Part shown: piece after piece, positions 1 through 64,000 of the stretch
Layout of the letters: every line of letters starts with the position of its first letter
Numbering within the stretch: the stretch's first letter is position 1
DNA from: Cellvibrio mixtus subsp. mixtus J3-8
GTDB taxonomy: Bacteria; Pseudomonadota; Gammaproteobacteria; Pseudomonadales; Cellvibrionaceae
Assembly (NCBI RefSeq): GCF_000766945.1
Contig: NZ_ALBT01000032.1
Span: 1-64,000 of the forward strand
Length of the DNA stretch: 64,000 nucleotides
Reading direction: 5' to 3'
Position numbers and translations under genes: made by a program
Notes under the pieces: generated by a model
What the model saw: the letters and a program-made list of their open reading frames with translations, nothing else
Databases searched by the model: none
What the model was told of the DNA's origin: nothing

Positions 1-360
1 AAGGAGTCGAAGGGGCCGGGCAATTTTAAAAATTTATTTATGTATGCTCCGGGCGGAAAAAAGGAAGGTATTCAAATAATTCCGGTGAGTGAGGTTGCCG
101 CTAAAGATGAGTTCCTGAATATCAAACGCGCCAGCCGCGATGATCAACTAGCAAGCCACCGTGTGCCATCACAATTGATGGGCATAGTTCCCGACAATAC
201 TGGAGGCTTTGGCGATGTTGAGAAAGCGGCGAAGGTTTTTGTGGCAAATGAATTAGAACCGCTGCAAGCGCGCATGATGGAACTTAATGAACGGGTCGGA
301 GAGGAAGTCATTGCGTTTAATGAATATGGCTTGGAGAAACTGACTTCGGCTGCTCTTTAA
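1..360 (+). CDS. Phage portal protein, P2 gpQ type, C-terminal part
   Basis: The reading frame is open from the first base of the window to a TAA at 358-360, so only the last 119 residues are visible. The text closely follows the end of P2-family (PBSX-type) portal proteins, with the stretches NLFMYAPGGKKEG, PVSEVAAKDEF, HRVPSQLMGIVPDNTGGFGD and NELEPLQARM. The portal forms the dodecameric ring at the phage head vertex through which DNA is packaged. In P2 the portal gene lies beside cos; here the next gene is a DNA methylase rather than a packaging or capsid gene. A strong hairpin follows the stop. The family call is firm; whether the gene is intact upstream cannot be seen. Confidence 0.93.
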   Translation, partial: KESKGPGNFKNLFMYAPGGKKEGIQIIPVSEVAAKDEFLNIKRASRDDQLASHRVPSQLMGIVPDNTGGFGDVEKAAKVFVANELEPLQARMMELNERVGEEVIAFNEYGLEKLTSAAL

Positions 361-367
361 AAATTAT

Positions 368-400
368 CCCCGGTGTTGCTACCAACAACACCGGGGCTTT
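368..400 (+). terminator. Hairpin terminator after the portal gene
   Basis: An 11-bp perfect stem (368-378 with 386-396, left arm CCCCGGTGTTG) with a 7-base loop is followed by CTTT. It starts 7 bases after the portal stop codon. The U-tract is short. Confidence 0.6.
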
Positions 401-478
401 GAATGCACGACTACGATTAAAAATCCTGCGCATCACAATCAAATTGTAATTAAAAATTGTGACTAATGCAGGTAAAAA

Positions 479-1243
479 ATGAGTAAACCAATCCTTCCTT
501 GGATGGGTGGCAAGCGCCGCCTAGCAAAAGAAATTATCCCTCTGTTCAAACCTCATACAACCTATGTTGAGCCATTCTGTGGCGGTGCTGCATTATTTTT
601 TATGAAAGAACCTGCAAAGGTCGAAGTAATCAATGATGTGCATGGTGATCTGGTTAATTTATATCGCGTGGTAAAACACCACCTTGACGAATTCCTGCGG
701 CAATTCCGCTGGGCATTGGTTAGTCGGCAGGATTATTTGTGGGCACAGAAAGCGAATCCGGAAACACTCACTGATATTCAGCGTGCCGCACGATTTTTTT
801 ATCTTCAAAAATTGGCGTTCGGTGCGAAGGTGGTGGGGCAGAGCTTTGGCACTGCGGCAACAACACCACCGCGGCTGAACCTGCTGCGCTTGGAGGAAGA
901 ATTGAGTGCGGCACACCTACGGCTCGCCCGAACCACTATCGAGCGCTTGGACTGGCAGGAATGCATGCGGCGCTATGATCGCCCGGCGACGTTGTTTTAT
1001 GTTGATCCACCGTACTGGCAAACAGCGGGATACGGTGTTGATTTTGGTATTGAGCAATATGAACAGCTTGCCCAGCTCGCTGCTGCAGCTAAGGGCCAAG
1101 TGATTATCAGCATCAACGACCACCGCGATATCCGGGCGATATTCAAACACTTTGATATCCGCACCACTCAGATCAAATACACCGTTGGCGGCGCTAAAAC
1201 AGCCGCGCAAGGCGTTTCAGAGCTAATCATCACCAACCGCTAG
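479..1243 (+). CDS. DNA adenine methylase, D12 (Dam) class, phage type
   Basis: This 254-residue protein fits the N6-adenine methyltransferases of the Dam/D12 class (usually 250-280 residues), which transfer a methyl group from S-adenosylmethionine to adenine. The SAM-binding elements are PWMGGKRRL near residues 7-15 and VEPFCGGAALFF near 30-41. The catalytic motif IV is DPPYW at 176-180. The C-terminal stretch GGAKTAAQGVSELIITN is also usual for the family. The gene follows the portal terminator by about 80 bases and probably has its own promoter, as phage accessory genes often do. A likely role is protecting phage DNA from host restriction; the target sequence cannot be predicted. It ends the recognisable phage DNA on this side. 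Confidence 0.9.
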   Translation: MSKPILPWMGGKRRLAKEIIPLFKPHTTYVEPFCGGAALFFMKEPAKVEVINDVHGDLVNLYRVVKHHLDEFLRQFRWALVSRQDYLWAQKANPETLTDIQRAARFFYLQKLAFGAKVVGQSFGTAATTPPRLNLLRLEEELSAAHLRLARTTIERLDWQECMRRYDRPATLFYVDPPYWQTAGYGVDFGIEQYEQLAQLAAAAKGQVIISINDHRDIRAIFKHFDIRTTQIKYTVGGAKTAAQGVSELIITNR

Positions 1244-2132
1244 CCCTCGCACCAAAATCGCGCCATGCCCCCTGTGGTGCGATTCCAGCAACCCCCTTCA
1301 AACCTTTTGCGCGCAGTCTGGCCCCCGCCCCGCCTGCGCTCTTCACGTGCGGGTTTTTATTCACCATATTCAACCCGGTCAAAGCCGCGCCGTATCTGAG
1401 CCGTATGCGTGATAGCAGGCTGCAAAAAATTATTCAGATTTATTCAAAAATTCGCAAAAAGTTGCATGAGGTAAAGCGTAATAAATCAGGGGCTACCGAG
1501 TGAAGTGGTTTTTAAAAGATAAGGGGTACAGGGAGATTGCAGCCGTGGATGCGTGGATAGGGGTAGATTAATTATTTAACTATTTGTTTTTATTGATATT
1601 TCTGTTCACAAAACAGCCCACAAAAAAGCGTGGGTATTTATAAAAAACCGTGGGCTATTTTTTGATCAAATGTTTTTCGCGTGGATTGAACCATCTATTA
1701 CTTTTTACCGGTTATTTATATTTTTTTATTTATTTTCAATAAGATAGATAGATATAGATAGGCGGTGATCAAAAAAGCATCCACGGCGGAAAATGCAAAA
1801 GCTTGGGGAAAGTGGCGGTGATTGTGGGTGTTAGAAACAGCAAAGCCTATATAAATCAGTGAGTTAAAAATAGCGCCCACAAATCCACGGGTTTTATGGC
1901 GCACGTCCGGCCTTGGAAAAGTGGCAAAAGTTGCCCTGCTCCCCAGATGTTTTTTCAAGGGCTTTTTGTTTTTCGCCTGGTTAATTTGGCTATGGCCATA
2001 AACCAAAAAGGGCCACCTTGCGGTAGCCCTTGATGTTGTCATTCTGTTGTCATTACCGAACCAAAACAGCCCCAAATAACCCCAATTAATGACAATGTGT
2101 AAACTTTAACTTACTGATTTTAAAGTGTTTTT
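1244..2132. other. Non-coding junction between phage genes and ssrA
   Basis: I see no convincing gene here. There is a possible weak terminator at 1329-1357 (stem CCCGC/GCGGG followed by TTTTT), an AT-rich stretch from 1560, a GATA-type simple repeat near 1741-1760, and a paired hairpin structure at 1615-1665. A 119-codon open frame on the minus strand (1716-2075) has only a TTG start without a ribosome binding site and resembles nothing I know. Integrases of ssrA-targeting elements usually sit in such a spot, but no integrase is visible. Confidence 0.6.
1615..1665 (+). terminator. Repeat-built hairpin with T-tract
   Basis: AGCCCAC (1615-1621) can pair with GTGGGCT (1650-1656), which is followed by ATTTTTTG. 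An inner GTGGG at 1630-1634 can compete for the same left arm, because the unit AAAAAA-S-CGTGGG-Y-ATT occurs twice. The arrangement could be a terminator with two alternative stems. No nearby gene explains it. Confidence 0.35.
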
Positions 2133-2487
2133 TGGTGGAGCCGGGGGGATTTGAACCCCCGTCCGCCAGCACTCCATCCTCGGCTCTACATGTTTAGATC
2201 CGTTTATTGATTTAACGCTGTATCAGCCCAACAGGCAGGACGATAAGCGCGATCCTGTAGAGTTTTAGCAGCGCCGCCCCAGGCATGCTTTGCTGCGATC
2301 CAGTTCTGTATGACGGGCTCTAGCGCGGTACTGGCACCTTGTCAGAGACCGTTAGCTGCATTAAGCAGCTAAAGCGTAAGAATCGTCGTTTGCGACTATT
2401 CAAGTACAGCTTTGGATTAACGTGATTGGCTGTCATCACGACATGCACCTTGGACTTTGTTACCGGCGTCGAATCCAAATCGGCCCC
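2133..2487 (-). ncRNA. ssrA: tmRNA (transfer-messenger RNA)
   Basis: The minus-strand RNA begins GGGGCCGATTTGGATTCGACG at 2487 and ends CCGGCTCCACCA at 2133, with CCA encoded. GGGGCCG pairs with CGGCTCC to form the acceptor stem, and the T-arm (GGGGGTTCAAATCCCCC) is intact. Its 355 nt are close to the E. coli length (363). The tag reading frame runs from 2393 down to 2361: resume codon GCA, then AAC GAC GAT TCT TAC GCT TTA GCT GCT TAA, giving ANDDSYALAA. tmRNA with SmpB rescues stalled ribosomes and tags the unfinished protein for proteolysis; smpB is not adjacent. The 3' end, a very common integration site for prophages and islands, points at the phage genes to the left. Confidence 0.97.
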
Positions 2488-2844
2488 AGTCGCTGGACGG
2501 TACTATCTGAGGGGATAGCGGTGTCCAAGCCAGCGAGTGGCGGCATTCTACCTCTATTACCAGCCGATGTCATACCGCTTTTCGCTGTAATTGAATATGG
2601 TGGCTTTTTGACCGGTTGCAAGTGCGGTGAAGCGATTACCGTTACCAGTTGTTGACTTAATCGCCCATTGCAAAAGATTACAGTGTATTTGCGGCAACCT
2701 GACCAAAGCCAATCTCGATTTGGATTACCTGATCACCAAGCCCACCCAAATCAACTCGTAGAGCCTCCAAAATATATTTTTGCGCAAAGCTGGTATTTGC
2801 CGGCTTTTGTTAACAAGCCCCACCGTCAAAAGGCGCGGTTTTGT
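2488..2844. other. Intergenic region between ssrA and the lipoprotein gene
   Basis: This stretch holds the ssrA promoter region. An imperfect hairpin at about 2789-2810 (AGCTGG/CCGGCT followed by TTTT on the plus strand, preceded by AAA) could help terminate the minus-strand gene that ends at 2845. Short open frames here have no ribosome binding sites and are not credible. Confidence 0.4.
2545..2573 (-). promoter_or_regulatory. Likely sigma-70 promoter of ssrA
   Basis: Read on the minus strand there is ATGACA (-35, 2573-2568), a 17-base spacer and TAGAAT (-10, 2550-2545). Transcription from here would give a leader of about 50 nt that RNase P would remove to form the mature 5' end. A weaker alternative is TTGGAC with a 17-base spacer and TAGTAC (2528-2500), closer to the mature end. 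Confidence 0.5.
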
Positions 2845-4395
2845 TTACCATGCAGGGGTTCGGTATTGCCAGGTAAAAACATCGAATTGGTTATGCAGTA
2901 TTGGATCGTGAATGATATTGCCCTTTAAAAAACTACCGTACAGTTCTGGCGGTGATTGTAAATATTGATTGGTTGATTGCGCATTAATAAGGCTGGATAA
3001 CACCACTGGGGATGCTAATGATGGCGAGCTGATCAGTGGGAAAACGTCAAACTCAAAAAATCCGTAGAGAATAGTTTTCATTGCCTGACGCCGGGTGCCT
3101 GGTAATCCGGTGAAGGGATCGCTTTCCTGTGTTTGGCCGAGTGGAATAAAAATATCCACACATGCTTTCGCGTCCAATTGCTGCTTGCCCAAAATGCTGG
3201 TGTCTGAACTTCCATCTTTCGGAATATCAGCTCCTGCATACATAAAATCCATTACCCGAATGCGGTTACTTATTGATGAATCGCAATCTGCCGGGTAATC
3301 GGGATCATTTTCTGTGAGTTCCCGTTTGCTATAAGTGGCAGCTTGCACTAATGCAACTTCCTGCATCTGGTTGATAGATTCGTTGTGATAAGTGTGTGAG
3401 GCTAAGGATTTTATAAATTGATGATCGATTGCCAGGATTTGCGTTAGCACCTCCTCGGACGCTTGGGCATCGCAGGTGTTTTTTATAATTGCAGATAGCA
3501 CTGGCCGCGATAATCCCCAGGATGCATTAATAAAACCAACATTATATTGCTCAATGGTGTTTTTTAATGAAGCTAAAAAATTTTCATACCGGGATCTTAT
3601 GATGTTAATGGCAAGCGTGGATTCAGTAGCATCCACAGATGTTAATTGTGAACAAGTTTCAGCGGGAGCATAGAGTTTGGATTCTGATCCCGATTCAACA
3701 AATACAAACTTTGCCGTGGGGTTATGTTCCAGCAGAAATGTAGCGATGTAATAGCCGTGGCCTTCTCCCGGGGGCGTCATCGTGAATAGCTGGATATTTT
3801 TAGGTGTATTAAATGCAGAGAAATCCTGTACTGATAAATAACCATCATAATTTTTTATGAGAGTAAAAACATTATTCACGGTAACGGGCATTGTTGTTTT
3901 TGGGCGGTATTGCACCAGATTCATGTTTGTATCCGTTGTTAGCAATTCAAGTACGCGGCTCCTGTAAGCGGCAACCGCCAGGGAAGCCATATGGTTATCG
4001 ATGATCAATACAGTGGGATATTTTGTATTTCCCGGTTTGGGGGCGGGGGCTTCGAATTCAACCTCGATTTTTTCGCAGCTGTAGGGTTTGGTATCGGTAC
4101 AGGTTTCATTATTTAACAAATCTGCAATATCACTTAACAGTTTTGCCTTTGCCATTGGTGCTGTTGATGAAGTGTTTTGGCTTGATGTGCTCTGGCTGGA
4201 AAAAATAGATGAATTTGATGTTTCGGTAGAAAAACTACTCGATGAACTCGTCGCGACGCTACTCGGTAGTGAAGCAATATTTGAGGATGGTAATCTGCTT
4301 GAGGGTGACGAATTGGTGCTGCCGGAATCACCGCCGCAACCGGCTAATGTAATGAGTGTCAGCCCGGCAGCCAGATGCGTTAACGACTTAAACAT
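2845..4395 (-). CDS. Lipoprotein with serine-rich linker and subtilisin-like (S8 fold) domain, catalytic Ser replaced
   Basis: The 516-residue product starts with a lipoprotein signal (lipobox LAGC, Cys20), then a Ser/Thr-rich linker to about residue 80. The rest looks like a diverged peptidase S8 domain. VLIIDNH around Asp133 sits in the Asp-motif position. GEGHGYYIATFL around His213 matches the His helix. NASWG at 290-294 resembles the oxyanion-hole Asn motif. VALVQAATY resembles the following core strand. ACVDIFIPLG followed by GTRRQA (433-438) occupies the place of the APG...GTSMA signature, with Arg435 where the nucleophilic Ser should be. If this reading is right the protein is a pseudopeptidase, perhaps a binding or scaffold partner. 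It is the last gene of the four-gene run 7202-2845, 107 bases after its neighbour. The fold call is by eye; the lipoprotein call is firm. Confidence 0.7.
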   Translation of the reverse strand: MFKSLTHLAAGLTLITLAGCGGDSGSTNSSPSSRLPSSNIASLPSSVATSSSSSFSTETSNSSIFSSQSTSSQNTSSTAPMAKAKLLSDIADLLNNETCTDTKPYSCEKIEVEFEAPAPKPGNTKYPTVLIIDNHMASLAVAAYRSRVLELLTTDTNMNLVQYRPKTTMPVTVNNVFTLIKNYDGYLSVQDFSAFNTPKNIQLFTMTPPGEGHGYYIATFLLEHNPTAKFVFVESGSESKLYAPAETCSQLTSVDATESTLAINIIRSRYENFLASLKNTIEQYNVGFINASWGLSRPVLSAIIKNTCDAQASEEVLTQILAIDHQFIKSLASHTYHNESINQMQEVALVQAATYSKRELTENDPDYPADCDSSISNRIRVMDFMYAGADIPKDGSSDTSILGKQQLDAKACVDIFIPLGQTQESDPFTGLPGTRRQAMKTILYGFFEFDVFPLISSPSLASPVVLSSLINAQSTNQYLQSPPELYGSFLKGNIIHDPILHNQFDVFTWQYRTPAW

Positions 4396-4502
4396 GTATG
4401 GATTCCTTGTTGGTTTGCTGCCGGGGATAATCCTGCATCACTGGTGTTTCGTCAAATGCACAGGGCGCCAACACGTTGCAGAATGTTGTTCTGTGTCGCA
4501 TT

Positions 4503-5288
4503 TTAATTATGTTGCTCACGCAATTGCTTTAACTTTTCACTGATAGTCAAATAATTCTCTTTGCTGAGTTCCCGGGATAATGACAATTCCAGGCCGATTC
4601 TAAACGGATCGTACAATCTCGTTGATGCGCCTGCCTGCCGGGCAATTGCGTCAAAATTCGCAGCAATATAGTTGTCGCCGTCATTACCCATTTTGGCTCC
4701 GATGTAGCTTGTCACTAAATCTGAATAATCATGTTCTACCCCCTTTACCCATTCGCTGGATTTTAACCGCACCGCTGTTTGTGATAATGCATATTCAAGT
4801 GGTTCATAATTTCCTTGTTTGGCGAGATAGTTCAGCATTTTTATAGATGCTACCCGGGCCTGGGCTTGTTCATCACCAAAATATTGTTGCGAGCTTTCAT
4901 AATTGCCGACAGTATTTTTAATAAGATCTACAATTTCAGGGTCACGCGAGAGTTGTTCGTAGATTTCGTTTCGCTTGTTTTCCCTATCCACATTGTTGCC
5001 GAGTAAGAAAATTTGCCGGTATTCTTTTTTAAATGTCTCTATGGATTTATGGCTGAATACAGGGGCTGTTTCGGTTGTTGGCTGTTGAGCCTGGTCGGCC
5101 ACGGCTTTCGTTGGTGCTGCGGGAATAGCTTCTTTAACCATTGTTTTTTCTGCAATGACGGGCGAGGTCGGGCTTTTCGTTCCAGCCTGATTGGCCGGTG
5201 AAATACTTTCCTGTGACGTCAAATAAAATACACCCGCAATTGCGATTATGGTCACGCTGCTTGCTATTAAAAATGCTCTGGTTTTCAT
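4503..5288 (-). CDS. Membrane-anchored protein of unknown function
   Basis: I do not recognise this 261-residue protein. It has one N-terminal membrane span (about residues 4-24) with a lysine/arginine before it, then a Pro/Ala/Thr-rich stretch to about residue 75, then a predicted helical, charged domain of about 180 residues with no Cys. It therefore probably sits in the inner membrane with the domain in the periplasm. I chose the ATG at 5288 because AGGA lies 9 bases upstream. The ATG at 5297 has AGGA directly touching it, and longer versions would overlap the preceding gene. It lies 76 bases after the Hint-domain gene on the same strand, so co-expression is likely. Confidence 0.7.
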   Translation of the reverse strand: MKTRAFLIASSVTIIAIAGVFYLTSQESISPANQAGTKSPTSPVIAEKTMVKEAIPAAPTKAVADQAQQPTTETAPVFSHKSIETFKKEYRQIFLLGNNVDRENKRNEIYEQLSRDPEIVDLIKNTVGNYESSQQYFGDEQAQARVASIKMLNYLAKQGNYEPLEYALSQTAVRLKSSEWVKGVEHDYSDLVTSYIGAKMGNDGDNYIAANFDAIARQAGASTRLYDPFRIGLELSLSRELSKENYLTISEKLKQLREQHN

Positions 5289-5364
5289 TGTGTTCATTCC
5301 TGTGATTTTCGTTAAGGAGAGGCGACTAATCGCCGCCTCTCTTTTCGTTTTTACTAGCCGGTTA

Positions 5365-6192
5365 TTACTGGCGAATTCTGAATTCAGCGATTTCAGATTC
5401 CAAAATGTTTTGCCAGTACAGGTCACCCACGACTAAACCTTCTGCAACAATCAGATGGCCATTTTCTGTTGTTGAATTGGTCAGGAAATTGAACACGGTT
5501 TTATCTTTTTCACCCGTAGCTATGTCGACGATAGGGTCCGCAGTACCATTTTCCAATACCAGCAAATCGCCAGTGTTAAGGGTTTTTGCTTTCACGATAG
5601 TCCCATTCGACAATAGCACTCCGTGTTCAGTAGAGAGGCCTATATGTTTTCCTGATTCTGTTGTGATCAACACCAGTGGTTTTTCTTCCGGACCAAAAGT
5701 AACTTTCTTAATATCGCGGCTTTCAAAAACCAATGCGCTTAATGTTGAGTTATCGGTCGCTGCGGCTGCTGAGAATGCCAATGGGTTCTTAACGATATTT
5801 TCGATATTTGCGATCCGGCTTGCGCCAGTGTTTTTATCGAATACGCTAACTTCTGTTCCCTCGGCAAAACAACCGCAAGTACAGACGGCAATCAGCGGAT
5901 AGTTGCCTGCTGCATCAGGAAATTGGCTACAGATAGGTGCAATGGAATTTGCTCCTGCGTATAAATATTCGTTGTAAGTTATGCAACCTGGAACAGTCGC
6001 GCCGGTAATGGGGGAGGTGTAACCGTAATAGGCAATTTGGCGATATTGGGCACATTGGGCCTGGGTGAGTGTGGATGCGGCACAACGGCTGGCGAGTGTT
6101 GCGTCTTTCAAACGGCCCGGATCTGTTTGGGCAACCGCAAAATTGGTGACAAGCGCTAATAGTACACTTAAAACAAAGGTTGAAATTTTCAT
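5365..6192 (-). CDS. Secreted protein with C-terminal Hint (hedgehog/intein-like) domain
   Basis: A signal peptide (residues 1-21, ...NFAVA|Q) is followed by a cysteine-containing segment (Cys37, 47, 70, 88, 104, 106) and then a Hint-type domain starting at Cys108 in CTCGCFAEGTEV. LITTESGKHIGLSTEHGVLL (Hint block B, with S187-T-E-H190) and TLNTGDLLV follow, then VFNFLT and NGHLIVAEGLVVGD at the end. Hint domains cleave the bond before their first Cys by an N-S acyl shift. The C-terminal His-Asn needed for splicing is absent (GD there), as in Hedgehog, so cleavage or ester transfer rather than splicing would be expected. What the released 86-residue mature N-part does is unknown. It lies 38 bases after a secreted metallopeptidase gene. 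The Hint assignment is strong by motif but was not tested by search. Confidence 0.8.
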   Translation of the reverse strand: MKISTFVLSVLLALVTNFAVAQTDPGRLKDATLASRCAASTLTQAQCAQYRQIAYYGYTSPITGATVPGCITYNEYLYAGANSIAPICSQFPDAAGNYPLIAVCTCGCFAEGTEVSVFDKNTGASRIANIENIVKNPLAFSAAAATDNSTLSALVFESRDIKKVTFGPEEKPLVLITTESGKHIGLSTEHGVLLSNGTIVKAKTLNTGDLLVLENGTADPIVDIATGEKDKTVFNFLTNSTTENGHLIVAEGLVVGDLYWQNILESEIAEFRIRQ

Positions 6193-6230
6193 GTTCAGTT
6201 CCTTAACATTTGATTAATTGATGTAGATAT

Positions 6231-7202
6231 TTATTGAACGTTTGTGGTGCCGTCAGTTAGCTGGGGCTTATACCAACATCTGGGGCGAGGCGCGTTGTTG
6301 ATAACACCGCTACGTAAAATTTTTGTTACGCTTTCACAAGAATAAAATGCAGCGGCTTGTTCAGCGTATAAAGAATTTCTGCCGAGCGGGGCATCAACGC
6401 CGGGAATGGTGTAAATATCGAATGCGACATTACATAATCCACCATTTACGTAAGTGTCGAGACGGCATTGGGCACCGGGGTGGCCTTCGATAGTTTGTGT
6501 CACCCGATTATTATCTTTAGTCGCAAAACTCACAGTAGTTCTGTTGCCTGCGGCTAACAAATCTGCCAGTGATTTTCCGGCTAATGCAACGCGGTAACAT
6601 AATTCCCGGTCGAGTTGATCCGGCCAGTTTGCATCACATGCATTTTTTGGAATGGTCGGAATTCTGGTTGCATACGCTGAATTGTCAGCATTGCGCCACA
6701 ATTCACTGGCGCAGGATTGCGATGCAAAGTAATCCGATTGTCCCTCTGATGCCGCCCATGAGTTGCCACCGGAATAAAACGGAAAACCTGCCAGGTGATG
6801 TCCCATTTCATGGCAAGCCACTAAGGCAAATCCATCTTCGGTAACTTCCGGGGCGCGTGCGAGTCCGCCGAACATTTCCACATACCAGTTGTTGCCAACC
6901 TGGTATGCCTGAGCGTTAACGGTTTCATTATTCCATGATCTGATGAACGTTAAATTTGCGCCATGCGAGCGAACTACCGGATCATAAATCGCTATTACCT
7001 GATCAATGATTTGGTTGAATCGCGCCTGGGTTAAGCTCCCTGCATTGGCATTGGTTCGGCGATGCAGATTGTTATCTGGCATCACTTCTTCAAACGTTCC
7101 TGCAGCAATTGCTTGCTGTTTAATATCATCATTCTGATCAGCAGCATACAAAGATGTACTTGCTGCCGCTAAAGAACCGCATAGCATATATTTCCACTTC
7201 AT
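6231..7202 (-). CDS. Secreted HExxH zinc metallopeptidase, unassigned family
   Basis: The 323-residue protein has a signal peptide (cut near ...TSLYA|A, residue 21). The zinc motif is HEMGH at 131-135. Downstream, ASEGQSDYFA offers Glu153 as the likely third ligand, an arrangement like gluzincins (HExxH with Glu about 18-25 residues later). Seven or more Cys residues suggest disulfides in the periplasm or outside. The first ATG at 7202 has an upstream AGGAG at good distance and is followed directly by the signal peptide. It is the first gene of the run of four exported-protein genes and would be read from the AT-rich region above 7202. I cannot place it in a named MEROPS family. It might process the Hint-domain neighbour, but that is inference only. 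Confidence 0.8.
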   Translation of the reverse strand: MKWKYMLCGSLAAASTSLYAADQNDDIKQQAIAAGTFEEVMPDNNLHRRTNANAGSLTQARFNQIIDQVIAIYDPVVRSHGANLTFIRSWNNETVNAQAYQVGNNWYVEMFGGLARAPEVTEDGFALVACHEMGHHLAGFPFYSGGNSWAASEGQSDYFASQSCASELWRNADNSAYATRIPTIPKNACDANWPDQLDRELCYRVALAGKSLADLLAAGNRTTVSFATKDNNRVTQTIEGHPGAQCRLDTYVNGGLCNVAFDIYTIPGVDAPLGRNSLYAEQAAAFYSCESVTKILRSGVINNAPRPRCWYKPQLTDGTTNVQ

Positions 7203-8025
7203 AGATTTCTCCTGGTTAATTTAAAGGGTACAACAATCATTAAATATTTATGGAAATCATAAATACCTAACGAATCTGGATTTGAAATTCGCGAAAATTA
7301 TTGCGCTGCGCGCCGCTAACGTCGGATGGGATAATTCAATGGATGAAGGTGCGCGAGGTGGCGCTGTGATGGCGATGAGGTGATAAGTAGCTTCATTTTT
7401 TTATCCTTAATAATTTCCCTTACTTTTTAAAAATATTTTATTGCGGAGAATGTTTCTATCTTTTCAAATAAAATTTACAAAAATTAATAATTTGGAATTG
7501 TTTGGAATAACGTTCTTTATTTACATGAAAAAATAGGCGTACTTTTGGCGGATGGTTATTTTTTTTGTAATTGATTTTTTTATGTTTTATTCTGTGTGAA
7601 TTTTTCAGGGTGATGATTTTTTTAAAATGATTATGATTTTTATGATGCATAAGGCGACTTAAGCGAAAATGTAAATAACTTTAAATGCCAATGTAAACAT
7701 CGGATTTATTGTGCTGACTAATTTTTAAAAATGTATTGACAGTAAATTGAGTCGCGACAGTAAACATTTTTTAATTTTGTTAGCTTTTTTTTGGGGGGGT
7801 ATGAAGTGATTGGCAGGTGTGGGTACGGCATTGTTGTCCTGATTTATTTGCCTTTAATGGTCAATGGTTTTTATAGGAAGGATTTTTATTCCGGCGAATG
7901 GAATGCGATGAAAGTAAAAATGCGGTGTGGTGGGTAAATAAAAAATCCCACTTTCAGGGTGGGATTTCCAGATATGGTATTTTCGTAGTAATTGATGCGA
8001 CTTGCTTTAGGCAGTGCCCCGGGCT
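7203..8025. other. AT-rich intergenic region, probable control region of the metallopeptidase/Hint operon
   Basis: More than 700 bases carry no credible gene; open frames such as 7650-7456 are Lys/Asn-rich artefacts of AT content. Four copies of a GTAAA-containing motif, two as ATGTAAAYA and two as GACAGTAAAY, start near 7666, 7689, 7738 and 7756. TTGACA is at 7736-7741 without a clear -10. The composition differs visibly from the flanking genes. Confidence 0.5.
7940..7967 (-). terminator. Terminator of the GH43 gene
   Basis: A perfect 9-bp stem (7943-7951 with 7959-7967, AAATCCCAC/GTGGGATTT) reads on the minus strand into TTTTTTAT. It lies about 60 bases after the stop of the glycosidase gene. 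Confidence 0.85.
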
Positions 8026-9051
8026 TTATTCGTCGCGATAAGGGGTAATGGTTTGAATACTGCCGTCTTCGTTATGTGTTAACGGCGCCATTTTTATCGA
8101 GCGCAAGTGAGTTATGCCTTTGGACAAAACTGAATCGTGATAGAACAAATACCATTGGCCTTGATATTCGGCGATTGAGTGATGGGTTGTCCAGCCAATA
8201 ACCGGTTCCAGGATTCGGCCTTGATAAGTGAAGGGGCCATAGGGATTATCGCCGGTGGCATAGCACAAAAAGTGCGTGTTGCCGGTAGAGTAAGAGAAAT
8301 AATATTTGCCGTTGTACTTATGCATCCAGGATGCTTCAAAGAAACGGCGGTCGTGATCGCCCGCTAATAATGGCTGGCCGTTTTCATCAAGGATTTGAAT
8401 TTCGCGCGGTGTTTCGGCGAACTCTTTCATATCATCATTAAGGCGGGCAACAATGGGGCCGAGTGCCGGCTCGTTATCTGCCGGTTCGCCGCGATTTGCA
8501 TCATATTGATTGTTGCGATAGTTCTGTAGTTGCCCGCCCCAAATGCCGCCGAAATACATGTAGTAATTGCCGTCGTTATCTTCAAAAACTGCCGGGTCAA
8601 TGGTGTAGCTACCTTTGATTGCTTCGGGTTCTGCTTTGAAAGGACCGATAGGGGAATCACCAATGGCTACCCCAATCTGGAAAATATTGTCCGCGCGTTT
8701 TGCCGGGAAATATAAATAATATTTGCCATTTTTGTGTGCGGCATCCGGCGCCCACATCTGGCGTTGAGCCCAGGGAACGTCTTTTACGTGAAGGGCAACG
8801 CCGTTATCAACTGCGGGGCTTTCCGGTGAATCGAGAGAGATTACGTGGTAATCCTCCATACCGAAGTGATCGCCATTGTCATTGAACGGAATACCAGCTT
8901 CGATATCGTGCGACGGATAAATATAAATCTTGCCATTAAATACGTGGGCCGATGGATCAGCGGTATAAATGTGCTCAACCAACGGTTGGGAAATTGCGCG
9001 CGCTTTTAAATCGGCGATGACTTCGGGAGCCAGGGTTTCTTCAGCAGCCAT
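8026..9051 (-). CDS. Glycoside hydrolase family 43 (arabinofuranosidase/xylosidase type)
   Basis: This 341-residue protein has the five-bladed propeller pattern of GH43. The three acidic residues are visible: the base Asp in YTADPSAHVF, the pKa-modulating Asp in SYTIDPAVFED, and the acid Glu in RRFFEASWMHKYNGKYYFSYS. WTTHHSIAEYQGQWYLFYHD is also typical. There is no signal peptide, so it acts in the cytoplasm on imported oligosaccharides, releasing L-arabinose or D-xylose from arabinan or arabinoxylan pieces. Exact substrate cannot be read from sequence. It lies 58 bases after a GPH symporter gene on the same strand, and the pair forms an import-and-cleave cassette closed by a strong terminator. 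Confidence 0.92.
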   Translation of the reverse strand: MAAEETLAPEVIADLKARAISQPLVEHIYTADPSAHVFNGKIYIYPSHDIEAGIPFNDNGDHFGMEDYHVISLDSPESPAVDNGVALHVKDVPWAQRQMWAPDAAHKNGKYYLYFPAKRADNIFQIGVAIGDSPIGPFKAEPEAIKGSYTIDPAVFEDNDGNYYMYFGGIWGGQLQNYRNNQYDANRGEPADNEPALGPIVARLNDDMKEFAETPREIQILDENGQPLLAGDHDRRFFEASWMHKYNGKYYFSYSTGNTHFLCYATGDNPYGPFTYQGRILEPVIGWTTHHSIAEYQGQWYLFYHDSVLSKGITHLRSIKMAPLTHNEDGSIQTITPYRDE

Positions 9052-9109
9052 AATAGTGTCTCACTTTCCAAATCAATAATCGTTCTATTTAATAACCATT
9101 CTGTAAGAA

Positions 9110-10588
9110 TTATTTGCCCGCCGCTTTGCGGCGTTCATTCAAGTCCGCTTCGATTTGCACTTCCAGTTTTTTGTTGATCGCATAGAAGAACATGCAGCCA
9201 ACCGCCATAAAGAATGGCAGTGATGCAAATACGCTTACACCGGTTTTAATCCCTTCAACTGTTTCCGGGTTTTGTTGTGCAAGGCTGGCGTCGTAACCGT
9301 AATGGGCGAGTAAACCGGCAACCAGTGAGCCACCGATAGTCAGGCCCAGTTTTAAACCAAGGATCATTGCGGAGAACACCATCGCTGTTGCGCGACGATT
9401 GTTTTTCCATTCGGAATAATCGGCAACGTCAGCAATCATCGCCCACAATAGCGGAATAGTTACGCCATAAAAAAAGCCGTGCAGGATTTGCGATATGAAC
9501 ACGATACCGATGCTGTCGGCATCGTAAAATTTGAACGCAAATACAAAAATAGTTGAGAGGAAAAGGGCACTGGCGAAGACATTGCGCTTGCCAAATTTGT
9601 CGGCGAGTTTTTTGGAGAAGCCAATTCCGACAATCATCATGATAATACCGGAGCCATTGAATAAACTGAACGTAGAGGTTGGGGCATCTTTCGGCCATTG
9701 GAATTCCGACAGGCCCATGCTGGTAAGCACGCTGTTAAGCCCGGCGATAAACCCGTTGAAGCCAATATCATTTAAAAATTGCGCAAGGTGCTCTTCGTTC
9801 AAATAGTTTTCAAAATAATAAATATACATACCACCTTTGAGCGCGAGTGTGACAAACACCAGAATGGTAACGGTCAGCATGACAATCCACGGCAGGTTTT
9901 TGGCCAGGTCAGAAAGGTCTTGCGCGATGCTATTGCGCGCTTCGATGACCGGTAAAATACGCTCTTTGGTGGTGATAAAGGCGATCAAAAAGAAAATGGT
10001 ACCGGTGATGGAGAAGAGCAGCATGGTATTGTGAAAGCCGACGGCCTTATCGCCATCGCCGAGGATTAATACTAGCGGCAGCAACAACACCTGGATAATG
10101 AATTGCGCCACCATCACCGCCACAAAACGATACGCGGACAAACTATTGCGTTCGGCCATGTTGCCGGTCAGTACACCGCTCAACGCGGAATAGGGCAGGT
10201 TGTTCGCGGCATAGATGACCAGCAGTGCGATGTAGGTTGCAAAGGCGTATACGACCTTGCCGTTCTCATCAAAATCCGGTGTGCTGAATGCGAGTAATGC
10301 AACAGCACCGAACGGAATTGCGGTCCACAGCAACCAGGGGCGGAATTTTCCCCAGCGGGTAGAGGTGCGGTCCGCGATGATACCCATCACCGGCGTGAAA
10401 AATGCACCGAATAAACCACCCGCAGCCATAATCATTGCGGCTTTGCCGGGTGATATGCCATAAACGTCAGTATAGAAAAATGCGAGAAAGGTAACCAGGG
10501 TCTGGAAAATCAGGTTGGCTGCCAGGTCGCCCAGGCTATAGCCAACTTTCTCTACCACAGAGAGTTTTTGCGTGTTTTGTTGAATCAT
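9110..10588 (-). CDS. GPH-family sugar:cation symporter (MFS_2)
   Basis: The 492-residue inner-membrane protein has about 12 hydrophobic spans and the marks of glycoside-pentoside-hexuronide symporters: VVEKVGYSLGDLAANL at the start, IADRTSTRWGKFRPWLLW after the second span, and NNLPYSALSGVLT. It would import xylo- or arabino-oligosaccharides or the pentoses with a cation, feeding the GH43 enzyme encoded next. A relatively long loop near residues 265-310 (ENYLNEEHLAQFLNDIGF...) is found in the MelB-like GPH members of gammaproteobacteria. The gene is first in the two-gene unit; an inverted repeat 100 bases upstream is a candidate operator. Confidence 0.92.
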   Translation of the reverse strand: MIQQNTQKLSVVEKVGYSLGDLAANLIFQTLVTFLAFFYTDVYGISPGKAAMIMAAGGLFGAFFTPVMGIIADRTSTRWGKFRPWLLWTAIPFGAVALLAFSTPDFDENGKVVYAFATYIALLVIYAANNLPYSALSGVLTGNMAERNSLSAYRFVAVMVAQFIIQVLLLPLVLILGDGDKAVGFHNTMLLFSITGTIFFLIAFITTKERILPVIEARNSIAQDLSDLAKNLPWIVMLTVTILVFVTLALKGGMYIYYFENYLNEEHLAQFLNDIGFNGFIAGLNSVLTSMGLSEFQWPKDAPTSTFSLFNGSGIIMMIVGIGFSKKLADKFGKRNVFASALFLSTIFVFAFKFYDADSIGIVFISQILHGFFYGVTIPLLWAMIADVADYSEWKNNRRATAMVFSAMILGLKLGLTIGGSLVAGLLAHYGYDASLAQQNPETVEGIKTGVSVFASLPFFMAVGCMFFYAINKKLEVQIEADLNERRKAAGK

Positions 10589-10908
10589 TTTTGAGTCTTC
10601 TTATCGGTGTAAGGGGTTGTTCAATCAGCATAGCAGCCTATGAAAAACAGTTTCCTTAAAGGTAGGACGAGTGCTCGTGTACAAGTCGGTGTTAGGATCG
10701 CCTAACGGGGCCTTATAGTCAAGGTGTATATAACTTAACCGGAGATAATCAGTACGATAGAAGCGTTATAAGGGATTCGTCGTCACATCAGCTATCAATC
10801 AACACGGGCGCTGGTTGTATTCGTAGCTTGTTTGTGGCGGTTTGGTGACGTCGCGGCCCAATAACATATCCGTGAGACGCAGTGAACAGGTGGGTAGCAA
10901 GCGGTGGG
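10589..10908. other. Intergenic region upstream of the sugar symporter
   Basis: No gene is seen. A perfect inverted repeat GTTAGG-ATCG-CCTAAC lies at 10691-10706, about 100 bases upstream of the symporter start, where an operator for a sugar regulator would be expected. I see no clear terminator for the urt genes ending at 10909. Confidence 0.4.
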
Positions 10909-11604
10909 TTACACACTTAAATAACGCTGCACCAAACCATCATTTAAATCCGCAATGGGGCCGGTGGCAACCACGCTACCTTTTTCCATAATAAAAAAAT
11001 CATCGGCAACACGGCGCGCAAACGGAAGTTTTTGCTCGACCAGCAAAACGGTCAAACCCAATTCGCGATTGAGTTTGCGAATAACTTCGCCAATATCGCG
11101 CACTACGTTTGGCTGGATACCCTCGGTGGGCTCATCAAGGATTAATAATTTTGGATCCAATACCAGCGCGCGGCCAATCGCCAATTGTTGTTGCTGGCCA
11201 CCCGATAAGTCACCACCGCGCCGGTGTTTCATTTCTTTCAGCACCGGAAATAATTCATAAATTAAACCGGGGATTGAACGCAATTTATCCTTGCGTGCAC
11301 TGAGTGAAATTTTCAAATTTTCTTCCACTGTAAGTAACGGGAATATTTCGCGGCCTTGCGGTACAAAACCAATACCACCGCGCGCGCGGCTTTCGGTGGA
11401 TAATCTATTAATATCGTAACCGCTCAACTGGATTGAACCATCGCGCACCGGCAGCAAACCGGTAATGCACTTTAGCAATGTCGTTTTACCAACGCCGTTG
11501 CGGCCAATCAGGCAACCACACGTACCTTGCTTCAGGTTGAGCGACAGATCCCACAGGATGTGGCTTTGGCCGTAATATTGATTGATATTTTTAATTTCCA
11601 GCAT
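10909..11604 (-). CDS. urtE: Urea ABC transporter ATP-binding protein UrtE
   Basis: The 231-residue ATPase has Walker A GRNGVGKTT, signature LSGGQQQQLAIGRAL, Walker B LLILDEP and the H-loop equivalent VEQK typical of the LivF/UrtE branch (Gln in place of the usual His region). Its opening MLEIKNINQYYGQSHILWDL is characteristic of UrtE. It powers the high-affinity urea importer together with UrtD, on the cytoplasmic face of UrtB/UrtC. It is the last gene of the cluster, about 45 bases after urtD, matching the conserved order urtABCDE. Confidence 0.95.
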   Translation of the reverse strand: MLEIKNINQYYGQSHILWDLSLNLKQGTCGCLIGRNGVGKTTLLKCITGLLPVRDGSIQLSGYDINRLSTESRARGGIGFVPQGREIFPLLTVEENLKISLSARKDKLRSIPGLIYELFPVLKEMKHRRGGDLSGGQQQQLAIGRALVLDPKLLILDEPTEGIQPNVVRDIGEVIRKLNRELGLTVLLVEQKLPFARRVADDFFIMEKGSVVATGPIADLNDGLVQRYLSV

Positions 11605-11650
11605 TTTCTATTTACTCACTCTGCAATCGGTAGTGACCAATCAATACGTG

Positions 11651-12463
11651 TTATTCCCCGAGATAAACTTCGATCACTTTGGGATCGTTTTGTACCTGGT
11701 CCATAGTGCCTTCGGTTAATACCGAGCCTTGGTGCAACACGGTAACCTTGCGCGCAATGGAACGCACAAATTTCATATCGTGCTCCACCACAATGACTGA
11801 ATGCTCACCGGCGAGTGATAATAAAAGCTCGGCCGTTTTTTCAGTTTCTTCACCAGTCATACCGGCGACAGGTTCGTCAACCAATAGTACGCGCGGGTTT
11901 TGCATTAATAGCATGCCGATTTCCAGCCATTGTTTTTGGCCATGGGAAAGTGAGCCGGCATTTTTGTAGCGATGTTCGGCCAAACCGATTTGTAACAATA
12001 CTTCGTCAATACGATATTTTTGCGCGCTATTAAGTTGTTGTGACAGGGTCCACCACACGCGTTTATCAGCAGCGGTTGCCAGCTCTAGATTCTCATAAAC
12101 GCTTAAGGCTTCAAAGATAGTCGGCTTCTGGAATTTACGGCCAATGCCGCCGCGAGCGATTTGATGCTCGGATAATTCCAGCAAATTAATTTGCTGGCCA
12201 AAATACACGCTGCCTTCATCGGGTTTTGTTTTTCCGGTGATGACATCCATCATCGTTGTTTTACCGGCGCCGTTGGGGCCGATGATGCAACGCAATTCGC
12301 CTTCATCGATATATAAGTTCAAATTATTCAAAGCACGGAAACCATCGAAGCTGACAGTAACACCTTCCACATACAAAATAGTGCGATGGGTGGTATCCAA
12401 TGGTGCGCCGAAGTTGGGATCTTTTTGTCCCATGGAATAGCGTTTGTGGGAAAAAATATTCAT
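11651..12463 (-). CDS. urtD: Urea ABC transporter ATP-binding protein UrtD
   Basis: The 270-residue ATPase has Walker A GPNGAGKTT, the unusual signature LSHGQKQWLEIGMLL that marks UrtD, Walker B VLLVDEP and VEHDM. The start ATG shares its A with the TAA of urtC (TAATG at 12465-12461), so translation is coupled. The first 20 residues (MNIFSHKRYSMGQKDPNFG) precede the conserved body. A second ATG at residue 11 is possible, but the coupled start is the better choice. It forms the nucleotide-binding pair with UrtE. Confidence 0.95.
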   Translation of the reverse strand: MNIFSHKRYSMGQKDPNFGAPLDTTHRTILYVEGVTVSFDGFRALNNLNLYIDEGELRCIIGPNGAGKTTMMDVITGKTKPDEGSVYFGQQINLLELSEHQIARGGIGRKFQKPTIFEALSVYENLELATAADKRVWWTLSQQLNSAQKYRIDEVLLQIGLAEHRYKNAGSLSHGQKQWLEIGMLLMQNPRVLLVDEPVAGMTGEETEKTAELLLSLAGEHSVIVVEHDMKFVRSIARKVTVLHQGSVLTEGTMDQVQNDPKVIEVYLGE

Positions 12464-13692
12464 TAAACGGGCTCCTTGACGGCAGCGATGACAGGGGTTT
12501 CAGCGGAAATAAAATTTTCGGTAGATGTGCCCATGTTTGGTGTTACCGATGGGGCGGTGGCAGGAGCAGGGTTGCCTGGTGGTGGGTTACCAGGATTCTG
12601 TTTGCTCGCCGCTTTTTTGGTGCGATTAAACAAACCTACCAAACCTTTCGGTAATACCAGGGTTACGATCACAAATAACGCCCCCAATGCAAACAGCCAG
12701 GTTTCCGGTGAATAAGATGTGAAAACCGTTTTGCCGTAATTCACGGTGAATGCACCCACAATTGCACCAAACAAGGTGCCGCGGCCACCGGTAGCAACCC
12801 ACACCACCAATTCGATGGAATTCAGTGGCGAAAATTCGCCGGGATTAATGATCCCTACTTGCGGAACATAAAGCGCACCAGCGATGCCCGCGAGAATTGC
12901 AGAGAAAACAAATAGCCATAATTTGTAGGATTCAACTTTATATCCGCAAAAACGTGTGCGTGTTTCTGCATCGCGAATAGAGACAATGACTTTCCCCATG
13001 CGCGAGGTCACGATATAACGGCAGGCAATGTAAGCAAGTATCAACATAAAACCCGAGGCTAAAAACAAGGAGATACGCGTTCCGCTCGCGGCGATAGGAA
13101 AACCTAAAATATCTTTAAAATCTGTCAATCCATTGTTGCCGCCAAAGCCCATTTCATTGCGGAAAAATGCGAGTAGCAATGCGTAAGTTAATGCCTGGGT
13201 GATAATTGAAAAATATACACCGGTAACCCGGGAGCGAAATGCGAGCCAGCCGAAAACAAATGCGAGAATTCCGGGTACGACAATGATCATCAATAATGCA
13301 AACCAGAACATATCAAAACCTTGCCAGTACCAGGGCAATTCTTTCCAGTTCAGGAACACCATAAAGTCGGGCAGTATTGGATCACCGTATTGGCCGCGCG
13401 GGCCAATTTGCCGCATCAGGTACATGCCCATCGCGTAACCGCCCAGCGCAAAAAAAGCGCCGTGGCCGAGCGATAAAATTCCGCAGTAGCCCCAAATCAA
13501 ATCTACCGACAGGGCGAGCAGGGCATAACACAAAAATTTTCCCAGCAGCGTCACAGTAAACGTAGAAATATGTAGCGCCGATGTTTCCGGCACCAGCAAA
13601 TTGCAAATGGGCACCAGTATCATTGTCGCTAGCACAAGGCCCAGCACAATCATGCCGCCGCGATCACTGAGTAATAAACGTTGGGTTAACAT
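12463..13692 (-). CDS. urtC: Urea ABC transporter permease UrtC
   Basis: The product belongs to the LivM/UrtC branch of branched-chain-type permeases: about ten spans, with DLIWGYCGILSLGHGAFFALGGYAMGMYL and VVWVATGGRGTLFGAIVGAF. I start it at the ATG at 13692 (409 residues, MLTQRLLLSDRGG) because GAGAG lies 6 bases upstream. The frame is open to 13773, but that extension runs into the palindromic repeat at 13713-13802 and has no ribosome binding site. The last 60 residues are Pro/Ala/Asn-rich and look disordered, longer than in most UrtC proteins. It pairs with UrtB to form the urea channel. Confidence 0.93.
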   Translation of the reverse strand: MLTQRLLLSDRGGMIVLGLVLATMILVPICNLLVPETSALHISTFTVTLLGKFLCYALLALSVDLIWGYCGILSLGHGAFFALGGYAMGMYLMRQIGPRGQYGDPILPDFMVFLNWKELPWYWQGFDMFWFALLMIIVVPGILAFVFGWLAFRSRVTGVYFSIITQALTYALLLAFFRNEMGFGGNNGLTDFKDILGFPIAASGTRISLFLASGFMLILAYIACRYIVTSRMGKVIVSIRDAETRTRFCGYKVESYKLWLFVFSAILAGIAGALYVPQVGIINPGEFSPLNSIELVVWVATGGRGTLFGAIVGAFTVNYGKTVFTSYSPETWLFALGALFVIVTLVLPKGLVGLFNRTKKAASKQNPGNPPPGNPAPATAPSVTPNMGTSTENFISAETPVIAAVKEPV

Positions 13693-13712
13693 CAAATTCT
13701 CTCTCATTGTTG

Positions 13713-13802
13713 CGTAGGTTGGGTCGGGCCGCGTAGGCAGCCATGCCCAACATTCGTCGTCAATTTTCAGCATTGGTGTTGGGCATGGCTGCCCAACCTA
13801 CG
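13713..13802. repeat. Paired palindromic repeat (REP/BIME-like), urtB-urtC spacer
   Basis: The ends CGTAGGTTGGG and CCCAACCTACG are inverted, and each half also contains an inner GTTGGGCA/TGCCCAAC-type pairing. The left half carries an extra 19 bases relative to the copies at 17947-18018 and 21697-21765. Its place between two permease genes of one transcript suggests an effect on message stability, which is inference. Confidence 0.8.
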
Positions 13803-13809
13803 TGAGCAA

Positions 13810-15504
13810 TTAATCCGCAGCGGCTCTGCCTTTTTGCGGAAATATTCCTTTCGGCCGTTTCTGGATAAACAAAATCAGCAGCACCAATACCAATACTTTC
13901 GCGAGCACTGCGCCGGCGTAAGGTTCTAAAAATTTATTGATAATTCCCAGTCCCATGGCACCAACCAACGTGCCCCACAAATTACCGACGCCACCGAATA
14001 CCACCACCATAAATGAATCGATAATGTAGGCTTGACCAAGGTTGGGTCCAACATTTGTCAATTGTGAAAGAGCAACACCGGCAATACCGGCAATACCGGA
14101 ACCCAAACCAAAGGTCATTGCATCCACCCAGGTTGCACGCACACCAACGGCGCGAGCCATGGCGCGGTTTTGCGATACCGCGCGAACTTTTAAACCGAGC
14201 GTGGTTTTTTTCAAAATTACCAACAACGCAAAAAACACCAGCAGACCAAAAATCAGAATATATAAGCGGTTGTAGGTAATTGAGAGCACCGGATTAATTT
14301 GCAGTGAGCCGCTCATCCATACGGGTAATTCCACTGCGCGGTTTAACGGTGAGAAAATACTGCGTGCCGCTTGTTGCAAAATTAAACTGATACCAAACGT
14401 GGCGAGCAATGTTTCCAGCGGGCGACCGTATAAAAACCGGATTACCCCGCGCTCAATCGCGATACCCACCAGACCGGCAACAATAAACGCAGCGGGAATT
14501 GCAATCGCCAGGCTATAGGCAATTTGATTGGGAAAAATTTGCTGCACAACCCAGGTGACGTAAGCGCCGATCATCATCAGTTCGCCATGGGCCATGTTAA
14601 TAACGCCCATCACACCAAAGGTAATAGAAAGGCCAATTGCTGAAAGCAATAGCACTGAGCCCAAACTCAAACCGAAGAAAATATTTTCAGCAAAACGGTA
14701 TTTGGCGATGCTGCTGTCAATGGCTTTGATGGCGAGTTGTGCCTGGTGCTTTACTTTTTCATCGGCATCGTTAGCAGCTACATTCGATAGTGCGGTGCGC
14801 ACTTCCTGTTGCAAGCTGTCTTTTAAAACCTGTATTGCACCAAGGCGTAATTGTTGATCGTCACTGTGTAAATTAAACAGAGCTACAGCGCTTTCAATCG
14901 CTGAGCGTACACCGTTATCAGATTCGGCTTTTTGCAAGTTTTTTAACAAGGAAATGGAATCTTCATCTACCCCGTCGGCAATCATGCGATTGACCGCATC
15001 CAAACGGATGCTGGCATCTTTGTGGGTTAAATTCAGTTGTGCCAATAACGTACGCAATTGGCTGCGCATGCTGTTATTAATAGGAACGCGTTTGAATTCT
15101 TCTGTACCGCCGGTAATTTTTTCACCGTTAATTGCATCGGTATAAATGCCGGCTTCATCAACAATGGCAACCAACGGATTTTCATCTTTGGTAGCGTAAA
15201 GTGTGCCTTGTTGTAATGCATTAATGACATTGGCTACACGTTCATCCTCGAATGCGGCTAATTTTTTTGCCGTTTGTGCTCGAGCGGGCAAGCTTCCTTG
15301 AGTGAGCTCTTTAACCAAAACATCAAATTCTGGTTGGGAGGTTGCTTCGTTATCGGCATTTGCAGCGGTGGCCCCAACTGATGTGGTACCTGCTTCTGGT
15401 GAGGTCTCGGTTTCTTGCGAAAAAACCGTAGCAGAAAAGCAACATGATAAAAACACTATCATATGCAATAGCCAGCGCCCTGACGGTTTTACAGAATTTC
15501 GCAT
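13810..15504 (-). CDS. urtB: Urea ABC transporter permease UrtB, with periplasmic N-terminal domain
   Basis: The 564-residue protein has a signal peptide (residues 1-29), then about 230 residues of helical, repeat-like soluble sequence (ERVANVINALQQGTLY..., KLNAVNRMIADG-type repeats), then a LivH-type permease of about 290 residues with LGLSITFGVMGVINMAHGELMMIGAYVTW and VVVFGGVGNLWGTLVGA. The long exported N-domain is usual for UrtB in proteobacteria and absent from LivH. It lies 96 bases after urtA, with a strong hairpin in between that may set the substrate-binding protein apart in expression level. Confidence 0.94.
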   Translation of the reverse strand: MRNSVKPSGRWLLHMIVFLSCCFSATVFSQETETSPEAGTTSVGATAANADNEATSQPEFDVLVKELTQGSLPARAQTAKKLAAFEDERVANVINALQQGTLYATKDENPLVAIVDEAGIYTDAINGEKITGGTEEFKRVPINNSMRSQLRTLLAQLNLTHKDASIRLDAVNRMIADGVDEDSISLLKNLQKAESDNGVRSAIESAVALFNLHSDDQQLRLGAIQVLKDSLQQEVRTALSNVAANDADEKVKHQAQLAIKAIDSSIAKYRFAENIFFGLSLGSVLLLSAIGLSITFGVMGVINMAHGELMMIGAYVTWVVQQIFPNQIAYSLAIAIPAAFIVAGLVGIAIERGVIRFLYGRPLETLLATFGISLILQQAARSIFSPLNRAVELPVWMSGSLQINPVLSITYNRLYILIFGLLVFFALLVILKKTTLGLKVRAVSQNRAMARAVGVRATWVDAMTFGLGSGIAGIAGVALSQLTNVGPNLGQAYIIDSFMVVVFGGVGNLWGTLVGAMGLGIINKFLEPYAGAVLAKVLVLVLLILFIQKRPKGIFPQKGRAAAD

Positions 15505-15553
15505 AATCTTGTCTCGTTAACTAAGTAAAAGCAGTCAAAATATTTTTTGTTAT

Positions 15554-15586
15554 ATTTCTTCCCGGACCTTACGGCCGGGAAGAAAT
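15554..15586 (-). promoter_or_regulatory. Hairpin between urtA and urtB
   Basis: A perfect 12-bp stem (15554-15565 with 15575-15586, ATTTCTTCCCGG and its complement) with a 9-base loop lies 15 bases after the urtA stop. No U-tract follows on the minus strand, so it fits a 3'-end stabiliser or weak attenuator that raises urtA message over urtBCDE. Confidence 0.65.
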
Positions 15587-15600
15587 GTATCGCGTGGAAT

Positions 15601-16899
15601 TTACTGCGCAGCCGCTGCACCTAAACATTTTTTGGTTTTGGTGTTGTAGTTACCGCACTTTAATTTGATCCAGTCAGACTCCAGGTCTTTTGAACCTTCC
15701 AAGTAATCAGACCATGCATCGCCTGGAACCAGGCCATCAGTTTTTGATACGGTGAGGAATTGGCCATCTTCCTGGATTTCACCAATCAATACAGGTTTGG
15801 TGATGTGATGGTTAGGCAGCATTTTGCTTACACCACCGGTCAGGTTTGGAGCTTCAATACCAATGATTGCATCAACTACTTTATCGGTGTCAGTCGTACC
15901 TGCTTTTTGAACGGCTTTAACCCACATATTGAAACCAATGTAGTGAGCTTCCATTGGATCGTTGGTTACGCGCTTTGGATTTTTGATAAAGGCTTTCCAT
16001 TGTTTAATGAAAGCGGCATTAGCCGGATTGTCTTCGCTCATGAAGTAGTTCCATGCAGCGAGATGGCCAACCAGTGGTTTGGTATCGATACCGGAAAGTT
16101 CTTCTTCACCAACAGAAAACGCAACAACCGGAATATCTTCTGCCGTTACTTTCTGGTTGCCGAGTTCACGGTAGAACGGAACGTTGGCATCGCCGTTGAT
16201 GGTAGAGACGACCGCGGTTTTTTTGCCAGCAGAACCAAAGCGTTTGATATCAGAAACAATATTTTGCCAATCGGAGTGACCGAATGGGGTGTAGTTGATC
16301 ATGATGTCTTCTTGCTTGACGCCTTTCGCTTTTAAATAGGCTTCAAGAATTTTATTGGTGGTACGTGGATAAACGTAGTCAGTACCGGCGAGCACCCAGC
16401 GTTTTACTTTTACTTCATTCATCAGGTAGTCAACCGCAGGGATTGCTTGCTGGTTTGGTGCTGCACCGGTGTAGAACACGTTGCGCGACGATTCTTCACC
16501 TTCGTATTGCACCGGATAAAACAGAATACCGTTCAGCTCTTCAATAACCGGCAACACCGATTTGCGTGATACCGAGGTCCAGCAACCAAAAATTGCTGCG
16601 ACTTTATCTTTGGTTAACAACTCACGGGTTTTTTCCGCGAACAGTGGCCAGTTGGAAGCCGGGTCAACAACAACGGCTTCCAGTTTCTTGCCGAGCAAAC
16701 CGCCTTTTTTATTTTGCTCTTCAATTAACATCAGCATGGTGTCTTTCAGAGTGGTCTCGGAAATTGCCATAGTGCCGGAGAGTGAGTGAAGTACACCGAC
16801 TTTAATCGTGTCAGCGGCAGCAGCGCTGAACGAGGCGATGGTTAAGCCGCAGGCGATACCGAGTGCCCCGACATGTTTTGCTATCTTCTTCAGCTTCAT
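15601..16899 (-). CDS. urtA: Urea ABC transporter substrate-binding protein UrtA
   Basis: The 432-residue periplasmic binding protein has a signal peptide (cut near ...SAAAA|D, residue 29) and the UrtA sequence landmarks IKVGVLHSLSGTMAISE, AIFGCWTSVSRKSVLPV, NGILFYPVQYEGEESS and KRWVLAGTDYVYPRTTN. UrtA binds urea (or short amides) and delivers it to UrtB/UrtC. The C-terminus carries two Cys residues (KLKCGNYNTKTKKCLG), which is common in this family. It follows the GntR regulator gene after a 325-base spacer containing a 106-base palindromic element. Confidence 0.96.
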   Translation of the reverse strand: MKLKKIAKHVGALGIACGLTIASFSAAAADTIKVGVLHSLSGTMAISETTLKDTMLMLIEEQNKKGGLLGKKLEAVVVDPASNWPLFAEKTRELLTKDKVAAIFGCWTSVSRKSVLPVIEELNGILFYPVQYEGEESSRNVFYTGAAPNQQAIPAVDYLMNEVKVKRWVLAGTDYVYPRTTNKILEAYLKAKGVKQEDIMINYTPFGHSDWQNIVSDIKRFGSAGKKTAVVSTINGDANVPFYRELGNQKVTAEDIPVVAFSVGEEELSGIDTKPLVGHLAAWNYFMSEDNPANAAFIKQWKAFIKNPKRVTNDPMEAHYIGFNMWVKAVQKAGTTDTDKVVDAIIGIEAPNLTGGVSKMLPNHHITKPVLIGEIQEDGQFLTVSKTDGLVPGDAWSDYLEGSKDLESDWIKLKCGNYNTKTKKCLGAAAAQ

Positions 16900-17224
16900 G
16901 GGTCTAGCTCCTAGATGGTTTTAATGACTCAGTGGTTTTTGTGTAGTGATGCTCATTGGTTGAGTGCTCACTTTTCCGGTAACGCCGTAACGCGAATCGT
17001 GGGTGACTGTGTTTCTTCCCTAATCACGTTGATGTGTTTCATTCATCAATTGTGTTGTCACTCTTTATTTTAAAAGTCTTGCTGTTTTGCTCATATCAAG
17101 TGCTGTACCTGTAGGGATTGCCAGACTATCGGAGACATGGATGTCGACGATAAGCCTACAGGGATGTATTCACGGCGTGTCTGGCAATCCCTACAGGTAC
17201 AGCACGCTTTGTGGCACATTTAAA
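16900..17224. other. Spacer between the GntR gene and urtA
   Basis: It contains the 27-bp-arm inverted repeat at 17100-17205 and about 200 bases of leader before urtA. I looked for a TGGC-N8-TGC-type sigma-54 element directly upstream of urtA and did not find one. A Shine-Dalgarno AGGAG is present at the expected distance from the urtA start. Confidence 0.5.
17100..17205. repeat. Inverted repeat element with perfect 27-bp arms
   Basis: The left arm 17100-17126 (begins GTGCTGTACCTGTAGGGATT) is exactly complementary to the right arm 17179-17205, with 52 bases between them containing GGATGTCGACGATAAGCC. It is a different family from the GTAGGTTGGG repeats in the same cluster. Size and form fit a REP-type or small non-autonomous element. 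Confidence 0.85.
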
Positions 17225-17938
17225 TCATTCTGGATGTTGCTGCTGTGCTTCGTAGAGCATATGCAACGTAATTTTTCGCACTTCCGCTTTGCTGGCTTCA
17301 ATATGGGTTTTTAAATAACTTTTAACGTCTTCGGCGCGCCGCTCCATAATTGTGCGCAAAATTTTTGCGTGTTCATCGTAAGTGGCTTCAATACGATTAC
17401 GCTGGGTAAAATCAATACGGCGAATAATTCGCAAACGTTCGGTAATGTCGTGATGGATGCGCGCCATTTCCATATTGCCGGTGGCTTCAATCAATTGCTC
17501 GTGGAAGCGTTCATCCAGCGCGCATACACTGGGGCCATCTTCCAAACGATCCTCCGGCTTTACTAACCAGATACGTTTTAAATCGTCGAGGTTGGGGCTC
17601 GGTTCCATTTCACATAATTTTTTTACCGCGGCCAACTCCAGGATGATGCGCACATCGTAGAGCTGTTCAAATTGTTTAAAGTCGAAGGGTTTTACTTGCC
17701 AGCCGCTGCGAAACGAAACCTCGACAAAACCTTCACGTTGCAAGCGCGCCAATGCTTCACGAACAGGTGTGCGGCTGGCGGCAACGCGTTCGGCAATTTC
17801 GTTTTCGCTGAAACGATCACCGGGCAATAAACGGAATGAAAAAATATCGTCCTTAATAATCTGGTAGATCCGCTCGGTTAAATTGGTACGTGGCTCTTCG
17901 GTTTTCTTTTTGTTTTTTTCGGGTTTAATTAATTTCAT
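17225..17938 (-). CDS. GntR-family regulator with FCD effector domain
   Basis: The 237-residue protein has an N-terminal winged helix (residues about 20-85: LTERIYQIIKDDIFSFRLLPGDRFSENEIAERVAASRTPVREALARLQREGFVEV) and a C-terminal all-helical FCD ligand domain with metal-binding His residues in DERFHEQLIEATGN and HIEASKA. Lys-rich extra residues precede the DNA-binding domain. Its place between urea carboxylase and urtA makes it the likely local regulator of the urea genes. Candidate binding sites are the ATACAA/TTGTAT half-sites at 23621-23648. The ligand is unknown; urea, allophanate or a nitrogen signal are possible. Confidence 0.9.
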   Translation of the reverse strand: MKLIKPEKNKKKTEEPRTNLTERIYQIIKDDIFSFRLLPGDRFSENEIAERVAASRTPVREALARLQREGFVEVSFRSGWQVKPFDFKQFEQLYDVRIILELAAVKKLCEMEPSPNLDDLKRIWLVKPEDRLEDGPSVCALDERFHEQLIEATGNMEMARIHHDITERLRIIRRIDFTQRNRIEATYDEHAKILRTIMERRAEDVKSYLKTHIEASKAEVRKITLHMLYEAQQQHPE

Positions 17939-17946
17939 TGGTTTAC

Positions 17947-18018
17947 CGTAGGTTGGGCAACAATGCCCAACATTTTTGTTTTGAAAATAGAATGTTGGGC
18001 ATTGCTGCCCAACCTACG
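17947..18018. repeat. Paired palindromic repeat (REP/BIME-like), urea carboxylase-GntR spacer
   Basis: CGTAGGTTGGGC at the left and GCCCAACCTACG at the right are inverted. Each half contains a further GTTGGGCA...TGCCCAAC hairpin, separated by an AT-rich centre. It is the same family as 13713-13802 and 21697-21765, and fills nearly the entire spacer. Confidence 0.85.
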
Positions 18019-18033
18019 TCCGTGGTGGTTTAA

Positions 18034-21000
18034 TCAATCCGTCTCAAGTACCAACAACAAATCCCCCGCATTCACTTGCTTGCCCGGCTTAACATGAATC
18101 GCACTCACTTTTGCATTGCGATCTGCATACACCGAAAATTCCATTTTCATAGCTTCTACAATTAATAGCGGTTGATCAGGTTCAACCCATTGGCCTGGTT
18201 CTACCAATAATTTCCAGATATTGCCGCTGATATCCGCCGTCACGGCGTGGCCATCCACTTCAATCGGGCCGCTGCTGATTTTTACTTGCAGTGCGGCATC
18301 AACCTGTTGTTCTTCATCGGCTTGCCAGAGTGCAACCTCTTTGGTGAACGCGGCTTGTTGTTTTGTTTTGAATTCTGCAATGCTCGCTGCATTTTCTTGC
18401 AGGAATTTTTCGTGTTCCGCGAGGCTGAAATAATCTTCTTCAATACGCAGGCTTAAACGGCCTTCGCGGAATGCCTCGCGTTGTGCGGTGAGTTCTTCTT
18501 CGCTGACTTCGTAATAGCGCACACGGTCAAAGAATTTCAGTAACCAGGGTTCGCCATTTTTGAACACAGGATTTTTTAAAAATTTATTCCAGATGGGCAG
18601 GGTGCGACCAACCAGTTGATAACCGCCAGGTGAATCCATGCCGTAAATACACATATACACACCGCCGATTCCCACAGTGCCTTCGGCAGTGTAAGTGCGC
18701 GCAGGGTTGTATTTTGAAGTCAATAAACGGTGGCGCGGATCAACCGGAACGGCGCAAGGTGCACCGAGATAAACATCGCCCAAACCCAAGACCATGTAGC
18801 TGGTTTCAAACAGGATTTGTTTAACCTGATCAATCGAATCCAGTCCGTTAATACGACGCATAAATTCGGTGTTGCTCGGCAGCCAGGGTGCTGTGTCGCG
18901 CACGGATTGGCGATAGCGGGAAACTGCATCGAGTGTTGCAGAATCTTCAAAGGCCATTGGTAAATGCACAATGCGGCTCGGTACTTTAATATCGCGTGCA
19001 TCGCCCAGCGTTTCTTCAATCACCAATAAACGATTAATCAATTCACGTTGATGGATTACGCGGCTGTCATAATTAATTTGTAGTGAGCGCACACCCGGTG
19101 ACAATTCAATTACGCCTTCAATCGGTGCTGCTTTTAATGCTTCCATCAAGGCGTGCACGCGCAAGCGCAAACTTAATTCGAGAATATTGTCGCCGTATTC
19201 GAGCAGAATATATTTGTCACCTGCCTGACGATAACTGACTAATGGGCGACTGCCTGATGGCGGCAGAGCAGCAACAATACATTCGGATACAGTATTTTCC
19301 GATTTAATAATCGGGATTGGTAAAACAGCGGGTTGTACGCTCAGGTTTTCAATCGCGCGATCAATGGATAATTCCATCGCCAGGGCAGTATCAAAACTTA
19401 AACGCTTGAAACGAATTTTATCGCCGGGTTTTACCTGGCCAACTTTCCACAACTCTGCTTTTACAATCGTCACCGGGCACACAAAACCGCCGAGACTCGG
19501 GCCATCTTTGGTGAGGATTACCGGCATATCGCCAGTGAAATTGATGGAGCCAATTGCGTATTCGGTATCGTGAATATTGGAAGGATGCAAACCGGCTTCG
19601 CCACCGTCGCTACGAGTCCAGGTGGGTTTTGGTCCATTTAAACGAATACCTAAACGGTTGGAGTTGTAATGTACTTCCCAAGCGGTGGAGAAAAACATTT
19701 CAATCGCTTCGGATGTGAAAAAATCCGGTGCGCCATGCGGGCCATAAAGCACACCAATTTCCCATTCGTTTGGCCCTTCTGTTTTAGAGAAACAATCGGG
19801 AATTAATTCAGCGGGTGCAGCGGAGGCTTCATAAGCAGGTGCTGGAGTCGTGCATGCTGCGATAGCAGGATTACTGATTGATAACATATCAGTTGCGCGC
19901 AAAGTGCGGCCGGCATGGCCACCAAATTGGCCGAGCGCAAAGGTAGAGCGGCTGCCCAGGTAAACCGGCACATCAAAACCATTGCGCATCGCAAGGTAAC
20001 CGCGACAACCTTGTTCGGCTTTGCCGATATCGAGAATTTGTCCGGCTTTAATGGCTACCGGTTGCCAGAAAGGAATTATTTTCCCATCGATTTTTGCCGG
20101 TGAATTCGCACCGGTAAGCGCAATAATTGCATCGCTGTGGAATTTTAACTTTGGACCAATGATGGTGTATTCGAGTGCAGCAGCGCTTTCATCATTGCCA
20201 ACAATTCTGTTGGCTAAACGGAATGCGTAATCGTCCATCGGACCCGAGGGCGGAACACCAATACTCCATAAACCAACACGGCCAGGATAATCTTGCACAC
20301 TGGTATAGGTACCTGGTTGTAACACTTCTACAACCGGTGGCAAATAATTAAAGCTTGCCAATTTATTCGTTGCTACATCACCAGCGGCAAAAAAATCAGA
20401 GGCAATAATCTGGCGTAAATAATCCAGATTGGTGGCGATGCCCGCTGCACGGGTTTCATTTAATGCTGCGCTCATTTTTGCGATGGCATCAGCGCGATCT
20501 TTTCCATACACAATAATTTTGGCGATCATTGGATCGTAATAAGGTGATACTTCCGTGCCGGTTGAAACCCAGGTATCGATACGCGCCGAATCAGAAAATA
20601 CGACATCGGTCAAAACACCGGGAGATGGCTGGAAGTCGCGGACCGGATCTTCCGCATACAAGCGCACTTCAATTGCAGCGCCCTTCGGATTAATTTCAAT
20701 ATCCAGTTTTGGTGGAGTGCCTGCGGCGGTGAGAATCATCCACTCAACCAGATCCACACCGGTGCATGCTTCAGTAATCGGATGCTCTACTTGCAAGCGG
20801 GTATTGACTTCGAGGAAATAAAATTCGTCGCGCGCCGGATCGTAAATATATTCAATGGTGCCAGCAGAGCGGTAGTTAACCATTTTGCCGAGGCTTACCG
20901 ACGCGGCGAGTAATTTTTCGCGCGTTGCAACAGGTAAATTCGGTGCCGGTGTTTCTTCAACGACTTTCTGGTTGCGACGTTGCAGCGAACAATCGCGCTC

Positions 21001-21672
21001 ACCCAATGCGAGCACATTACCGTTACCATCACCAAATATTTGAACTTCAACGTGACGGGCGTTATCAACAAAACGTTCGAGGAATACACCGGAATCGCTG
21101 AAAAAGTTTTGCCCCAAACGCTTTACACTTTCATAGGCATTAATTAATTCTGCTTCACTGTTGCAGCGTGTTAATCCGATACCACCACCACCGGCAGTGC
21201 TTTTTAACATGACCGGGTAACCCAGTGTTGTGGCTGCCGCCGTTGCTTCTTCAACAGAATCCAATAAACCGGTGCCGGGTGTGAGTGGAACACCTGCTTG
21301 TTCGGCGAGTTCACGCGAGGTGTGTTTTAATCCGAACTGGCGAATTTGCGCGGGCGTCGGTCCGCAAAAGGCGATTCCTTCTGCTTCACATTGTTCACAA
21401 AATTTTGCGTTTTCTGACAGGAATCCATAACCGGGGATAATTGCCTGCGCGCCACTTTCTTTCGCGGCGGCGAGAATCAAATCGGCTTTCAAATAACTTT
21501 CTGCGGCCGTATTACCGCCGAGGCATATTGCTTTATCACACGCAGTAACATGCGCGGAATTACGATCTGCATCCGAATAAACAGCAACAGATTCAATGCC
21601 CATTTTTTTCAGGGTTTTGGCAATGCGGACCGCGATTTCCCCGCGGTTGGCGATCAGTACGGTCTTTAACAT
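18034..21672 (-). CDS. uca: Urea carboxylase (biotin-dependent)
   Basis: The 1212-residue enzyme carboxylates urea to allophanate with ATP, bicarbonate and biotin (EC 6.3.4.6). Domains in order are: biotin carboxylase (about 1-450; LIANRGEIAVRIAKTL, MLKSTAGGGGIGLTRC, EVNTRLQVEHPITEA); the two carboxyltransferase halves, KipA/AHS2-like (about 455-770; TSVQDYPGRVGLWSIGVPPSGPMDD) and KipI/AHS1-like (about 810-1030); and a C-terminal biotinyl domain with Lys1176 in EAMKMEF. Length and order match bacterial and fungal urea carboxylases. Some relatives are guanidine carboxylases. The allophanate hydrolase upstream fits either substrate, while the urea importer downstream and the lack of carboxyguanidine deiminase genes favour urea. 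The first ATG at 21672 follows a paired repeat by 25 bases. Confidence 0.95.
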   Translation of the reverse strand: MLKTVLIANRGEIAVRIAKTLKKMGIESVAVYSDADRNSAHVTACDKAICLGGNTAAESYLKADLILAAAKESGAQAIIPGYGFLSENAKFCEQCEAEGIAFCGPTPAQIRQFGLKHTSRELAEQAGVPLTPGTGLLDSVEEATAAATTLGYPVMLKSTAGGGGIGLTRCNSEAELINAYESVKRLGQNFFSDSGVFLERFVDNARHVEVQIFGDGNGNVLALGERDCSLQRRNQKVVEETPAPNLPVATREKLLAASVSLGKMVNYRSAGTIEYIYDPARDEFYFLEVNTRLQVEHPITEACTGVDLVEWMILTAAGTPPKLDIEINPKGAAIEVRLYAEDPVRDFQPSPGVLTDVVFSDSARIDTWVSTGTEVSPYYDPMIAKIIVYGKDRADAIAKMSAALNETRAAGIATNLDYLRQIIASDFFAAGDVATNKLASFNYLPPVVEVLQPGTYTSVQDYPGRVGLWSIGVPPSGPMDDYAFRLANRIVGNDESAAALEYTIIGPKLKFHSDAIIALTGANSPAKIDGKIIPFWQPVAIKAGQILDIGKAEQGCRGYLAMRNGFDVPVYLGSRSTFALGQFGGHAGRTLRATDMLSISNPAIAACTTPAPAYEASAAPAELIPDCFSKTEGPNEWEIGVLYGPHGAPDFFTSEAIEMFFSTAWEVHYNSNRLGIRLNGPKPTWTRSDGGEAGLHPSNIHDTEYAIGSINFTGDMPVILTKDGPSLGGFVCPVTIVKAELWKVGQVKPGDKIRFKRLSFDTALAMELSIDRAIENLSVQPAVLPIPIIKSENTVSECIVAALPPSGSRPLVSYRQAGDKYILLEYGDNILELSLRLRVHALMEALKAAPIEGVIELSPGVRSLQINYDSRVIHQRELINRLLVIEETLGDARDIKVPSRIVHLPMAFEDSATLDAVSRYRQSVRDTAPWLPSNTEFMRRINGLDSIDQVKQILFETSYMVLGLGDVYLGAPCAVPVDPRHRLLTSKYNPARTYTAEGTVGIGGVYMCIYGMDSPGGYQLVGRTLPIWNKFLKNPVFKNGEPWLLKFFDRVRYYEVSEEELTAQREAFREGRLSLRIEEDYFSLAEHEKFLQENAASIAEFKTKQQAAFTKEVALWQADEEQQVDAALQVKISSGPIEVDGHAVTADISGNIWKLLVEPGQWVEPDQPLLIVEAMKMEFSVYADRNAKVSAIHVKPGKQVNAGDLLLVLETD

Positions 21673-21696
21673 GGTTCTTCTCCGGCTGTAATTTTT

Positions 21697-21765
21697 GTGT
21701 AGGTTGGGCAGCCATGCCCAACGTTTCTTGTAATTCTTTGTTGGGCATTGCCGCCCAACCTACAC
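21697..21765. repeat. Paired palindromic repeat (REP/BIME-like), allophanate hydrolase-urea carboxylase spacer
   Basis: GTGTAGGTTGGGC (21697-21709) and GCCCAACCTACAC (21753-21765) are perfect inverted ends. The inner sequences GTTGGGCA-GCCA-TGCCCAAC and GTTGGGC-ATTGCC-GCCCAAC form two hairpins. This is the cleanest copy of the family in the window. Confidence 0.88.
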
Positions 21766-21766
21766 G

Positions 21767-23581
21767 TTATTTTTGTAGTGATTTGATATAAGCCCGCCAT
21801 CCGCCTAAATGCGTAATGTCTTTCGCACCATTCACGGCGGCGCCTTCGCAAATAAACCCTTTGACTTCGCGACCATCTTTTAACGTGAGTGTGCCTATGC
21901 CTAATGGGGCGGGAATCAGTGCGACAAAGCTGCCGAAGTGCTGCACCGGTACATCCCACAATTCCACAATAATTTCTGCACCTTCGCCTTCAGTGCGAAT
22001 CAAACCAGGCTTGGGTGGGGTGGTGTTGGGCAGCGCAAATAACCGATAATTTTTTGCAGTGAAGGTGCTTTCTACAAATAGCGCTTTGCGTTCCTGTAAT
22101 TGCACATTGAGTGGCATTCCAGTCAGATGCGCACCGACAACCGCGAGGCGCACATAACCTTTAGGTGATTCAGTCGACGCGATAAATTCAGGTTGTTTTT
22201 TATCAAGCGCACCCAATGGTAATTGGGTAGCGGCATGCCATTTTTTTCCGAAGGCGGCGAGGGCTGCGTCTTGCCATGCTGGTGCAATCAAGGTGATTCC
22301 AAACGGCAAACCATCGGTACGTAAAACAGCAGGCAAGGCGAGTGCAGAACAATCGGCGAGGTTTACAAAATTGGTGTAAGTGCCGAGCTGGCTATTGACT
22401 ATGATTGGATCTGCAATCACTTCCGCAATCGTTGGATGACGTGGAGATGTAGGTACCAGTAACGCGTCAAAGCCACTCATCAATGTTTGGATAACCCGGG
22501 TTAAATCAGCGCGTTTGTATTCGGCAATAAAGCTATCCGTCGCGGAAAAATTAATTGCTTTTTCTACGATAGAACGAACAACTTCATTCATATCCTGCGC
22601 ATGATTTTTCATGAATTCGCCAATCGCAGCGTGACGTTCGGCAACCCAGGGGCCGCCATAAAGCAATTGCGCCAGAGCAAACATTGGGGTGAAATCTATT
22701 TCAATTAATTCCACGTTCAACGCGCGTATTTTTTCCAGCGTTACTTGCCAGGCTGCGTGTGCTTTATCATCACCAAACCAATCGGGTGATGCAGGAATTG
22801 CGAAGCGTGGCGATACAGAAAAATACGTAGCAGCAGCTGGAATGTTGCGCGAGTAACCATCTGCCGCATCAAAACCTTCAAGCACTGATGCAACCAGTTC
22901 GGCATCATCAACTGTTAATGAAAAAATCGACACACAATCCAGGCTGCGACAGGCGGGCACAACGCCTTTGGTGCTGAAGCGACCTTTGGTGGGTTTTAAT
23001 CCGACAATATTGTTAAAGCCAGCGGGTATGCGACCTGAGCCGGCAGTGTCGGTGCCCAAACTAAATGGCACCACACCATTGGCGACAGTTGTTGCAGAAC
23101 CGGAGCTGGAACCGCCGGAAACATATTCCGGTTTAAATGAGTTTGGTACTGCGCCGTAAGGTGAGCGGGTACCAACAAGGCCAGTGGCAAATTGATCAAG
23201 GTTGGTTTTTCCCAGCACGATAGCGCCGGCTGCTTTCAAGCGCGCAACACTGGTTGCATCATTTTCCGGAATATAAGTAAACGCCGGGCAGGCAGCGGTA
23301 GTAGGAATGCCAGCAACATCAATATTGTCTTTAACGGCGAAAGGCACTGCATAAAGCGCAAGGTTTTTTATATCGCCGCTATTGGCATGGCGTGTGAGTG
23401 AGTCTAACTGTGCATCCAATTCTGCGGCAGAGACAATATAAATCCAGGCTGCATCATTGCTGTTTAATTGATTGCGTAAATTATGTAGCGCTTCGCGCGC
23501 ATCCAGCCCCTGGGTGCGGTACGCCTCCAGCCATTCAGTAATGGTCCAGCCAGTTGTTGTTTGTGTTGTGGACTGAGTCAT
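21767..23581 (-). CDS. atzF: Allophanate hydrolase
   Basis: The 604-residue enzyme hydrolyses allophanate to ammonia and CO2 (EC 3.5.1.54), the second step of the urea carboxylase pathway. The N-terminal amidase-signature domain has the Lys-Ser-Ser triad: Lys in PFAVKDNID (about 84), GGSSSGSA (about 155-162), and Ser in GTDTAGSGRIPAG (about 181). A C-terminal AtzF-type domain follows from about residue 450. I chose the ATG at 23581 because GTGAG lies 7 bases upstream. A GTG at 23593 is also open but has its purine tract only 3 bases away. It is the first gene of the cluster, 58 bases below the predicted sigma-54 start site. Confidence 0.94.
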   Translation of the reverse strand: MTQSTTQTTTGWTITEWLEAYRTQGLDAREALHNLRNQLNSNDAAWIYIVSAAELDAQLDSLTRHANSGDIKNLALYAVPFAVKDNIDVAGIPTTAACPAFTYIPENDATSVARLKAAGAIVLGKTNLDQFATGLVGTRSPYGAVPNSFKPEYVSGGSSSGSATTVANGVVPFSLGTDTAGSGRIPAGFNNIVGLKPTKGRFSTKGVVPACRSLDCVSIFSLTVDDAELVASVLEGFDAADGYSRNIPAAATYFSVSPRFAIPASPDWFGDDKAHAAWQVTLEKIRALNVELIEIDFTPMFALAQLLYGGPWVAERHAAIGEFMKNHAQDMNEVVRSIVEKAINFSATDSFIAEYKRADLTRVIQTLMSGFDALLVPTSPRHPTIAEVIADPIIVNSQLGTYTNFVNLADCSALALPAVLRTDGLPFGITLIAPAWQDAALAAFGKKWHAATQLPLGALDKKQPEFIASTESPKGYVRLAVVGAHLTGMPLNVQLQERKALFVESTFTAKNYRLFALPNTTPPKPGLIRTEGEGAEIIVELWDVPVQHFGSFVALIPAPLGIGTLTLKDGREVKGFICEGAAVNGAKDITHLGGWRAYIKSLQK

Positions 23582-23620
23582 CGTGGTTCTCACTTGCCTC
23601 TTAATATGAGATTCGGCTTA

Positions 23621-23648
23621 AATACAATCTTGGATACAAGTTTGTATT
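23621..23648. promoter_or_regulatory. Candidate GntR operator over the urea operon start site
   Basis: Three ATACAA half-sites occur: AATACAA at 23621-23627, ATACAA at 23634-23639, and inverted TTGTATT at 23642-23648. The central ATACAA-GT-TTGTAT (23634-23647) is a perfect inverted repeat, and CTTG-GATA-CAAG overlaps it. This is the sort of short AT-rich dyad bound by FCD-type GntR proteins. It covers the predicted transcription start (about 23639), a position suited to repression. Confidence 0.55.
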
Positions 23649-23649
23649 C

Positions 23650-23665
23650 AGCAGAAACTGTGCCA
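23650..23665 (-). promoter_or_regulatory. Sigma-54 (-24/-12) promoter of the urea utilisation cluster
   Basis: On the minus strand the sequence is TGGCACAGTTTCTGCT, with GG and GC separated by exactly 10 bases. It agrees with the consensus TGGCACGRNNNTTGCW at all but two of its defined positions. Transcription would start near 23639, 58 bases before the allophanate hydrolase start. RpoN plus NtrC control is the established pattern for urea and amide nitrogen genes in gammaproteobacteria. Confidence 0.7.
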
Positions 23666-23949
23666 AGTGAAAAATGGATTAGTGCGAGTTCGGGTGAACA
23701 AGCATAAAATGCTTTATATTCAATGGGTTAAATGACGTAGGTGAAGTGTGTGATAGCGGATTTTTGCAGCGGGGATGACGTATTTTTATGCGCTGATTTT
23801 GTGCGCCCAAATTTTATTTGGGAGCTAAATTGGTGCGGGTATTCTTAATAGGATAATGTCAGGACAACTCAAAAATTGGAAATAGTGAGATATAGGATGG
23901 CGCAAGCTATATTTCATCTCGATATCTTCAGTGTTTGAGATGAATTGAA

Positions 23950-24239
23950 ATGATTCAGCGGCCGCCATCTGAACTCGATATCCCATTCATTGGAAAAAGC
24001 ATGGGAGTGGTGGAGGATAAGAACGAAATGCTGAAAATCTTATCGTATCCGGTGCCGTCGATGAGCTAAATCTCTTTGATAAGCATAAAGATGGTAAGGA
24101 ATGGATTTGTTCATTAATAGATAACAGGAAATCCAGAAAAACTGGATATCTTAAAATTGTTAGGGAATTAATTTATGGGTATGAACTGGAACCAATTGTT
24201 GTGCGCAGACCGTTTGGGAAAGCGCACGGCAAAACATGA
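23950..24239 (+). pseudogene. Possible frameshifted gene remnant of unknown function
   Basis: One frame starts at ATG 23950 and reads MIQRPPSELDIPFIGKSMGV...EDKNEMLK before a stop at 24067. A second frame, open from 24021 to a TGA at 24237, continues naturally with ENLIVSGAVDELNLF, KHKDGKEWICSLIDNRKS and GYLKIVRELIYGYELEP. Together they read like one protein of about 95 residues broken by a one-base shift near 24030, and the second part overlaps the start of dgt by 65 bases. I do not recognise the family, and chance cannot be excluded. Confidence 0.3.
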
Positions 24240-25542
24240 GGAGGGGCGTTCGCCCTTCCACTCGGATCACGACAAGATTATTTTTTCCGGTGCGTTCCGT
24301 CGCCTTGCACGCAAAACGCAAGTGCATCCGCTCGCGACTAACGATCATATTCACAACCGCATGACACACAGCCTTGAAGTGGCCTGTGTTGGCCGCACCC
24401 TGGGGATTCGCGTTGGCCAGGCGTTAAAAGATAAAGGTGATTTACCATCACTTATTTTACCAACCGATATTGGTGATATTGTGCAAGCAACTTGCCTTGC
24501 ACATGACATTGGTAATCCCCCATTTGGACATACCGGTGAAGATGCAATCCGTAACTGGTTTCAAAAAGAGGGGGCGGAATTTTTACAGGACTTATCGCCA
24601 TCTGAACAAGATGATATCCGTGTGTTTGAAGGTAATGCCCAGGGATTGCGCGTATTAACTACGTCTGAATATCACCAGTATCACGATGGTATGCGCTTAA
24701 CCTATGCAACGCTCGCCTCATCCATTAAATACCCCTGGACTTCATCGCCAACCGTATTAGGGCAGCGCCCGAAAAACGCCAAATACGGAATTTTCCAATC
24801 GGAATTAAATTATTTTCATGAGATCGCGCAAAAGACCGGATTGATTGAGCGCGGTAGCGACTGGTATTGTCGACATCCATTGGTGTATTTAATGGAAGCG
24901 GCGGACGACTTTTGTTACGGCATTATTGATCTGGAAGATGGTTTGGAAATGGGGATTCTGAACTGGAATGAAATTTATGAGTTGTTGCATCCAGTGATTG
25001 CAGATTCGGCGCAGCTCGCTGACCTTGAGCGCTTGCTGAAAAAAGTTAATGACGGACGTAAACCTGCTTTGGTGCGCGGTAAAGTCATTGATGCATTTAT
25101 TAATTCCGGTACTGCTGCGTTTATTAAACACCAGGATGCATTTTTGCACGGTCAGGTGGAGGGCGATTTGATTTCCCTGTGTGATCCGCGTGTGCGTGAT
25201 GCAGTGCAAGCGGCAAAAGATTTGGCCAAACAAAAAATCTTTAATCATTCACGTCGGGTTGAATTGGAGATTGGTGCTTACGCAGTGATTGGAACCTTGC
25301 TCAGCACTATTTGCTCAGCAGTTTATGCTTCTTTGGGCGATCACTCACAGATGACCTATAAAGATAACCGGGTCATGGCGTTAATTGGTGAAAATAATTT
25401 CCATCCAAATGTAAGTTCGCGTGAAAAAAATTATAAATATATGGCGCTAATGGCAGTTATTGATTACATCAGCGGTATGACCGATAACTATGCTACCAAT
25501 CTGGCCAAGCAATTTAACGGTATGGGGCATTCACAGTATTAA
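24175..25542 (+). CDS. dgt: dGTPase-like HD-domain triphosphohydrolase
   Basis: The 455-residue protein belongs to the deoxyguanosinetriphosphate triphosphohydrolase family (EC 3.1.5.1 type), which removes tripolyphosphate from dNTPs and influences dNTP pools. FSGAFRRLARKTQVHP (about 37-52) and the HD metal-site residues His65 (MTHSLEV) and His110-Asp111 (AHDIGNPPFGHTGED) are present. Length fits the anti-mutator dGTPase-like subgroup rather than the 505-residue E. coli enzyme. ATG 24175 follows AGGGA by about 9 bases; ATG 24181 is an alternative. It stands alone, with a strong terminator immediately after. Confidence 0.9.
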   Translation: MGMNWNQLLCADRLGKRTAKHEEGRSPFHSDHDKIIFSGAFRRLARKTQVHPLATNDHIHNRMTHSLEVACVGRTLGIRVGQALKDKGDLPSLILPTDIGDIVQATCLAHDIGNPPFGHTGEDAIRNWFQKEGAEFLQDLSPSEQDDIRVFEGNAQGLRVLTTSEYHQYHDGMRLTYATLASSIKYPWTSSPTVLGQRPKNAKYGIFQSELNYFHEIAQKTGLIERGSDWYCRHPLVYLMEAADDFCYGIIDLEDGLEMGILNWNEIYELLHPVIADSAQLADLERLLKKVNDGRKPALVRGKVIDAFINSGTAAFIKHQDAFLHGQVEGDLISLCDPRVRDAVQAAKDLAKQKIFNHSRRVELEIGAYAVIGTLLSTICSAVYASLGDHSQMTYKDNRVMALIGENNFHPNVSSREKNYKYMALMAVIDYISGMTDNYATNLAKQFNGMGHSQY

Positions 25543-25560
25543 TAATGTTTGTACAAGTAA

Positions 25561-25592
25561 AAATCCCGGTAAAAAAACCGGGATTTTTTTAT
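25561..25592 (+). terminator. Rho-independent terminator of dgt
   Basis: AAATCCCGGT (25561-25570) pairs perfectly with ACCGGGATTT (25577-25586), and seven T in a row start at 25584. It begins 18 bases after the dgt stop. Confidence 0.92.
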
Positions 25593-25852
25593 TTTTATTA
25601 TTTTTTGACCGGAAATACAAAAACACTTTGGTGGCTGCTATGCCAATCCTTTTGCCGGGTTCTGTGCCGGTTTTGTCAACGCCGACGGTTCCGCATCTGG
25701 TGCCGGTAATCAGCAAGCCGGTGGTGGACTTAAAGTCAGTGCAGGCTGTAGTAATACACACTATGCCGATACTGGGAATGTTCAGGTTGGGATCAGCAGG
25801 TGTATTTTTTATTATTGTTTGTTAATTGGTTTGTATTTGGTGGAGGATTATC

Positions 25853-26803
25853 TTGCCAGGATATATCGTGAGCGAAAGGGAAAATGTGTTGCCTGGATTG
25901 TTCAGGGTTTTGTTGTGTTTAGCCGTGTTATTAGCATCGCCATTGTTTTTTGTCGGTGGACCAGATTGGGTTTCACCGGATATTGCCCGTGAGCTATGGA
26001 ATTTTGGTCATATTGTATTTTTCACTACACTGACATTATTAATTCATCAATTTATTTCACTCGCGCAGTGGCATCGATGGTTATTGTTAACCGGGTTGGT
26101 ATTAGTCGTTGGAATTGCGATTGAATTGATCCAGGGCGCGATTGGGCGACATAAAAGCTGGCAGGATGTTTTTTATAATTTAACGGGGGTGTGGGTCGGA
26201 TTATTTTGGTTTCTGAAACCTTCGCCCTGGGTTTGGTCGGGAAGATTCATTGCACTGGTTGCGCTATCGCCGGCGGTAATAAAAGTATTGGTCGCTGCTT
26301 ATAGTTATGGGCTAATGCATCAACAAATGCCGGTTGTTAATAATTTTGATTCCAGTGCCGATATGCAACAAGTGCATTTTAATTCAACACAGGTACAGAT
26401 CGCCCAATCGGAAAATTATGCCGTTAATGGGAAATTTTCGCTGGCGGTGACATTAAATCCGGGGCGTTATTCGGGGCTTCGTTTGACTATTCCAGCAAGG
26501 AACTGGGTTTCCTACCGGCAATTGAAGATGAGTTTTTTTAATCCGGATCCGGAATTGCTAATCGTTTCGTTGCGCATCTCTGATTTGCAACATGATCGCG
26601 GTGATAATTTATATAACGATAGATTTAATAAGCTCCTTACATTGAAGCAAGGCTGGAATGAAGTCCTCATTCCGGTAAGCGAAATTCAGTCTGCGCCGAA
26701 AGCGCGGGAGATGAATCTGGCAGAGGTGAGTTCAATGGGTTTATTTACATCGAACCTTGCTCACTCGAGGAAATTTTTCTGGGATTATATTTACCTGGAG
26801 TAG
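25853..26803 (+). CDS. VanZ-like membrane protein with C-terminal carbohydrate-binding-like domain
   Basis: I place the start at TTG 25853 (316 residues) because GGAGG lies 6 bases upstream. A GTG at 25868 with AGGA 6 bases upstream is the alternative. Residues about 15-165 contain four or five membrane spans in the VanZ pattern: WNFGHIVFFTTLTLLI, then IELIQGAIGRHKSWQDVFYNLTGVWVGLFW. The remaining 150 residues form a beta-rich extracytoplasmic domain (YSGLRLTIPARNWVSYRQLKMSFFN, LKQGWNEVLIPVSEI) resembling the CBM11/CIA30-type jelly roll. VanZ relatives are known from teicoplanin resistance, but most are uncharacterised. The gene converges on a diguanylate cyclase with a related-looking sensor domain. 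Confidence 0.75.
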   Translation: MPGYIVSERENVLPGLFRVLLCLAVLLASPLFFVGGPDWVSPDIARELWNFGHIVFFTTLTLLIHQFISLAQWHRWLLLTGLVLVVGIAIELIQGAIGRHKSWQDVFYNLTGVWVGLFWFLKPSPWVWSGRFIALVALSPAVIKVLVAAYSYGLMHQQMPVVNNFDSSADMQQVHFNSTQVQIAQSENYAVNGKFSLAVTLNPGRYSGLRLTIPARNWVSYRQLKMSFFNPDPELLIVSLRISDLQHDRGDNLYNDRFNKLLTLKQGWNEVLIPVSEIQSAPKAREMNLAEVSSMGLFTSNLAHSRKFFWDYIYLE

Positions 26804-26821
26804 CAGCGATAAGGTGAAACA

Positions 26822-28141
26822 TTAATTCACCTTGTCACTTTTTGCCATAACAACGCGATTGCGCCCTGTTGCTTTTGCCTCATAAAGCGCCATGTCGGCT
26901 GCTTTGAATAATTGTTCCAGGTTTTCGTTGGTATTGAGTGTGGCAACACCGAAGCTTGCTGTGATTTGAATAGCTTTATGGAATTCCTGTACGGCAATAA
27001 GTCCGCGCAATTTTTCTGCCAATGCAAAAGCATTGTCGATATCCGTATCACGGCATACCAATACAAACTCCTCACCGCCCCAGCGCGCCAGCAGATCCTG
27101 TGCGCGTATATGTTGATGTATCAGGTCAGATAATTTGCTCAGGATTAAATCGCCAATATCATGGCCGTAGGTATCGTTAATTTTTTTGAAATGATCGATA
27201 TCCATCATCACCAACGATAGCGGTTTTTTATGGTTGCGCCATTCATAGAGCCCGAGGCTGAATGCTTCTTCCAGGCCCAATCGATTAAATGCTCCGGTCA
27301 GTGGATCTTTCTTCGCTTTGAGTTCCAATGCTTTACTGCGGGTATCGAGTAATTCATTAATTTCCATTAATTCAGATTCGCGTTTGCGCTGCACAACAAC
27401 TTCATCTTTTAAGGAAATAATACGGTAGGCGAGAAAGCATAAAATAATAAATAGCCAAATCACCATGATGGTAAGATACCAATCAGCAGTGCTGAGTGCC
27501 TGGCCAATAAATTCTACTTTGCGCAAACGGAAATGGTGCTCGCCGAGCGGGCGACCGGAACCGGTTTGTACTTCAAAAATAGTGATGTTGTCGAATTGCG
27601 GGCGACTCAAATGGGGTGGAATATTGTTGTCAAACACCCACCAGTTGGCGACAAAAAAATCGCGCAGGGAAAATTCTGCAACGCCGTTAAGCATGTTTAC
27701 GTTGAATTCTACCTGATTGTATTTAGTGCTTTGACGCACTTCTTTTTTGCTGTATTGCGCATCAAAGTTGCGCAAATAAACGCGCAGGGTTTGACTCGGG
27801 CCGGTGTAATCCAGCCAGATACGTATTTTTTCATAATGGCTAAAATCCATTCCCTGGGTGCGGCCTGGGTCGAATAAAACTTCAAACCCGCAAAATGGAA
27901 AATCGTAGCTGTCACGCAGTATGCAATGCCACTGCATGGTGCCGGGATTATCGAGATAAATACTGGAGTTGCCCCCGGTTTCCTTATCATCATAAACATT
28001 GAGGCTAAGACCGGAATGGTTATCTATCACATAGCGTTGTTCAAGAATTTGCTCCTGACCGGTAATGGCAAAGATGGTAATGATCACCAAAAAGCCCAGG
28101 ATAATGTCAAAGTACAAACGGTGTCGGGGGGAATGCTGCAT
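26822..28141 (-). CDS. Membrane-bound diguanylate cyclase with periplasmic carbohydrate-binding-like sensor
   Basis: The 439-residue protein has an N-terminal span (about 9-27), a periplasmic beta-rich domain of about 180 residues (FEVLFDPGRTQGMDFSHYEKIRIWL, LRVYLRNFD, FDNITIFEVQTG), a second span (about 220-242), a short coiled coil and a GGDEF domain. The active-site motif is intact (RWGGEEFVLV), and RAQD five residues before it is the inhibitory I-site. The protein should therefore make c-di-GMP with product feedback. The sensor resembles CBM11/CIA30-like folds, suggesting that a glycan or envelope ligand controls c-di-GMP. ATG 28141 has GGAG 9 bases upstream. Confidence 0.88.
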   Translation of the reverse strand: MQHSPRHRLYFDIILGFLVIITIFAITGQEQILEQRYVIDNHSGLSLNVYDDKETGGNSSIYLDNPGTMQWHCILRDSYDFPFCGFEVLFDPGRTQGMDFSHYEKIRIWLDYTGPSQTLRVYLRNFDAQYSKKEVRQSTKYNQVEFNVNMLNGVAEFSLRDFFVANWWVFDNNIPPHLSRPQFDNITIFEVQTGSGRPLGEHHFRLRKVEFIGQALSTADWYLTIMVIWLFIILCFLAYRIISLKDEVVVQRKRESELMEINELLDTRSKALELKAKKDPLTGAFNRLGLEEAFSLGLYEWRNHKKPLSLVMMDIDHFKKINDTYGHDIGDLILSKLSDLIHQHIRAQDLLARWGGEEFVLVCRDTDIDNAFALAEKLRGLIAVQEFHKAIQITASFGVATLNTNENLEQLFKAADMALYEAKATGRNRVVMAKSDKVN

Positions 28142-28391
28142 ACAACTGCGCTCCAGCGGTCGCTTGGTTAACGCGATGGTTAACTCTTATTATTTTCGCT
28201 GTTTCTTGTTTATTAATGTCGCGGCGCCAGTCAGTCCTTACGGGGGCCTCGATGCCTTTTTATGTTTCGTAGTGGTTGATTTTTGTAGCATCCAGGCTGG
28301 CTGTAAGAGTGATCATAGAAGCTAATGGAGGGCGCAGCAATAGTATTGGTGCAGCTAAATGGTAAAGATATGAAACATCTGATGAATAGGC
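28142..28391. other. Upstream region of the diguanylate cyclase gene
   Basis: No gene is seen. A direct repeat GGTTAAC-GCGAT-GGTTAAC at 28166-28184 lies 25-43 bases upstream of the cyclase start, at promoter distance. I looked for a GEMM-type c-di-GMP riboswitch and did not see its conserved loops. Confidence 0.4.
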
Positions 28392-28419
28392 AAAAAATAA
28401 GCCGCCATCAAGGGCGGCT
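28392..28419 (-). terminator. Terminator of the PA3496-family gene
   Basis: AGCCGCC (28400-28406) pairs with GGCGGCT (28413-28419) around ATCAAG. On the minus strand the stem runs into TATTTTTTG. Confidence 0.85.
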
Positions 28420-28472
28420 CCAGCTTTTTTAGTATTGACCGAATACCTGTTAATCAGGCTTGTTGTTGTGGG

Positions 28473-28682
28473 TTAGAAATCAAGATCGGAAAGATCGTCG
28501 TAACCTAATTGATCTTTGATGCGGCGGCGCTCCAGGCGATCTTCGATCTTGCGACGCATTTCCAGCGTGTGCTGACTGGCTTCTTTACCGGTGAGCTTCG
28601 GGGTGCTTGCCTCATCATCTTCAGATTCGATGCTAACATCACCCATCAGATCAGCGTCTTGTGACTCTACATCAACTGACAT
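28473..28682 (-). CDS. PA3496-family small acidic/basic protein
   Basis: I place the start at ATG 28682, where GGAG lies 7 bases upstream, giving 69 residues. The first half is acidic (DVESQDADLMGDVSIESEDDE). The second half is a charged helix (LEMRRKIEDRLERRRIKDQLGYDDLSDLDF) that matches the Pseudomonas PA3496 family, described as a putative envelope-integrity protein. It has no signal peptide or membrane span. Longer versions of the frame run through the promoter region. The gene is monocistronic and divergent from rimB. Confidence 0.8.
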   Translation of the reverse strand: MSVDVESQDADLMGDVSIESEDDEASTPKLTGKEASQHTLEMRRKIEDRLERRRIKDQLGYDDLSDLDF

Positions 28683-28915
28683 AAGACTACTCCAACATTG
28701 ATAGAGAGAAGGTTTGGCGTCGGTTCCCGCAAAGGGAGGATTTTGACCCGCGCTATTTACCATAGCCCATAAAAAAAACAAAGAAAAATCTTCCATGGGC
28801 AATAAGATTTTTCTTTTTACCTTTGGTCCTAACTGGAGTACAAAGCGCGTTTTTGGTGCTTCATTTGTTCCGTGGTTAGTACCGCTTCGTTCACTCGTTT
28901 TCAGGAGTCTTACCT

Positions 28916-29380
28916 GTGGCCATTAAGCAACCGGAAATTATCGGCTGGCGTGAGTGGGTAGCCTTACCCGAATTGGGGATTTCCCATATCAAAGCCAAGG
29001 TCGATACCGGCGCAAAAACCAGCGCTTTACATGCCTATTACGTTACGCCTTTTGAGAAAGATGGCAAGCCTTGGGTGAGGTTTGGGCTGCATCCATTGCA
29101 GAAAGATAGCCTGACCTGCATTGAATGCGAGGAGCCCGTCAAGGACATTCGCCCGGTGACCGATTCGGGTGGCCATTGCGAGGAGCGGGTGGTGATTGAA
29201 ACCCGGTTGTCGATTAACGGTGTTTCCATGCCCATCGAAATTACGCTGACAGATCGGGAAAATATGCGCTTTCGCATGTTGCTCGGGCGCAGTGCGCTGC
29301 GGCGCGGTTTTTTGGTCGACAGTGGTAAATCTTTTTTGTTGGGGGGCAATAAGGATCAGCCCCTGATGCCATCCATGTAG
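28916..29380 (+). CDS. rimB: RimB-type retropepsin-like ATP-dependent zinc protease family protein
   Basis: The 154-residue protein has the family hallmark KVDTGAKTSALHA (about 28-40), an aspartic-protease-like D-T-G motif, followed by RERVV-type and LLGRSALRRGFLVD segments. In Pseudomonas the RimB member cooperates with RimK in controlling glutamylation of ribosomal protein S6. The GTG start at 28916 has AGGAG 9 bases upstream. rimK follows after 39 bases, forming a two-gene unit. A rimA gene, present in some pseudomonads, is not seen. Confidence 0.88.
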   Translation: MAIKQPEIIGWREWVALPELGISHIKAKVDTGAKTSALHAYYVTPFEKDGKPWVRFGLHPLQKDSLTCIECEEPVKDIRPVTDSGGHCEERVVIETRLSINGVSMPIEITLTDRENMRFRMLLGRSALRRGFLVDSGKSFLLGGNKDQPLMPSM

Positions 29381-29419
29381 GTTGGTGTTTACTCTTCTTG
29401 TTCACTCGCCAGGATTTTT

Positions 29420-30325
29420 ATGAAAATCGCTATTTTGTCGCGCAATCGCCGTCTCTATTCCACTAGCCGCTTAGTGGAGGCCTGCACCAAACGTGGCCAT
29501 GAAGTGCGTGTGCTTGATATCCTTAAATGTTATATCGACATCGCTTCTGCCAGCCCTGCTATATGGTATATGGGTGAGAAGCTGGAAGACTTCGATGCCG
29601 TTATTCCACGGGTCGGTGCATCGGTTACGCATTATGGATTGGCTGTTATTCGGCAATTCGAAATGATGGGTGTTTATTCCCTGACCGAGTCCATTGCACT
29701 GGGCCGCTCGCGCGATAAATTGCGGGCGTTGCAGTTGCTATCGCGCAAGGGGATCGGTTTACCCAAAACAAGTTTTGCCTACAACGTGCACGACGCCAAG
29801 GAGTTGATCAAGCTGGTTGGCGGTACGCCGTTGGTGCTGAAGTTATGTGAAGGCACACAAGGGCGCGGCATTGTCCTTGCTGAGACCCAAAAGGCCGCAG
29901 AGAGTGTGATCGAAGCCTTCCGGGAGCTTCGCGCTGAATTCCTGGTGCAGGAATTTATTAAGGAGGCCAATGGCAGCGATGTACGTTGTTTTGTGATTGG
30001 CGATAAGGTTGTTGCGGCCATGGAGCGCACAGCGCAAGAAGGTGAGTTCCGTTCCAACTTGCATCGAGGCGGCACGGCCAAAGTAACCAAGCTGACGCCT
30101 ACGGAGAGACGTACAGCGATTAAAGCTGCCCAAACCATGGGGTTGCATGTGGCAGGTGTCGATTTACTGCGTTCTGCTCGTGGACCATTGGTGATGGAGG
30201 TTAATTCATCGCCCGGGCTTGAAGGAATTGAAGGGGCGACCCACAAAGATATCGCCGATGCAATTGTGGAATTTGTTGAAGAAAATGCACGTCCCAATGC
30301 CAATAAGAGCCGTGGCAAAGGTTAA
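29420..30325 (+). CDS. rimK: Ribosomal protein S6--L-glutamate ligase RimK
   Basis: The 301-residue ATP-grasp enzyme adds glutamate residues to the C-terminus of ribosomal protein S6. It opens [21 protein letters not shown] and contains the ATP-grasp landmarks [52 protein letters not shown]-like segment and [14 protein letters not shown] with the metal-binding E-x-N. Length matches E. coli RimK (300). It is co-transcribed with rimB and ends at a bidirectional terminator. Confidence 0.95.
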
Positions 30326-30360
30326 TTAAAAAATGCAGGGAATGTGTGGAACGATGAGTT

Positions 30361-30392
30361 AAAAACGGGAGCCTTTAGGCTCCCATTTTTAT
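30361..30392. terminator. Bidirectional terminator between rimK and the GGDEF-EAL gene
   Basis: GGGAGCC (30367-30373), loop TTTA, GGCTCCC (30378-30384) is preceded by AAAAAC and followed by ATTTTTAT, so it works in both directions. The stop codon of the minus-strand gene lies in the loop. Confidence 0.88.
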
Positions 30393-32693
30393 ATGGGGAT
30401 CGAGCTGGATGACTGTCCCGTCGAAATAGAAACGCCCGTTACGGAAATGATTTTCCAGTTGCTTGGCGGTCATGGGCTTTGAGTAGAGGAACCCCTGTGC
30501 CTGGTCACAGCCCATCTCACGCAACCATTCGGCTTGCTGCTCCGTCTCTACACCTTCTGCGACTACGCGCATTTGCATGTTGTGGGCCAGGCCGATGATC
30601 GATTTGGCGATTGCGGCGTCGTTATGGTCATCATGGATATCGTTAATAAAACTGCGGTCGATTTTGAGTTTCTGGATCGGGAAGCGCTGCAGGTAGGCGA
30701 GGGATGAATAACCGGTACCGAAGTCATCAATGGCGAGGAACATCCCCATCTCATTTAACTGATTCAGTTGGTTAATCGTCTCGCCAGCATGTTCCATCGC
30801 ACAGCTCTCAGTGATTTCCAGTTCCAGGTGTTTGGCTTCCAGCCCGGTTTCTTTCAGGATTGCTTCGACTTTACCTGGGAAATTTTTCTGCCGAAATTGC
30901 CGCGGCGACAGGTTAACCGCAACCTTGCCGACGCGTTTACCTGCATCCAGCCAGGCTTTTTGTTGGCGACAGGCTTCGCGTAAAACCCATTCCCCGACCG
31001 GTACGATCAATCCGGTTTCTTCCGCAAGTGGGATGAAATGCGCTGGCGAAACCAAACCGCGCTCCGGATGTTGCCAGCGCACCAGCGCTTCTACGCCCAT
31101 CATTTCACCGGTTTGCAAATCCACTTGTGGCTGGTAATACAGGGTCAATTGCTGTTGGTCTACGGCGCGGCGCAAATCGTTTTCCAGCAGCAGATAATTC
31201 ACCGCCGTGGCATTCATACCTTTGGTGTAGAACTGGCAATTGTTCTTACCCGCTTCTTTCGCCTTGTACATAGCGATGTCGGCGTTTTTCAACAGTTCAT
31301 CGGTATCGGCACCGTCTTCAGGAAAAATACTCACGCCGATGCTGACCGTAGTTGTAAGCGTATGGCCGCTGATTTCCAGCGGACGCGATAGAGTGCTGAG
31401 CAATTTGTTGGCGACGAAAATAACGTCTTCAGTATCGTGAATGCCTTCCAATACCACTACGAATTCATCACCGCCAAGGCGCGCTACCGTATCCATATCG
31501 CGCACACCTTCATTCAGGCGCATGGCGATTGCTTTCAAGAGTATGTCCCCGGCATCGTGGCCCAGGCTGTCATTAATGATTTTGAAACGATCAATATCCA
31601 GCAGCATGAGTGCGACTTTTGAATCGCTGCGGCGCGCGCGCGCAAGGCCGTGATAAATGCGATCGTAAAATAACGAGCGGTTGGGAAGCGAGGTTAGCGA
31701 ATCGTGGAATGCCATGTAATTCAGGCGTGATTGTTGTTCGCGTAACGCGTTTTCCGCGAGCTTGCGTTCGGAGATATCGGTACCGATGGTGCACACACCA
31801 AATACGTTGCTTTCCTTATTGCGCAGCGGGAATTTCAGCATAAGGTAAGTGTGCTGGCTGCCGTCTTTATGCATCAAATCCAGTTCAACTTCATAGGTTT
31901 GTTGTTTGGCTTTGGTGGCTGCATCAATTTCCCACATCGATTGGGCAACATCTTTCGGGTACACATCAAAAACATTTTTGCCAACAAAGCCGGACTCATC
32001 AATATTGGCCATTTGCTTAAAGTGTTCGCTAGCCAACACTACATTGCCATCCAGGTCTTTAACGGAAATCAATGCGGGTGAATAACGCAAAATGGCGTTG
32101 AGGTATGTCTCACTTGCCCACAGCGCTTGCTCTGCCAGGCGAAAGCGTTCGGCTTGTTCCTCGTGGTGCCACATATCGATGACCTGGCGAACCAGCAGTG
32201 AGCTGAAGGTCCAGACAGTATCGAGTTCACTCACGGTTTTTTGCAGCAATGGCAATTCGTAAGTGGATTCCATGTAAAACACAGCGATGGTTTTATTTTT
32301 TTCCTGGATAGGATGCAGGCAACAGGCGTTAGTGCCTTTTTGGATAAACATAGCCCCCAATTGGTTGATGGCTTGTTTATCCAATGAACAGGATTGTCCG
32401 GTGTCAAATACCTGATGGATATACTGATGAGGCAAATAATTTAAACGGCTTAATGATGTGGCAACCCCATTGACGATAGGTTCATCGGTGCCAGAAGAAG
32501 CGATGGCCTCGACATAGAGATGACTGTCGCGTTCGACAATTAATACTGCGCGGCTAATGGTTTGCTTGGCAATAACCAGCTTAACCAACCGCTCAGCGAT
32601 TTGCTTATGATTTAAATCGGTAAAAAGTTGCTGGAACTTTTTAATTAATTCTATGGCAGTATTCTTTGACTGCGCCGCTTCATTGTTTTGCAT
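30375..32693 (-). CDS. GAF-PAS-GGDEF-EAL cyclic-di-GMP protein
   Basis: The 772-residue cytoplasmic protein has an N-terminal GAF-like domain (about 20-185), a PAS domain with PAC (about 195-325), a GGDEF domain (about 335-500) and an EAL domain (about 510-760). The cyclase motif RLGGDEFVVV is intact, with RDMD five residues ahead as the I-site. The phosphodiesterase motifs are also intact (EALVRWQHP, ELEITES, DDFGTGYSSLAYL, KIDRSFI). Both activities are therefore possible, and which one dominates cannot be told. The GAF domain has a Cys pair (NACCLHP) that could sense redox or bind a ligand; that is inference. No membrane span is present. Confidence 0.93.
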   Translation of the reverse strand: MQNNEAAQSKNTAIELIKKFQQLFTDLNHKQIAERLVKLVIAKQTISRAVLIVERDSHLYVEAIASSGTDEPIVNGVATSLSRLNYLPHQYIHQVFDTGQSCSLDKQAINQLGAMFIQKGTNACCLHPIQEKNKTIAVFYMESTYELPLLQKTVSELDTVWTFSSLLVRQVIDMWHHEEQAERFRLAEQALWASETYLNAILRYSPALISVKDLDGNVVLASEHFKQMANIDESGFVGKNVFDVYPKDVAQSMWEIDAATKAKQQTYEVELDLMHKDGSQHTYLMLKFPLRNKESNVFGVCTIGTDISERKLAENALREQQSRLNYMAFHDSLTSLPNRSLFYDRIYHGLARARRSDSKVALMLLDIDRFKIINDSLGHDAGDILLKAIAMRLNEGVRDMDTVARLGGDEFVVVLEGIHDTEDVIFVANKLLSTLSRPLEISGHTLTTTVSIGVSIFPEDGADTDELLKNADIAMYKAKEAGKNNCQFYTKGMNATAVNYLLLENDLRRAVDQQQLTLYYQPQVDLQTGEMMGVEALVRWQHPERGLVSPAHFIPLAEETGLIVPVGEWVLREACRQQKAWLDAGKRVGKVAVNLSPRQFRQKNFPGKVEAILKETGLEAKHLELEITESCAMEHAGETINQLNQLNEMGMFLAIDDFGTGYSSLAYLQRFPIQKLKIDRSFINDIHDDHNDAAIAKSIIGLAHNMQMRVVAEGVETEQQAEWLREMGCDQAQGFLYSKPMTAKQLENHFRNGRFYFDGTVIQLDPHIKMGA

Positions 32694-33101
32694 AATTGCT
32701 CAATTTGGGTGATCGTCTCGCCAGAGGTACATTAACACTTAACCTGCGGCCACTCTTCCGGGGCCTGTTGTATCCCAAATTTTTCATTCGAGCCGCACTT
32801 TACCTCAAAAAAACCGGTTAGAGCTTTTTTTTATGAGAAATAAAGTGGAAATCTGCGCCTGGAATAAAACCTGAGCAATCTCGCGCAGTTAGCCCCAGGA
32901 CCGGTGTTTCGAAAATTCCCAGTTGATACAAGTTATTAATATAAAGATGAAAAGTGTGCCAGAAATGTGCTTTCATTATGGATATAAAAAATAAAATGTG
33001 AAGAAAAAACAGGCAATTTGCGTAGCGTGGTTACACTCGCATTTAAACGACACTGAACTAAAATTAAAAACAACACATCGCAAGTTAATCGGGAGTGGGC
33101 A
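32694..33101. other. Divergent promoter region between the GGDEF-EAL and STAS genes
   Basis: No gene is seen in about 400 bases. A possible small hairpin near 32812-32832 (AAAAAACCGGTTAGAGC then TTTTTTTT) may be a stray terminator. The stretch 32930-32990 is AT-rich and is where a promoter for the STAS gene would be expected. Confidence 0.35.
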
Positions 33102-33818
33102 ATGCGTCATCAAGTTCCATTCGTGGGTGAGCGCAAAGTAGTGCGGGCTGATGATGATCAAGCCCGGGCAAAGCGCACTAGCGGGCGGGTGATCGATGAT
33201 GTTGTAGGCGATGGTGTAGCGGAAAGCAGTTGGGAAGATGTTGTACCCGCCGGTTGGAATGATAAGTCCCAGCCTAAAAAAAGTACCAGGCCAGCACAGC
33301 CCCATGCCGCTGTTTCCATGCCCAAACCCCATGTCCCTATCAAGCCTGGTGGCAAATCGTTTGGTGGCAGCTCGTCCGGTGGCAGCTCGTCTGGTGGTAA
33401 GTCCTTGTCGTCCGGCAGTACAACCAAGCCAAGGCCTGCTGCTAAAACCAGCGGTGCCTATTCCAATGCAGTGACGTTTTCAGATTCTGCCAGTCTTGAT
33501 TGGGTTCCTATTAATAATGGCCAGGGAGTGCGCGTTAATATCTATGGCAGTATTGACCATGACTTGCGTAAAGAGTGGAGCCGTTTGTTGAGCGACACAG
33601 CGGCCAATAATATCCATGAATTCGAATTTAACCTGACTGAAACGCCCGCGCTCAGTTTGACCGGTTTGGGAATGCTGTTGTTGTTTAAAGAACGAAAAGG
33701 TTCCGGGCGCGAACAAATTACTTTATGTAATTGCAATAAAGAAGTTGAACAATTGTTGAGATGGTCGGGAATGGATAAATATTTTTTAATCCAGCCTAAA
33801 AAAAATCCCGGTGAATAG
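33102..33818 (+). CDS. STAS-domain protein with Gly/Ser-rich linker
   Basis: The 238-residue protein has a charged N-part (1-80), a low-complexity Gly/Ser linker (about 83-107, built from a near-identical 15-base direct repeat at 33364-33393), and a C-terminal STAS domain (about 123-232: VRVNIYGSIDHDLRKEWSRLLS, EFEFNLTETPALSLTGLGMLLLF, CNCNKEVEQLLRWSGMDKYF). STAS domains act as anti-sigma antagonists or as lipid/ABC partners such as MlaB. The phosphorylatable Ser usually found as DSSG(L) appears here as SLTGLGM. No kinase or phosphatase partner is adjacent. The partner is unknown. Confidence 0.78.
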   Translation: MRHQVPFVGERKVVRADDDQARAKRTSGRVIDDVVGDGVAESSWEDVVPAGWNDKSQPKKSTRPAQPHAAVSMPKPHVPIKPGGKSFGGSSSGGSSSGGKSLSSGSTTKPRPAAKTSGAYSNAVTFSDSASLDWVPINNGQGVRVNIYGSIDHDLRKEWSRLLSDTAANNIHEFEFNLTETPALSLTGLGMLLLFKERKGSGREQITLCNCNKEVEQLLRWSGMDKYFLIQPKKNPGE

Positions 33819-33854
33819 AATCGTTTCAGGTGAGTAGCCAAATTATACCCGGCA

Positions 33855-33889
33855 TAAAAAATTGGCCCGCAATGGCGGGCCAATTTTTT
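33855..33889. terminator. Bidirectional terminator between the STAS gene and hisC
   Basis: AAATTGGCCCGC (33859-33870) pairs with GCGGGCCAATTT (33875-33886) around a 4-base loop, with A and T runs on the two sides. It serves two convergent genes. Confidence 0.92.
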
Positions 33890-33905
33890 GTAATTGCGCG
33901 TTGTT

Positions 33906-34961
33906 TTATTGGTGCTTTTTCAGTGCATCAATCAATGCTTGCATCTGCGCATCGGTGCCTATGGTAATGCGCAAAAATTGGTTAATGCGCGGCTTGTTAA
34001 AATAACGCACCAGAATTTTCTGGTCGCGCAAATACTGAGCTACATCCGCGGCATTTTTTCCGACAGGTTCAGCAAACACGAAGTTTGCTTGCGATGGCAA
34101 AACGTTAAAACCCGATTTTTCCAATTCTGCAACTGTCCAATCGCGCGTGGCGATAATTTTATCGCGGCAGGCTTTGAAATAAACATCATCTTCAAATGCA
34201 ACAATAGTTGCCGCTTCCGCAATACGGTCAATCGGATAGGAGTTGAATGAATTTTTTACGCGATCAAGTGCATCAATCAAATCTTTGTGCCCAACCGCAA
34301 AGCCCACACGCATGCCAGCCAGAGAACGTGATTTTGAGAGTGTTTGTACTACTAGCAGGTTGGGATATTTATCTACCAATGCAATAGCAGTTGACGCTCC
34401 AAAATCCACATAAGCTTCATCTACAACAACAACCGATTCGGTATTTTTTTGCAGTAATGCTTCTATCTCGGCCAATGGTTTACCAATGGCCGTGGGGGCA
34501 TTAGGGTTGGGGAAAATAATGCCGCCGTTATCAAGCGCGTAATCGGCAAAATTAATGGTGTAATCATCGCGCAGTGGAATGGTTTTTTCTTCGATTCCAA
34601 AAAGCTTGCAGTAAACCGGATAAAAACTGTAACTGATGTCCGGGAATAACAATGGCTTACCTTGCTGGAAAAATGCCATGAATAACAGGGCGAGGACTTC
34701 ATCGGAACCATTTCCAACAAATACTTGTTCGCTGGTTACCTTGTAGTAACTGGCAATAGTATTTTTCAACTTTTTGGAATTGGGGTCCGGATAGAGGCGC
34801 AAACGGTCGATGGCGTCATGGGTGATTAAATCAATGACCTTGGGCGAGGGCGGGTAAGGGCTCTCGTTGGTATTTAATTTAATCAACCCATCAATTTGCG
34901 GTTGCTCACCGGGCACATAAGGCTCCAGTTCGCGCACCACCGGACTCCAGAACTTCGACAT
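33906..34961 (-). CDS. hisC: Histidinol-phosphate aminotransferase
   Basis: The 351-residue PLP enzyme converts imidazole-acetol phosphate and glutamate to histidinol phosphate (EC 2.6.1.9). Visible landmarks are [15 protein letters not shown], the PLP-phosphate and ring contacts [15 protein letters not shown] and [16 protein letters not shown], and the Schiff-base Lys in [15 protein letters not shown]. It is not in a his operon here, so it may be a second copy (hisC2) also serving aromatic amino acids. An ATG at 34961 preceded by GGAGCG-type sequence starts it. Confidence 0.94.
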
Positions 34962-35023
34962 GATCGCTCCTCAGCGAATAGCTGTAAAAAAGAGCGAGCA
35001 GTATACGCGTTGCAGGAGCCGGC

Positions 35024-36304
35024 TCACACCCAGCGTTTTAATAAAATACTGGCGTTCACACCACCAAATCCAAAACCATTGGAGATCGCATAATCGATAG
35101 TCGCCGGCCGCGCTTCCCCATGCACGATATCGACTCCAGCTGCATCTTCGTCCGGATTTTCCAGGTTAAGTGTTGGCGGGATAATTTGGTCGCGCAATGC
35201 GAGGGCGGTAAAAATAGTTTCGATTCCACCGGCCGCTCCCAATAAATGACCTGTCGCCGATTTGGTAGATGTAACGGCAATACTATTATTGCTGCCAAAT
35301 ACACGTTTAACTGCTGCCAGTTCCCCTTTATCACCTACGGGTGTTGAGGTGGCATGCGCGTTTAAATGCTGGATTTGACCAGGAGTGATACCCGCCTGTT
35401 TGATGGCTTGTTCCATGGCGCGTTTTGCGCCGTCCCCGTCTTCCGGACCGGAAGTCAGGTGATAGGCATCGGCACTGGTACCGTAACCGACAATTTCGGC
35501 AATAGGTTTGGCGCCGCGCGCTAATGCGTGCTCAAGGGATTCGATGACTAAAATCCCGGCACCTTCGCCCATCACAAAACCATCGCGATCGCGATCAAAC
35601 GGACGCGATGCCTTGGTGGGGGTATCGCTAAAATCGGTTGAGAGCGCACGCGCAGCAGCAAACCCTCCGAGGCTGACCGCATGGACGGTGGCTTCGGCTC
35701 CGCCGCAAATCGCAACATCGGCTTCGCCGCTGCGAATCAAGCGGGCGGCATCACCAATTGCTTGAACGCCTGCGGCACAAGCAGTTACCGGCGCACCTAA
35801 CGGACCTTTGAATCCGTAATTAATGGAAACGTGGCCGGCAGCGAGATTGACTAAAAAAGACGGGATAGTGAATGGCGATAATTTGCGGGCACCGCGCGCA
35901 TCCATTGTACGCACTGCCTCGGCAATCGCCGGGAAACCGCCCACACCGGATGCAATGATAGTAGCGGTGCGCTCGCGTTGTTCCTCGGTTTCAGGTACCC
36001 ATTGCGCTTGTTTAATTGCTTCATCGGCAGCAATAAGTGCGAACAGAATAAAACGATCCATCTTGCGCTGGTCCTTGGGGGAAACTATTTCATCCGGGTT
36101 TAATCCTCCCACCGGATCTTCAGCAAGTGAAGGAACTATGCCGCCCACTTTTACCTGAAGCTCTCCAACGATCTCATCATCCAGGCGGCGCAATCCGGAC
36201 TTTCCTGCCAGTAATTGCTGCCAAACATGCTGTACACCACAGCCCAGGGGTGAGGCTATACCCATGCCTGTGATCACAATGCGTGTCGGGTTAGTTGTGC
36301 TCAT
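35024..36304 (-). CDS. Beta-ketoacyl-ACP synthase II (FabF-like)
   Basis: The 426-residue ketosynthase condenses malonyl-ACP with acyl-ACP. The Cys-His-His triad is present: Cys176 in VTACAAGVQAIG, His in NAHATSTPVGDKGE, and His in SATGHLLGAAGGIE. The end, YAISNGFGFGGVNASILLKRW, is typical. Start ATG 36304 has GGAG 6 bases upstream; a GTG at 36316 would include that site. It stands alone rather than in the fab operon and is divergent from a TetR gene with operator-like dyads between them. It is therefore probably an additional, regulated FabF for a special fatty-acid condition rather than the housekeeping copy. Confidence 0.9.
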   Translation of the reverse strand: MSTTNPTRIVITGMGIASPLGCGVQHVWQQLLAGKSGLRRLDDEIVGELQVKVGGIVPSLAEDPVGGLNPDEIVSPKDQRKMDRFILFALIAADEAIKQAQWVPETEEQRERTATIIASGVGGFPAIAEAVRTMDARGARKLSPFTIPSFLVNLAAGHVSINYGFKGPLGAPVTACAAGVQAIGDAARLIRSGEADVAICGGAEATVHAVSLGGFAAARALSTDFSDTPTKASRPFDRDRDGFVMGEGAGILVIESLEHALARGAKPIAEIVGYGTSADAYHLTSGPEDGDGAKRAMEQAIKQAGITPGQIQHLNAHATSTPVGDKGELAAVKRVFGSNNSIAVTSTKSATGHLLGAAGGIETIFTALALRDQIIPPTLNLENPDEDAAGVDIVHGEARPATIDYAISNGFGFGGVNASILLKRWV

Positions 36305-36346
36305 CGAATGCTCCACTTTTTTTACATGATGGCTATAATGTATAAA

Positions 36347-36377
36347 ATTATATGATGGGTGTCATGTATACTGTCAA
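36347..36377 (-). promoter_or_regulatory. Promoter of the FabF-like gene
   Basis: On the minus strand there is TTGACA (36377-36372) and TATAAT (36352-36347), both perfect but with a 19-base spacer. The long spacer, with GTATAC and TGTCAT inside it, could be the place where a regulator acts. Confidence 0.55.
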
Positions 36378-36387
36378 ACACTATTTG

Positions 36388-36403
36388 GTCATAGCTGTAT
36401 GAC
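36388..36403. promoter_or_regulatory. Candidate TetR operator
   Basis: GTCATA-GCTG-TATGAC is a perfect dyad with 6-bp arms. It lies next to the FabF-like promoter and 38 bases before the TetR start. Related half-sites (TGTCAT at 36360-36365, ACTGTCA near 36370) lie beside it. Confidence 0.55.
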
Positions 36404-36440
36404 ATTTATATTGAATATTGATTCGCAGGCTGGAATTACG

Positions 36441-37007
36441 ATGAGAGTAAGCAGAGAGCAAGCAGCAGAAAATCGCGGGAAAATTTTGCATACCGCAGCG
36501 CAATTGTTTCGTGAAAAAGGTTTCGATGGTATTGGCATTGCAGATTTGATGAAAAAAGTTGGGTTAACCCACGGCGGGTTTTATGGCCATTTTTCATCAA
36601 AAGAAGATTTGATGGCGCAGACCTGCGCTTACGCGGTGGATGAAATCCTGGAGCAGGGACAAGACGCGCGGAGAACCGTAAAAGGCGCAAAATATAAAGC
36701 ATTTATTGCGCGCTACTTATCGGCAGAGCATCGTGATAATCCCGGGCGCGGTTGCTTGATGGCAGCCTTGGGAGTGGATGCCGCACGCCAATCGCCAATC
36801 ATTAAGCAGGCATTTACCCAGAGTTTTAATCGTTTGCTTAATTCCCTGATGAATTTATTACCCGCCACCAAAACAGAAGCTGCAAAACGTGAGCAGGCGT
36901 TGTTGACATTGGCGAGTCTGGTAGGTGCACAAGTAATTGCAAGGGCAGTGGATGATCCGCAACTTTCTGAAGAAATATTGCGCGTAGTAAATAAAAATTT
37001 ACATTAA
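36441..37007 (+). CDS. TetR-family transcriptional repressor
   Basis: The 188-residue protein has an N-terminal TetR helix-turn-helix (about 8-55: NRGKILHTAAQLFREKGFDGIGIADLMKKVGLTHGGFYGHFSSKEDLM) and a helical ligand domain with RGCLMAALG, as in the YxaF/LmrA/DhaR-like group. I chose ATG 36441, which has GGA 7 bases upstream. ATG 36399 lies inside the candidate operator and lacks a site. Divergence from the FabF-like gene suggests that it represses that gene and itself. Confidence 0.9.
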   Translation: MRVSREQAAENRGKILHTAAQLFREKGFDGIGIADLMKKVGLTHGGFYGHFSSKEDLMAQTCAYAVDEILEQGQDARRTVKGAKYKAFIARYLSAEHRDNPGRGCLMAALGVDAARQSPIIKQAFTQSFNRLLNSLMNLLPATKTEAAKREQALLTLASLVGAQVIARAVDDPQLSEEILRVVNKNLH

Positions 37008-37125
37008 TAAATTGTCAGGCGATCCAGTGATCGCTGCGAGTGTATCGCGCAATTCTGCTTTACTGTGTTTGCATTGATACGCTTGCCGTTGTGTTATCGC
37101 TTATTGCCATAGTCCTTATGTGTTT

Positions 37126-37152
37126 TTGCAGGGAGGATATTTCTCCCTGCAA
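37126..37152. terminator. Hairpin between two convergent genes
   Basis: TTGCAGGGAG (37126-37135) pairs perfectly with CTCCCTGCAA (37143-37152) around 7 bases. Neither side has a good T-run, so termination may be weak or factor-aided. Confidence 0.5.
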
Positions 37153-37163
37153 TTTGGATGGGA

Positions 37164-37775
37164 TTAATAACCCACAGTAAAACGTTTCTGGTGATGTTGT
37201 GGTTGTTCCAATTCGTCGATTACTGCAACAGCAAAATCCTGGTTGGAAATGCGGCTCTCACCTTTTTCATCCACTAATAATTGTTCACTCCCGATGCGGA
37301 ATTTACCGGTGCGTTGGCCGGGTTCAATAAATGCAGAGGGCGATACATAAACCCAATCCAGGGTTTTTTCTGCACGCAATGCATCCAGAAATCCGATAGC
37401 AGCTTGCGCCACCGCTTTCCACTCATCAGGAAAGTCAGGTGTATCAATAACACGTACACCGGGCGCCACTTCCAAACTGCCGGCACCGCCGACTACCAGC
37501 AAGCGTTTTACCCCGGACGCTTTTACGGCATTAATCAAGGCAGGGAAATCCACATTTAAATAATGGAAAGAAATTATCGCCACGTCGTGCCCGGCCAATG
37601 CAGCGGTGACAGCCCGGGCGTTGTTGCTATCCAGCGTTTTGCTCGTAACCTGCGCATGCGCAACAACTTTGCTGGTGTCGCGCACAAGTGCCGTAACCTG
37701 ATGCTGGCGATTGATGGCTTCCGCCAAAATATGTTGGCCGATAAAACCGGTGGCGCCGATAAATGCGATTTTCAT
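37164..37775 (-). CDS. NAD(P)-binding atypical short-chain reductase (NmrA/SDR-a5-like)
   Basis: The 203-residue Rossmann protein opens MKIAFIGATGFIGQHI with the GxxGxxG nucleotide motif, followed by VTALVRDTSKV and VKRLLVVGGAGSLEV. This is the pattern of the short NAD(H)-binding proteins related to NmrA and biliverdin reductase B (about 200-215 residues). No catalytic Tyr-x-x-x-Lys is evident. Start ATG 37775 has GAGG 8 bases upstream. It is divergent from the LysR gene, the usual arrangement of a LysR regulator and its target. Confidence 0.85.
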   Translation of the reverse strand: MKIAFIGATGFIGQHILAEAINRQHQVTALVRDTSKVVAHAQVTSKTLDSNNARAVTAALAGHDVAIISFHYLNVDFPALINAVKASGVKRLLVVGGAGSLEVAPGVRVIDTPDFPDEWKAVAQAAIGFLDALRAEKTLDWVYVSPSAFIEPGQRTGKFRIGSEQLLVDEKGESRISNQDFAVAVIDELEQPQHHQKRFTVGY

Positions 37776-37925
37776 AATGCGATCCTCATGGTTTACCCAC
37801 ATTGTTATTCAACCGGGAATGGTTTGAATGGCTTCAGTGGGATCAGTATCGCTGTAATCAATTGTGCTGATAAGATGGTTAAAATTTCATTCTGTGTTCA
37901 CTAAAAGTGGACAATGGTGGTGAGC

Positions 37926-38825
37926 ATGACCAGCTTGTTGGATATCAACCTGAATCGATTAGTAGTGTTCGTCGCCGTTGTAGAAACCGGTTCGATCACT
38001 GCCGCTGCCAACCGTTTAGGGTTGGCGAAGACAATGGTGAGCGCCCATATACAAAAACTGGAGGCTGAAATCGGCAGTAATTTGCTGGTGCGAACTACCC
38101 GCCGGTTGCACCTCACCGAGGCGGGAACCCGGTTTTATGAGGCTTGCCAGAAGATCCTGCGGGACACGGAAATCGCCATTGCTGAAGCGAGCGATGACAC
38201 TCGCCAGTTACGCGGCAAGTTACGTATATCGGTGTCTATTGATTACGGTGCGTCCGTGGTTTCCCCGTTGGCGGCGCGCTTGTGTACGCAATACCCGGAT
38301 TTGCGTATTGAAATTATTGCCAGCGATCACCGCGTTGATATGGTGGCCGAAGGGATCGATCTGGCAATTCGTATTGGCCGTTTAGCGGACTCAAGTCATA
38401 AGGCGGCGCTTATCGCTAACTTTGATGAATGGCTGGTCGCAGCACCGGATTATTTTTCCGGTACTTTGCCTGCATCCCCGGATGCGTTGGAAGCATTTCC
38501 ATTAATCGCATTGTCAGTATTACCTAACCCCTTGCATTGGACATTTACCCGCCAGGGGTTTGCATCCGTAACCTGCCGCTTTCGCTCATCATTAATGACC
38601 AATACGTCATTAGGTGTACAAGCCGCTGCACGGGTGGGCGCCGGCATGGCGATCTTGCCGGACTACGCGGTCAAGGATGATCTCGCCGCTGGCAGGCTGG
38701 TGCGCTTATTGCCTGAGTGGTCACTACCGGGTGGCGGGATCTATGCCGTATTTCCCGGTTCGGTGCAGCGTTCACAAAAAGTCAGTGTTTTTATTGATGC
38801 CTTAAAACAGCGCTATAGTTCTTGA
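37926..38825 (+). CDS. LysR-family transcriptional regulator
   Basis: The product has the LysR winged helix (LNRLVVFVAVVETGSITAAANRLGLAKTMVSAHIQKLEAEIGSNLLVRTTRRLHLTEAG) and a substrate-binding domain of the CrgA/AaeR-like group (RGKLRISVSIDYGASVVSPL, EGIDLAIRIGRL). Of two ATGs I prefer 37926 (299 residues), because the purine-rich GGTGG lies upstream at usable distance. ATG 37914 has its purine tract only 2 bases away. It probably controls the reductase gene on the other side of the 150-base divergent spacer. Confidence 0.9.
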   Translation: MTSLLDINLNRLVVFVAVVETGSITAAANRLGLAKTMVSAHIQKLEAEIGSNLLVRTTRRLHLTEAGTRFYEACQKILRDTEIAIAEASDDTRQLRGKLRISVSIDYGASVVSPLAARLCTQYPDLRIEIIASDHRVDMVAEGIDLAIRIGRLADSSHKAALIANFDEWLVAAPDYFSGTLPASPDALEAFPLIALSVLPNPLHWTFTRQGFASVTCRFRSSLMTNTSLGVQAAARVGAGMAILPDYAVKDDLAAGRLVRLLPEWSLPGGGIYAVFPGSVQRSQKVSVFIDALKQRYSS

Positions 38826-38938
38826 AGATTGAATTCTTGAGGATGAATTCCTGAGAATCGAGCTTTGGGGGAGGCTGAAAATTTATCAGCGCAAGATCTG
38901 TCATCGGGTAATGCATCTGGCACTTGAGGAATTGATTA

Positions 38939-39724
38939 ATGAAACGTATCCCGGAATTGGTAATGCTCGATCTGGATGGAACCCTGTACGTGGGGAAGCA
39001 AGCAATTCCCGGTGCGATTGATTGCTTGAAAGTGTTGCGCGAACGCGATATTCAATTGCGTTTTCTCACCAATACCACCACGCAATCCCACGATGAATTA
39101 ATTGCCCAATTGCGGGTAATGGGGTTTACTCTGGAGGACGAGGAGTTAATCAGCGCACCCGCCGCCGCTAAATTGGAACTGTTGGCGATACAACAAAAAC
39201 TGCGTCGGCCTGTGCGGATATGGCCAGTGGTAGCTGATAGCATCCGGCAGGATTTTTCCGAATTTTTCTGGGATGAGCAGCGGCCGGATTTTGTTGTGCT
39301 GGGAGACATTGGTGACGCCTGGGATTTAACGTTGATCAACCGCCTGTTTAATGTGATGCATTCCGGTGCAGAATTAATTGCCCTGCATAAAAATCGTTTC
39401 TGGCAAACTGAAGGCGGATTAAAAGCAGATATCGGTTTTTTTGTTGCTGGCCTTGAATATATTTGCAGTAAAAATGCGCGCGTGATGGGTAAACCCAACC
39501 GCGCTTTTTTCCAGCAGGTATTGGACTCAGCCCATGTTGATGCAATTAATGCGATGATGGTTGGCGACGATATTGATAGTGATGTAGGTGGTGCCCAGCA
39601 AATGGGAATTCGCGGCTGCCTGGTGCGCACCGGCAAATACCGCGACGCTTACGCAGAGCAATCGACAATCCGGCCCAATTATATTCTCGATTCAATCGCC
39701 GGATTGGATGAACTTTTACGATAA
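38939..39724 (+). CDS. HAD-superfamily phosphatase, subfamily IIA (LHPP-like)
   Basis: The 261-residue protein has the HAD motifs: nucleophile Asp in MLDLDGTLYVG (motif I), LTNTTTQS (motif II), Lys in MGKPNRAFF (motif III) and MVGDDIDSDVGGAQQMG (motif IV). The type IIA cap and length match the LHPP/NagD-like phosphatases acting on small phosphomonoesters; the substrate is unknown. GAGGAA lies 9 bases before the ATG. It precedes the peptide transporter gene by about 70 bases and may share its transcript. Confidence 0.88.
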   Translation: MKRIPELVMLDLDGTLYVGKQAIPGAIDCLKVLRERDIQLRFLTNTTTQSHDELIAQLRVMGFTLEDEELISAPAAAKLELLAIQQKLRRPVRIWPVVADSIRQDFSEFFWDEQRPDFVVLGDIGDAWDLTLINRLFNVMHSGAELIALHKNRFWQTEGGLKADIGFFVAGLEYICSKNARVMGKPNRAFFQQVLDSAHVDAINAMMVGDDIDSDVGGAQQMGIRGCLVRTGKYRDAYAEQSTIRPNYILDSIAGLDELLR

Positions 39725-39796
39725 CAATTTTTTATTACATTTGCCTGAAGCAGCGTTATTTGCGCTCCCCCATTATTGAAGGCTAAGGATCGATTT

Positions 39797-41572
39797 ATGA
39801 TAACAAGCAATGATGATTTTCTTGGCCATCCCAAAGGCCTCTATGTATGTTTCGCAACGGAAATGTGGGAGCGATTTTCGTTTTACGGGATGAAATTTAT
39901 CCTGTTGCTTTATTTAACCAAATACCATTTATTTTCTGACAATCGCGGCCTGGATGTCCTTGGTGCCTACGCCGGTCTGGTGTACGCATTACCGGTAATT
40001 GGTGGTTTGATTGCCGACCGCTATTTAGGTACGCGACGCGCGGTTTTATTCGGCGGGATTTTACTCGTCATCGGCCATTTTCTCATGGCGGTGGAAGGGC
40101 AGCAGGCGGTGTATTACCCCGCTGGCACGACGCTGACCGAATCATTAACACTGGCAACCGGTGAAGTGTTAGCGGCCGGAACTGTGCTGGCGAATGAAGT
40201 CACCAAACAGGATACCGCTGCGCTCAATGTGTTTTATACCGCGATTGCATTTATTGTTATCGGCGTTGGCTTTTTAAAGCCGAATATTTCAGTGATCGTC
40301 GGCAAGCTTTATCCGGAAAATGATCCGCGCCGCGATTCCGGTTTTACGCTGTTTTATATGGGCATCAATGTTGGTGCATTGGTAGCAACATTAGTCTGTG
40401 GCTGGTTGGGCGAAACTTACGGTTGGAAATACGGTTTTGGTTTAGCCGGTGTCGGAATGATCCTTGGTTTAATTACGTTTTTATTTGGCCAACGTTATTT
40501 AAAAGGATACGCCGAATCACCCGATCCTGAATGGCTGGCAACAAAACTCGCGGGTATTAAACAGGAGTGGTGGATTTATATCGGCAGCATTATGGCGCTA
40601 CCCTTGATCTGGTGGTTAGTACAAAGCGAACCGGTTGTGCATATCACACAAAATATTTTCCTGCTGCTTGGTATTGTTGGCATCCTCGCGTACGCGATGA
40701 TTCATCCCAATCCGTGGCAATCCAAAAAATCGTTACTCGCATTAACAGCCGTTGTTATTTTTATTGGCATCGGCAGTGTGCTAACACAAAACCATGTGTT
40801 CCAGGTGTCCGACGATGCTGCTGAATATTGGCTTTATGCTGCGTTACTGGGATTGTTGGTATTTATCATTTACGGATTTGTTAATCATCGCAGCATAGAA
40901 TTCACGCGCACCTTGGTGTTGATGGTATTGATTGTATCGACGATTGTGTTTTGGTCGCTGTTCGAACAATCCGCTGCTTCAATGACATTGTTCGCTGATC
41001 GAGTGTTGGATCGCGATGTATTCGGAACAACGATTAACGCCAGTCAATTTGCCGCGCTCAATCCTGCATTCATTATGTTGCTCGCCATTCCATTTGCGTT
41101 GCTCTGGCCATGGCTGGATGCGCGCGGACTCAATCCTTCTACGCCAGTGAAATTCGCGATAGGCACTATCCTCGCCGGTTTGGGATTTGGTGCGTTGGTG
41201 TTAGGTGCGCAATTTCCCAATGATATCGGTAAAGTTGCAACACTCTGGTTTGTGCTCGCGTATTTTTGCCACAGTACCGGTGAATTGTGTCTATCGCCAA
41301 TCGGTTTATCAGCGGTCACCAAGTTATCGATTCCGCGTGTAGTGGGGGTGAGTATGGGCACCTGGTTTGTGGCGACAGCGCTGTCTGAGACACTCGCAAC
41401 GCGATTATCAAAATTAGCGTCAATCGATACGTCGGCGAAATCCGATGTATCTGCCATGCTCGCAACCTACACCGGATTGTTTGAATATTTGACGGTATTA
41501 GGTGTCGGATTCGGTGTGTTTTTGTTGGTGATTTCGCCCTTGCTTAAACGTGGCATGGCAGGAATTCGTTAA
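39797..41572 (+). CDS. POT/PTR2-family proton-dependent peptide transporter
   Basis: The 591-residue inner-membrane protein has the POT signatures EMWERFSFYGMKFILLLYL (helix 1, with the ExxERFxYYG motif), GGLIADRYLGTRRAVL, FLKPNISVIVGKLYP and FTLFYMGINVGALVA. It imports di- and tripeptides with protons. I start at ATG 39797, which has AGGA 7 bases upstream; a TTG at 39776 is open but lacks a site. Two long loops, near residues 105-145 and 270-330, make it longer than E. coli DtpA (500). It sits 31 bases before an ACE-like dipeptidase gene, suggesting a peptide-use unit. Confidence 0.93.
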   Translation: MITSNDDFLGHPKGLYVCFATEMWERFSFYGMKFILLLYLTKYHLFSDNRGLDVLGAYAGLVYALPVIGGLIADRYLGTRRAVLFGGILLVIGHFLMAVEGQQAVYYPAGTTLTESLTLATGEVLAAGTVLANEVTKQDTAALNVFYTAIAFIVIGVGFLKPNISVIVGKLYPENDPRRDSGFTLFYMGINVGALVATLVCGWLGETYGWKYGFGLAGVGMILGLITFLFGQRYLKGYAESPDPEWLATKLAGIKQEWWIYIGSIMALPLIWWLVQSEPVVHITQNIFLLLGIVGILAYAMIHPNPWQSKKSLLALTAVVIFIGIGSVLTQNHVFQVSDDAAEYWLYAALLGLLVFIIYGFVNHRSIEFTRTLVLMVLIVSTIVFWSLFEQSAASMTLFADRVLDRDVFGTTINASQFAALNPAFIMLLAIPFALLWPWLDARGLNPSTPVKFAIGTILAGLGFGALVLGAQFPNDIGKVATLWFVLAYFCHSTGELCLSPIGLSAVTKLSIPRVVGVSMGTWFVATALSETLATRLSKLASIDTSAKSDVSAMLATYTGLFEYLTVLGVGFGVFLLVISPLLKRGMAGIR

Positions 41573-41603
41573 TTCAAACCATTAACAAAATGGAATCTTT
41601 CTT

Positions 41604-43472
41604 ATGATTGAAAAGATAATGATAAAAAATCAACGAGCGTTCACCTTGCGCGCAACAACCGTACTGGCATCCTGCCTTTTTTTAGCGTCTTGCCAACCGT
41701 CATCACCTGCTAAAAAAGATGAAAGTGCAGATAAAAAAACCGCTGATGCATTTATTGCTGATGTGAACCAGCGTTATCTGGATATTTATCGCGAAACCAA
41801 CGCAGCACAATGGGCTTATCTAACGTATATCAATGAAGACACTGCGCTGTTAGCATCAAAAGCCAATGAACGCATGATGGCATTTGATAAAGAAGTGCTT
41901 GCCGAAGCGCGCGCGTACAAAGACAAACCCATGTCCACCTCCACTGCCAAGGCTTATACCAATTTAACTCTGGGTAAAACGTTATTGCCTCCTGACACAC
42001 AAGCCGAGCGCGCCGAGCTTGCGCAATTGGGAACCAATATGGAAGGCATTTACGGTGCTGGAAAATATTGCAAACCCAAAAACGGCAGCAGTACTGAGCA
42101 GGATTGCCGCGATTTAAACCAGTTGTCTGATGTGCTGGTAAAAAGCCGTAAATACGATGAATTACTGGATGCATGGACCGGTTGGCGCACTGTGGCGCCA
42201 TCATATAAAAAAGATTATGTACGTTATGTAGAAATTGCTAACGCCGGTGCGCGCGCCTATGGATTTGGTGATCTCGGAGCATCCTGGAAATCCGGTTACG
42301 ATATGCCTTCCGCAAATTTTGAAACGGAAGTGGAGCGTCTGTGGTCGCAAGTCGAACCTTTGTATAAATCATTGCATTGCAAAGTGCGTACTGACCTTGC
42401 GAAACATTATGGCAAAGATAAGGTGCCGCTCAATCAAGGTATTCCCGCGCATTTGCTCGGTAATATGTGGAGCCAGCAATGGGGCAGTATTTATGATCTG
42501 GTAACACCGTATCCCGGTGTGGGTGATCTGGACGTTACTGCGGCATTGGTAAAAAGTAAAAAAGACGCAGTGGCCATCGCTAAAACTGCCGAAAATTTTT
42601 TTACTTCTTTAGGCTTGCAATCGCTGCCACAAAGTTTTTGGGAAAAATCCATGCTCACCAAACCGCGTGATCGCGAAGTGGTTTGCCATGCAAGCGCCTG
42701 GACGATGGATGCAAAAGACGATGTACGTATCAAGGAATGTATAGAGCCAACCGAAATTGAATTTGAAACAGTTCACCACGAACTGGGCCACGTTTATTAT
42801 TTCCTGGCATACAAAGATCAACCTTATTTGTTCCAGAACGGCGCCAACGACGGTTTTCATGAGGCTATTGGCGATACCATCGTGCTGTCTATGACACCGG
42901 GCTATTTAAAAAATATTGGTTTGATCAATAAAGTAGAAAACAATCAAAAAGCCGTTATCAACCAGCAAATGAAATTGGCATTGGATAAAATCGCGTTTTT
43001 ACCATTCGGAAAAATTATTGACCAATGGCGCTGGCAAGTGTTCTCCGGAAAAATAAAACCGGAACACTACAATGAATCCTGGTGGCAATTGGTTAACCAA
43101 TATCAAGGTATTCGCTCCGCGGTGCCACGTAGCGAAAATGATTTTGATGCGGGTTCCAAATATCACGTTGCTGCTAACGTTCCCTACACTCGCTATTTCA
43201 TCGCGCACATCCTGCAATTCCAATTCCACAAAGCGTTATGCGAAGCCGCCGGCTTCAAAGGCCCGTTGCATGAATGTTCCATCTACAACAGCAAAGAAGC
43301 CGGTAAAAAATTACAAATGCTCCTTGCTGCTGGTTCAAGCAAACCCTGGCAGGATGTTCTGGAGGAAGCCATCGGTACCCGTGAAATGGATGCTTCGGCA
43401 ATCCTGGATTATTTTGCTCCGTTGAAAGCCTGGTTAGATGAACAAAATAAAGGGCAGGCTTGTGGTTGGTAG
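41604..43472 (+). CDS. Peptidase M2 (ACE-like peptidyl-dipeptidase) lipoprotein
   Basis: The 622-residue protein has a lipoprotein signal (lipobox LASC, Cys30) and a short Lys/Asp-rich linker, then a full M2 domain: zinc motif HHELGH at 391-396 and third ligand Glu420 in GFHEAIGD, as in angiotensin-converting enzyme. Bacterial M2 enzymes release C-terminal dipeptides from periplasmic peptides. The POT transporter encoded just upstream would take up the products, so the pair makes functional sense. ATG 41604 is used; ATG 41619 is possible. A strong terminator follows. Confidence 0.94.
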   Translation: MIEKIMIKNQRAFTLRATTVLASCLFLASCQPSSPAKKDESADKKTADAFIADVNQRYLDIYRETNAAQWAYLTYINEDTALLASKANERMMAFDKEVLAEARAYKDKPMSTSTAKAYTNLTLGKTLLPPDTQAERAELAQLGTNMEGIYGAGKYCKPKNGSSTEQDCRDLNQLSDVLVKSRKYDELLDAWTGWRTVAPSYKKDYVRYVEIANAGARAYGFGDLGASWKSGYDMPSANFETEVERLWSQVEPLYKSLHCKVRTDLAKHYGKDKVPLNQGIPAHLLGNMWSQQWGSIYDLVTPYPGVGDLDVTAALVKSKKDAVAIAKTAENFFTSLGLQSLPQSFWEKSMLTKPRDREVVCHASAWTMDAKDDVRIKECIEPTEIEFETVHHELGHVYYFLAYKDQPYLFQNGANDGFHEAIGDTIVLSMTPGYLKNIGLINKVENNQKAVINQQMKLALDKIAFLPFGKIIDQWRWQVFSGKIKPEHYNESWWQLVNQYQGIRSAVPRSENDFDAGSKYHVAANVPYTRYFIAHILQFQFHKALCEAAGFKGPLHECSIYNSKEAGKKLQMLLAAGSSKPWQDVLEEAIGTREMDASAILDYFAPLKAWLDEQNKGQACGW

Positions 43473-43474
43473 AT

Positions 43475-43508
43475 GAAAAAAACGGCTGAACTATCAGCCG
43501 TTTTTTTT
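43475..43508. terminator. Bidirectional terminator between the M2 peptidase and MATE genes
   Basis: AAAAAACGGCTGA pairs with TCAGCCGTTTTTT around ACTA (stem about 43477-43489 with 43494-43506). A and T runs on both sides serve the two convergent genes. Confidence 0.92.
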
Positions 43509-44919
43509 AAGGTGTTTGTAACGATTTAAACCGGAACATCCTTATTGTTAATAGTGAAGCCGCACAAATCAATCCAACAATTAATGCGGTCCAGAAGCCC
43601 GACGCTCCCATAGGTTGGGTAATCCAATCCTTAAAGGTCAGTGCGTAACCCAGTGGCAGTGAAATTCCCCAGAATGAAACCAGCATAATAACCATCGGGA
43701 TTTTGGTATCTTTGTAGCCGCGTTGTACGCCCATCATGGTGACCTGGATTACATCGGCGAGTTGGAAAATTGCGCCGAGTACAAATAATGTTGCCGCAAC
43801 TTTTTGCACTGCTACATCTGATGTATATAGGCTGGCAAGCCAATCGCGGCCTAAAAATAAAATCGATGCATTCACACTCCCGATGGTGAGCGCAAGCAGC
43901 AGTGCGCTGCGTGCGAGCAGGCGTGCTTCGTTATGGTCTTTGGCGCCGACTAGAAAACTAATGCGCAGTGTTAATGCGATACCCATGCTGAGTGGCAACA
44001 TAAATACCAATGAGATCAGGTTTAGCACAATTTGATGGCCCGCAATAGTCGTTGCGCCCAGTGGCGCCAGGAAGAGGGCAATCATGCAGAACATACTGAC
44101 TTCAATAAAACTGCTAAAACCAATGGGTAAACCGAGTTTTAATAAACGTTTAATTTCATCTTTGGCTGGTGCAACCCAATTGGCGATTAAATGGAATTGC
44201 TGGTAGACGCGGCTGGTATTTAGATAAACCAGCAGCGCGATTGCAGCAACCCAATTGGAAATAGTTGTCGCCCAACCGCTGCCGATGCCACCCATTCTGG
44301 GGATCTCAAATGCATTAAAATCAAAGCCAAAAATAAAAAAATAGTTAAGCGGAACGTTTAGTACAGCACTGATTATCGAAAAAACCATAATGATGTGGGT
44401 GTGGCCCAATCCATCAGTCAGCCCACGTAATGCCATTAATAATAAAAGGGCAGGTACCCCCCAGGAAAAGGCTTTCAAGTAGCCATCGGCGATGTACAGT
44501 GTTTTTTCATCCAGTTGTAACAGCGTCAAAACGGGGTGCATGTTTGTTAACAATAAAATCATTAACACCATGGCTACGAGGGAAATATAAATTCCTTGCC
44601 AGGTAGTTGGCATAATCTTGCTCCAGTCTTGCGCACCACGATGACCGGAAATAGTGGGTTGCATTGCACCGAGAACGCCGGCAAAAAATAATAAGGTTGG
44701 AACCCAAAGGCTGGTGCCGATACCCACACCAGCCAAATCTTCCGCACTGGAATGACCAGCCATCACTGTGTCGACGACACCATTTGCCATTTGTGCGAGT
44801 TGCGCTACCAGGATAGGTGCACCGAGGATTACCAATTGCTTCCATTCGATTAAGGTGCGGGCGACCAAACTCTGGTTATGGTCGGGTAATGCTTGGGGAA
44901 TATTGTCTTGGGTGTTCAC
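43507..44919 (-). CDS. MATE-family multidrug/cation efflux transporter
   Basis: The 470-residue protein has 12 hydrophobic spans and MATE landmarks: ILGAPILVAQLAQMANGVVDTVMAGH in helix 1, GIGTSLWVP, MPLSMGIALTLRISFLVGAKDHNEAR in helix 8 and QGYKDTKIP-like segment. It resembles NorM, which exports cationic drugs against sodium or protons. I start at GTG 44919, which has GGA 6 bases upstream. The frame is open to a TTG at 44952, but that overlaps cobC. It follows cobC by 29 bases, so it appears to be the last gene of the cobalamin operon. Confidence 0.9.
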   Translation of the reverse strand: MNTQDNIPQALPDHNQSLVARTLIEWKQLVILGAPILVAQLAQMANGVVDTVMAGHSSAEDLAGVGIGTSLWVPTLLFFAGVLGAMQPTISGHRGAQDWSKIMPTTWQGIYISLVAMVLMILLLTNMHPVLTLLQLDEKTLYIADGYLKAFSWGVPALLLLMALRGLTDGLGHTHIIMVFSIISAVLNVPLNYFFIFGFDFNAFEIPRMGGIGSGWATTISNWVAAIALLVYLNTSRVYQQFHLIANWVAPAKDEIKRLLKLGLPIGFSSFIEVSMFCMIALFLAPLGATTIAGHQIVLNLISLVFMLPLSMGIALTLRISFLVGAKDHNEARLLARSALLLALTIGSVNASILFLGRDWLASLYTSDVAVQKVAATLFVLGAIFQLADVIQVTMMGVQRGYKDTKIPMVIMLVSFWGISLPLGYALTFKDWITQPMGASGFWTALIVGLICAASLLTIRMFRFKSLQTP

Positions 44920-44948
44920 GCTGGTTCCAGTACATCTTGAAGGTGAGG

Positions 44949-45569
44949 TCAAACAGGGTTTAAGCCGATATATTTTATAACTGGTAAAGCATTTTGATGC
45001 GTTGCTATTTCAATTCGAGTATTGCTTGCATAATCGATATTCAATTGCCGGAATAAGCGGGCATTGCGCCAATCCAGGTTGAGCAGGTGTGCGATGATAA
45101 TCCTAATTACGCCCCCGTGACAGATGACCAGTTGATGTTCTGCTGTGATATTTGTATGAATTTGTTCCCAGCTGCGAATAATCCGCCCTGCAAATTGTTC
45201 CAGTGTTTCTCCATCCGGTGCATGGGCAGTCGCGGGCGTCTCCCAAAATTGGTTGAGTGTTAGCCATTGCTCAGCGCCAAATTGATCAAATGGAATTCCA
45301 TCCCAGCAGCCAAAATGCATTTCTTTTAATTCGTCGATAATTTGCAGTGGCAATTGTTGGGTTGCTGAAAATTCTTGCGCAGGTATTGCACAACGAATTA
45401 AAGGAGAGCTAACGATGTGGCTAATCGGATTTAACTGATGTAAAGACGTGATATTGTTGTGTAACTCACGCAGGCCATCAGCACTGCATGCAATATTTGT
45501 ATGACCATAAAGTGCAGCGGGGCCATCAACTTTGCCGTGGCGCATTAATGTAATAATCCGCTTGTTCAC
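44949..45569 (-). CDS. cobC: Alpha-ribazole phosphatase (CobC-like histidine phosphatase)
   Basis: The 206-residue protein is a histidine phosphatase with the catalytic RHG motif (LMRHGKVDG), SSPLIRCAIPA, Glu in LKEMHFGCWDG and the second His in VICHGGVIRI. Sequence and context fit CobC, which removes phosphate from alpha-ribazole-5'-phosphate or adenosylcobalamin-5'-phosphate (EC 3.1.3.73). Its start overlaps the cobU stop by one base. Confidence 0.88.
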   Translation of the reverse strand: MNKRIITLMRHGKVDGPAALYGHTNIACSADGLRELHNNITSLHQLNPISHIVSSPLIRCAIPAQEFSATQQLPLQIIDELKEMHFGCWDGIPFDQFGAEQWLTLNQFWETPATAHAPDGETLEQFAGRIIRSWEQIHTNITAEHQLVICHGGVIRIIIAHLLNLDWRNARLFRQLNIDYASNTRIEIATHQNALPVIKYIGLNPV

Positions 45570-46108
45570 TATTTTTCACCCTGGGTAAGTGATGAGTTGC
45601 CTTTTAATTGCAAAGGTAATCCTGCGGCAATAAAAAATACCTGGTCAGCAACTTGTGCGAGGCGTTGATTCAAACGGCCCGCTTCATCGACAAAGGTGCG
45701 GCTGATTTCCCCGAGGGGAATTATTCCAAGTCCAACTTCATTGGCGACAAAAATAATCTCTGCCTTACTGGATTTAATACTCTCAATCAATGCATCAAAC
45801 AGATTGGCAAAACTCTGGTTGGGAAAATGAAACAATTGGTTGTTGAGCCACAGTGTGAGGCAATCCACCAAAATGGTTTGGTCTTTCTGGGATTCTTCAA
45901 ATAACGTATCAATTAAATCCAGCGAGCATTCGCGCAATCGCCAATCAGCGGGGCGCTGTTGTTGGTGATGCGCGATCCGTTCAGCCATCTCAGCATCAGA
46001 TGCAGTCGCTGTTGCGATATATACTACCGGTTTTTGCGTTGCTACGGCGAGTTGCTCTGCATAACGCGATTTTCCGGAACGCGCACCGCCTAAAATAAGT
46101 TGGATCAT
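45569..46108 (-). CDS. cobU: Adenosylcobinamide kinase / guanylyltransferase CobU
   Basis: The 179-residue enzyme phosphorylates adenosylcobinamide and then transfers GMP to it (EC 2.7.1.156 and 2.7.7.62). The P-loop GGARSGKS is at residues 7-14, followed by the CobU pattern VYIATATASDAEMAERIAHHQQQRP with the guanylylated His, and VFVANEVGLGIIP near the end. It overlaps cobS by 4 bases (ATGA) and cobC by one. Confidence 0.95.
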   Translation of the reverse strand: MIQLILGGARSGKSRYAEQLAVATQKPVVYIATATASDAEMAERIAHHQQQRPADWRLRECSLDLIDTLFEESQKDQTILVDCLTLWLNNQLFHFPNQSFANLFDALIESIKSSKAEIIFVANEVGLGIIPLGEISRTFVDEAGRLNQRLAQVADQVFFIAAGLPLQLKGNSSLTQGEK

Positions 46109-46848
46109 AATGCGAGCAATACTCCGTAAATAGTTAACTCACTGACTTGTTGTACTGCACCCAGAGTGTCACCGGTGTATCCGCCAATTTGTTTATTCAA
46201 ATATGCTTTTGCCAATGTGCGTACTGTAATGAGTGTGATCAATAAAATTGCAGCATCGAGTGGCGGTAAAAAAAATAATGCGGGTAATGCCGTGATTAAT
46301 AAAATAGTTAGATCAGTTTTGGTTAATCGATTGGCGAGTGGTTTGCTTTTGCTGGTATCCGAATCACTTACATATTGCATATCAGCAATCAGGCTTACTG
46401 CTGTTGCTCGCGACAGGGGATAGGCAATTAATAATGTGATAATGATTTCACTGTTTTCAATCAATAATAAATATTTGCCGAGCAATGCCATTACCAGCGC
46501 CGATGCACCGTAAGTACCTATACGGCTGTCTTTCATAATGGCGAGTTTTTTCTCGCGCGCAAATGCGCCGCCAAAACCGTCAGCGGTATCGGCAAGGCCA
46601 TCTTCGTGGAATGCCCCGGTTAGTAATAAGCTAAATCCCATTGCTAGCCAAAGGCTGACTGTTGCTGGAAATAATTTGTCCGCGCTAAAAAATACGGCAG
46701 CAACCAACGCCCCTAATAACCAACCAACCAATGTCAGGTAACGGCTGGATTGGTTAAGTTTTTCCGGGGAATATTCCACCCATTGCGGCATTGGAATGCG
46801 GCTGAAAAATCCGAGCGCGAGGAAAAATAAATTGAGTTGGTTTTTCAT
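46105..46848 (-). CDS. cobS: Adenosylcobinamide-GDP ribazoletransferase CobS
   Basis: The 247-residue inner-membrane enzyme joins adenosylcobinamide-GDP with alpha-ribazole (EC 2.7.8.26). It shows FFSRIPMPQWVEYSPEKL, then the metal-binding FHEDGLADTADGFGG motif and KDSRIGTYGASALV, with six or more membrane spans. It is the second gene of the minus-strand cob operon, separated from cobT by a 150-base spacer with a repeat-like sequence. Confidence 0.95.
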   Translation of the reverse strand: MKNQLNLFFLALGFFSRIPMPQWVEYSPEKLNQSSRYLTLVGWLLGALVAAVFFSADKLFPATVSLWLAMGFSLLLTGAFHEDGLADTADGFGGAFAREKKLAIMKDSRIGTYGASALVMALLGKYLLLIENSEIIITLLIAYPLSRATAVSLIADMQYVSDSDTSKSKPLANRLTKTDLTILLITALPALFFLPPLDAAILLITLITVRTLAKAYLNKQIGGYTGDTLGAVQQVSELTIYGVLLAL

Positions 46849-46942
46849 TAATGTGGCGATGGCTTAGAGGTGAAATATAGGTGCTTATGTTGGGTAGTTC
46901 GTATGGAAGTTGTGTCATACAGTAATGAGTCACAATGACAAA

Positions 46943-46974
46943 CCCCGTAATACGTTTCGCTCCCTTCGGGCTAC
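46943..46974. repeat. REP-like dispersed repeat sequence in the cobT-cobS spacer
   Basis: Read on the minus strand it begins TAGCCCGAAGGGAGCGAAAC and ends in ACGGGG. The ends (CCCG, CGGG) can pair. This sequence type recurs in intergenic regions of many proteobacteria. It is a single copy in this window. Confidence 0.4.
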
Positions 46975-46998
46975 ATGTGCTGTTATCGATACCCGTGT

Positions 46999-48033
46999 TT
47001 AAACTTTCACGCCGGCACTTTCAAATGTCGCCATTTGATTGTAAAAATTCACGGCAGCTTGAAGTAATGGCAGCGCTAATGCTGCACCCGTACCTTCTCC
47101 CAGGCGCAGGCCCAAATTGAGCAACGGTTTCGCGTTTAATAAATCCAGCATTAGCTGATGGCCTGCTTCTTCGGACTCGTGGGCAAAAATCATATAGTCG
47201 CGCGCATTGGGATTAAATTGTATGGCGAGCAATGCTGCCGCTGAAACAATAAAACCATCAACCAGGATAATTTTTTTTGCCTGGGCGGTTGCCAGCATGG
47301 CGCCACAAATTTGCGCAATTTCAAAACCCCCTAATTCGGCGAGAATATTTAATGGCGATTTATCAGTGATCCGCGCAATGCCTTTTTTTATCAGCTCGAT
47401 TTTTTTAGCAAGTTGATCCGGATTAATACCTGTGCCAAGCCCCACACATTTTTCTACCGGCGCACCGCTGATAACCGCGAGGATTGCCGCTGCAGAACTG
47501 GTATTGCCAATACCCATTTCACCAAACGCCAATAAATTTGAACCCGCACCAATTTCCTGCTCGGCGAGCAATTGCCCAAACAATAATGCCTGGCGCACAT
47601 GCGCGTGTGTCATCGCCGGTTCATGGGCAAGGTTGCGTGTGCCGGCGGCAATGCGCTGGTTAATTAATGTCGCCGGCGGAAAAGAAATTTCATTTTTTAT
47701 GCCCGCATCAATCACTTTAAGGGGCAGGTGATTGGTGCGGCAAAAGCAATTAATCGCCGCGCCGCCTGCGAGGAAATTCAACACCATTTGTTGGGTAACA
47801 CTGCTCGGGGCAATACTTACGCCTTCGTCGGCAATACCGTGGTCAGCGGCAAATACCAGCATCAGCGGTCGTTCAATACTTAAGCGCGAGCGCTCCTGGA
47901 TCAGTGCGATTTGCAATGCCACTGCTTCGAGTTGCCCGAGGGCGCCCATAGGTTTGGTTTTTTGATCGATATGTTGCTGAATACTCGGAATTAGTTGGAT
48001 GTTTACGGGGTTGATTTGCCACTCAATAGTCAT
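46999..48033 (-). CDS. cobT: Nicotinate-nucleotide--dimethylbenzimidazole phosphoribosyltransferase CobT
   Basis: The 344-residue enzyme makes alpha-ribazole-5'-phosphate from dimethylbenzimidazole and nicotinate mononucleotide (EC 2.4.2.21). It has TKPMGALGQLEAVALQIALIQ, VFAADHGIADEGVSIAPSSVTQQMVLNFL, GEMGIGNTSSAAAI and the catalytic Glu region LRLGEGTGAALAL near the C-terminus. ATG 48033 has AGGA 9 bases upstream. It opens the cob operon. I looked for a cobalamin riboswitch in the 160 bases upstream and saw none. Confidence 0.96.
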   Translation of the reverse strand: MTIEWQINPVNIQLIPSIQQHIDQKTKPMGALGQLEAVALQIALIQERSRLSIERPLMLVFAADHGIADEGVSIAPSSVTQQMVLNFLAGGAAINCFCRTNHLPLKVIDAGIKNEISFPPATLINQRIAAGTRNLAHEPAMTHAHVRQALLFGQLLAEQEIGAGSNLLAFGEMGIGNTSSAAAILAVISGAPVEKCVGLGTGINPDQLAKKIELIKKGIARITDKSPLNILAELGGFEIAQICGAMLATAQAKKIILVDGFIVSAAALLAIQFNPNARDYMIFAHESEEAGHQLMLDLLNAKPLLNLGLRLGEGTGAALALPLLQAAVNFYNQMATFESAGVKV

Positions 48034-48141
48034 AATCCGGTTCCTTTTTGTCAGGCTGGGAAAGTTAGCACATCCACCGCCCCGAAATCGTAAATGTGTA
48101 GGGTTTTAGCGAGTTTTTACGCGATAACAAAAAACTCGGCG

Positions 48142-48147
48142 TATAAT
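48142..48147 (+). promoter_or_regulatory. -10 element of the aminotransferase gene with a flanking dyad
   Basis: A perfect TATAAT lies 46 bases before the ATG. Just upstream CGAGTTTTT (48110-48118) and AAAAACTCG (48130-48138) form a 9-bp inverted repeat spanning the -35 area, where no good -35 box is seen. This suggests a regulated promoter. The dyad does not match the TyrR box. Confidence 0.5.
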
Positions 48148-48193
48148 CCCGCGCGTTTTCCTGTCCTTACTGCGCCTGAATCCGGAGCCTGCC

Positions 48194-49384
48194 ATGTTTG
48201 AAGTTCTGCCCCTGCTGCCTAACGACCCGATCCTGGGTTTGAGTATCGCTTATGCTAATGACAACAATGCCGACAAGGTGGATTTGGGCGTAGGTGTATA
48301 CAAAAACGATTCGGGACAAACCCCGATTATGAAAGCGGTAGCCGAGGCGGAAAAACTGCGTATTGCACGTGATATCACCAAGGCCTACACCCCGCCCGCA
48401 GGTGTTCCCGGTGCTAATGAGGCAGCAACTCGCCTGGTATTTGGTGCGGATCATCCTGCTGTCGCAGCCGGCCGTGTCCGCACTGTACAAGCGCCCGGCG
48501 GCTGCGGTGCTTTGCGGGTGGCGGCGGAATTAATCCAGCGTGCCAAACCCGGTGCTAATTTATGGGTAAGCACCCCGACCTGGGCTAACCATGTTCCGTT
48601 ATTGGGTTCTGCCGGGTTGAAATTGCGCGAATATCCTTATTACGACTACGCCAATCACACCATCGATTTCGCCGCTCTGCTCGCAACATTCAACGAGATC
48701 CCGCGTGGTGATTTGGTGCTGTTGCATGCCTGCTGCCATAACCCGAGTGGTGCCGATTTGAGCCGCCCACAGTGGGATCAGGTTGCTGATGTGCTGGTTG
48801 AGCGCGGCATCATTCCTTTTGTGGATATGGCCTATCAGGGTTTTGGTGAAGGCTTGGAAGAGGATGCATACGGTTTGCGGATGCTGGCCAATCGCGTGCC
48901 GGAGATGATTGTTGCCAATTCGTTTTCTAAAAACTTTGGTTTGTATCGCGAACGCGCAGCAAGTTTGAGCCTGGTTTTTGCCAACCCCCAACAAGCTGAT
49001 GCCGGTTTCAGCCAATTGTTGAACGTAGCGCGCGCTATTTACTCAATGCCACCCGCACATGGTTCAACGATTGTTGACATCATCCTGCACAGCGATGAAC
49101 TCACCCGATTATGGCAAACCGAGCTTACCCAAATGCGCGAACGCATCGCCGGCTTGCGTGTGCAATTGGTGGAATCCCTGAATGGTTTACAACAAGCGCG
49201 CGATTTCAGTTTTATCGCCAAAGAACGCGGCATGTTTTCATTCCTGGGTTTAACTGTTGACCAGGTGCGTAAGCTTAAAAGTGATTACAGCATCTACATG
49301 ACTGATACCAGCCGCATCAGCGTGGCGGGTCTGACAAAAGAAAAAATGGCGTATGTTGCCAAGGCGATAGTGGCGGTGCTGTAA
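48194..49384 (+). CDS. Aspartate/aromatic amino acid aminotransferase (class Ib)
   Basis: The 396-residue PLP enzyme fits the AspC/TyrB family: VDLGVGVYKNDSGQTPIM, TVQAPGGCGALRVAAELI, LLHACCHNPSGAD (PLP-contacting Asn and Cys region), VDMAYQGFGEGLEEDAYGLR, the Schiff-base Lys in NSFSKNFGLYRERA, and MFSFLGLTVDQV with the C-terminal substrate Arg in DTSRISVAGLT. It transfers amino groups between aspartate, tyrosine or phenylalanine and 2-oxoglutarate (EC 2.6.1.1/2.6.1.57). TyrB and AspC cannot be told apart by eye. Confidence 0.93.
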   Translation: MFEVLPLLPNDPILGLSIAYANDNNADKVDLGVGVYKNDSGQTPIMKAVAEAEKLRIARDITKAYTPPAGVPGANEAATRLVFGADHPAVAAGRVRTVQAPGGCGALRVAAELIQRAKPGANLWVSTPTWANHVPLLGSAGLKLREYPYYDYANHTIDFAALLATFNEIPRGDLVLLHACCHNPSGADLSRPQWDQVADVLVERGIIPFVDMAYQGFGEGLEEDAYGLRMLANRVPEMIVANSFSKNFGLYRERAASLSLVFANPQQADAGFSQLLNVARAIYSMPPAHGSTIVDIILHSDELTRLWQTELTQMRERIAGLRVQLVESLNGLQQARDFSFIAKERGMFSFLGLTVDQVRKLKSDYSIYMTDTSRISVAGLTKEKMAYVAKAIVAVL

Positions 49385-49458
49385 TTTTTAGAGGCCGCTT
49401 ATAGTTTTTCCTGCAATCCTTATGCGCTCCTAACGGCGAGGCTGCTAAGCTCTCGCCT

Positions 49459-50943
49459 ATGAATGCGTTCTTCTCTCCTCAATATTTGCAGCGATACGCA
49501 ACCGGCCTGGCCATTTGGGCGCTGGGTTGGTGCGTATTATTGTTGTTAGATACCCGCTTTGATCTGGCTAGTTTGAGCCTGATATTAGTGCTGACTTCTG
49601 CCATTGCATCATTGTGGTTGCCGGTGAGTATTACATTGGTAACCAGCGTAATTGCGCTAATGGCTTTTAACTGGGCCCTTGTGCCGCCGCGCGGTACCTT
49701 TGTAATTGACCTGCACCAACATGCTTTTTTATTGGTGGCGATGTTGGTTGTAAATGTCATTGTGGCGGGGTTGATGGTTTCCCTGCGTGAGCAAACCCGC
49801 CGTGCGCAGGCTCATGCCGAAGCCGCAGATGTGTTGCGCACCTGGGGCGATAAATTGCGCGATACCAAAGAGCCGGCAGAATTATTGGGCGAGTTACAGC
49901 AACAACTTGCTCGCCTCGCTAATTCTCCTGTTCAAATATTGAGTGATATGAACAACGATATTGCGCAATTGACCACTGAGCAGCGCGAAGCGCTGATTTA
50001 TTGCCGGGACAATAACCAAGCCATAGGGCCGGGCACCGGGCGCTACCAGGAGTTGGCAAATCTCTATTTGCCTTTACGTGGTAAAGGTCAGGCAGGGGGG
50101 GCGGTAATGTTGGATGCTGCATTGATTGGACAACCTGAATTGCTTGCCCAAGCCCAGGCATTGTGCGATCAAATGGGTTGGGCGCTGGAGCGGCAGCAAA
50201 TTCTTAAACGCGAACAGGCGGCGCGTGATCAGGCCCAATCGCAAAGTTTGCGCAACACTTTTCTCGCTGCAATTTCCCATGACTATCGCACTCCACTCGC
50301 CACTATCATGGGGGCAGCCTCTTCGTTGCTGGAACAGGATGATCGTTTGACACAAACGCAACGCCAACAATTGGCACAACGCATTGTTGATGAAACAGAT
50401 CGCTTGCGCCGCCAAACAAATAATATGTTGCAGCTTGCACGGCTTGACGGGATCAAAGCGGTTGGTGCGGCGATCAAGGCAGATTGGGAGTCCGCAGAGG
50501 AAATTATTGGCAACGTGCTTCGTCGAATTCCATTGGTACATCAGGCGCAAATTGAAGCAACTATTCAACCTGATTTGCCATTGATCTGGGGCGATTCTTT
50601 ACTGCTAGCCCAATTGTTGGAAAATTTAATCGACAACGCCATTAAATATGGCCCGGTGAATGGTGAAATAAAATTGACTGCGCGCATGCATCAACAATGG
50701 TTAGTGTTGGCAGTGGAAGACAATGGCGCTGGTATTGCTGCACATGATTTTGAACAATTGCTGGAAAATTTCCAGCGTGGTGACCATCGCCAATCGGGTG
50801 CCGGTGTCGGGCTTGCATTGTGCCGTGCCATTGCTCGCGCCCACAGCGGAGAATTTATACATATCACCGATGCTATCGGTTCCCGCTTTGAGTGCCGTTT
50901 GCCGTTGCACACGCAGCCGTCTATTGCCGGAGCCCGTACATGA
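49459..50943 (+). CDS. Short KdpD-like sensor histidine kinase
   Basis: The 494-residue protein matches only the C-terminal half of KdpD: four membrane spans of the DUF4118 type (about 15-107), a GAF-like segment (about 125-235), HisKA with phospho-acceptor His in AAISHDYRTPLATIMGAASSLL, and an ATPase domain (LLENLIDNAIKYGP, VEDNGAGI, GAGVGLALCRAI). The N-terminal KdpD and universal-stress domains of full KdpD (about 895 residues) are missing. There is no KdpFABC in view. The next genes are a KdpE-like regulator (4-base overlap) and the potassium transporter Kup, so the kinase probably senses potassium or osmotic state and controls Kup. Confidence 0.9.
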   Translation: MNAFFSPQYLQRYATGLAIWALGWCVLLLLDTRFDLASLSLILVLTSAIASLWLPVSITLVTSVIALMAFNWALVPPRGTFVIDLHQHAFLLVAMLVVNVIVAGLMVSLREQTRRAQAHAEAADVLRTWGDKLRDTKEPAELLGELQQQLARLANSPVQILSDMNNDIAQLTTEQREALIYCRDNNQAIGPGTGRYQELANLYLPLRGKGQAGGAVMLDAALIGQPELLAQAQALCDQMGWALERQQILKREQAARDQAQSQSLRNTFLAAISHDYRTPLATIMGAASSLLEQDDRLTQTQRQQLAQRIVDETDRLRRQTNNMLQLARLDGIKAVGAAIKADWESAEEIIGNVLRRIPLVHQAQIEATIQPDLPLIWGDSLLLAQLLENLIDNAIKYGPVNGEIKLTARMHQQWLVLAVEDNGAGIAAHDFEQLLENFQRGDHRQSGAGVGLALCRAIARAHSGEFIHITDAIGSRFECRLPLHTQPSIAGART

Positions 50944-51662
50944 GTTTGCGGTTATTGTTGGTTGAGGATGACCGCGAGTTGCGCAGCACATTGCGTTCGG
51001 CATTGATGGTGGATGGTTGTGACGTTATTACGGCGGCGAGCCTTTCTGAAGCCAATGCGATTTACAGTCAAACGCAACTTGATAGTGAAACCAAAACCCA
51101 ATCCTTCGATTTAATTTTACTGGATCTGGGGTTACCCGACGGCGATGGCAGCGAGCTGCTTCATCGTTTGCGCCGCCGCCAGAATACACCGGTGATTATT
51201 ATTTCCGCGCGTGAAGCAGAAGGGCAAAAAATTGAATTACTGGATGCGGGCGCCGATGATTATTTGGTAAAACCTTTTAGTCTCGGCGAATTGCTTGCGC
51301 GTATTCGGGTGGCTATGCGGCATCGCGGTGCGAACCTTCGTCCCGCGATAACGCGTTATGAATATGCGGATTTATGCATTGATCTGGCGAATCATAGTGT
51401 GAATAAAAAGGGTGAAACTATTCATCTCACACCAACAGAATTTAATTTGCTGGCACGCCTGGTGCGCAGCGCCGGGCAAGTGGTTAGCCATCGTCAATTA
51501 CTGGTGGATGTATGGGGGCAGGAATACCTGGATCACACCCATTATTTGCGTTTATACATGGGACAATTGCGCGCGAAGCTGGAACAAAATCCGGCGCGCC
51601 CCGAATTCCTGTTGACCGAGCCGGGAATTGGTTACCGTTTGCTGGATAATAATCCGGAATAG
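50940..51662 (+). CDS. kdpE: KdpE-like response regulator (OmpR family)
   Basis: The 240-residue regulator has a receiver domain (LLLVEDDRELR with the acidic pair, phospho-Asp in LILLDLGLPDGDG, Lys in DDYLVKPFSLGELLARI) and an OmpR-type winged helix (LTPTEFNLLARLVRSAGQVVSHRQLL, THYLRLYMGQLRAKLE). LHYLRVYMGQLR-like text is characteristic of KdpE. ATG 50940 overlaps the kinase stop (ATGA). A stretch DSETKTQ inside the receiver domain makes that domain about 8 residues longer than in E. coli KdpE. Confidence 0.92.
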   Translation: MSLRLLLVEDDRELRSTLRSALMVDGCDVITAASLSEANAIYSQTQLDSETKTQSFDLILLDLGLPDGDGSELLHRLRRRQNTPVIIISAREAEGQKIELLDAGADDYLVKPFSLGELLARIRVAMRHRGANLRPAITRYEYADLCIDLANHSVNKKGETIHLTPTEFNLLARLVRSAGQVVSHRQLLVDVWGQEYLDHTHYLRLYMGQLRAKLEQNPARPEFLLTEPGIGYRLLDNNPE

Positions 51663-51732
51663 CGAACTATACTTATGCGATCCTGATATCGGGTTCTACA
51701 TACTGCGTGTGTGTATTACATAGGTAGTTGTT

Positions 51733-53649
51733 ATGACAATCTCTTCCGCATCGGCCCAGCCTGATTCCGACATCCCGGTTTCCCCTGCAAAACAAAGCCT
51801 TGCCGCACTCACTCTCGCTGCTATCGGTGTAGTCTACGGCGATATTGGTACCAGCCCGCTTTATACCGTTAAGGAAATTTTTGCGCCAGCGACGGGTGTC
51901 CCGCTGGATTCTCACCATATTGTTGGCGCGATATCTACGATCTTTTGGGCATTAATGCTCGTCGTCACATTGAAATATGTGATCCTTATTTTACGCGCGG
52001 ATAACCGCGGCGAAGGTGGTTCGCTCGCACTGACAGCACTCGCTGCACAAACTGCGAACAAAAATTCGCAATTGCGCCGCTGGATTTTATTGATCGGGTT
52101 ATTTGGTGCAACCCTGTTTTATGGCGACAGTATTATTACCCCGGCGATTTCAGTATTGGGTGCAATGGAAGGTTTGGAAGTGGCAACGCCAGCACTAAAA
52201 CCCCTGGTTGTACCGATCACGCTGGCAATTCTGATTAGTTTGTTTTTGGTGCAACGTTTTGGTACCGGCGCAATGGGAAAAATATTCGGGCCAATTGTGA
52301 CGCTCTGGTTTTTAATGCTCGCCGTATCGGGTGTTGCCCATATTATTGTGCAACCGGCAATTCTTGCAGCGTTGAATCCGTTGGAGGCCTGGCAATTTTT
52401 GAACGGGCGCGGTTGGTATGTATTTGCGGCAATCGGTGCAATCGTATTGGCGCTCACCGGTGCTGAAGCATTGTATGCGGATATGGGGCATTTTGGTCGC
52501 AAACCGATTCAGCTCGCATGGACCTGGCTGGTATTTCCATCACTTGCATTAAATTATATGGGGCAGGGTGCTTTGTTACTGGCCGATCCTGCTGCTATCG
52601 CAAATCCATTTTATAAATTATTCCCACAAACATTAATTTGGCCGGCGTTGATTATTGCTTCGCTTGCGGCAATTATTGCATCGCAAGCGGTTATCTCCGG
52701 TGCTTATTCAATGACTCGCCAGGCGATTCAATTGGGATTTTTACCGCGCATGACGGTGCATCACACATCAGCGCGTGAAGCAGGCCAGATTTATATGCCG
52801 GCAGTGAACTGGATGTTATTAGCTGGCGTAATTGCTGTGGTGCTGTTCTTTGGTAGCTCATCCGGTCTCGCCGGTGCTTATGGTATTGCCGTGACTGTTA
52901 CCATGGCGACGACCACCTGCCTCACATTTTTTGTGGTGCGTGGTCGTTGGAAATTACCCTTGCCAATTGCCATCGTTGCGACAGTATTTTTTCTCGCCGT
53001 AGATATTTTTCTGATTGCTGGTTGCGCACTTAAATTTCTCGATGGCGGTTGGTTCTCGCTGTTGGTAGCTGCGCTGTTATTTTTAATTATGAGTACCTGG
53101 CAACGTGGTCGCGCGATTGTGATGCACACTATCCATCGCGATGGTGTGGAATTGGAACCGTTTCTGCAAACCTTGCGTCCCGCTGAAATCCAGCGCGCCG
53201 CGCGTACAGCAATTTATATGGTGGCAGATGCAACCACAGTGCCCCAGGCATTGCTTCACAATTTAAAACACAACCAGGTATTGCATGAGCGCAATCTGGT
53301 GCTAACAGTACATTTTAAAGATGACCCCTGGGTTGGTGACGATGCACGTGTACATATCGAAGAGTTGGGAAACACGTTCTGGCGAGTCACGCTGAATTTC
53401 GGATTTATGGATGTGCCCGATGTACCGCGCGCGCTTAAATTATGTGAACAATATGGATTGGTTATCCCGCAATTTCAGACCAGTTATTTTTTAAGTCGCG
53501 AATCGATTGTCTCAACACCCGGCAGCGGGATGGCGCCGTGGCGTGAGCGTTTATTTTCGACGATGAGCCGCAACGCAGGCGGAGTTGTGGAGTTTTTCCG
53601 CCTACCGGATAACGCCGTGATTGAATTGGGAACGCGGATACAGATTTAA
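51733..53649 (+). CDS. kup: Low-affinity potassium transporter Kup
   Basis: The 638-residue inner-membrane protein has about 12 spans and the Kup hallmarks [78 protein letters not shown] and [23 protein letters not shown], followed by a cytoplasmic tail. Kup takes up potassium with protons. It lies 70 bases after the KdpE-like gene. That arrangement, with Kup in place of the Kdp ATPase, is unusual and suggests Kup is the target of the two-component pair. A bidirectional terminator follows. Confidence 0.96.
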
Positions 53650-53668
53650 TTTCAACTCATGCAAAAAA

Positions 53669-53700
53669 AGGTGGAGCTGCATTGCAGCTCCGCCTTTTTT
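53669..53700. terminator. Bidirectional terminator between kup and the lipoprotein gene
   Basis: AGGTGGAGCTGCA (53669-53681) pairs with TGCAGCTCCGCCT (53683-53695) with one G-T pair, preceded by seven A and followed by TTTTTT. It serves two convergent genes. Confidence 0.92.
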
Positions 53701-53710
53701 CCAACCAAAA

Positions 53711-54790
53711 TTATTTTAATTGGAATTCTATTTTCTTGAAGCTGATATCGGTTTCTTTGAATGTCTCCGGTACGTTCGCGCTCCATGGATTGATATTTCC
53801 ACGCAATACTGCCCCGGTTCTTGTTTCACCCACAAAAAGCCCGCGTTTGATGACAACATTACTTAAATCCGCAAGGGTTTTCGCTGTGCGAACATAATTA
53901 ACTTCGGAATAGAATGTCAGGTTCTTCATTGGAATCGTTACGCGTACCCATTTGTCCTTCAGCGTACTTTGATCCAATTCAACAATGATAGCCGCATTTA
54001 AATTTCCACCATCATGTAACGTAATTCCTAAATTCACTTTGCCGGAGTCCAATCCATCTACAGTAGCTGCGTTCACATAGCTCGCATAAGTGGTTTTTAA
54101 TGAATCAACACTTGGAATAGTGGTTTTGGCGCTGTTAATTTTTAAATCCAGCACAAGGTTTTCAATGTCGCCAAACTTGTAGCCATAAGAAATAATACTG
54201 CGTTCGAAACCGTTGGAATGCTGGCGATCCCAATCGGCTACTTTTTTCACTAACACAACATTAATTGTGTCCACTCCATTACAGCTGTCATTTACCGCTG
54301 CGCTAGTGCTGAAATTATAGGTATTTGGGGTGTTTTTCAGGTTTACCCATTCAGTAGTGCTGCCATTAGTGGCATGGTTCCAGCCACTGAAATTCAAACT
54401 GGAAACACTTTGGTTTTGCACTCCACTATCGTAATCGGCAAAGAACGCAAAGGTTTTATCCGCAGCAGTGATATTCACTCCACAATTTGCTATTTCTGCG
54501 ACAGAGTAGTTTGTGTAGGTGGTAGCTGCGAGCGTGTTCTCGCTGCCAGCTGCAGCGCTTGACGCAACGCTGCTTGACGCTTCTGATGAGCTGGCCGGGG
54601 TTGACGAACTCGAACTTGCAGGGGTAAATGAACTGGCAATACTTGAACTTGATGGTGCAATTGAACTGCTTGATGAGGAACTCGAGACTGGCGGCTGCTC
54701 AGGCTTTTTTCCGCCGCCACCGCTTCCGCCGCAGGCAGTCAATCCGGCAACCATTAATGAAAGGGCACAGGTTTTAATCAGGGATTGCAT
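53711..54790 (-). CDS. Serine-linker lipoprotein with C-terminal beta-rich (possibly glycan-binding) domain
   Basis: The 359-residue product has a lipoprotein signal (lipobox LTAC, Cys20), a Gly/Lys/Pro patch, then an almost pure Ser/Ala/Pro linker to about residue 80. The rest (about 90-359) is beta-rich: FSGWNHATNGSTTEW, FGDIENLVLDLKINSAKTTIP, LGITLHDGGNLNAAIIVELDQ, KWVRVTIPMKNLTFY, INPWSANVPETFKETDISFKKIEF. This reads like a jelly-roll carbohydrate-binding or sugar-lyase accessory domain. Ser-rich linkers of this kind join catalytic and binding modules in Cellvibrio polysaccharide-degrading proteins. No catalytic motif was recognised. Confidence 0.75.
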   Translation of the reverse strand: MQSLIKTCALSLMVAGLTACGGSGGGGKKPEQPPVSSSSSSSSIAPSSSSIASSFTPASSSSSTPASSSEASSSVASSAAAGSENTLAATTYTNYSVAEIANCGVNITAADKTFAFFADYDSGVQNQSVSSLNFSGWNHATNGSTTEWVNLKNTPNTYNFSTSAAVNDSCNGVDTINVVLVKKVADWDRQHSNGFERSIISYGYKFGDIENLVLDLKINSAKTTIPSVDSLKTTYASYVNAATVDGLDSGKVNLGITLHDGGNLNAAIIVELDQSTLKDKWVRVTIPMKNLTFYSEVNYVRTAKTLADLSNVVIKRGLFVGETRTGAVLRGNINPWSANVPETFKETDISFKKIEFQLK

Positions 54791-55085
54791 AGTAATTCCA
54801 AAGCTCCGTTGTTGTTATCGTAGGCTGGGTTTTTGTGGTCTTGATGGCATGGCGGAGTGCGTCGTGTAAGCGCAATCTTTCCTATCCCGCTGTTATTGTT
54901 AGGTGGGATAAGGCCAGCGCGGCGACTATATAGAGACTTTTAATGCTGGTAAATGGTATTTGGTAGCGCTAACAAAAAATATATCAATGCGGTTTTTGTT
55001 GTCAGCTTTTTAGGACGGATATCCGTAGGTTGATGATGTATAACACGTAAATGATTGGTCAATCATTTACGTGTCAGGAAAAGGG
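54791..55085. other. Intergenic region with a 32-base palindrome
   Basis: The stretch serves as upstream region of the lipoprotein gene and downstream region of the MscS-like gene. Apart from the palindrome at 55043-55074 I see nothing definite. Confidence 0.4.
55043..55074. repeat. Near-perfect 32-base palindrome
   Basis: ACACGTAAATGATTG (55043-55057) and CAATCATTTACGTGT (55060-55074) are perfect inverted arms separated only by GT. It begins 12 bases beyond the stop of the MscS-like gene. No T-run follows on either strand, so it is not a standard terminator; it could be a protein-binding dyad or message-end stabiliser. Confidence 0.75.
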
Positions 55086-55724
55086 CTATTCCTGCTGGCG
55101 TAATTTACGCGGGTTGGGGTTGTCAGCGAGGCTCATTTGGTCGATTTTCAAGCGATCAGGACCTTCGGCATTTTCTGCAATTTTCTCTATCTCCGGGTGG
55201 TCCAGGCGCACTACCGCTTTCTGCAGGATCAAGCTGTTGGGGTAGCTGATCAGGTTTCCATCGGCGCGGCGCAGGATGACGTGGAACAAGGTAATTTCCA
55301 CAATCACGCCACGCATATCATCGTCTTTATCAAGAATTTTGATGAGGTCGTTTACCTTATAGGGAAAACTGAAAAAGATGATCATGCTCGCGGTAACGTT
55401 ACTCAGGATCGACCACTGCGCAAACAGGGCGATACCCACGACCGCAAAAATTGAAGAAAGGAATACCGAGATTTCGCTATAGCCCAAGCCCAGGATCAGG
55501 CAAATCACCACAATGCAGCAGAACACCATGCCGATGTTCATCAAGCGTGTCATGTACAGAACCCGCAGGTCCCCAAAGGCGCGGCGCACACTGACATCGT
55601 GGATAATTTTATCGAGTAATTTGGAACTTGCATAAAACACGATTATGCAGGAGACAACGATCAGTAATTTGGAGAACACACTGTGGCTGGTAATTTGTTC
55701 GAGTGTGGTCAAAAACGTTTCCAC
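55086..55724 (-). CDS. Small MscS-family mechanosensitive channel protein
   Basis: From GTG 55724 (AGG 7 bases upstream) the protein has 212 residues. The frame is open to ATG 55820, but a -10 box TATAAT (minus strand, 55837-55832) puts the message start near 55825, leaving no room for a ribosome site there. Two or three membrane spans are followed by the MscS core: GYSEISVFLSSIFAVVGIALFAQWSILSNVTASMIIFFSFPYKVNDLIKI, then a short beta domain (VVEITLFHVILRRADGNLISYPNSLIL). This is shorter than E. coli MscS (286), lacking most of the C-terminal cage. It would open under membrane tension to release solutes. Confidence 0.88.
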   Translation of the reverse strand: METFLTTLEQITSHSVFSKLLIVVSCIIVFYASSKLLDKIIHDVSVRRAFGDLRVLYMTRLMNIGMVFCCIVVICLILGLGYSEISVFLSSIFAVVGIALFAQWSILSNVTASMIIFFSFPYKVNDLIKILDKDDDMRGVIVEITLFHVILRRADGNLISYPNSLILQKAVVRLDHPEIEKIAENAEGPDRLKIDQMSLADNPNPRKLRQQE

Positions 55725-55831
55725 AATAACACCTATCCTGAAATCTGAAGTGAAAATTACAAATCCATTACTAGGGACCTGTAAGTGTAATATGGGTTCC
55801 GGTTTACTTGGCCGGTACATGAGTGGCTGGC

Positions 55832-55837
55832 ATTATA
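55832..55837 (-). promoter_or_regulatory. -10 box of the MscS-like gene
   Basis: A perfect TATAAT preceded by TAC on the minus strand, about 108 bases above the chosen GTG start. The -35 region (near 55855-55860) is poor. Confidence 0.45.
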
Positions 55838-55868
55838 GTAAAAACTATCAACACTGAACGAGCGCAAA

Positions 55869-56597
55869 ATGATGTCAAATTTAACAAAACCGCTCTTATG
55901 CATCGCCCATCGTGGTGGGCCGCAAATGGGGCCGGCGCCGCTGCCGGAAAATAGCCTGGCGGCTATTGCCCGTGCATTATCATTAGGGGTTTACGCTGTT
56001 GAAATCGATGTGTTTCAAATTGAAGGCGAATTATTGGTCACTCATGATCGCCGTTTGGGGCGTGTTGTTTCGGGGCAAGGTATTATTACTGAGCAACCAC
56101 TATCTTATTTGCGCGAGCAGCGGCTTGAGAACGGTGAACCAGTTCCAACCTTGCAGCAAGTGTTGGAACTGGTAGGCGATAAAGCCTTATTGAATATTGA
56201 AATCAAAGGCCAGAATTCTGTGCTGGCATTAAAAAAAATATTGCAGGATTATATTGATAGCCATCAGGGCAGCTACGAACAATACACGATTTCCAGTTTT
56301 GACCATCAGCAACTCTACCAGTGTTTGCAACATATCCCGCAGGTAAAACGCGGTGTGCTTATTGAAGGTATTCCCCTGGATTACGCCGCCTGCTGCGAGT
56401 TGCTTAAGGCCTATTCATTTAATACCCATTTAAGTTTTATTACACCGGAATTAATTCAGGATGCACAAAAGCGCGGCTTAAAAAATTGGGTCTACACCGT
56501 AAACCACGAAGATGATTGGCGTTATATGCAATCGCTGGGGGTGGATGCGGTATTTACGGATAAGCCGGATAAGCTGCTGGAATTTAATCAACACTAA
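55869..56597 (+). CDS. Glycerophosphodiester phosphodiesterase
   Basis: The 242-residue TIM-barrel enzyme cleaves glycerophosphodiesters to glycerol-3-phosphate and alcohol (EC 3.1.4.46). Catalytic and metal motifs are visible: IAHRGGPQ...LPENSLAAI, VEIDVFQIEGELLVTHD, then NIEIKGQ and WVYTVNHEDDWRYMQSLGVDAVFTDKP. No signal peptide is present, so it is a cytoplasmic UgpQ-type enzyme. It stands alone, divergent from the MscS-like gene. Confidence 0.94.
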   Translation: MMSNLTKPLLCIAHRGGPQMGPAPLPENSLAAIARALSLGVYAVEIDVFQIEGELLVTHDRRLGRVVSGQGIITEQPLSYLREQRLENGEPVPTLQQVLELVGDKALLNIEIKGQNSVLALKKILQDYIDSHQGSYEQYTISSFDHQQLYQCLQHIPQVKRGVLIEGIPLDYAACCELLKAYSFNTHLSFITPELIQDAQKRGLKNWVYTVNHEDDWRYMQSLGVDAVFTDKPDKLLEFNQH

Positions 56598-56731
56598 GTA
56601 ATCGGAGGGTATTTTTTCGGTAAGGCTCTGTGACTTTTTACCGCGCCGAAAGGATTTGGCGCTGCGCATAATGGCAATCAGCGCGATGGTTATTGCGTTT
56701 ATTTTTTTGCCCTGCTCAAGGAGGATTTATT

Positions 56732-57811
56732 ATGCCGCATTACTTTATGTTACCTGTTTTTTTATCTCCAGCTTTTATATTTCAATCTCGCCACAAATTA
56801 CTGTGCACCAGTTTTTGTTTATTGCTTGGCAGCATGGTTGCAAATAATTGTATTGCCGTGCCGGAAGAACACAGTATCAATCGTTCGATTGCCGCTCAGG
56901 GAGCTTTAACCAATATTCTCTGGTCATCGTTTAATTCGGCGAGCAAAGTACAATGCGGTACGGCTTGCCGTTATTGGCAGCGTTCTGCGGGTCGCTTGAC
57001 ACCGCCTGCAAGCTGGACGCGTTTGCCAGCGGCCTGGCCTAATTCCAGCGCCACCAGTTTTCCTGCACCGGCAACGTTATCGTTAACGCAATTAGCGCCC
57101 ACTGATGAAATGACCTGGGATGATACGTTAATTATTTACGATACCAATTATCTGCAAAAATCTGCTGTGACTTATACCAATGCCGACAAGTCTGTGCGCG
57201 CCTCGGTGCAAAAATCCGGCAATATTTCTACGGCACTTGCTTATCATGTTCGCGTGCAAAACCAATCGGCAGCGACGCGCGATTATTTTGTGCGCTTTAA
57301 AGCGCCTGTGCATAAAAATGGATTGCAAGCGGGATATTACACGGGTGGCCCATCGGGGAATCAGCCCATGCCGGAAAATGGTAATGACGGTGTTGCACGT
57401 TCCAGCGCCGAATTATTGGTTGATGGTTTACCGGTATGGCAAACCGCTCGTTCATTGCATCGCAAGGATTTGGTTTCCAATGCTTACGGAACATCGTACA
57501 ACTGGGGTGAAGATGCGAGTGATGATTCCTACACGATTTATCTTGGACGTTATACATCCGGTGATAATTTTATCCTGGATTATATCCTGCAAGCTGATGC
57601 CATTGCGGATGCACCAAACTGTGGACAGGATTTCAACGGTTATTTAAATCCTTCATATACCCGCCATTGCCAGGTGCTGACTGCGGGGCGTGAAATTCCC
57701 AATACATCCTCTGGCGGTGTAGCATTCGAAATTATTTCAACAACAATCCTGCCTGTAAATTTTTATTTGGATATCGGCGGAACCCTTAGCACCAGGGAAG
57801 GAGGTAATTAA
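56732..57811 (+). CDS. Secreted protein of unknown function, first of a tandem pair
   Basis: I start at ATG 56732 behind AAGGAGGA (360 residues). A hydrophobic N-terminal segment, with a cut probably near ...NNCIA|V at about residue 45, suggests export through a rather long signal. The body is beta-rich with ten or so repeated small strands, a Pro-rich hinge (PATLSLTQLAPTDEMTWDD), and a C-terminal part (LLVDGLPVWQTARSLHR, YGTSYNWGED, IYLGRYTSGDNFILDYILQADA, CGQDF...CQVL). That part is clearly related to the C-terminal half of the next gene's product (LLVNGYPVWSSETLRV, FGTTWAFDKN, ASMGSYDAGQSLDVALVYFVEA, CEF...CMGM). I recognise no known domain. Confidence 0.75.
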   Translation: MPHYFMLPVFLSPAFIFQSRHKLLCTSFCLLLGSMVANNCIAVPEEHSINRSIAAQGALTNILWSSFNSASKVQCGTACRYWQRSAGRLTPPASWTRLPAAWPNSSATSFPAPATLSLTQLAPTDEMTWDDTLIIYDTNYLQKSAVTYTNADKSVRASVQKSGNISTALAYHVRVQNQSAATRDYFVRFKAPVHKNGLQAGYYTGGPSGNQPMPENGNDGVARSSAELLVDGLPVWQTARSLHRKDLVSNAYGTSYNWGEDASDDSYTIYLGRYTSGDNFILDYILQADAIADAPNCGQDFNGYLNPSYTRHCQVLTAGREIPNTSSGGVAFEIISTTILPVNFYLDIGGTLSTREGGN

Positions 57812-57812
57812 C

Positions 57813-58727
57813 ATGAAACGGATTTTATTTGCAGGTTTGTTAATGTGTAACAATGTTACTGTTTTTGCTGCCTTGCCACCTGATGATTATTTTCCTGTGG
57901 ACCAATATTCACTATCTATTATTACGCCGTTGGATAATCTCGCATACAAAACGGCGGTGCACTATTCCATTGCCAATAATCACACCAGCACAAAAAACCG
58001 CGAGCGTGGTGCGCGTGGCCAGGGTGCCAGTGTTTTAGCAAAATACGATGTTTTGATTGATAACCTGGCTTTTGATCCCAATCAATCCACACCGGCAGCG
58101 GATATCAATCAACTTAAAGCAATTGATTTTACCAAAGCAGAAAATACTGCGCAGGGCTGGGCGCGAATGAGCGCTGCGGCAATTCCTGCGTTAACTATTG
58201 CACTGAATGGCGAAACACGTGGCCACGCTTCGGCATCATGGCGTACTACTTATACGGTGGCCGGTTCAGGTAAGCGCAGTGTCAGCTTAAAATTCCGAAT
58301 TCCTGAAACGGTTATGGATGGTCGCTTTGAGCAGAGCGCAAAAGGAGCCTATCAGGGGCGCGCCAGGGTGCAGCTGTTAGTTAATGGTTATCCGGTATGG
58401 TCAAGTGAAACTTTGCGTGTTGCGCCACCAACACCAAATTCGGCCAGTGAATATATGTTTGAAACATTTGGTACAACATGGGCGTTTGATAAAAACACTG
58501 AAAAAGCCAATGCCAAATGGGTTACTGCTTCCATGGGAAGTTATGATGCAGGTCAATCACTCGATGTGGCCCTCGTCTATTTTGTGGAAGCCAGTGTTGG
58601 CAGGGAGTGTGAATTTGTCGCGAATATGTATGCATGCATGGGAATGACGGTCAGTTTCAAGCGCGACAATACTGCAACGTTGCCAAGTTTTAGTTCATCG
58701 CCAATATTGCAGGTTGTTGCTCCATAA
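57813..58727 (+). CDS. Secreted protein of unknown function, second of a tandem pair
   Basis: The 304-residue protein has a signal peptide (cut near ...VTVFA|A, residue 19). The ATG lies one base after the previous stop, and GGAGG of the preceding gene's end serves as its ribosome site, so the two are translationally coupled. Its middle and C-terminal parts (SWRTTYTVAGSGKRSVSLKFRIPE, LLVNGYPVWSS, FGTTWAF, SYDAGQSLDVALVYFVEASVG) parallel the partner protein, including a final Cys pair. An N-terminal part with a basic NRERGARGQGAS segment differs. A beta-sandwich, perhaps a surface or secreted complex of two related subunits, is inferred. Confidence 0.78.
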   Translation: MKRILFAGLLMCNNVTVFAALPPDDYFPVDQYSLSIITPLDNLAYKTAVHYSIANNHTSTKNRERGARGQGASVLAKYDVLIDNLAFDPNQSTPAADINQLKAIDFTKAENTAQGWARMSAAAIPALTIALNGETRGHASASWRTTYTVAGSGKRSVSLKFRIPETVMDGRFEQSAKGAYQGRARVQLLVNGYPVWSSETLRVAPPTPNSASEYMFETFGTTWAFDKNTEKANAKWVTASMGSYDAGQSLDVALVYFVEASVGRECEFVANMYACMGMTVSFKRDNTATLPSFSSSPILQVVAP

Positions 58728-58746
58728 CGAGTGGGATAATTTTCAA

Positions 58747-58777
58747 AAAACGCTGGCAGTGATTCACTGCCAGCGTT
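58747..58777 (+). terminator. Hairpin after the tandem secreted-protein genes
   Basis: AACGCTGGCAGTGA (58749-58762) is the exact complement of TCACTGCCAGCGTT (58764-58777). The stem is very strong, but only GTATATT follows, so the T-run is poor. Confidence 0.7.
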
Positions 58778-58868
58778 GTATATTGAAGCCTGGGTTTACT
58801 ATATTGTTCTGATATTAAGTATTTATAAAGCTATGGATTCTTTAGAGAATCAATTGATATTCAATAGG

Positions 58869-59141
58869 TTATTGGGTTTTATTGCTTTCTGACAGTTTAT
58901 TGCCATCATCATCTTCGGTGTTTTCTTTGCCGCTTCGCGGTGCTTTTTTTTCAATGTAAATCTCCGGTTTTTTAACCGGTTCAAGATCAATTAATTTATT
59001 GGTAATACCTTCAAATATTGTTCCCCATAATTCGGTGTTATGTTTTTTATTGCGAAGGTATTGAATGTATTTAAACCCGAGCCAGAAGAATACAAATAGA
59101 CCGGTTACTAATCCTAACAATAAATATTCACGAAAGCTCAT
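58869..59141 (-). CDS. Small single-span membrane protein of unknown function
   Basis: The 90-residue protein begins MSFREYLLLGLVTGLFVFFWLGFKYIQ, one membrane span, then has a basic stop-transfer patch (RNKKH) and a charged, probably disordered tail (EKKAPRSGKENTEDDDGNKLSES). An in-frame ATG with GGAAG-type purines about 9 bases upstream supports expression. I do not recognise the family. It lies alone between two plus-strand units. Confidence 0.6.
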   Translation of the reverse strand: MSFREYLLLGLVTGLFVFFWLGFKYIQYLRNKKHNTELWGTIFEGITNKLIDLEPVKKPEIYIEKKAPRSGKENTEDDDGNKLSESNKTQ

Positions 59142-59396
59142 TGCTCATCTTCCTTTTCGGCTACGGAGTTGATGCTGAACGACATTGGTATCTATATTGG
59201 GCAGGTTGTTATTAATTCAATGTCTGCTGGAAAGCAGTGGCAGGAAATTTGGCCCAGGCTTCGCGTTGTTGGGCACACTACCGATAGTGCCCATTGAGTG
59301 TTCTTGTTTAGATCAAAAAAAATAGTGCCGGGTGAATCCAAATCCGTAACATCATCCTCTAATTGGAACAATTGTTTGGATTTGGGTGAAAGTAGA

Positions 59397-60659
59397 ATGA
59401 ATAACCACAAGGTCGTAGCGCTAATATTCCTGTTAGTGGCCAGTTTGCAAACACCGGTGTACGCACATTGCTTGTCCGGTGTTTATAGTGATGGAAAAAA
59501 TAATACGATTGTTTTAACTAATAGAAACAGTACTTCTGCAATGGAGCTGCGGTATTTAATGCTTGATGGCCGCTTTGGTGCCACCAGTGATGATGCGCTT
59601 CCATTTTCTTGCAACCCTGGTTTTCTCACCTTGAATAATCCTGCTTCAACGATCTTGGCTCCCGTTAAACTGCGTCGCACACTGACATATTTTAACTCTG
59701 TCGATGCAAAATTAGCGGGTGAATTAATTGAACCTGTTTCATATAAAACCTTTCCTCTGGTTGTGATGGTGCATGGTTCGGAAAAAGATGCAGCAATCGG
59801 TAATTCACGGGCCTTGTTGTTGGCAAGCCAGGGTATCGCTGTGTTTGTATATGACAAACGTGGCACTGGCCAGTCAGAAGGAGTGTACACGCAGAATTTT
59901 GAATTACTGGCAGAAGACGCCGCTGCTGCAATGCGGCATGCACGGAAAATGGCTACAACAAAAATTTCGCATGCGGGTTTCTGGGGGGCAAGCCAGGGTG
60001 GTTGGGTGGCACCGTTAGCGGCGCAACATCTATCCGTTGATTTTGTGGTAGTTGGTTATGGATTGGTTGCCTCTCCTATAGAAGAAGACCTTGATCAAAT
60101 GCTTGTGGAGGCGCGGCAGAAAAATTTTGATAAAGCGCAAATTGAAAAAATATATTCATTATCAACCCTGACAACCAGAATCCTTTTATCGAATTTCACT
60201 CGCGGTTTCAGTGAGTTGGAAAAATTCAGAAAAAAATCCGTTGGTCAACCTGCTTTTAACACAATTAATGGGGAATACAGTGGTGCCATGCTCCGTATGA
60301 GTGATGCGGAATTGCGCCGTATGGGAAAGGCCGTTTTCGATAACCTTGAACTCATCTGGGATTATGATTCTGCAACGGTGCTGAAACAATTGCAGGTGCC
60401 CATGTTATGGATTCTCGCTGATCAGGATCGCGAAGCACCCAGCCAACGAACATTGAGAGCGTTAACGCAATATAAAAAGAACAACCCGTTGCTGGATATT
60501 TATATTTTTCCTCATACGGATCACGGGATGTACGAATATAAGGAATTACCTGATGGAACACGTATAAATACTCGTGTCACTGACGGATATTTCAGGTTAA
60601 TTGTTGATTGGATTCGCCAGGAGGAAACTCCGTTTTTTGGTAACGCTATTGCCATGTAA
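59397..60659 (+). CDS. Secreted alpha/beta hydrolase
   Basis: From ATG 59397 the protein has 420 residues and a clear signal peptide (ends ...QTPVYA|H at residue 23); the frame open further upstream lacks one. A beta-rich N-part (about 25-110) precedes the alpha/beta-hydrolase domain: oxyanion strand LVVMVHGSEKD, KRGTGQSEG, nucleophile Ser in GFWGASQGGW, Asp in LADQDREAP and His in HTDHGMYEY. The pattern fits periplasmic peptidase S9-like or esterase-type hydrolases; the substrate is unknown. It lies 23 bases before an amidohydrolase lipoprotein gene, and the two are probably co-expressed. Confidence 0.88.
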   Translation: MNNHKVVALIFLLVASLQTPVYAHCLSGVYSDGKNNTIVLTNRNSTSAMELRYLMLDGRFGATSDDALPFSCNPGFLTLNNPASTILAPVKLRRTLTYFNSVDAKLAGELIEPVSYKTFPLVVMVHGSEKDAAIGNSRALLLASQGIAVFVYDKRGTGQSEGVYTQNFELLAEDAAAAMRHARKMATTKISHAGFWGASQGGWVAPLAAQHLSVDFVVVGYGLVASPIEEDLDQMLVEARQKNFDKAQIEKIYSLSTLTTRILLSNFTRGFSELEKFRKKSVGQPAFNTINGEYSGAMLRMSDAELRRMGKAVFDNLELIWDYDSATVLKQLQVPMLWILADQDREAPSQRTLRALTQYKKNNPLLDIYIFPHTDHGMYEYKELPDGTRINTRVTDGYFRLIVDWIRQEETPFFGNAIAM

Positions 60660-60682
60660 CCAGTGAAGGAAGAGAGGCTTGT

Positions 60683-62050
60683 GTGCGTAAATTAATATTG
60701 ATTGTATTTGTCATGCTGTTTAATGGTTGTGTATATAGCGGCATTAATAAACCTGAAGCAGATTATATTATTGAAAATGTTAGCGTTATTCCTATGAATA
60801 AGCCTGGTATTTTAATGGATATGGCTGTTGTTATTGATAAGGGAAAAATTCGACAGATCATTAAACAACGTGAGGCCTATAAGGTTAACGCAAAAGCGAG
60901 AATTAACGGGGAAGGACGTTATCTTATGCCTGGACTTGCCGACATGCATGTTCACGTTCGCTGGGCCCCCCAAAAAATGTTTAATTTATTCATCGCTAAT
61001 GGTGTGACTACGGTAGCGAACATGCGTTTGCAGGATGGTGACTTTGATCATTTTGCATTGCGCGACCAGGTTAATAGTGGTGCGATTGTCGGTCCACGCT
61101 ATTTACTTAGCGGTACGCATTTGGAAAAAGGTTTTCCGGCCAGCGTTGCGGCTGTTGATACGATATTGGACGAGCATCTAAAACATGGAATTGATTTTGT
61201 TAAGGTGCACGGTGATTTGGATGCAGATATTTATAACGCCATTATTGCTGGCGCCCGAAAAAGAGAGCTTAAGGTGATTGGCCATGCCCAACACAAAATG
61301 CCGTTACAAAATAGCCTGGTATTAAATTCTCTTGAGCACATGGAAGAGTTTTTATATGTAGCGCGTGATGAGAAGGATGTTAACGCTTTATCAACCAATT
61401 TTTTATCAGCGTACCGGGCTAATGTAGAGCATTTATTTGATGCGAATTATCGTAAAACAATAGTTGCAGATGTAGCAGCGTCAGGAATTTATATTGATCC
61501 CACATTAATTGTTTATAAAATGGTGGGCGTTTGGCAATCGGATGAATACCTTGCCAAACTGCGGAGCAATCCCGATTTGCGATATTTGCCGGTAGATGTG
61601 CGTGAGTTTTGGCTTGATACTGCAACGAATCCCTATCAGGAAAAGGATTTTCCCATTACTAAAGCAGAAGTGGATAAAAATTTGCGCGTGCTGTTTATGT
61701 TAATGAAAGAATTTCATGATCAGGGCGTTCCATTGCTTTCAGGTACTGATACATTTGGTACGCTAGTGCCAGGTATTTCCCTGCATGAGGAACTTGCATT
61801 ATTGGTTGATGCCGGATTATCACCTTTTGAAGCACTGCAATGCAGTACAGTGACTGTGGCGGCTTATCTGGGGAAACAGGAAAGTGCAGGGATTATTCAG
61901 GCCGGTGCGCGAGCAGATTTTATTTTGCTGGATCGCAATCCATTAACTGACATCCGCAATAGCCGTAGTGTAAGTGGCGTATTTACACATGGGCGTTGGT
62001 TTTCACGACCTGAACTTATTGCGCTCCAACAAAGCGCATTGCATGAGTAA
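60683..62050 (+). CDS. Amidohydrolase-family lipoprotein (imidazolonepropionase/prolidase-like)
   Basis: The 455-residue protein starts at GTG 60683 with GAGAGG 5 bases upstream and has a short lipoprotein signal (FNGC, Cys16). The metal-dependent amidohydrolase barrel shows HxH (His89, His91 in DMHVHV), a Lys in FVKVHGD, His in VIGHAQH, a further His in LEHMEEF, and Asp in LSGTDTFG. It ends with the small beta domain AGARADFILLDRNPL. Members of this group cut dipeptides or cyclic amides in the envelope. Its neighbour is a secreted alpha/beta hydrolase. Confidence 0.9.
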   Translation: MRKLILIVFVMLFNGCVYSGINKPEADYIIENVSVIPMNKPGILMDMAVVIDKGKIRQIIKQREAYKVNAKARINGEGRYLMPGLADMHVHVRWAPQKMFNLFIANGVTTVANMRLQDGDFDHFALRDQVNSGAIVGPRYLLSGTHLEKGFPASVAAVDTILDEHLKHGIDFVKVHGDLDADIYNAIIAGARKRELKVIGHAQHKMPLQNSLVLNSLEHMEEFLYVARDEKDVNALSTNFLSAYRANVEHLFDANYRKTIVADVAASGIYIDPTLIVYKMVGVWQSDEYLAKLRSNPDLRYLPVDVREFWLDTATNPYQEKDFPITKAEVDKNLRVLFMLMKEFHDQGVPLLSGTDTFGTLVPGISLHEELALLVDAGLSPFEALQCSTVTVAAYLGKQESAGIIQAGARADFILLDRNPLTDIRNSRSVSGVFTHGRWFSRPELIALQQSALHE

Positions 62051-62109
62051 CCATGTGATTGATGTTGGTTGAAAATATTAACTGCGTTAACAATTTTTCA
62101 ATCCCTTAT

Positions 62110-62706
62110 TTAATCCCCTAATTCAATATCCAGGCAATTCAACAATCTCACCGCTTCCAAACGGCTGAATCTGGCGGATTTTATGTTGTTATTAAAAATA
62201 TCGATATCGTAATTTTCAGCTTCACTAAAGTCTGTGTCTTGCAGATTGGTTTTCATAAACAGGCTATTGGTGAAGTCGGTATAAGTGAAACTGGATTTGC
62301 TGAAGTTGCCATTGCGGAAATCTACATCGTGGGCTTTGCAATGTTCCAGTGTCAGCTCGCTTAAAGTAAGGCCGAAGAAGGAACTGTCGTTGATGATGCA
62401 GTGATTAAATGTTAATGGTGAGGTGAAATTGAAACGCGGCCAATCTGCTTTAGTCCAATCTATGCCGACCAGCTTGCTTTCGTTGAAATTAATATCAAAA
62501 AACTTGCTGTAGTCTACTTTGCTATTACTGAGGTTCGACGATGCAAAGACACAATCGACAAATTTACATTTATAAAAGCGAACGCTTGAAAAATTACACT
62601 GTTCAAAAACGCAATTTTCGAAAATCACTTCGCTGAACGATTCACCAACGGCATCGATGTGTTTGAATGTTTTGGAACAATATTCACTGTCGTTTTCTAT
62701 AGTCAT
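62110..62706 (-). CDS. Pentapeptide-repeat protein (Qnr/McbG-like size)
   Basis: The 198-residue protein is made largely of pentapeptide repeats with Phe or Leu at the centre (FENCVFEQCNFSSVRFYKCK, LSNSKVDYSKFFDINF, VDFRNGNFSKSSFTYTDF), with one interruption near TKADWPRFNF. It ends with a helical tail (FSRLEAVRLLNCLDIELGD) like those that form dimers in Qnr-type proteins. Such right-handed beta-helices can mimic DNA and protect gyrase, but many have other roles. Length is a little below Qnr (about 218). No signal peptide is present. Confidence 0.85.
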   Translation of the reverse strand: MTIENDSEYCSKTFKHIDAVGESFSEVIFENCVFEQCNFSSVRFYKCKFVDCVFASSNLSNSKVDYSKFFDINFNESKLVGIDWTKADWPRFNFTSPLTFNHCIINDSSFFGLTLSELTLEHCKAHDVDFRNGNFSKSSFTYTDFTNSLFMKTNLQDTDFSEAENYDIDIFNNNIKSARFSRLEAVRLLNCLDIELGD

Positions 62707-62753
62707 AGTGAGGTGTCTGGCCGGAGTGTATTTTCTGTAACCATATTCGCATG

Positions 62754-62773
62754 GGGCGCGATTTATCGCGCCC
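62754..62773. terminator. Hairpin downstream of cysK
   Basis: GGGCGCGA-TTTA-TCGCGCCC is a perfect 8-bp stem. It lies about 30 bases beyond the cysK stop. No T-run follows on the minus strand, so termination strength is doubtful. Confidence 0.5.
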
Positions 62774-62802
62774 TTAACGGTAAATCACTTTAGGGTGATG
62801 AG

Positions 62803-63714
62803 TTAAAACAAATCCTCAATCGACAAATAACGCTCGCCCGTGTCGTAGCTGAAAATAATCACGCGGCTGCCGGGTTTAAATTCATTTTGCTTTTGCGCAA
62901 CGGCGGCAAGTGTCGCTCCGGAAGAAATGCCGACAAAAATGCCTTCTTTCAAGGCACATTGGCGAGTCATGTCAAAGGCAGCTTCTTCACTCACTAATAC
63001 AGTTCCATCAAGCGTGCCTTTATTTAACACCTGCGGAATAAAGCCGGCACCTACACCCTGGATGCGATGCAGCCCTTTTTGGCCGCCGCTGATCACGGGT
63101 GATTTTTCGGGTTCCACCGCGAAGGTTTTTAAGTGTGGAAATTTTTCTTTCAGCACTTCACTGCAACCGGTGATGTGGCCGCCGGTACCTACACCGGTAA
63201 TCAGGTAATCAACGCCTTCAGGAAAGTCGGCGAGAATTTCCTGTGCAGTAGTATTGCGGTGCACCTCTACGTTGGCAGGATTGTTGAATTGTTGGGGCAT
63301 CCAGCTGTTAGGATTTTCTGCAAGTAATTCATTGGCTTTGGCGATACAACCACCCATGCCGAGCTCTTTAGGTGTTAATACCAGTTCTGCACCTAACGCT
63401 TTCATATTTTTGCGGCGTTCAATGGACATGGATTCAGGCATGGTGAGAATCAGGCGATAGCCTTTTACTGCGCAAACCAGTGCCAGGCCGATACCGGTAT
63501 TGCCGGAAGTGGGTTCAATAATGACCGAGTCTTTGTTGATAAGGCCTTTCGCTTCTGCATCCTCAATCATCGCCAGGGCGATACGATCTTTAATACTGGA
63601 CCCTGGATTAAAGCGTTCGACTTTCATCCAGACTTCAATATCGCTGCGAAATAAGTGGTTGATGCGAACGTGAGGTGTATTGCCTATGGTTTGTAAAATG
63701 TTATCAACTTTCAT
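62803..63714 (-). CDS. cysK: Cysteine synthase (O-acetylserine sulfhydrylase, CysK type)
   Basis: The 303-residue PLP enzyme makes cysteine from O-acetylserine and sulfide (EC 2.5.1.47). The PLP Lys lies in [15 protein letters not shown], the substrate loop in [13 protein letters not shown], the phosphate-binding loop in [10 protein letters not shown], and [28 protein letters not shown] is diagnostic for CysK rather than CysM. It is slightly shorter than E. coli CysK (323). It appears monocistronic. Confidence 0.94.
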
Positions 63715-63800
63715 GATGTTCCCTGTGAGTAATGCTTGCGCTGCAAGCGTTAAGGAATAAATTTAAAATGCACACGACAGTGTAGCGAATACGGGGCATA

Positions 63801-63825
63801 AAAAAAGCCGCATTGTGAGCGGCTT
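63801..63825 (-). terminator. Terminator of the PEP-CTERM gene
   Basis: AAGCCGC (63805-63811) pairs with GCGGCTT (63819-63825) around 7 bases. On the minus strand it reads into TTTTTTATG. Confidence 0.85.
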
Positions 63826-63847
63826 CTTAGTTGGGTCTGAAAAAAGT

Positions 63848-64000
63848 TTACGCGCGTTTGCGACGAATCAGTATCAGTGCGAATAAACCCGCTACCAATA
63901 ACAACAGGGATGAGGGTTCCGGTACTTTCACTACGGGTGGTGTTACTGGCGGTGCTGGAGGCTCAACAGGCGGTACGAAAAATCCATCCCACATATTTGC
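63848..64000 (-). CDS. PEP-CTERM sorting-domain protein, C-terminal fragment
   Basis: The frame is open from the right edge to a TAA at 63850-63848, showing the last 50 residues. After a Pro-rich stretch (VPPVEPPAPPVTPPVVK) comes the sorting signal: VPEPSS, a hydrophobic span LLLLVAGLFALIL and the basic end IRRKRA. PEP-CTERM proteins are exported and processed by an exosortase, and are usually linked to exopolysaccharide production. The exosortase is not in the window. The N-terminal domain lies outside. Confidence 0.88.
   Translation of the reverse strand, partial: ANMWDGFFVPPVEPPAPPVTPPVVKVPEPSSLLLLVAGLFALILIRRKRA

What the first reader, a model, noticed from the sequence alone, without database searches (positions are those of the whole stretch)
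2845..7202. Four-gene exported module: metallopeptidase, Hint-domain protein, membrane protein, subtilisin-like pseudopeptidase
Seen: four consecutive minus-strand genes with gaps of 38 to 107 bases, each with an export signal or membrane anchor. The first has HEMGH and Glu153, the second a Hint domain after a Cys-rich secreted part, the third a single span, the fourth a lipobox and a degenerate S8 domain. Known: Hint domains self-cleave. Inference: the genes form one envelope or secreted system in which a self-processing protein and one active plus one inactive protease cooperate, e.g. precursor maturation, surface attachment or interbacterial antagonism. I know of no described system with this composition.
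Basis: partly seen in the sequence, partly recalled or inferred. Interest (0 to 1): 0.75.

Follow-up and report, generated by a model that had tools for sequence, protein, structure and literature searches.

The report
Exported self-cleaving protein with two peptidases
A rare bacterial operon exports a protein that probably cuts itself together with a zinc peptidase, a membrane protein and a subtilisin-like lipoprotein; relatives of the first two are fused into one protein in other bacteria, so they very likely work together, but what they process is unknown.

Summary
Four minus-strand genes (2845-7202) encode A, an M48-like zinc peptidase; B, a secreted Cys-rich plus Hint protein; C, a single-span protein; D, a lipoprotein with a divergent S8-like domain. 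All four lie in the same order in two other genomes; the family survey found the full set in 2 of 144, the window's own and one other. So the Hint-peptidase pairing recurs. All 12 Hint proteins of this group carry C-x-C-[GS]-C, its last Cys the expected nucleophile; none of seven other Hint proteins does. D keeps Asp133-His213-Ser459 in 5 of 5 aligned sequences but seems to lack the oxyanion Asn, so 'inactive' is unproven. Best explanation: B self-cleaves at Gly107-Cys108, releasing an 86-residue Cys-rich fragment, with A as partner peptidase. Cleavage, redox gating, substrate and role are inferred. The searches made found no description of the pairing. New variant of a known kind; interest 0.6.

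The parts
6231..7202 (-). A: exported M48-like zinc metallopeptidase, 323 aa, HEMGH (131-135), Glu153, Asp157
   Evidence: H131, E132, H135, E153, D157 and eight Cys invariant in 41 of 41 aligned members; hhalign to M48 75%, E 2.5e-5; related domain fused to Hint elsewhere
5365..6192 (-). B: secreted Cys-rich N-terminal part (about residues 22-107), Hint domain from Cys108, conserved C-terminal tail (258-275)
   Evidence: Pfam Intein_splicing E 5.6e-5, below cut-off; alignment of three orthologues; hhalign to the Hint half of the fusions 98.3%, E 1.1e-14
5866..5883 (-). C-x-C-G-C-F motif, residues 104-109, with predicted self-cleavage site Gly107|Cys108
   Evidence: Cys at -4, -2 and 1 in 12 of 12 group members (not all independent); both upstream Cys in 0 of 7 other Hint proteins
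4503..5288 (-). C: N-terminal membrane anchor plus a soluble part of unknown fold, 261 aa, no known family
   Evidence: orthologues at 34% and 27% identity in the same place in the two other operons; no Pfam match over cut-off
2845..4395 (-). D: lipoprotein (Cys20) with Ser-rich linker and divergent S8-like domain, Asp133/His213/Ser459
   Evidence: triad invariant in 5 of 5 aligned sequences; hhalign to 29 S8 proteins, best segment 62.8%, score 43.6, reached by 1 of 200 shuffles

Best explanation
This is an exported processing operon. B crosses the inner membrane, and its Hint domain performs an N-to-S acyl shift at Cys108 and cleaves after Gly107, releasing a disulfide-rich fragment of about 86 residues from the Hint-plus-tail part. 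The zinc peptidase A is its dedicated partner, acting on the released fragment, on the Hint remnant or on a shared target. C anchors or organises the set at the inner membrane; D, an S8-like lipoprotein, adds a second, possibly weak, peptidase or a binding unit. The two Cys just upstream of Cys108 either pair with it and lock the reaction under oxidising conditions, or sit in disulfides of the N-terminal part. Shown by sequence: gene content, export signals (by eye), active-site residues, conserved order and the fusion of A-like and B-like parts. Inferred: self-cleavage, redox control, where the products go and what they do.
For: Same four genes in the same order in three genomes. A-like and B-like parts fused in nine proteins; against a profile of five of them A matches the C-terminal half (98.2%, E 5.8e-14) and B the N-terminal half (98.3%, E 1.1e-14), C and D none. 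One fusion passes Pfam M48's cut-off (24.3 vs 20.3 bits), another Hint_2's (30.2 vs 28.4). Zinc ligands invariant in 41 of 41 aligned A proteins. Cys1 and C-x-C-[GS]-C in 12 of 12. Precedent: a disulfide between an upstream Cys and Cys1 blocks the first splicing step in the P. abyssi MoaA intein (PMC3922620, PMC10663303; passages read). B-type BIL domains, which lack the C-terminal intein motif, cleave at their N-terminal side (PMC7765530, passage read).
Against: No cleavage data. The C-terminal His-Asn of inteins is replaced by Gly-Asp. AlphaFold models were poor (pLDDT 35.0 for D; 44.8 for B); Foldseek with B gave no match at E<=0.001, and many F1-ATPase hits follow the four intein/BIL hits, so neither fold is confirmed by structure. 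The known redox trap uses Cys at -3, not -2 or -4. Six upstream Cys could form three disulfides and leave Cys108 free. Six of nine fusions have lost HExxH, so the fused form does not always need peptidase activity. A occurs without recognisable B, C or D in 39 of 40 loci (several contigs are short).
Confidence: 0.5

Rival explanations
1. Antagonism system: the Cys-rich fragment or peptidase A is a secreted effector against other cells, and Hint cleavage frees it at the right moment. C or D would protect the producer.
For: Two fused relatives lie between a 'neuraminidase-like domain' gene (TcA-like, recalled) and a SpvB/TcaC gene by annotation; similar neighbours seen by eye in unannotated records; one lies in a baseplate-J plus AHH-domain cluster. 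Hint domains occur before toxin modules in polymorphic toxins (recalled; search listing only). Patchy distribution.
Against: No toxin, immunity or delivery gene seen when reading the ORFs beside the window operon; the four proteins match no defence-system model. No variable C-terminal module: B ends in a tail with 13 of 18 residues invariant in three genomes.
Confidence: 0.2
2. Surface attachment or cross-linking: the Hint thioester is attacked by an amine or hydroxyl on an envelope component, fixing the Cys-rich domain there, as Hedgehog is fixed to cholesterol. The 18-residue tail recruits the acceptor.
For: Hog-like layout (secreted N-terminal part, Hint, C-terminal extension). The tail is highly conserved (13 of 18 residues invariant) and is modelled as a helix, at low confidence. 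The Hog mechanism is described in PMC7765530 (passage read).
Against: The tail is far shorter than the sterol-recognition region of Hog proteins (recalled). No acceptor identified.
Confidence: 0.12
3. D and C are neighbours only; the functional unit is the A-B pair.
For: D homologues stand alone in G057 and, more remotely, G050. The fusion profile matches only A and B.
Against: C and D follow A-B in all three operons found.
Confidence: 0.15

Closest known systems
Bacterial intein-like (BIL) domains, B type, and the further type described in Bdellovibrio (Dori-Bachash 2009; title seen only in reference lists)
   Same: N-terminal Cys nucleophile, block-B [ST]xxH, no C-terminal His-Asn
   Different: Short two-part secreted protein with a C-x-C-G-C entry motif and a fixed conserved tail, in an operon with a zinc peptidase
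Hedgehog/Hog proteins
   Same: Secreted N-terminal part, Hint, C-terminal extension
   Different: No sequence relation of the N-terminal part shown; tail only 18 residues; bacterial
Peptidase family M48
   Same: HExxH and an upstream Asn-Ala-x-Ala motif in register; a downstream ExxxD with Glu153 and Asp157, by reading (the hhalign segment ends at HExxH)
   Different: The window protein is below Pfam's cut-off (12.6 vs 20.3 bits); eight invariant Cys; exported; no curated family covers it in the libraries searched
Peptidase family S8 (subtilisins)
   Same: Asp, His and Ser motifs and the INxSxG segment in order
   Different: No Pfam match, oxyanion-hole Asn seemingly absent, long inserts
Hint-M48-like fusion proteins (annotated 'M48 family metalloprotease', 'Ig-like domain-containing' or hypothetical) on Streptomyces, Paenibacillus, Mycetohabitans and Burkholderia replicons
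   Same: Homologous Hint and peptidase parts, with a Cys-rich start
   Different: One polypeptide with Hint before peptidase; no evident signal peptide (by eye); peptidase site lost in 6 of 9; other gene neighbourhoods

Membership tests
BIL / Hint (B-type-like) | Cys nucleophile at the start of the Hint domain | tested here: met
   Cys108 invariant in three orthologues and Cys1 present in all 12 group members
BIL / Hint (B-type-like) | Block B [ST]xxH | tested here: met
   S187-T-E-H190 in the window, T-E-T-H in L042; the His is lost in two distant fusions, L083 and L086
BIL / Hint (B-type-like) | Horseshoe Hint fold | tested here: inconclusive
   Model pLDDT 44.8; the four best Foldseek hits are inteins or BILs at E 0.026-0.11, none at E<=0.001, and F1-ATPases follow
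BIL / Hint (B-type-like) | Autocatalytic cleavage | not testable with these tools
   needs protein
Intein (splicing) | C-terminal His-Asn plus downstream nucleophile | tested here: not met
   Gly256-Asp257-Leu258 in the window
Peptidase M48 | HExxH with Glu third ligand in ExxxD | tested here: met
   invariant in 41 of 41 aligned members; that ExxxD marks M48 is recalled
Peptidase M48 | Passes Pfam PF01435 cut-off | tested here: not met
   12.6 vs 20.3 bits; a Streptomyces fusion passes
Peptidase S8 | Asp-His-Ser triad in order | tested here: met
   5 of 5 aligned sequences; hhalign register, His segment 62.8%, Ser 3.7%, Asp 0.6%
Peptidase S8 | Oxyanion-hole Asn | tested here: inconclusive
   Thr, Ala, Ile, Ala, Phe at the likely place in the five sequences, judged by eye against the recalled S8 motif; hhalign did not align this segment
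Peptidase S8 | Pfam PF00082 match | tested here: not met
   no Pfam family at E<=5 in 5 of 5
Tc or contractile-injection accessory | Tc, Rhs or baseplate genes next to the locus | tested here: not met
   none seen on reading the ORFs of window 1-12.5 kb (most not put to a profile library); present at some fused relatives

The most novel reading that the evidence does not exclude
An undescribed two-part machine, a C-x-C-[GS]-C-gated self-cleaving Hint domain plus an M48-like zinc peptidase, exists both as a split exported operon and as one fused polypeptide in toxin-complex and contractile-injection loci of several phyla. Reduction after arrival in a target compartment triggers self-cleavage and release.
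Probability: 0.25. Interest if true: 0.82.

Novelty: new variant of a known kind. Interest (0 to 1): 0.6.

Why it matters
Bacterial Hint domains are known mainly as parts of toxins or as BILs without a known partner (recalled). A recurring genetic and physical link to one peptidase family gives a testable partner, and the Cys motif suggests a built-in switch. It also points to an exported zinc peptidase family that no Pfam or NCBIfam model covers over its cut-off in the searches made, found mostly in Bdellovibrionota and Elusimicrobia records (34 of 40 loci by title), and to a very divergent S8-like family.

Tried and rejected
AlphaFold with two-row alignments gave poor models of D (pLDDT 35.0) and B (44.8); D was not sent to fold search, B was. 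PDB sequence search with B alone found nothing; with the D and A profiles only hits that I take as chance. Viral contigs: 62 pattern matches to B, none confirmed; phage records: no match to A. Defence library: no match for the four proteins. B also has a weak phage 'head protein' match (phrog_15127, E 0.0044), not followed. Class-wide samples gave only the window's own B and D (1 of 369 each). The genome scan with A used two short peptide seeds, so members without them are missed; 82 stretches matched, 40 were confirmed. Of 31 of 144 genomes matching D I kept G000, G131, G057 and G050; the others matched mostly its Ser-rich N-terminal third at E 4e-6 or weaker and were judged linker matches by span, not checked one by one. 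G013 (A, E 0.005) and G077 (C, E 0.008) were dropped as weak. Of 12 of 398 genomes matching the fusion profile: own; two full fusions; one Ig-like part only; one peptidase-like part only; seven Hint only. The first S8 comparison, with three S8 proteins, gave only 10.4%. In the 200-shuffle control one shuffle scored 137.2, above the real 43.6; not explored. The Ser and Asp segments of D (scores 27.6 and 21.1) were not compared with shuffles. The 12-of-12 motif count used a regular expression containing the motif to find Cys1; alignments A11 and A12 show these Cys for 8 of the 12. The 12 are not independent: L085 holds two near-identical copies, and L087 and L088 are close. A more distant Bdellovibrio Hint (L084) has only the -4 Cys. 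The seven control Hint proteins are those the fusion profile found, not a random draw, and their Cys1 was placed by eye.
Full report
The observation. A and B begin with what look like ordinary signal peptides, C with an uncleaved anchor and D with a lipobox (LAGC); these are read from sequence, no predictor was run. Pfam and NCBIfam give nothing over cut-off for any of the four: B has Intein_splicing at E 5.6e-5 and intein_Nterm at E 0.031 starting on Cys108, A has weak M6 and M48 matches, C has nothing, D nothing informative.

Conservation. Within the family, 2 of 144 genomes carry B: the window's own and G131; the 20 same-genus genomes listed lack it. The same two carry A (plus one weak match), C (plus one weak match) and D; D also occurs alone in G057 and, more remotely, G050. 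In G131 the order is A-B-C-D on one strand. A scan of the genome collection with two peptide seeds from A gave 40 confirmed loci. One, an uncultured Saccharospirillaceae record (L042), again has A-B-C-D in order. In the other 39 (26 titled as Bdellovibrio-like or Oligoflexia groups, 8 Elusimicrobia, 5 only 'bacterium') no B, C or D was found at E<=0.01, though several contigs are short. The four-gene set is therefore rare and patchy but coherent: three genomes, identities to the window of 53 and 52% (A), 50 and 44% (B), 34 and 27% (C), 35 and 28% (D).

The A-B link. tblastn with B against plasmid records found proteins in Paenibacillus, Mycetohabitans and Bdellovibrio. The first has a Cys-rich start, a Hint domain over Pfam's Hint_2 cut-off and then a domain related to A (hmmsearch E 1.1e-6). 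Searching with it found relatives in Streptomyces and Burkholderia; A alone hits one Streptomyces protein directly at E 8e-6. Two more fusions came from a sample of 398 genomes of the window's phylum, which the tool does not name. That makes nine in all (L082, L083, two in L085, L086, L087, L088, L092, L093). The two near-identical Streptomyces copies in L085 and L093 keep HExxH; six of nine have lost it. Against a profile of five of the nine, A matches the C-terminal half (98.2%, E 5.8e-14) and B the N-terminal half (98.3%, E 1.1e-14), while C and D give no match. By annotation two fusions lie between a neuraminidase-like-domain gene and a SpvB/TcaC gene and one in a baseplate-J cluster; L082 and L087 have similar neighbours by eye. 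I only note that context; calling it Tc-like is partly recalled.

Active sites. A: H131, E132, H135, E153 and D157 are invariant in 41 of 41 aligned members, with eight invariant Cys. hhalign to 26 M48 proteins of the genus gives 75% (E 2.5e-5) with HExxH in register, against 0.1-0.4% for three unrelated alignments. B: six Cys precede Cys108 and none follow; Cys at -4 and -2 is present in 12 of 12 group members and, together, in 0 of 7 other Hint proteins, with the limits told under Tried and rejected. The intein His-Asn is Gly256-Asp257 here. An Asp at that place is kept in 11 of 12, and Asp is among the C-terminal residues found in class 1 inteins (PMC7664689, passage read). Of the last 18 residues 13 are invariant in the three orthologues. 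D: three separate hhalign segments place His213 (with INASWG; 62.8%), Ser459 (3.7%) and Asp133 (0.6%) on the corresponding S8 motifs in the right order. The best score, 43.6, was reached by 1 of 200 column shuffles (mean 13.6), and four unrelated alignments scored 15.6-17.4. The oxyanion Asn seems absent by eye, so activity is uncertain either way.

Mechanism. I propose N-terminal self-cleavage by B at Gly107-Cys108, as for B-type BIL domains (PMC7765530, passage read). Disulfide control by the upstream Cys pair is possible by analogy with the MoaA intein redox trap (PMC3922620 and PMC10663303, passages read), though the spacing differs and an even number of upstream Cys would also allow a free Cys108. 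A is the partner peptidase. The roles of C and D are inferred from location only.

Literature. Searches for Hint domain with M48, toxin complex or contractile injection found no paper; with metallopeptidase and bacterial, one paper on fungi by its title (listing only); in the broader, 15 of 2,749 papers were listed and none of these titles concerns the pairing. This covers only the open-licence library held here. The Bdellovibrio BIL paper is known to me by title from reference lists.

Verdict. Real, conserved and worth testing; its parts are known kinds and the combination is undescribed as far as I could search.

Noticed in passing
window 2133-2487 and 40-1243: A tmRNA gene (Rfam 200.2 bits) lies just beyond D; on its other side are a phage portal fragment and a D12 DNA adenine methyltransferase, suggesting a prophage remnant at ssrA.
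   Followed up: partly
window 7203-8025: AT-rich stretch (GC 0.349 in 7001-8000) upstream of the operon with a Lys/Asn-rich 64-aa frame, probably non-coding.
   Followed up: no
L059, L056, L081: Tandem copies (4, 2 and 2) of the A-type peptidase in records titled as Bdellovibrio-like groups.
   Followed up: no
L082:6854-7387 and L087:6621-7244: A small Cys-rich protein with CxxCGC follows the Hint-peptidase fusion in both; no Pfam family over cut-off. Genes of similar size follow it in L083, L086 and L088, not compared.
   Followed up: partly
L084:3688-6423: Plasmid-borne Bdellovibrio lipoprotein (lipobox by eye) with PKD and thrombospondin-1 domains and a C-terminal Hint domain of this type.
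   Followed up: partly
L034:6380-8170 and L035:6337-7740: Stand-alone homologues of the S8-like lipoprotein D; no A, B or C was found in these genomes.
   Followed up: partly
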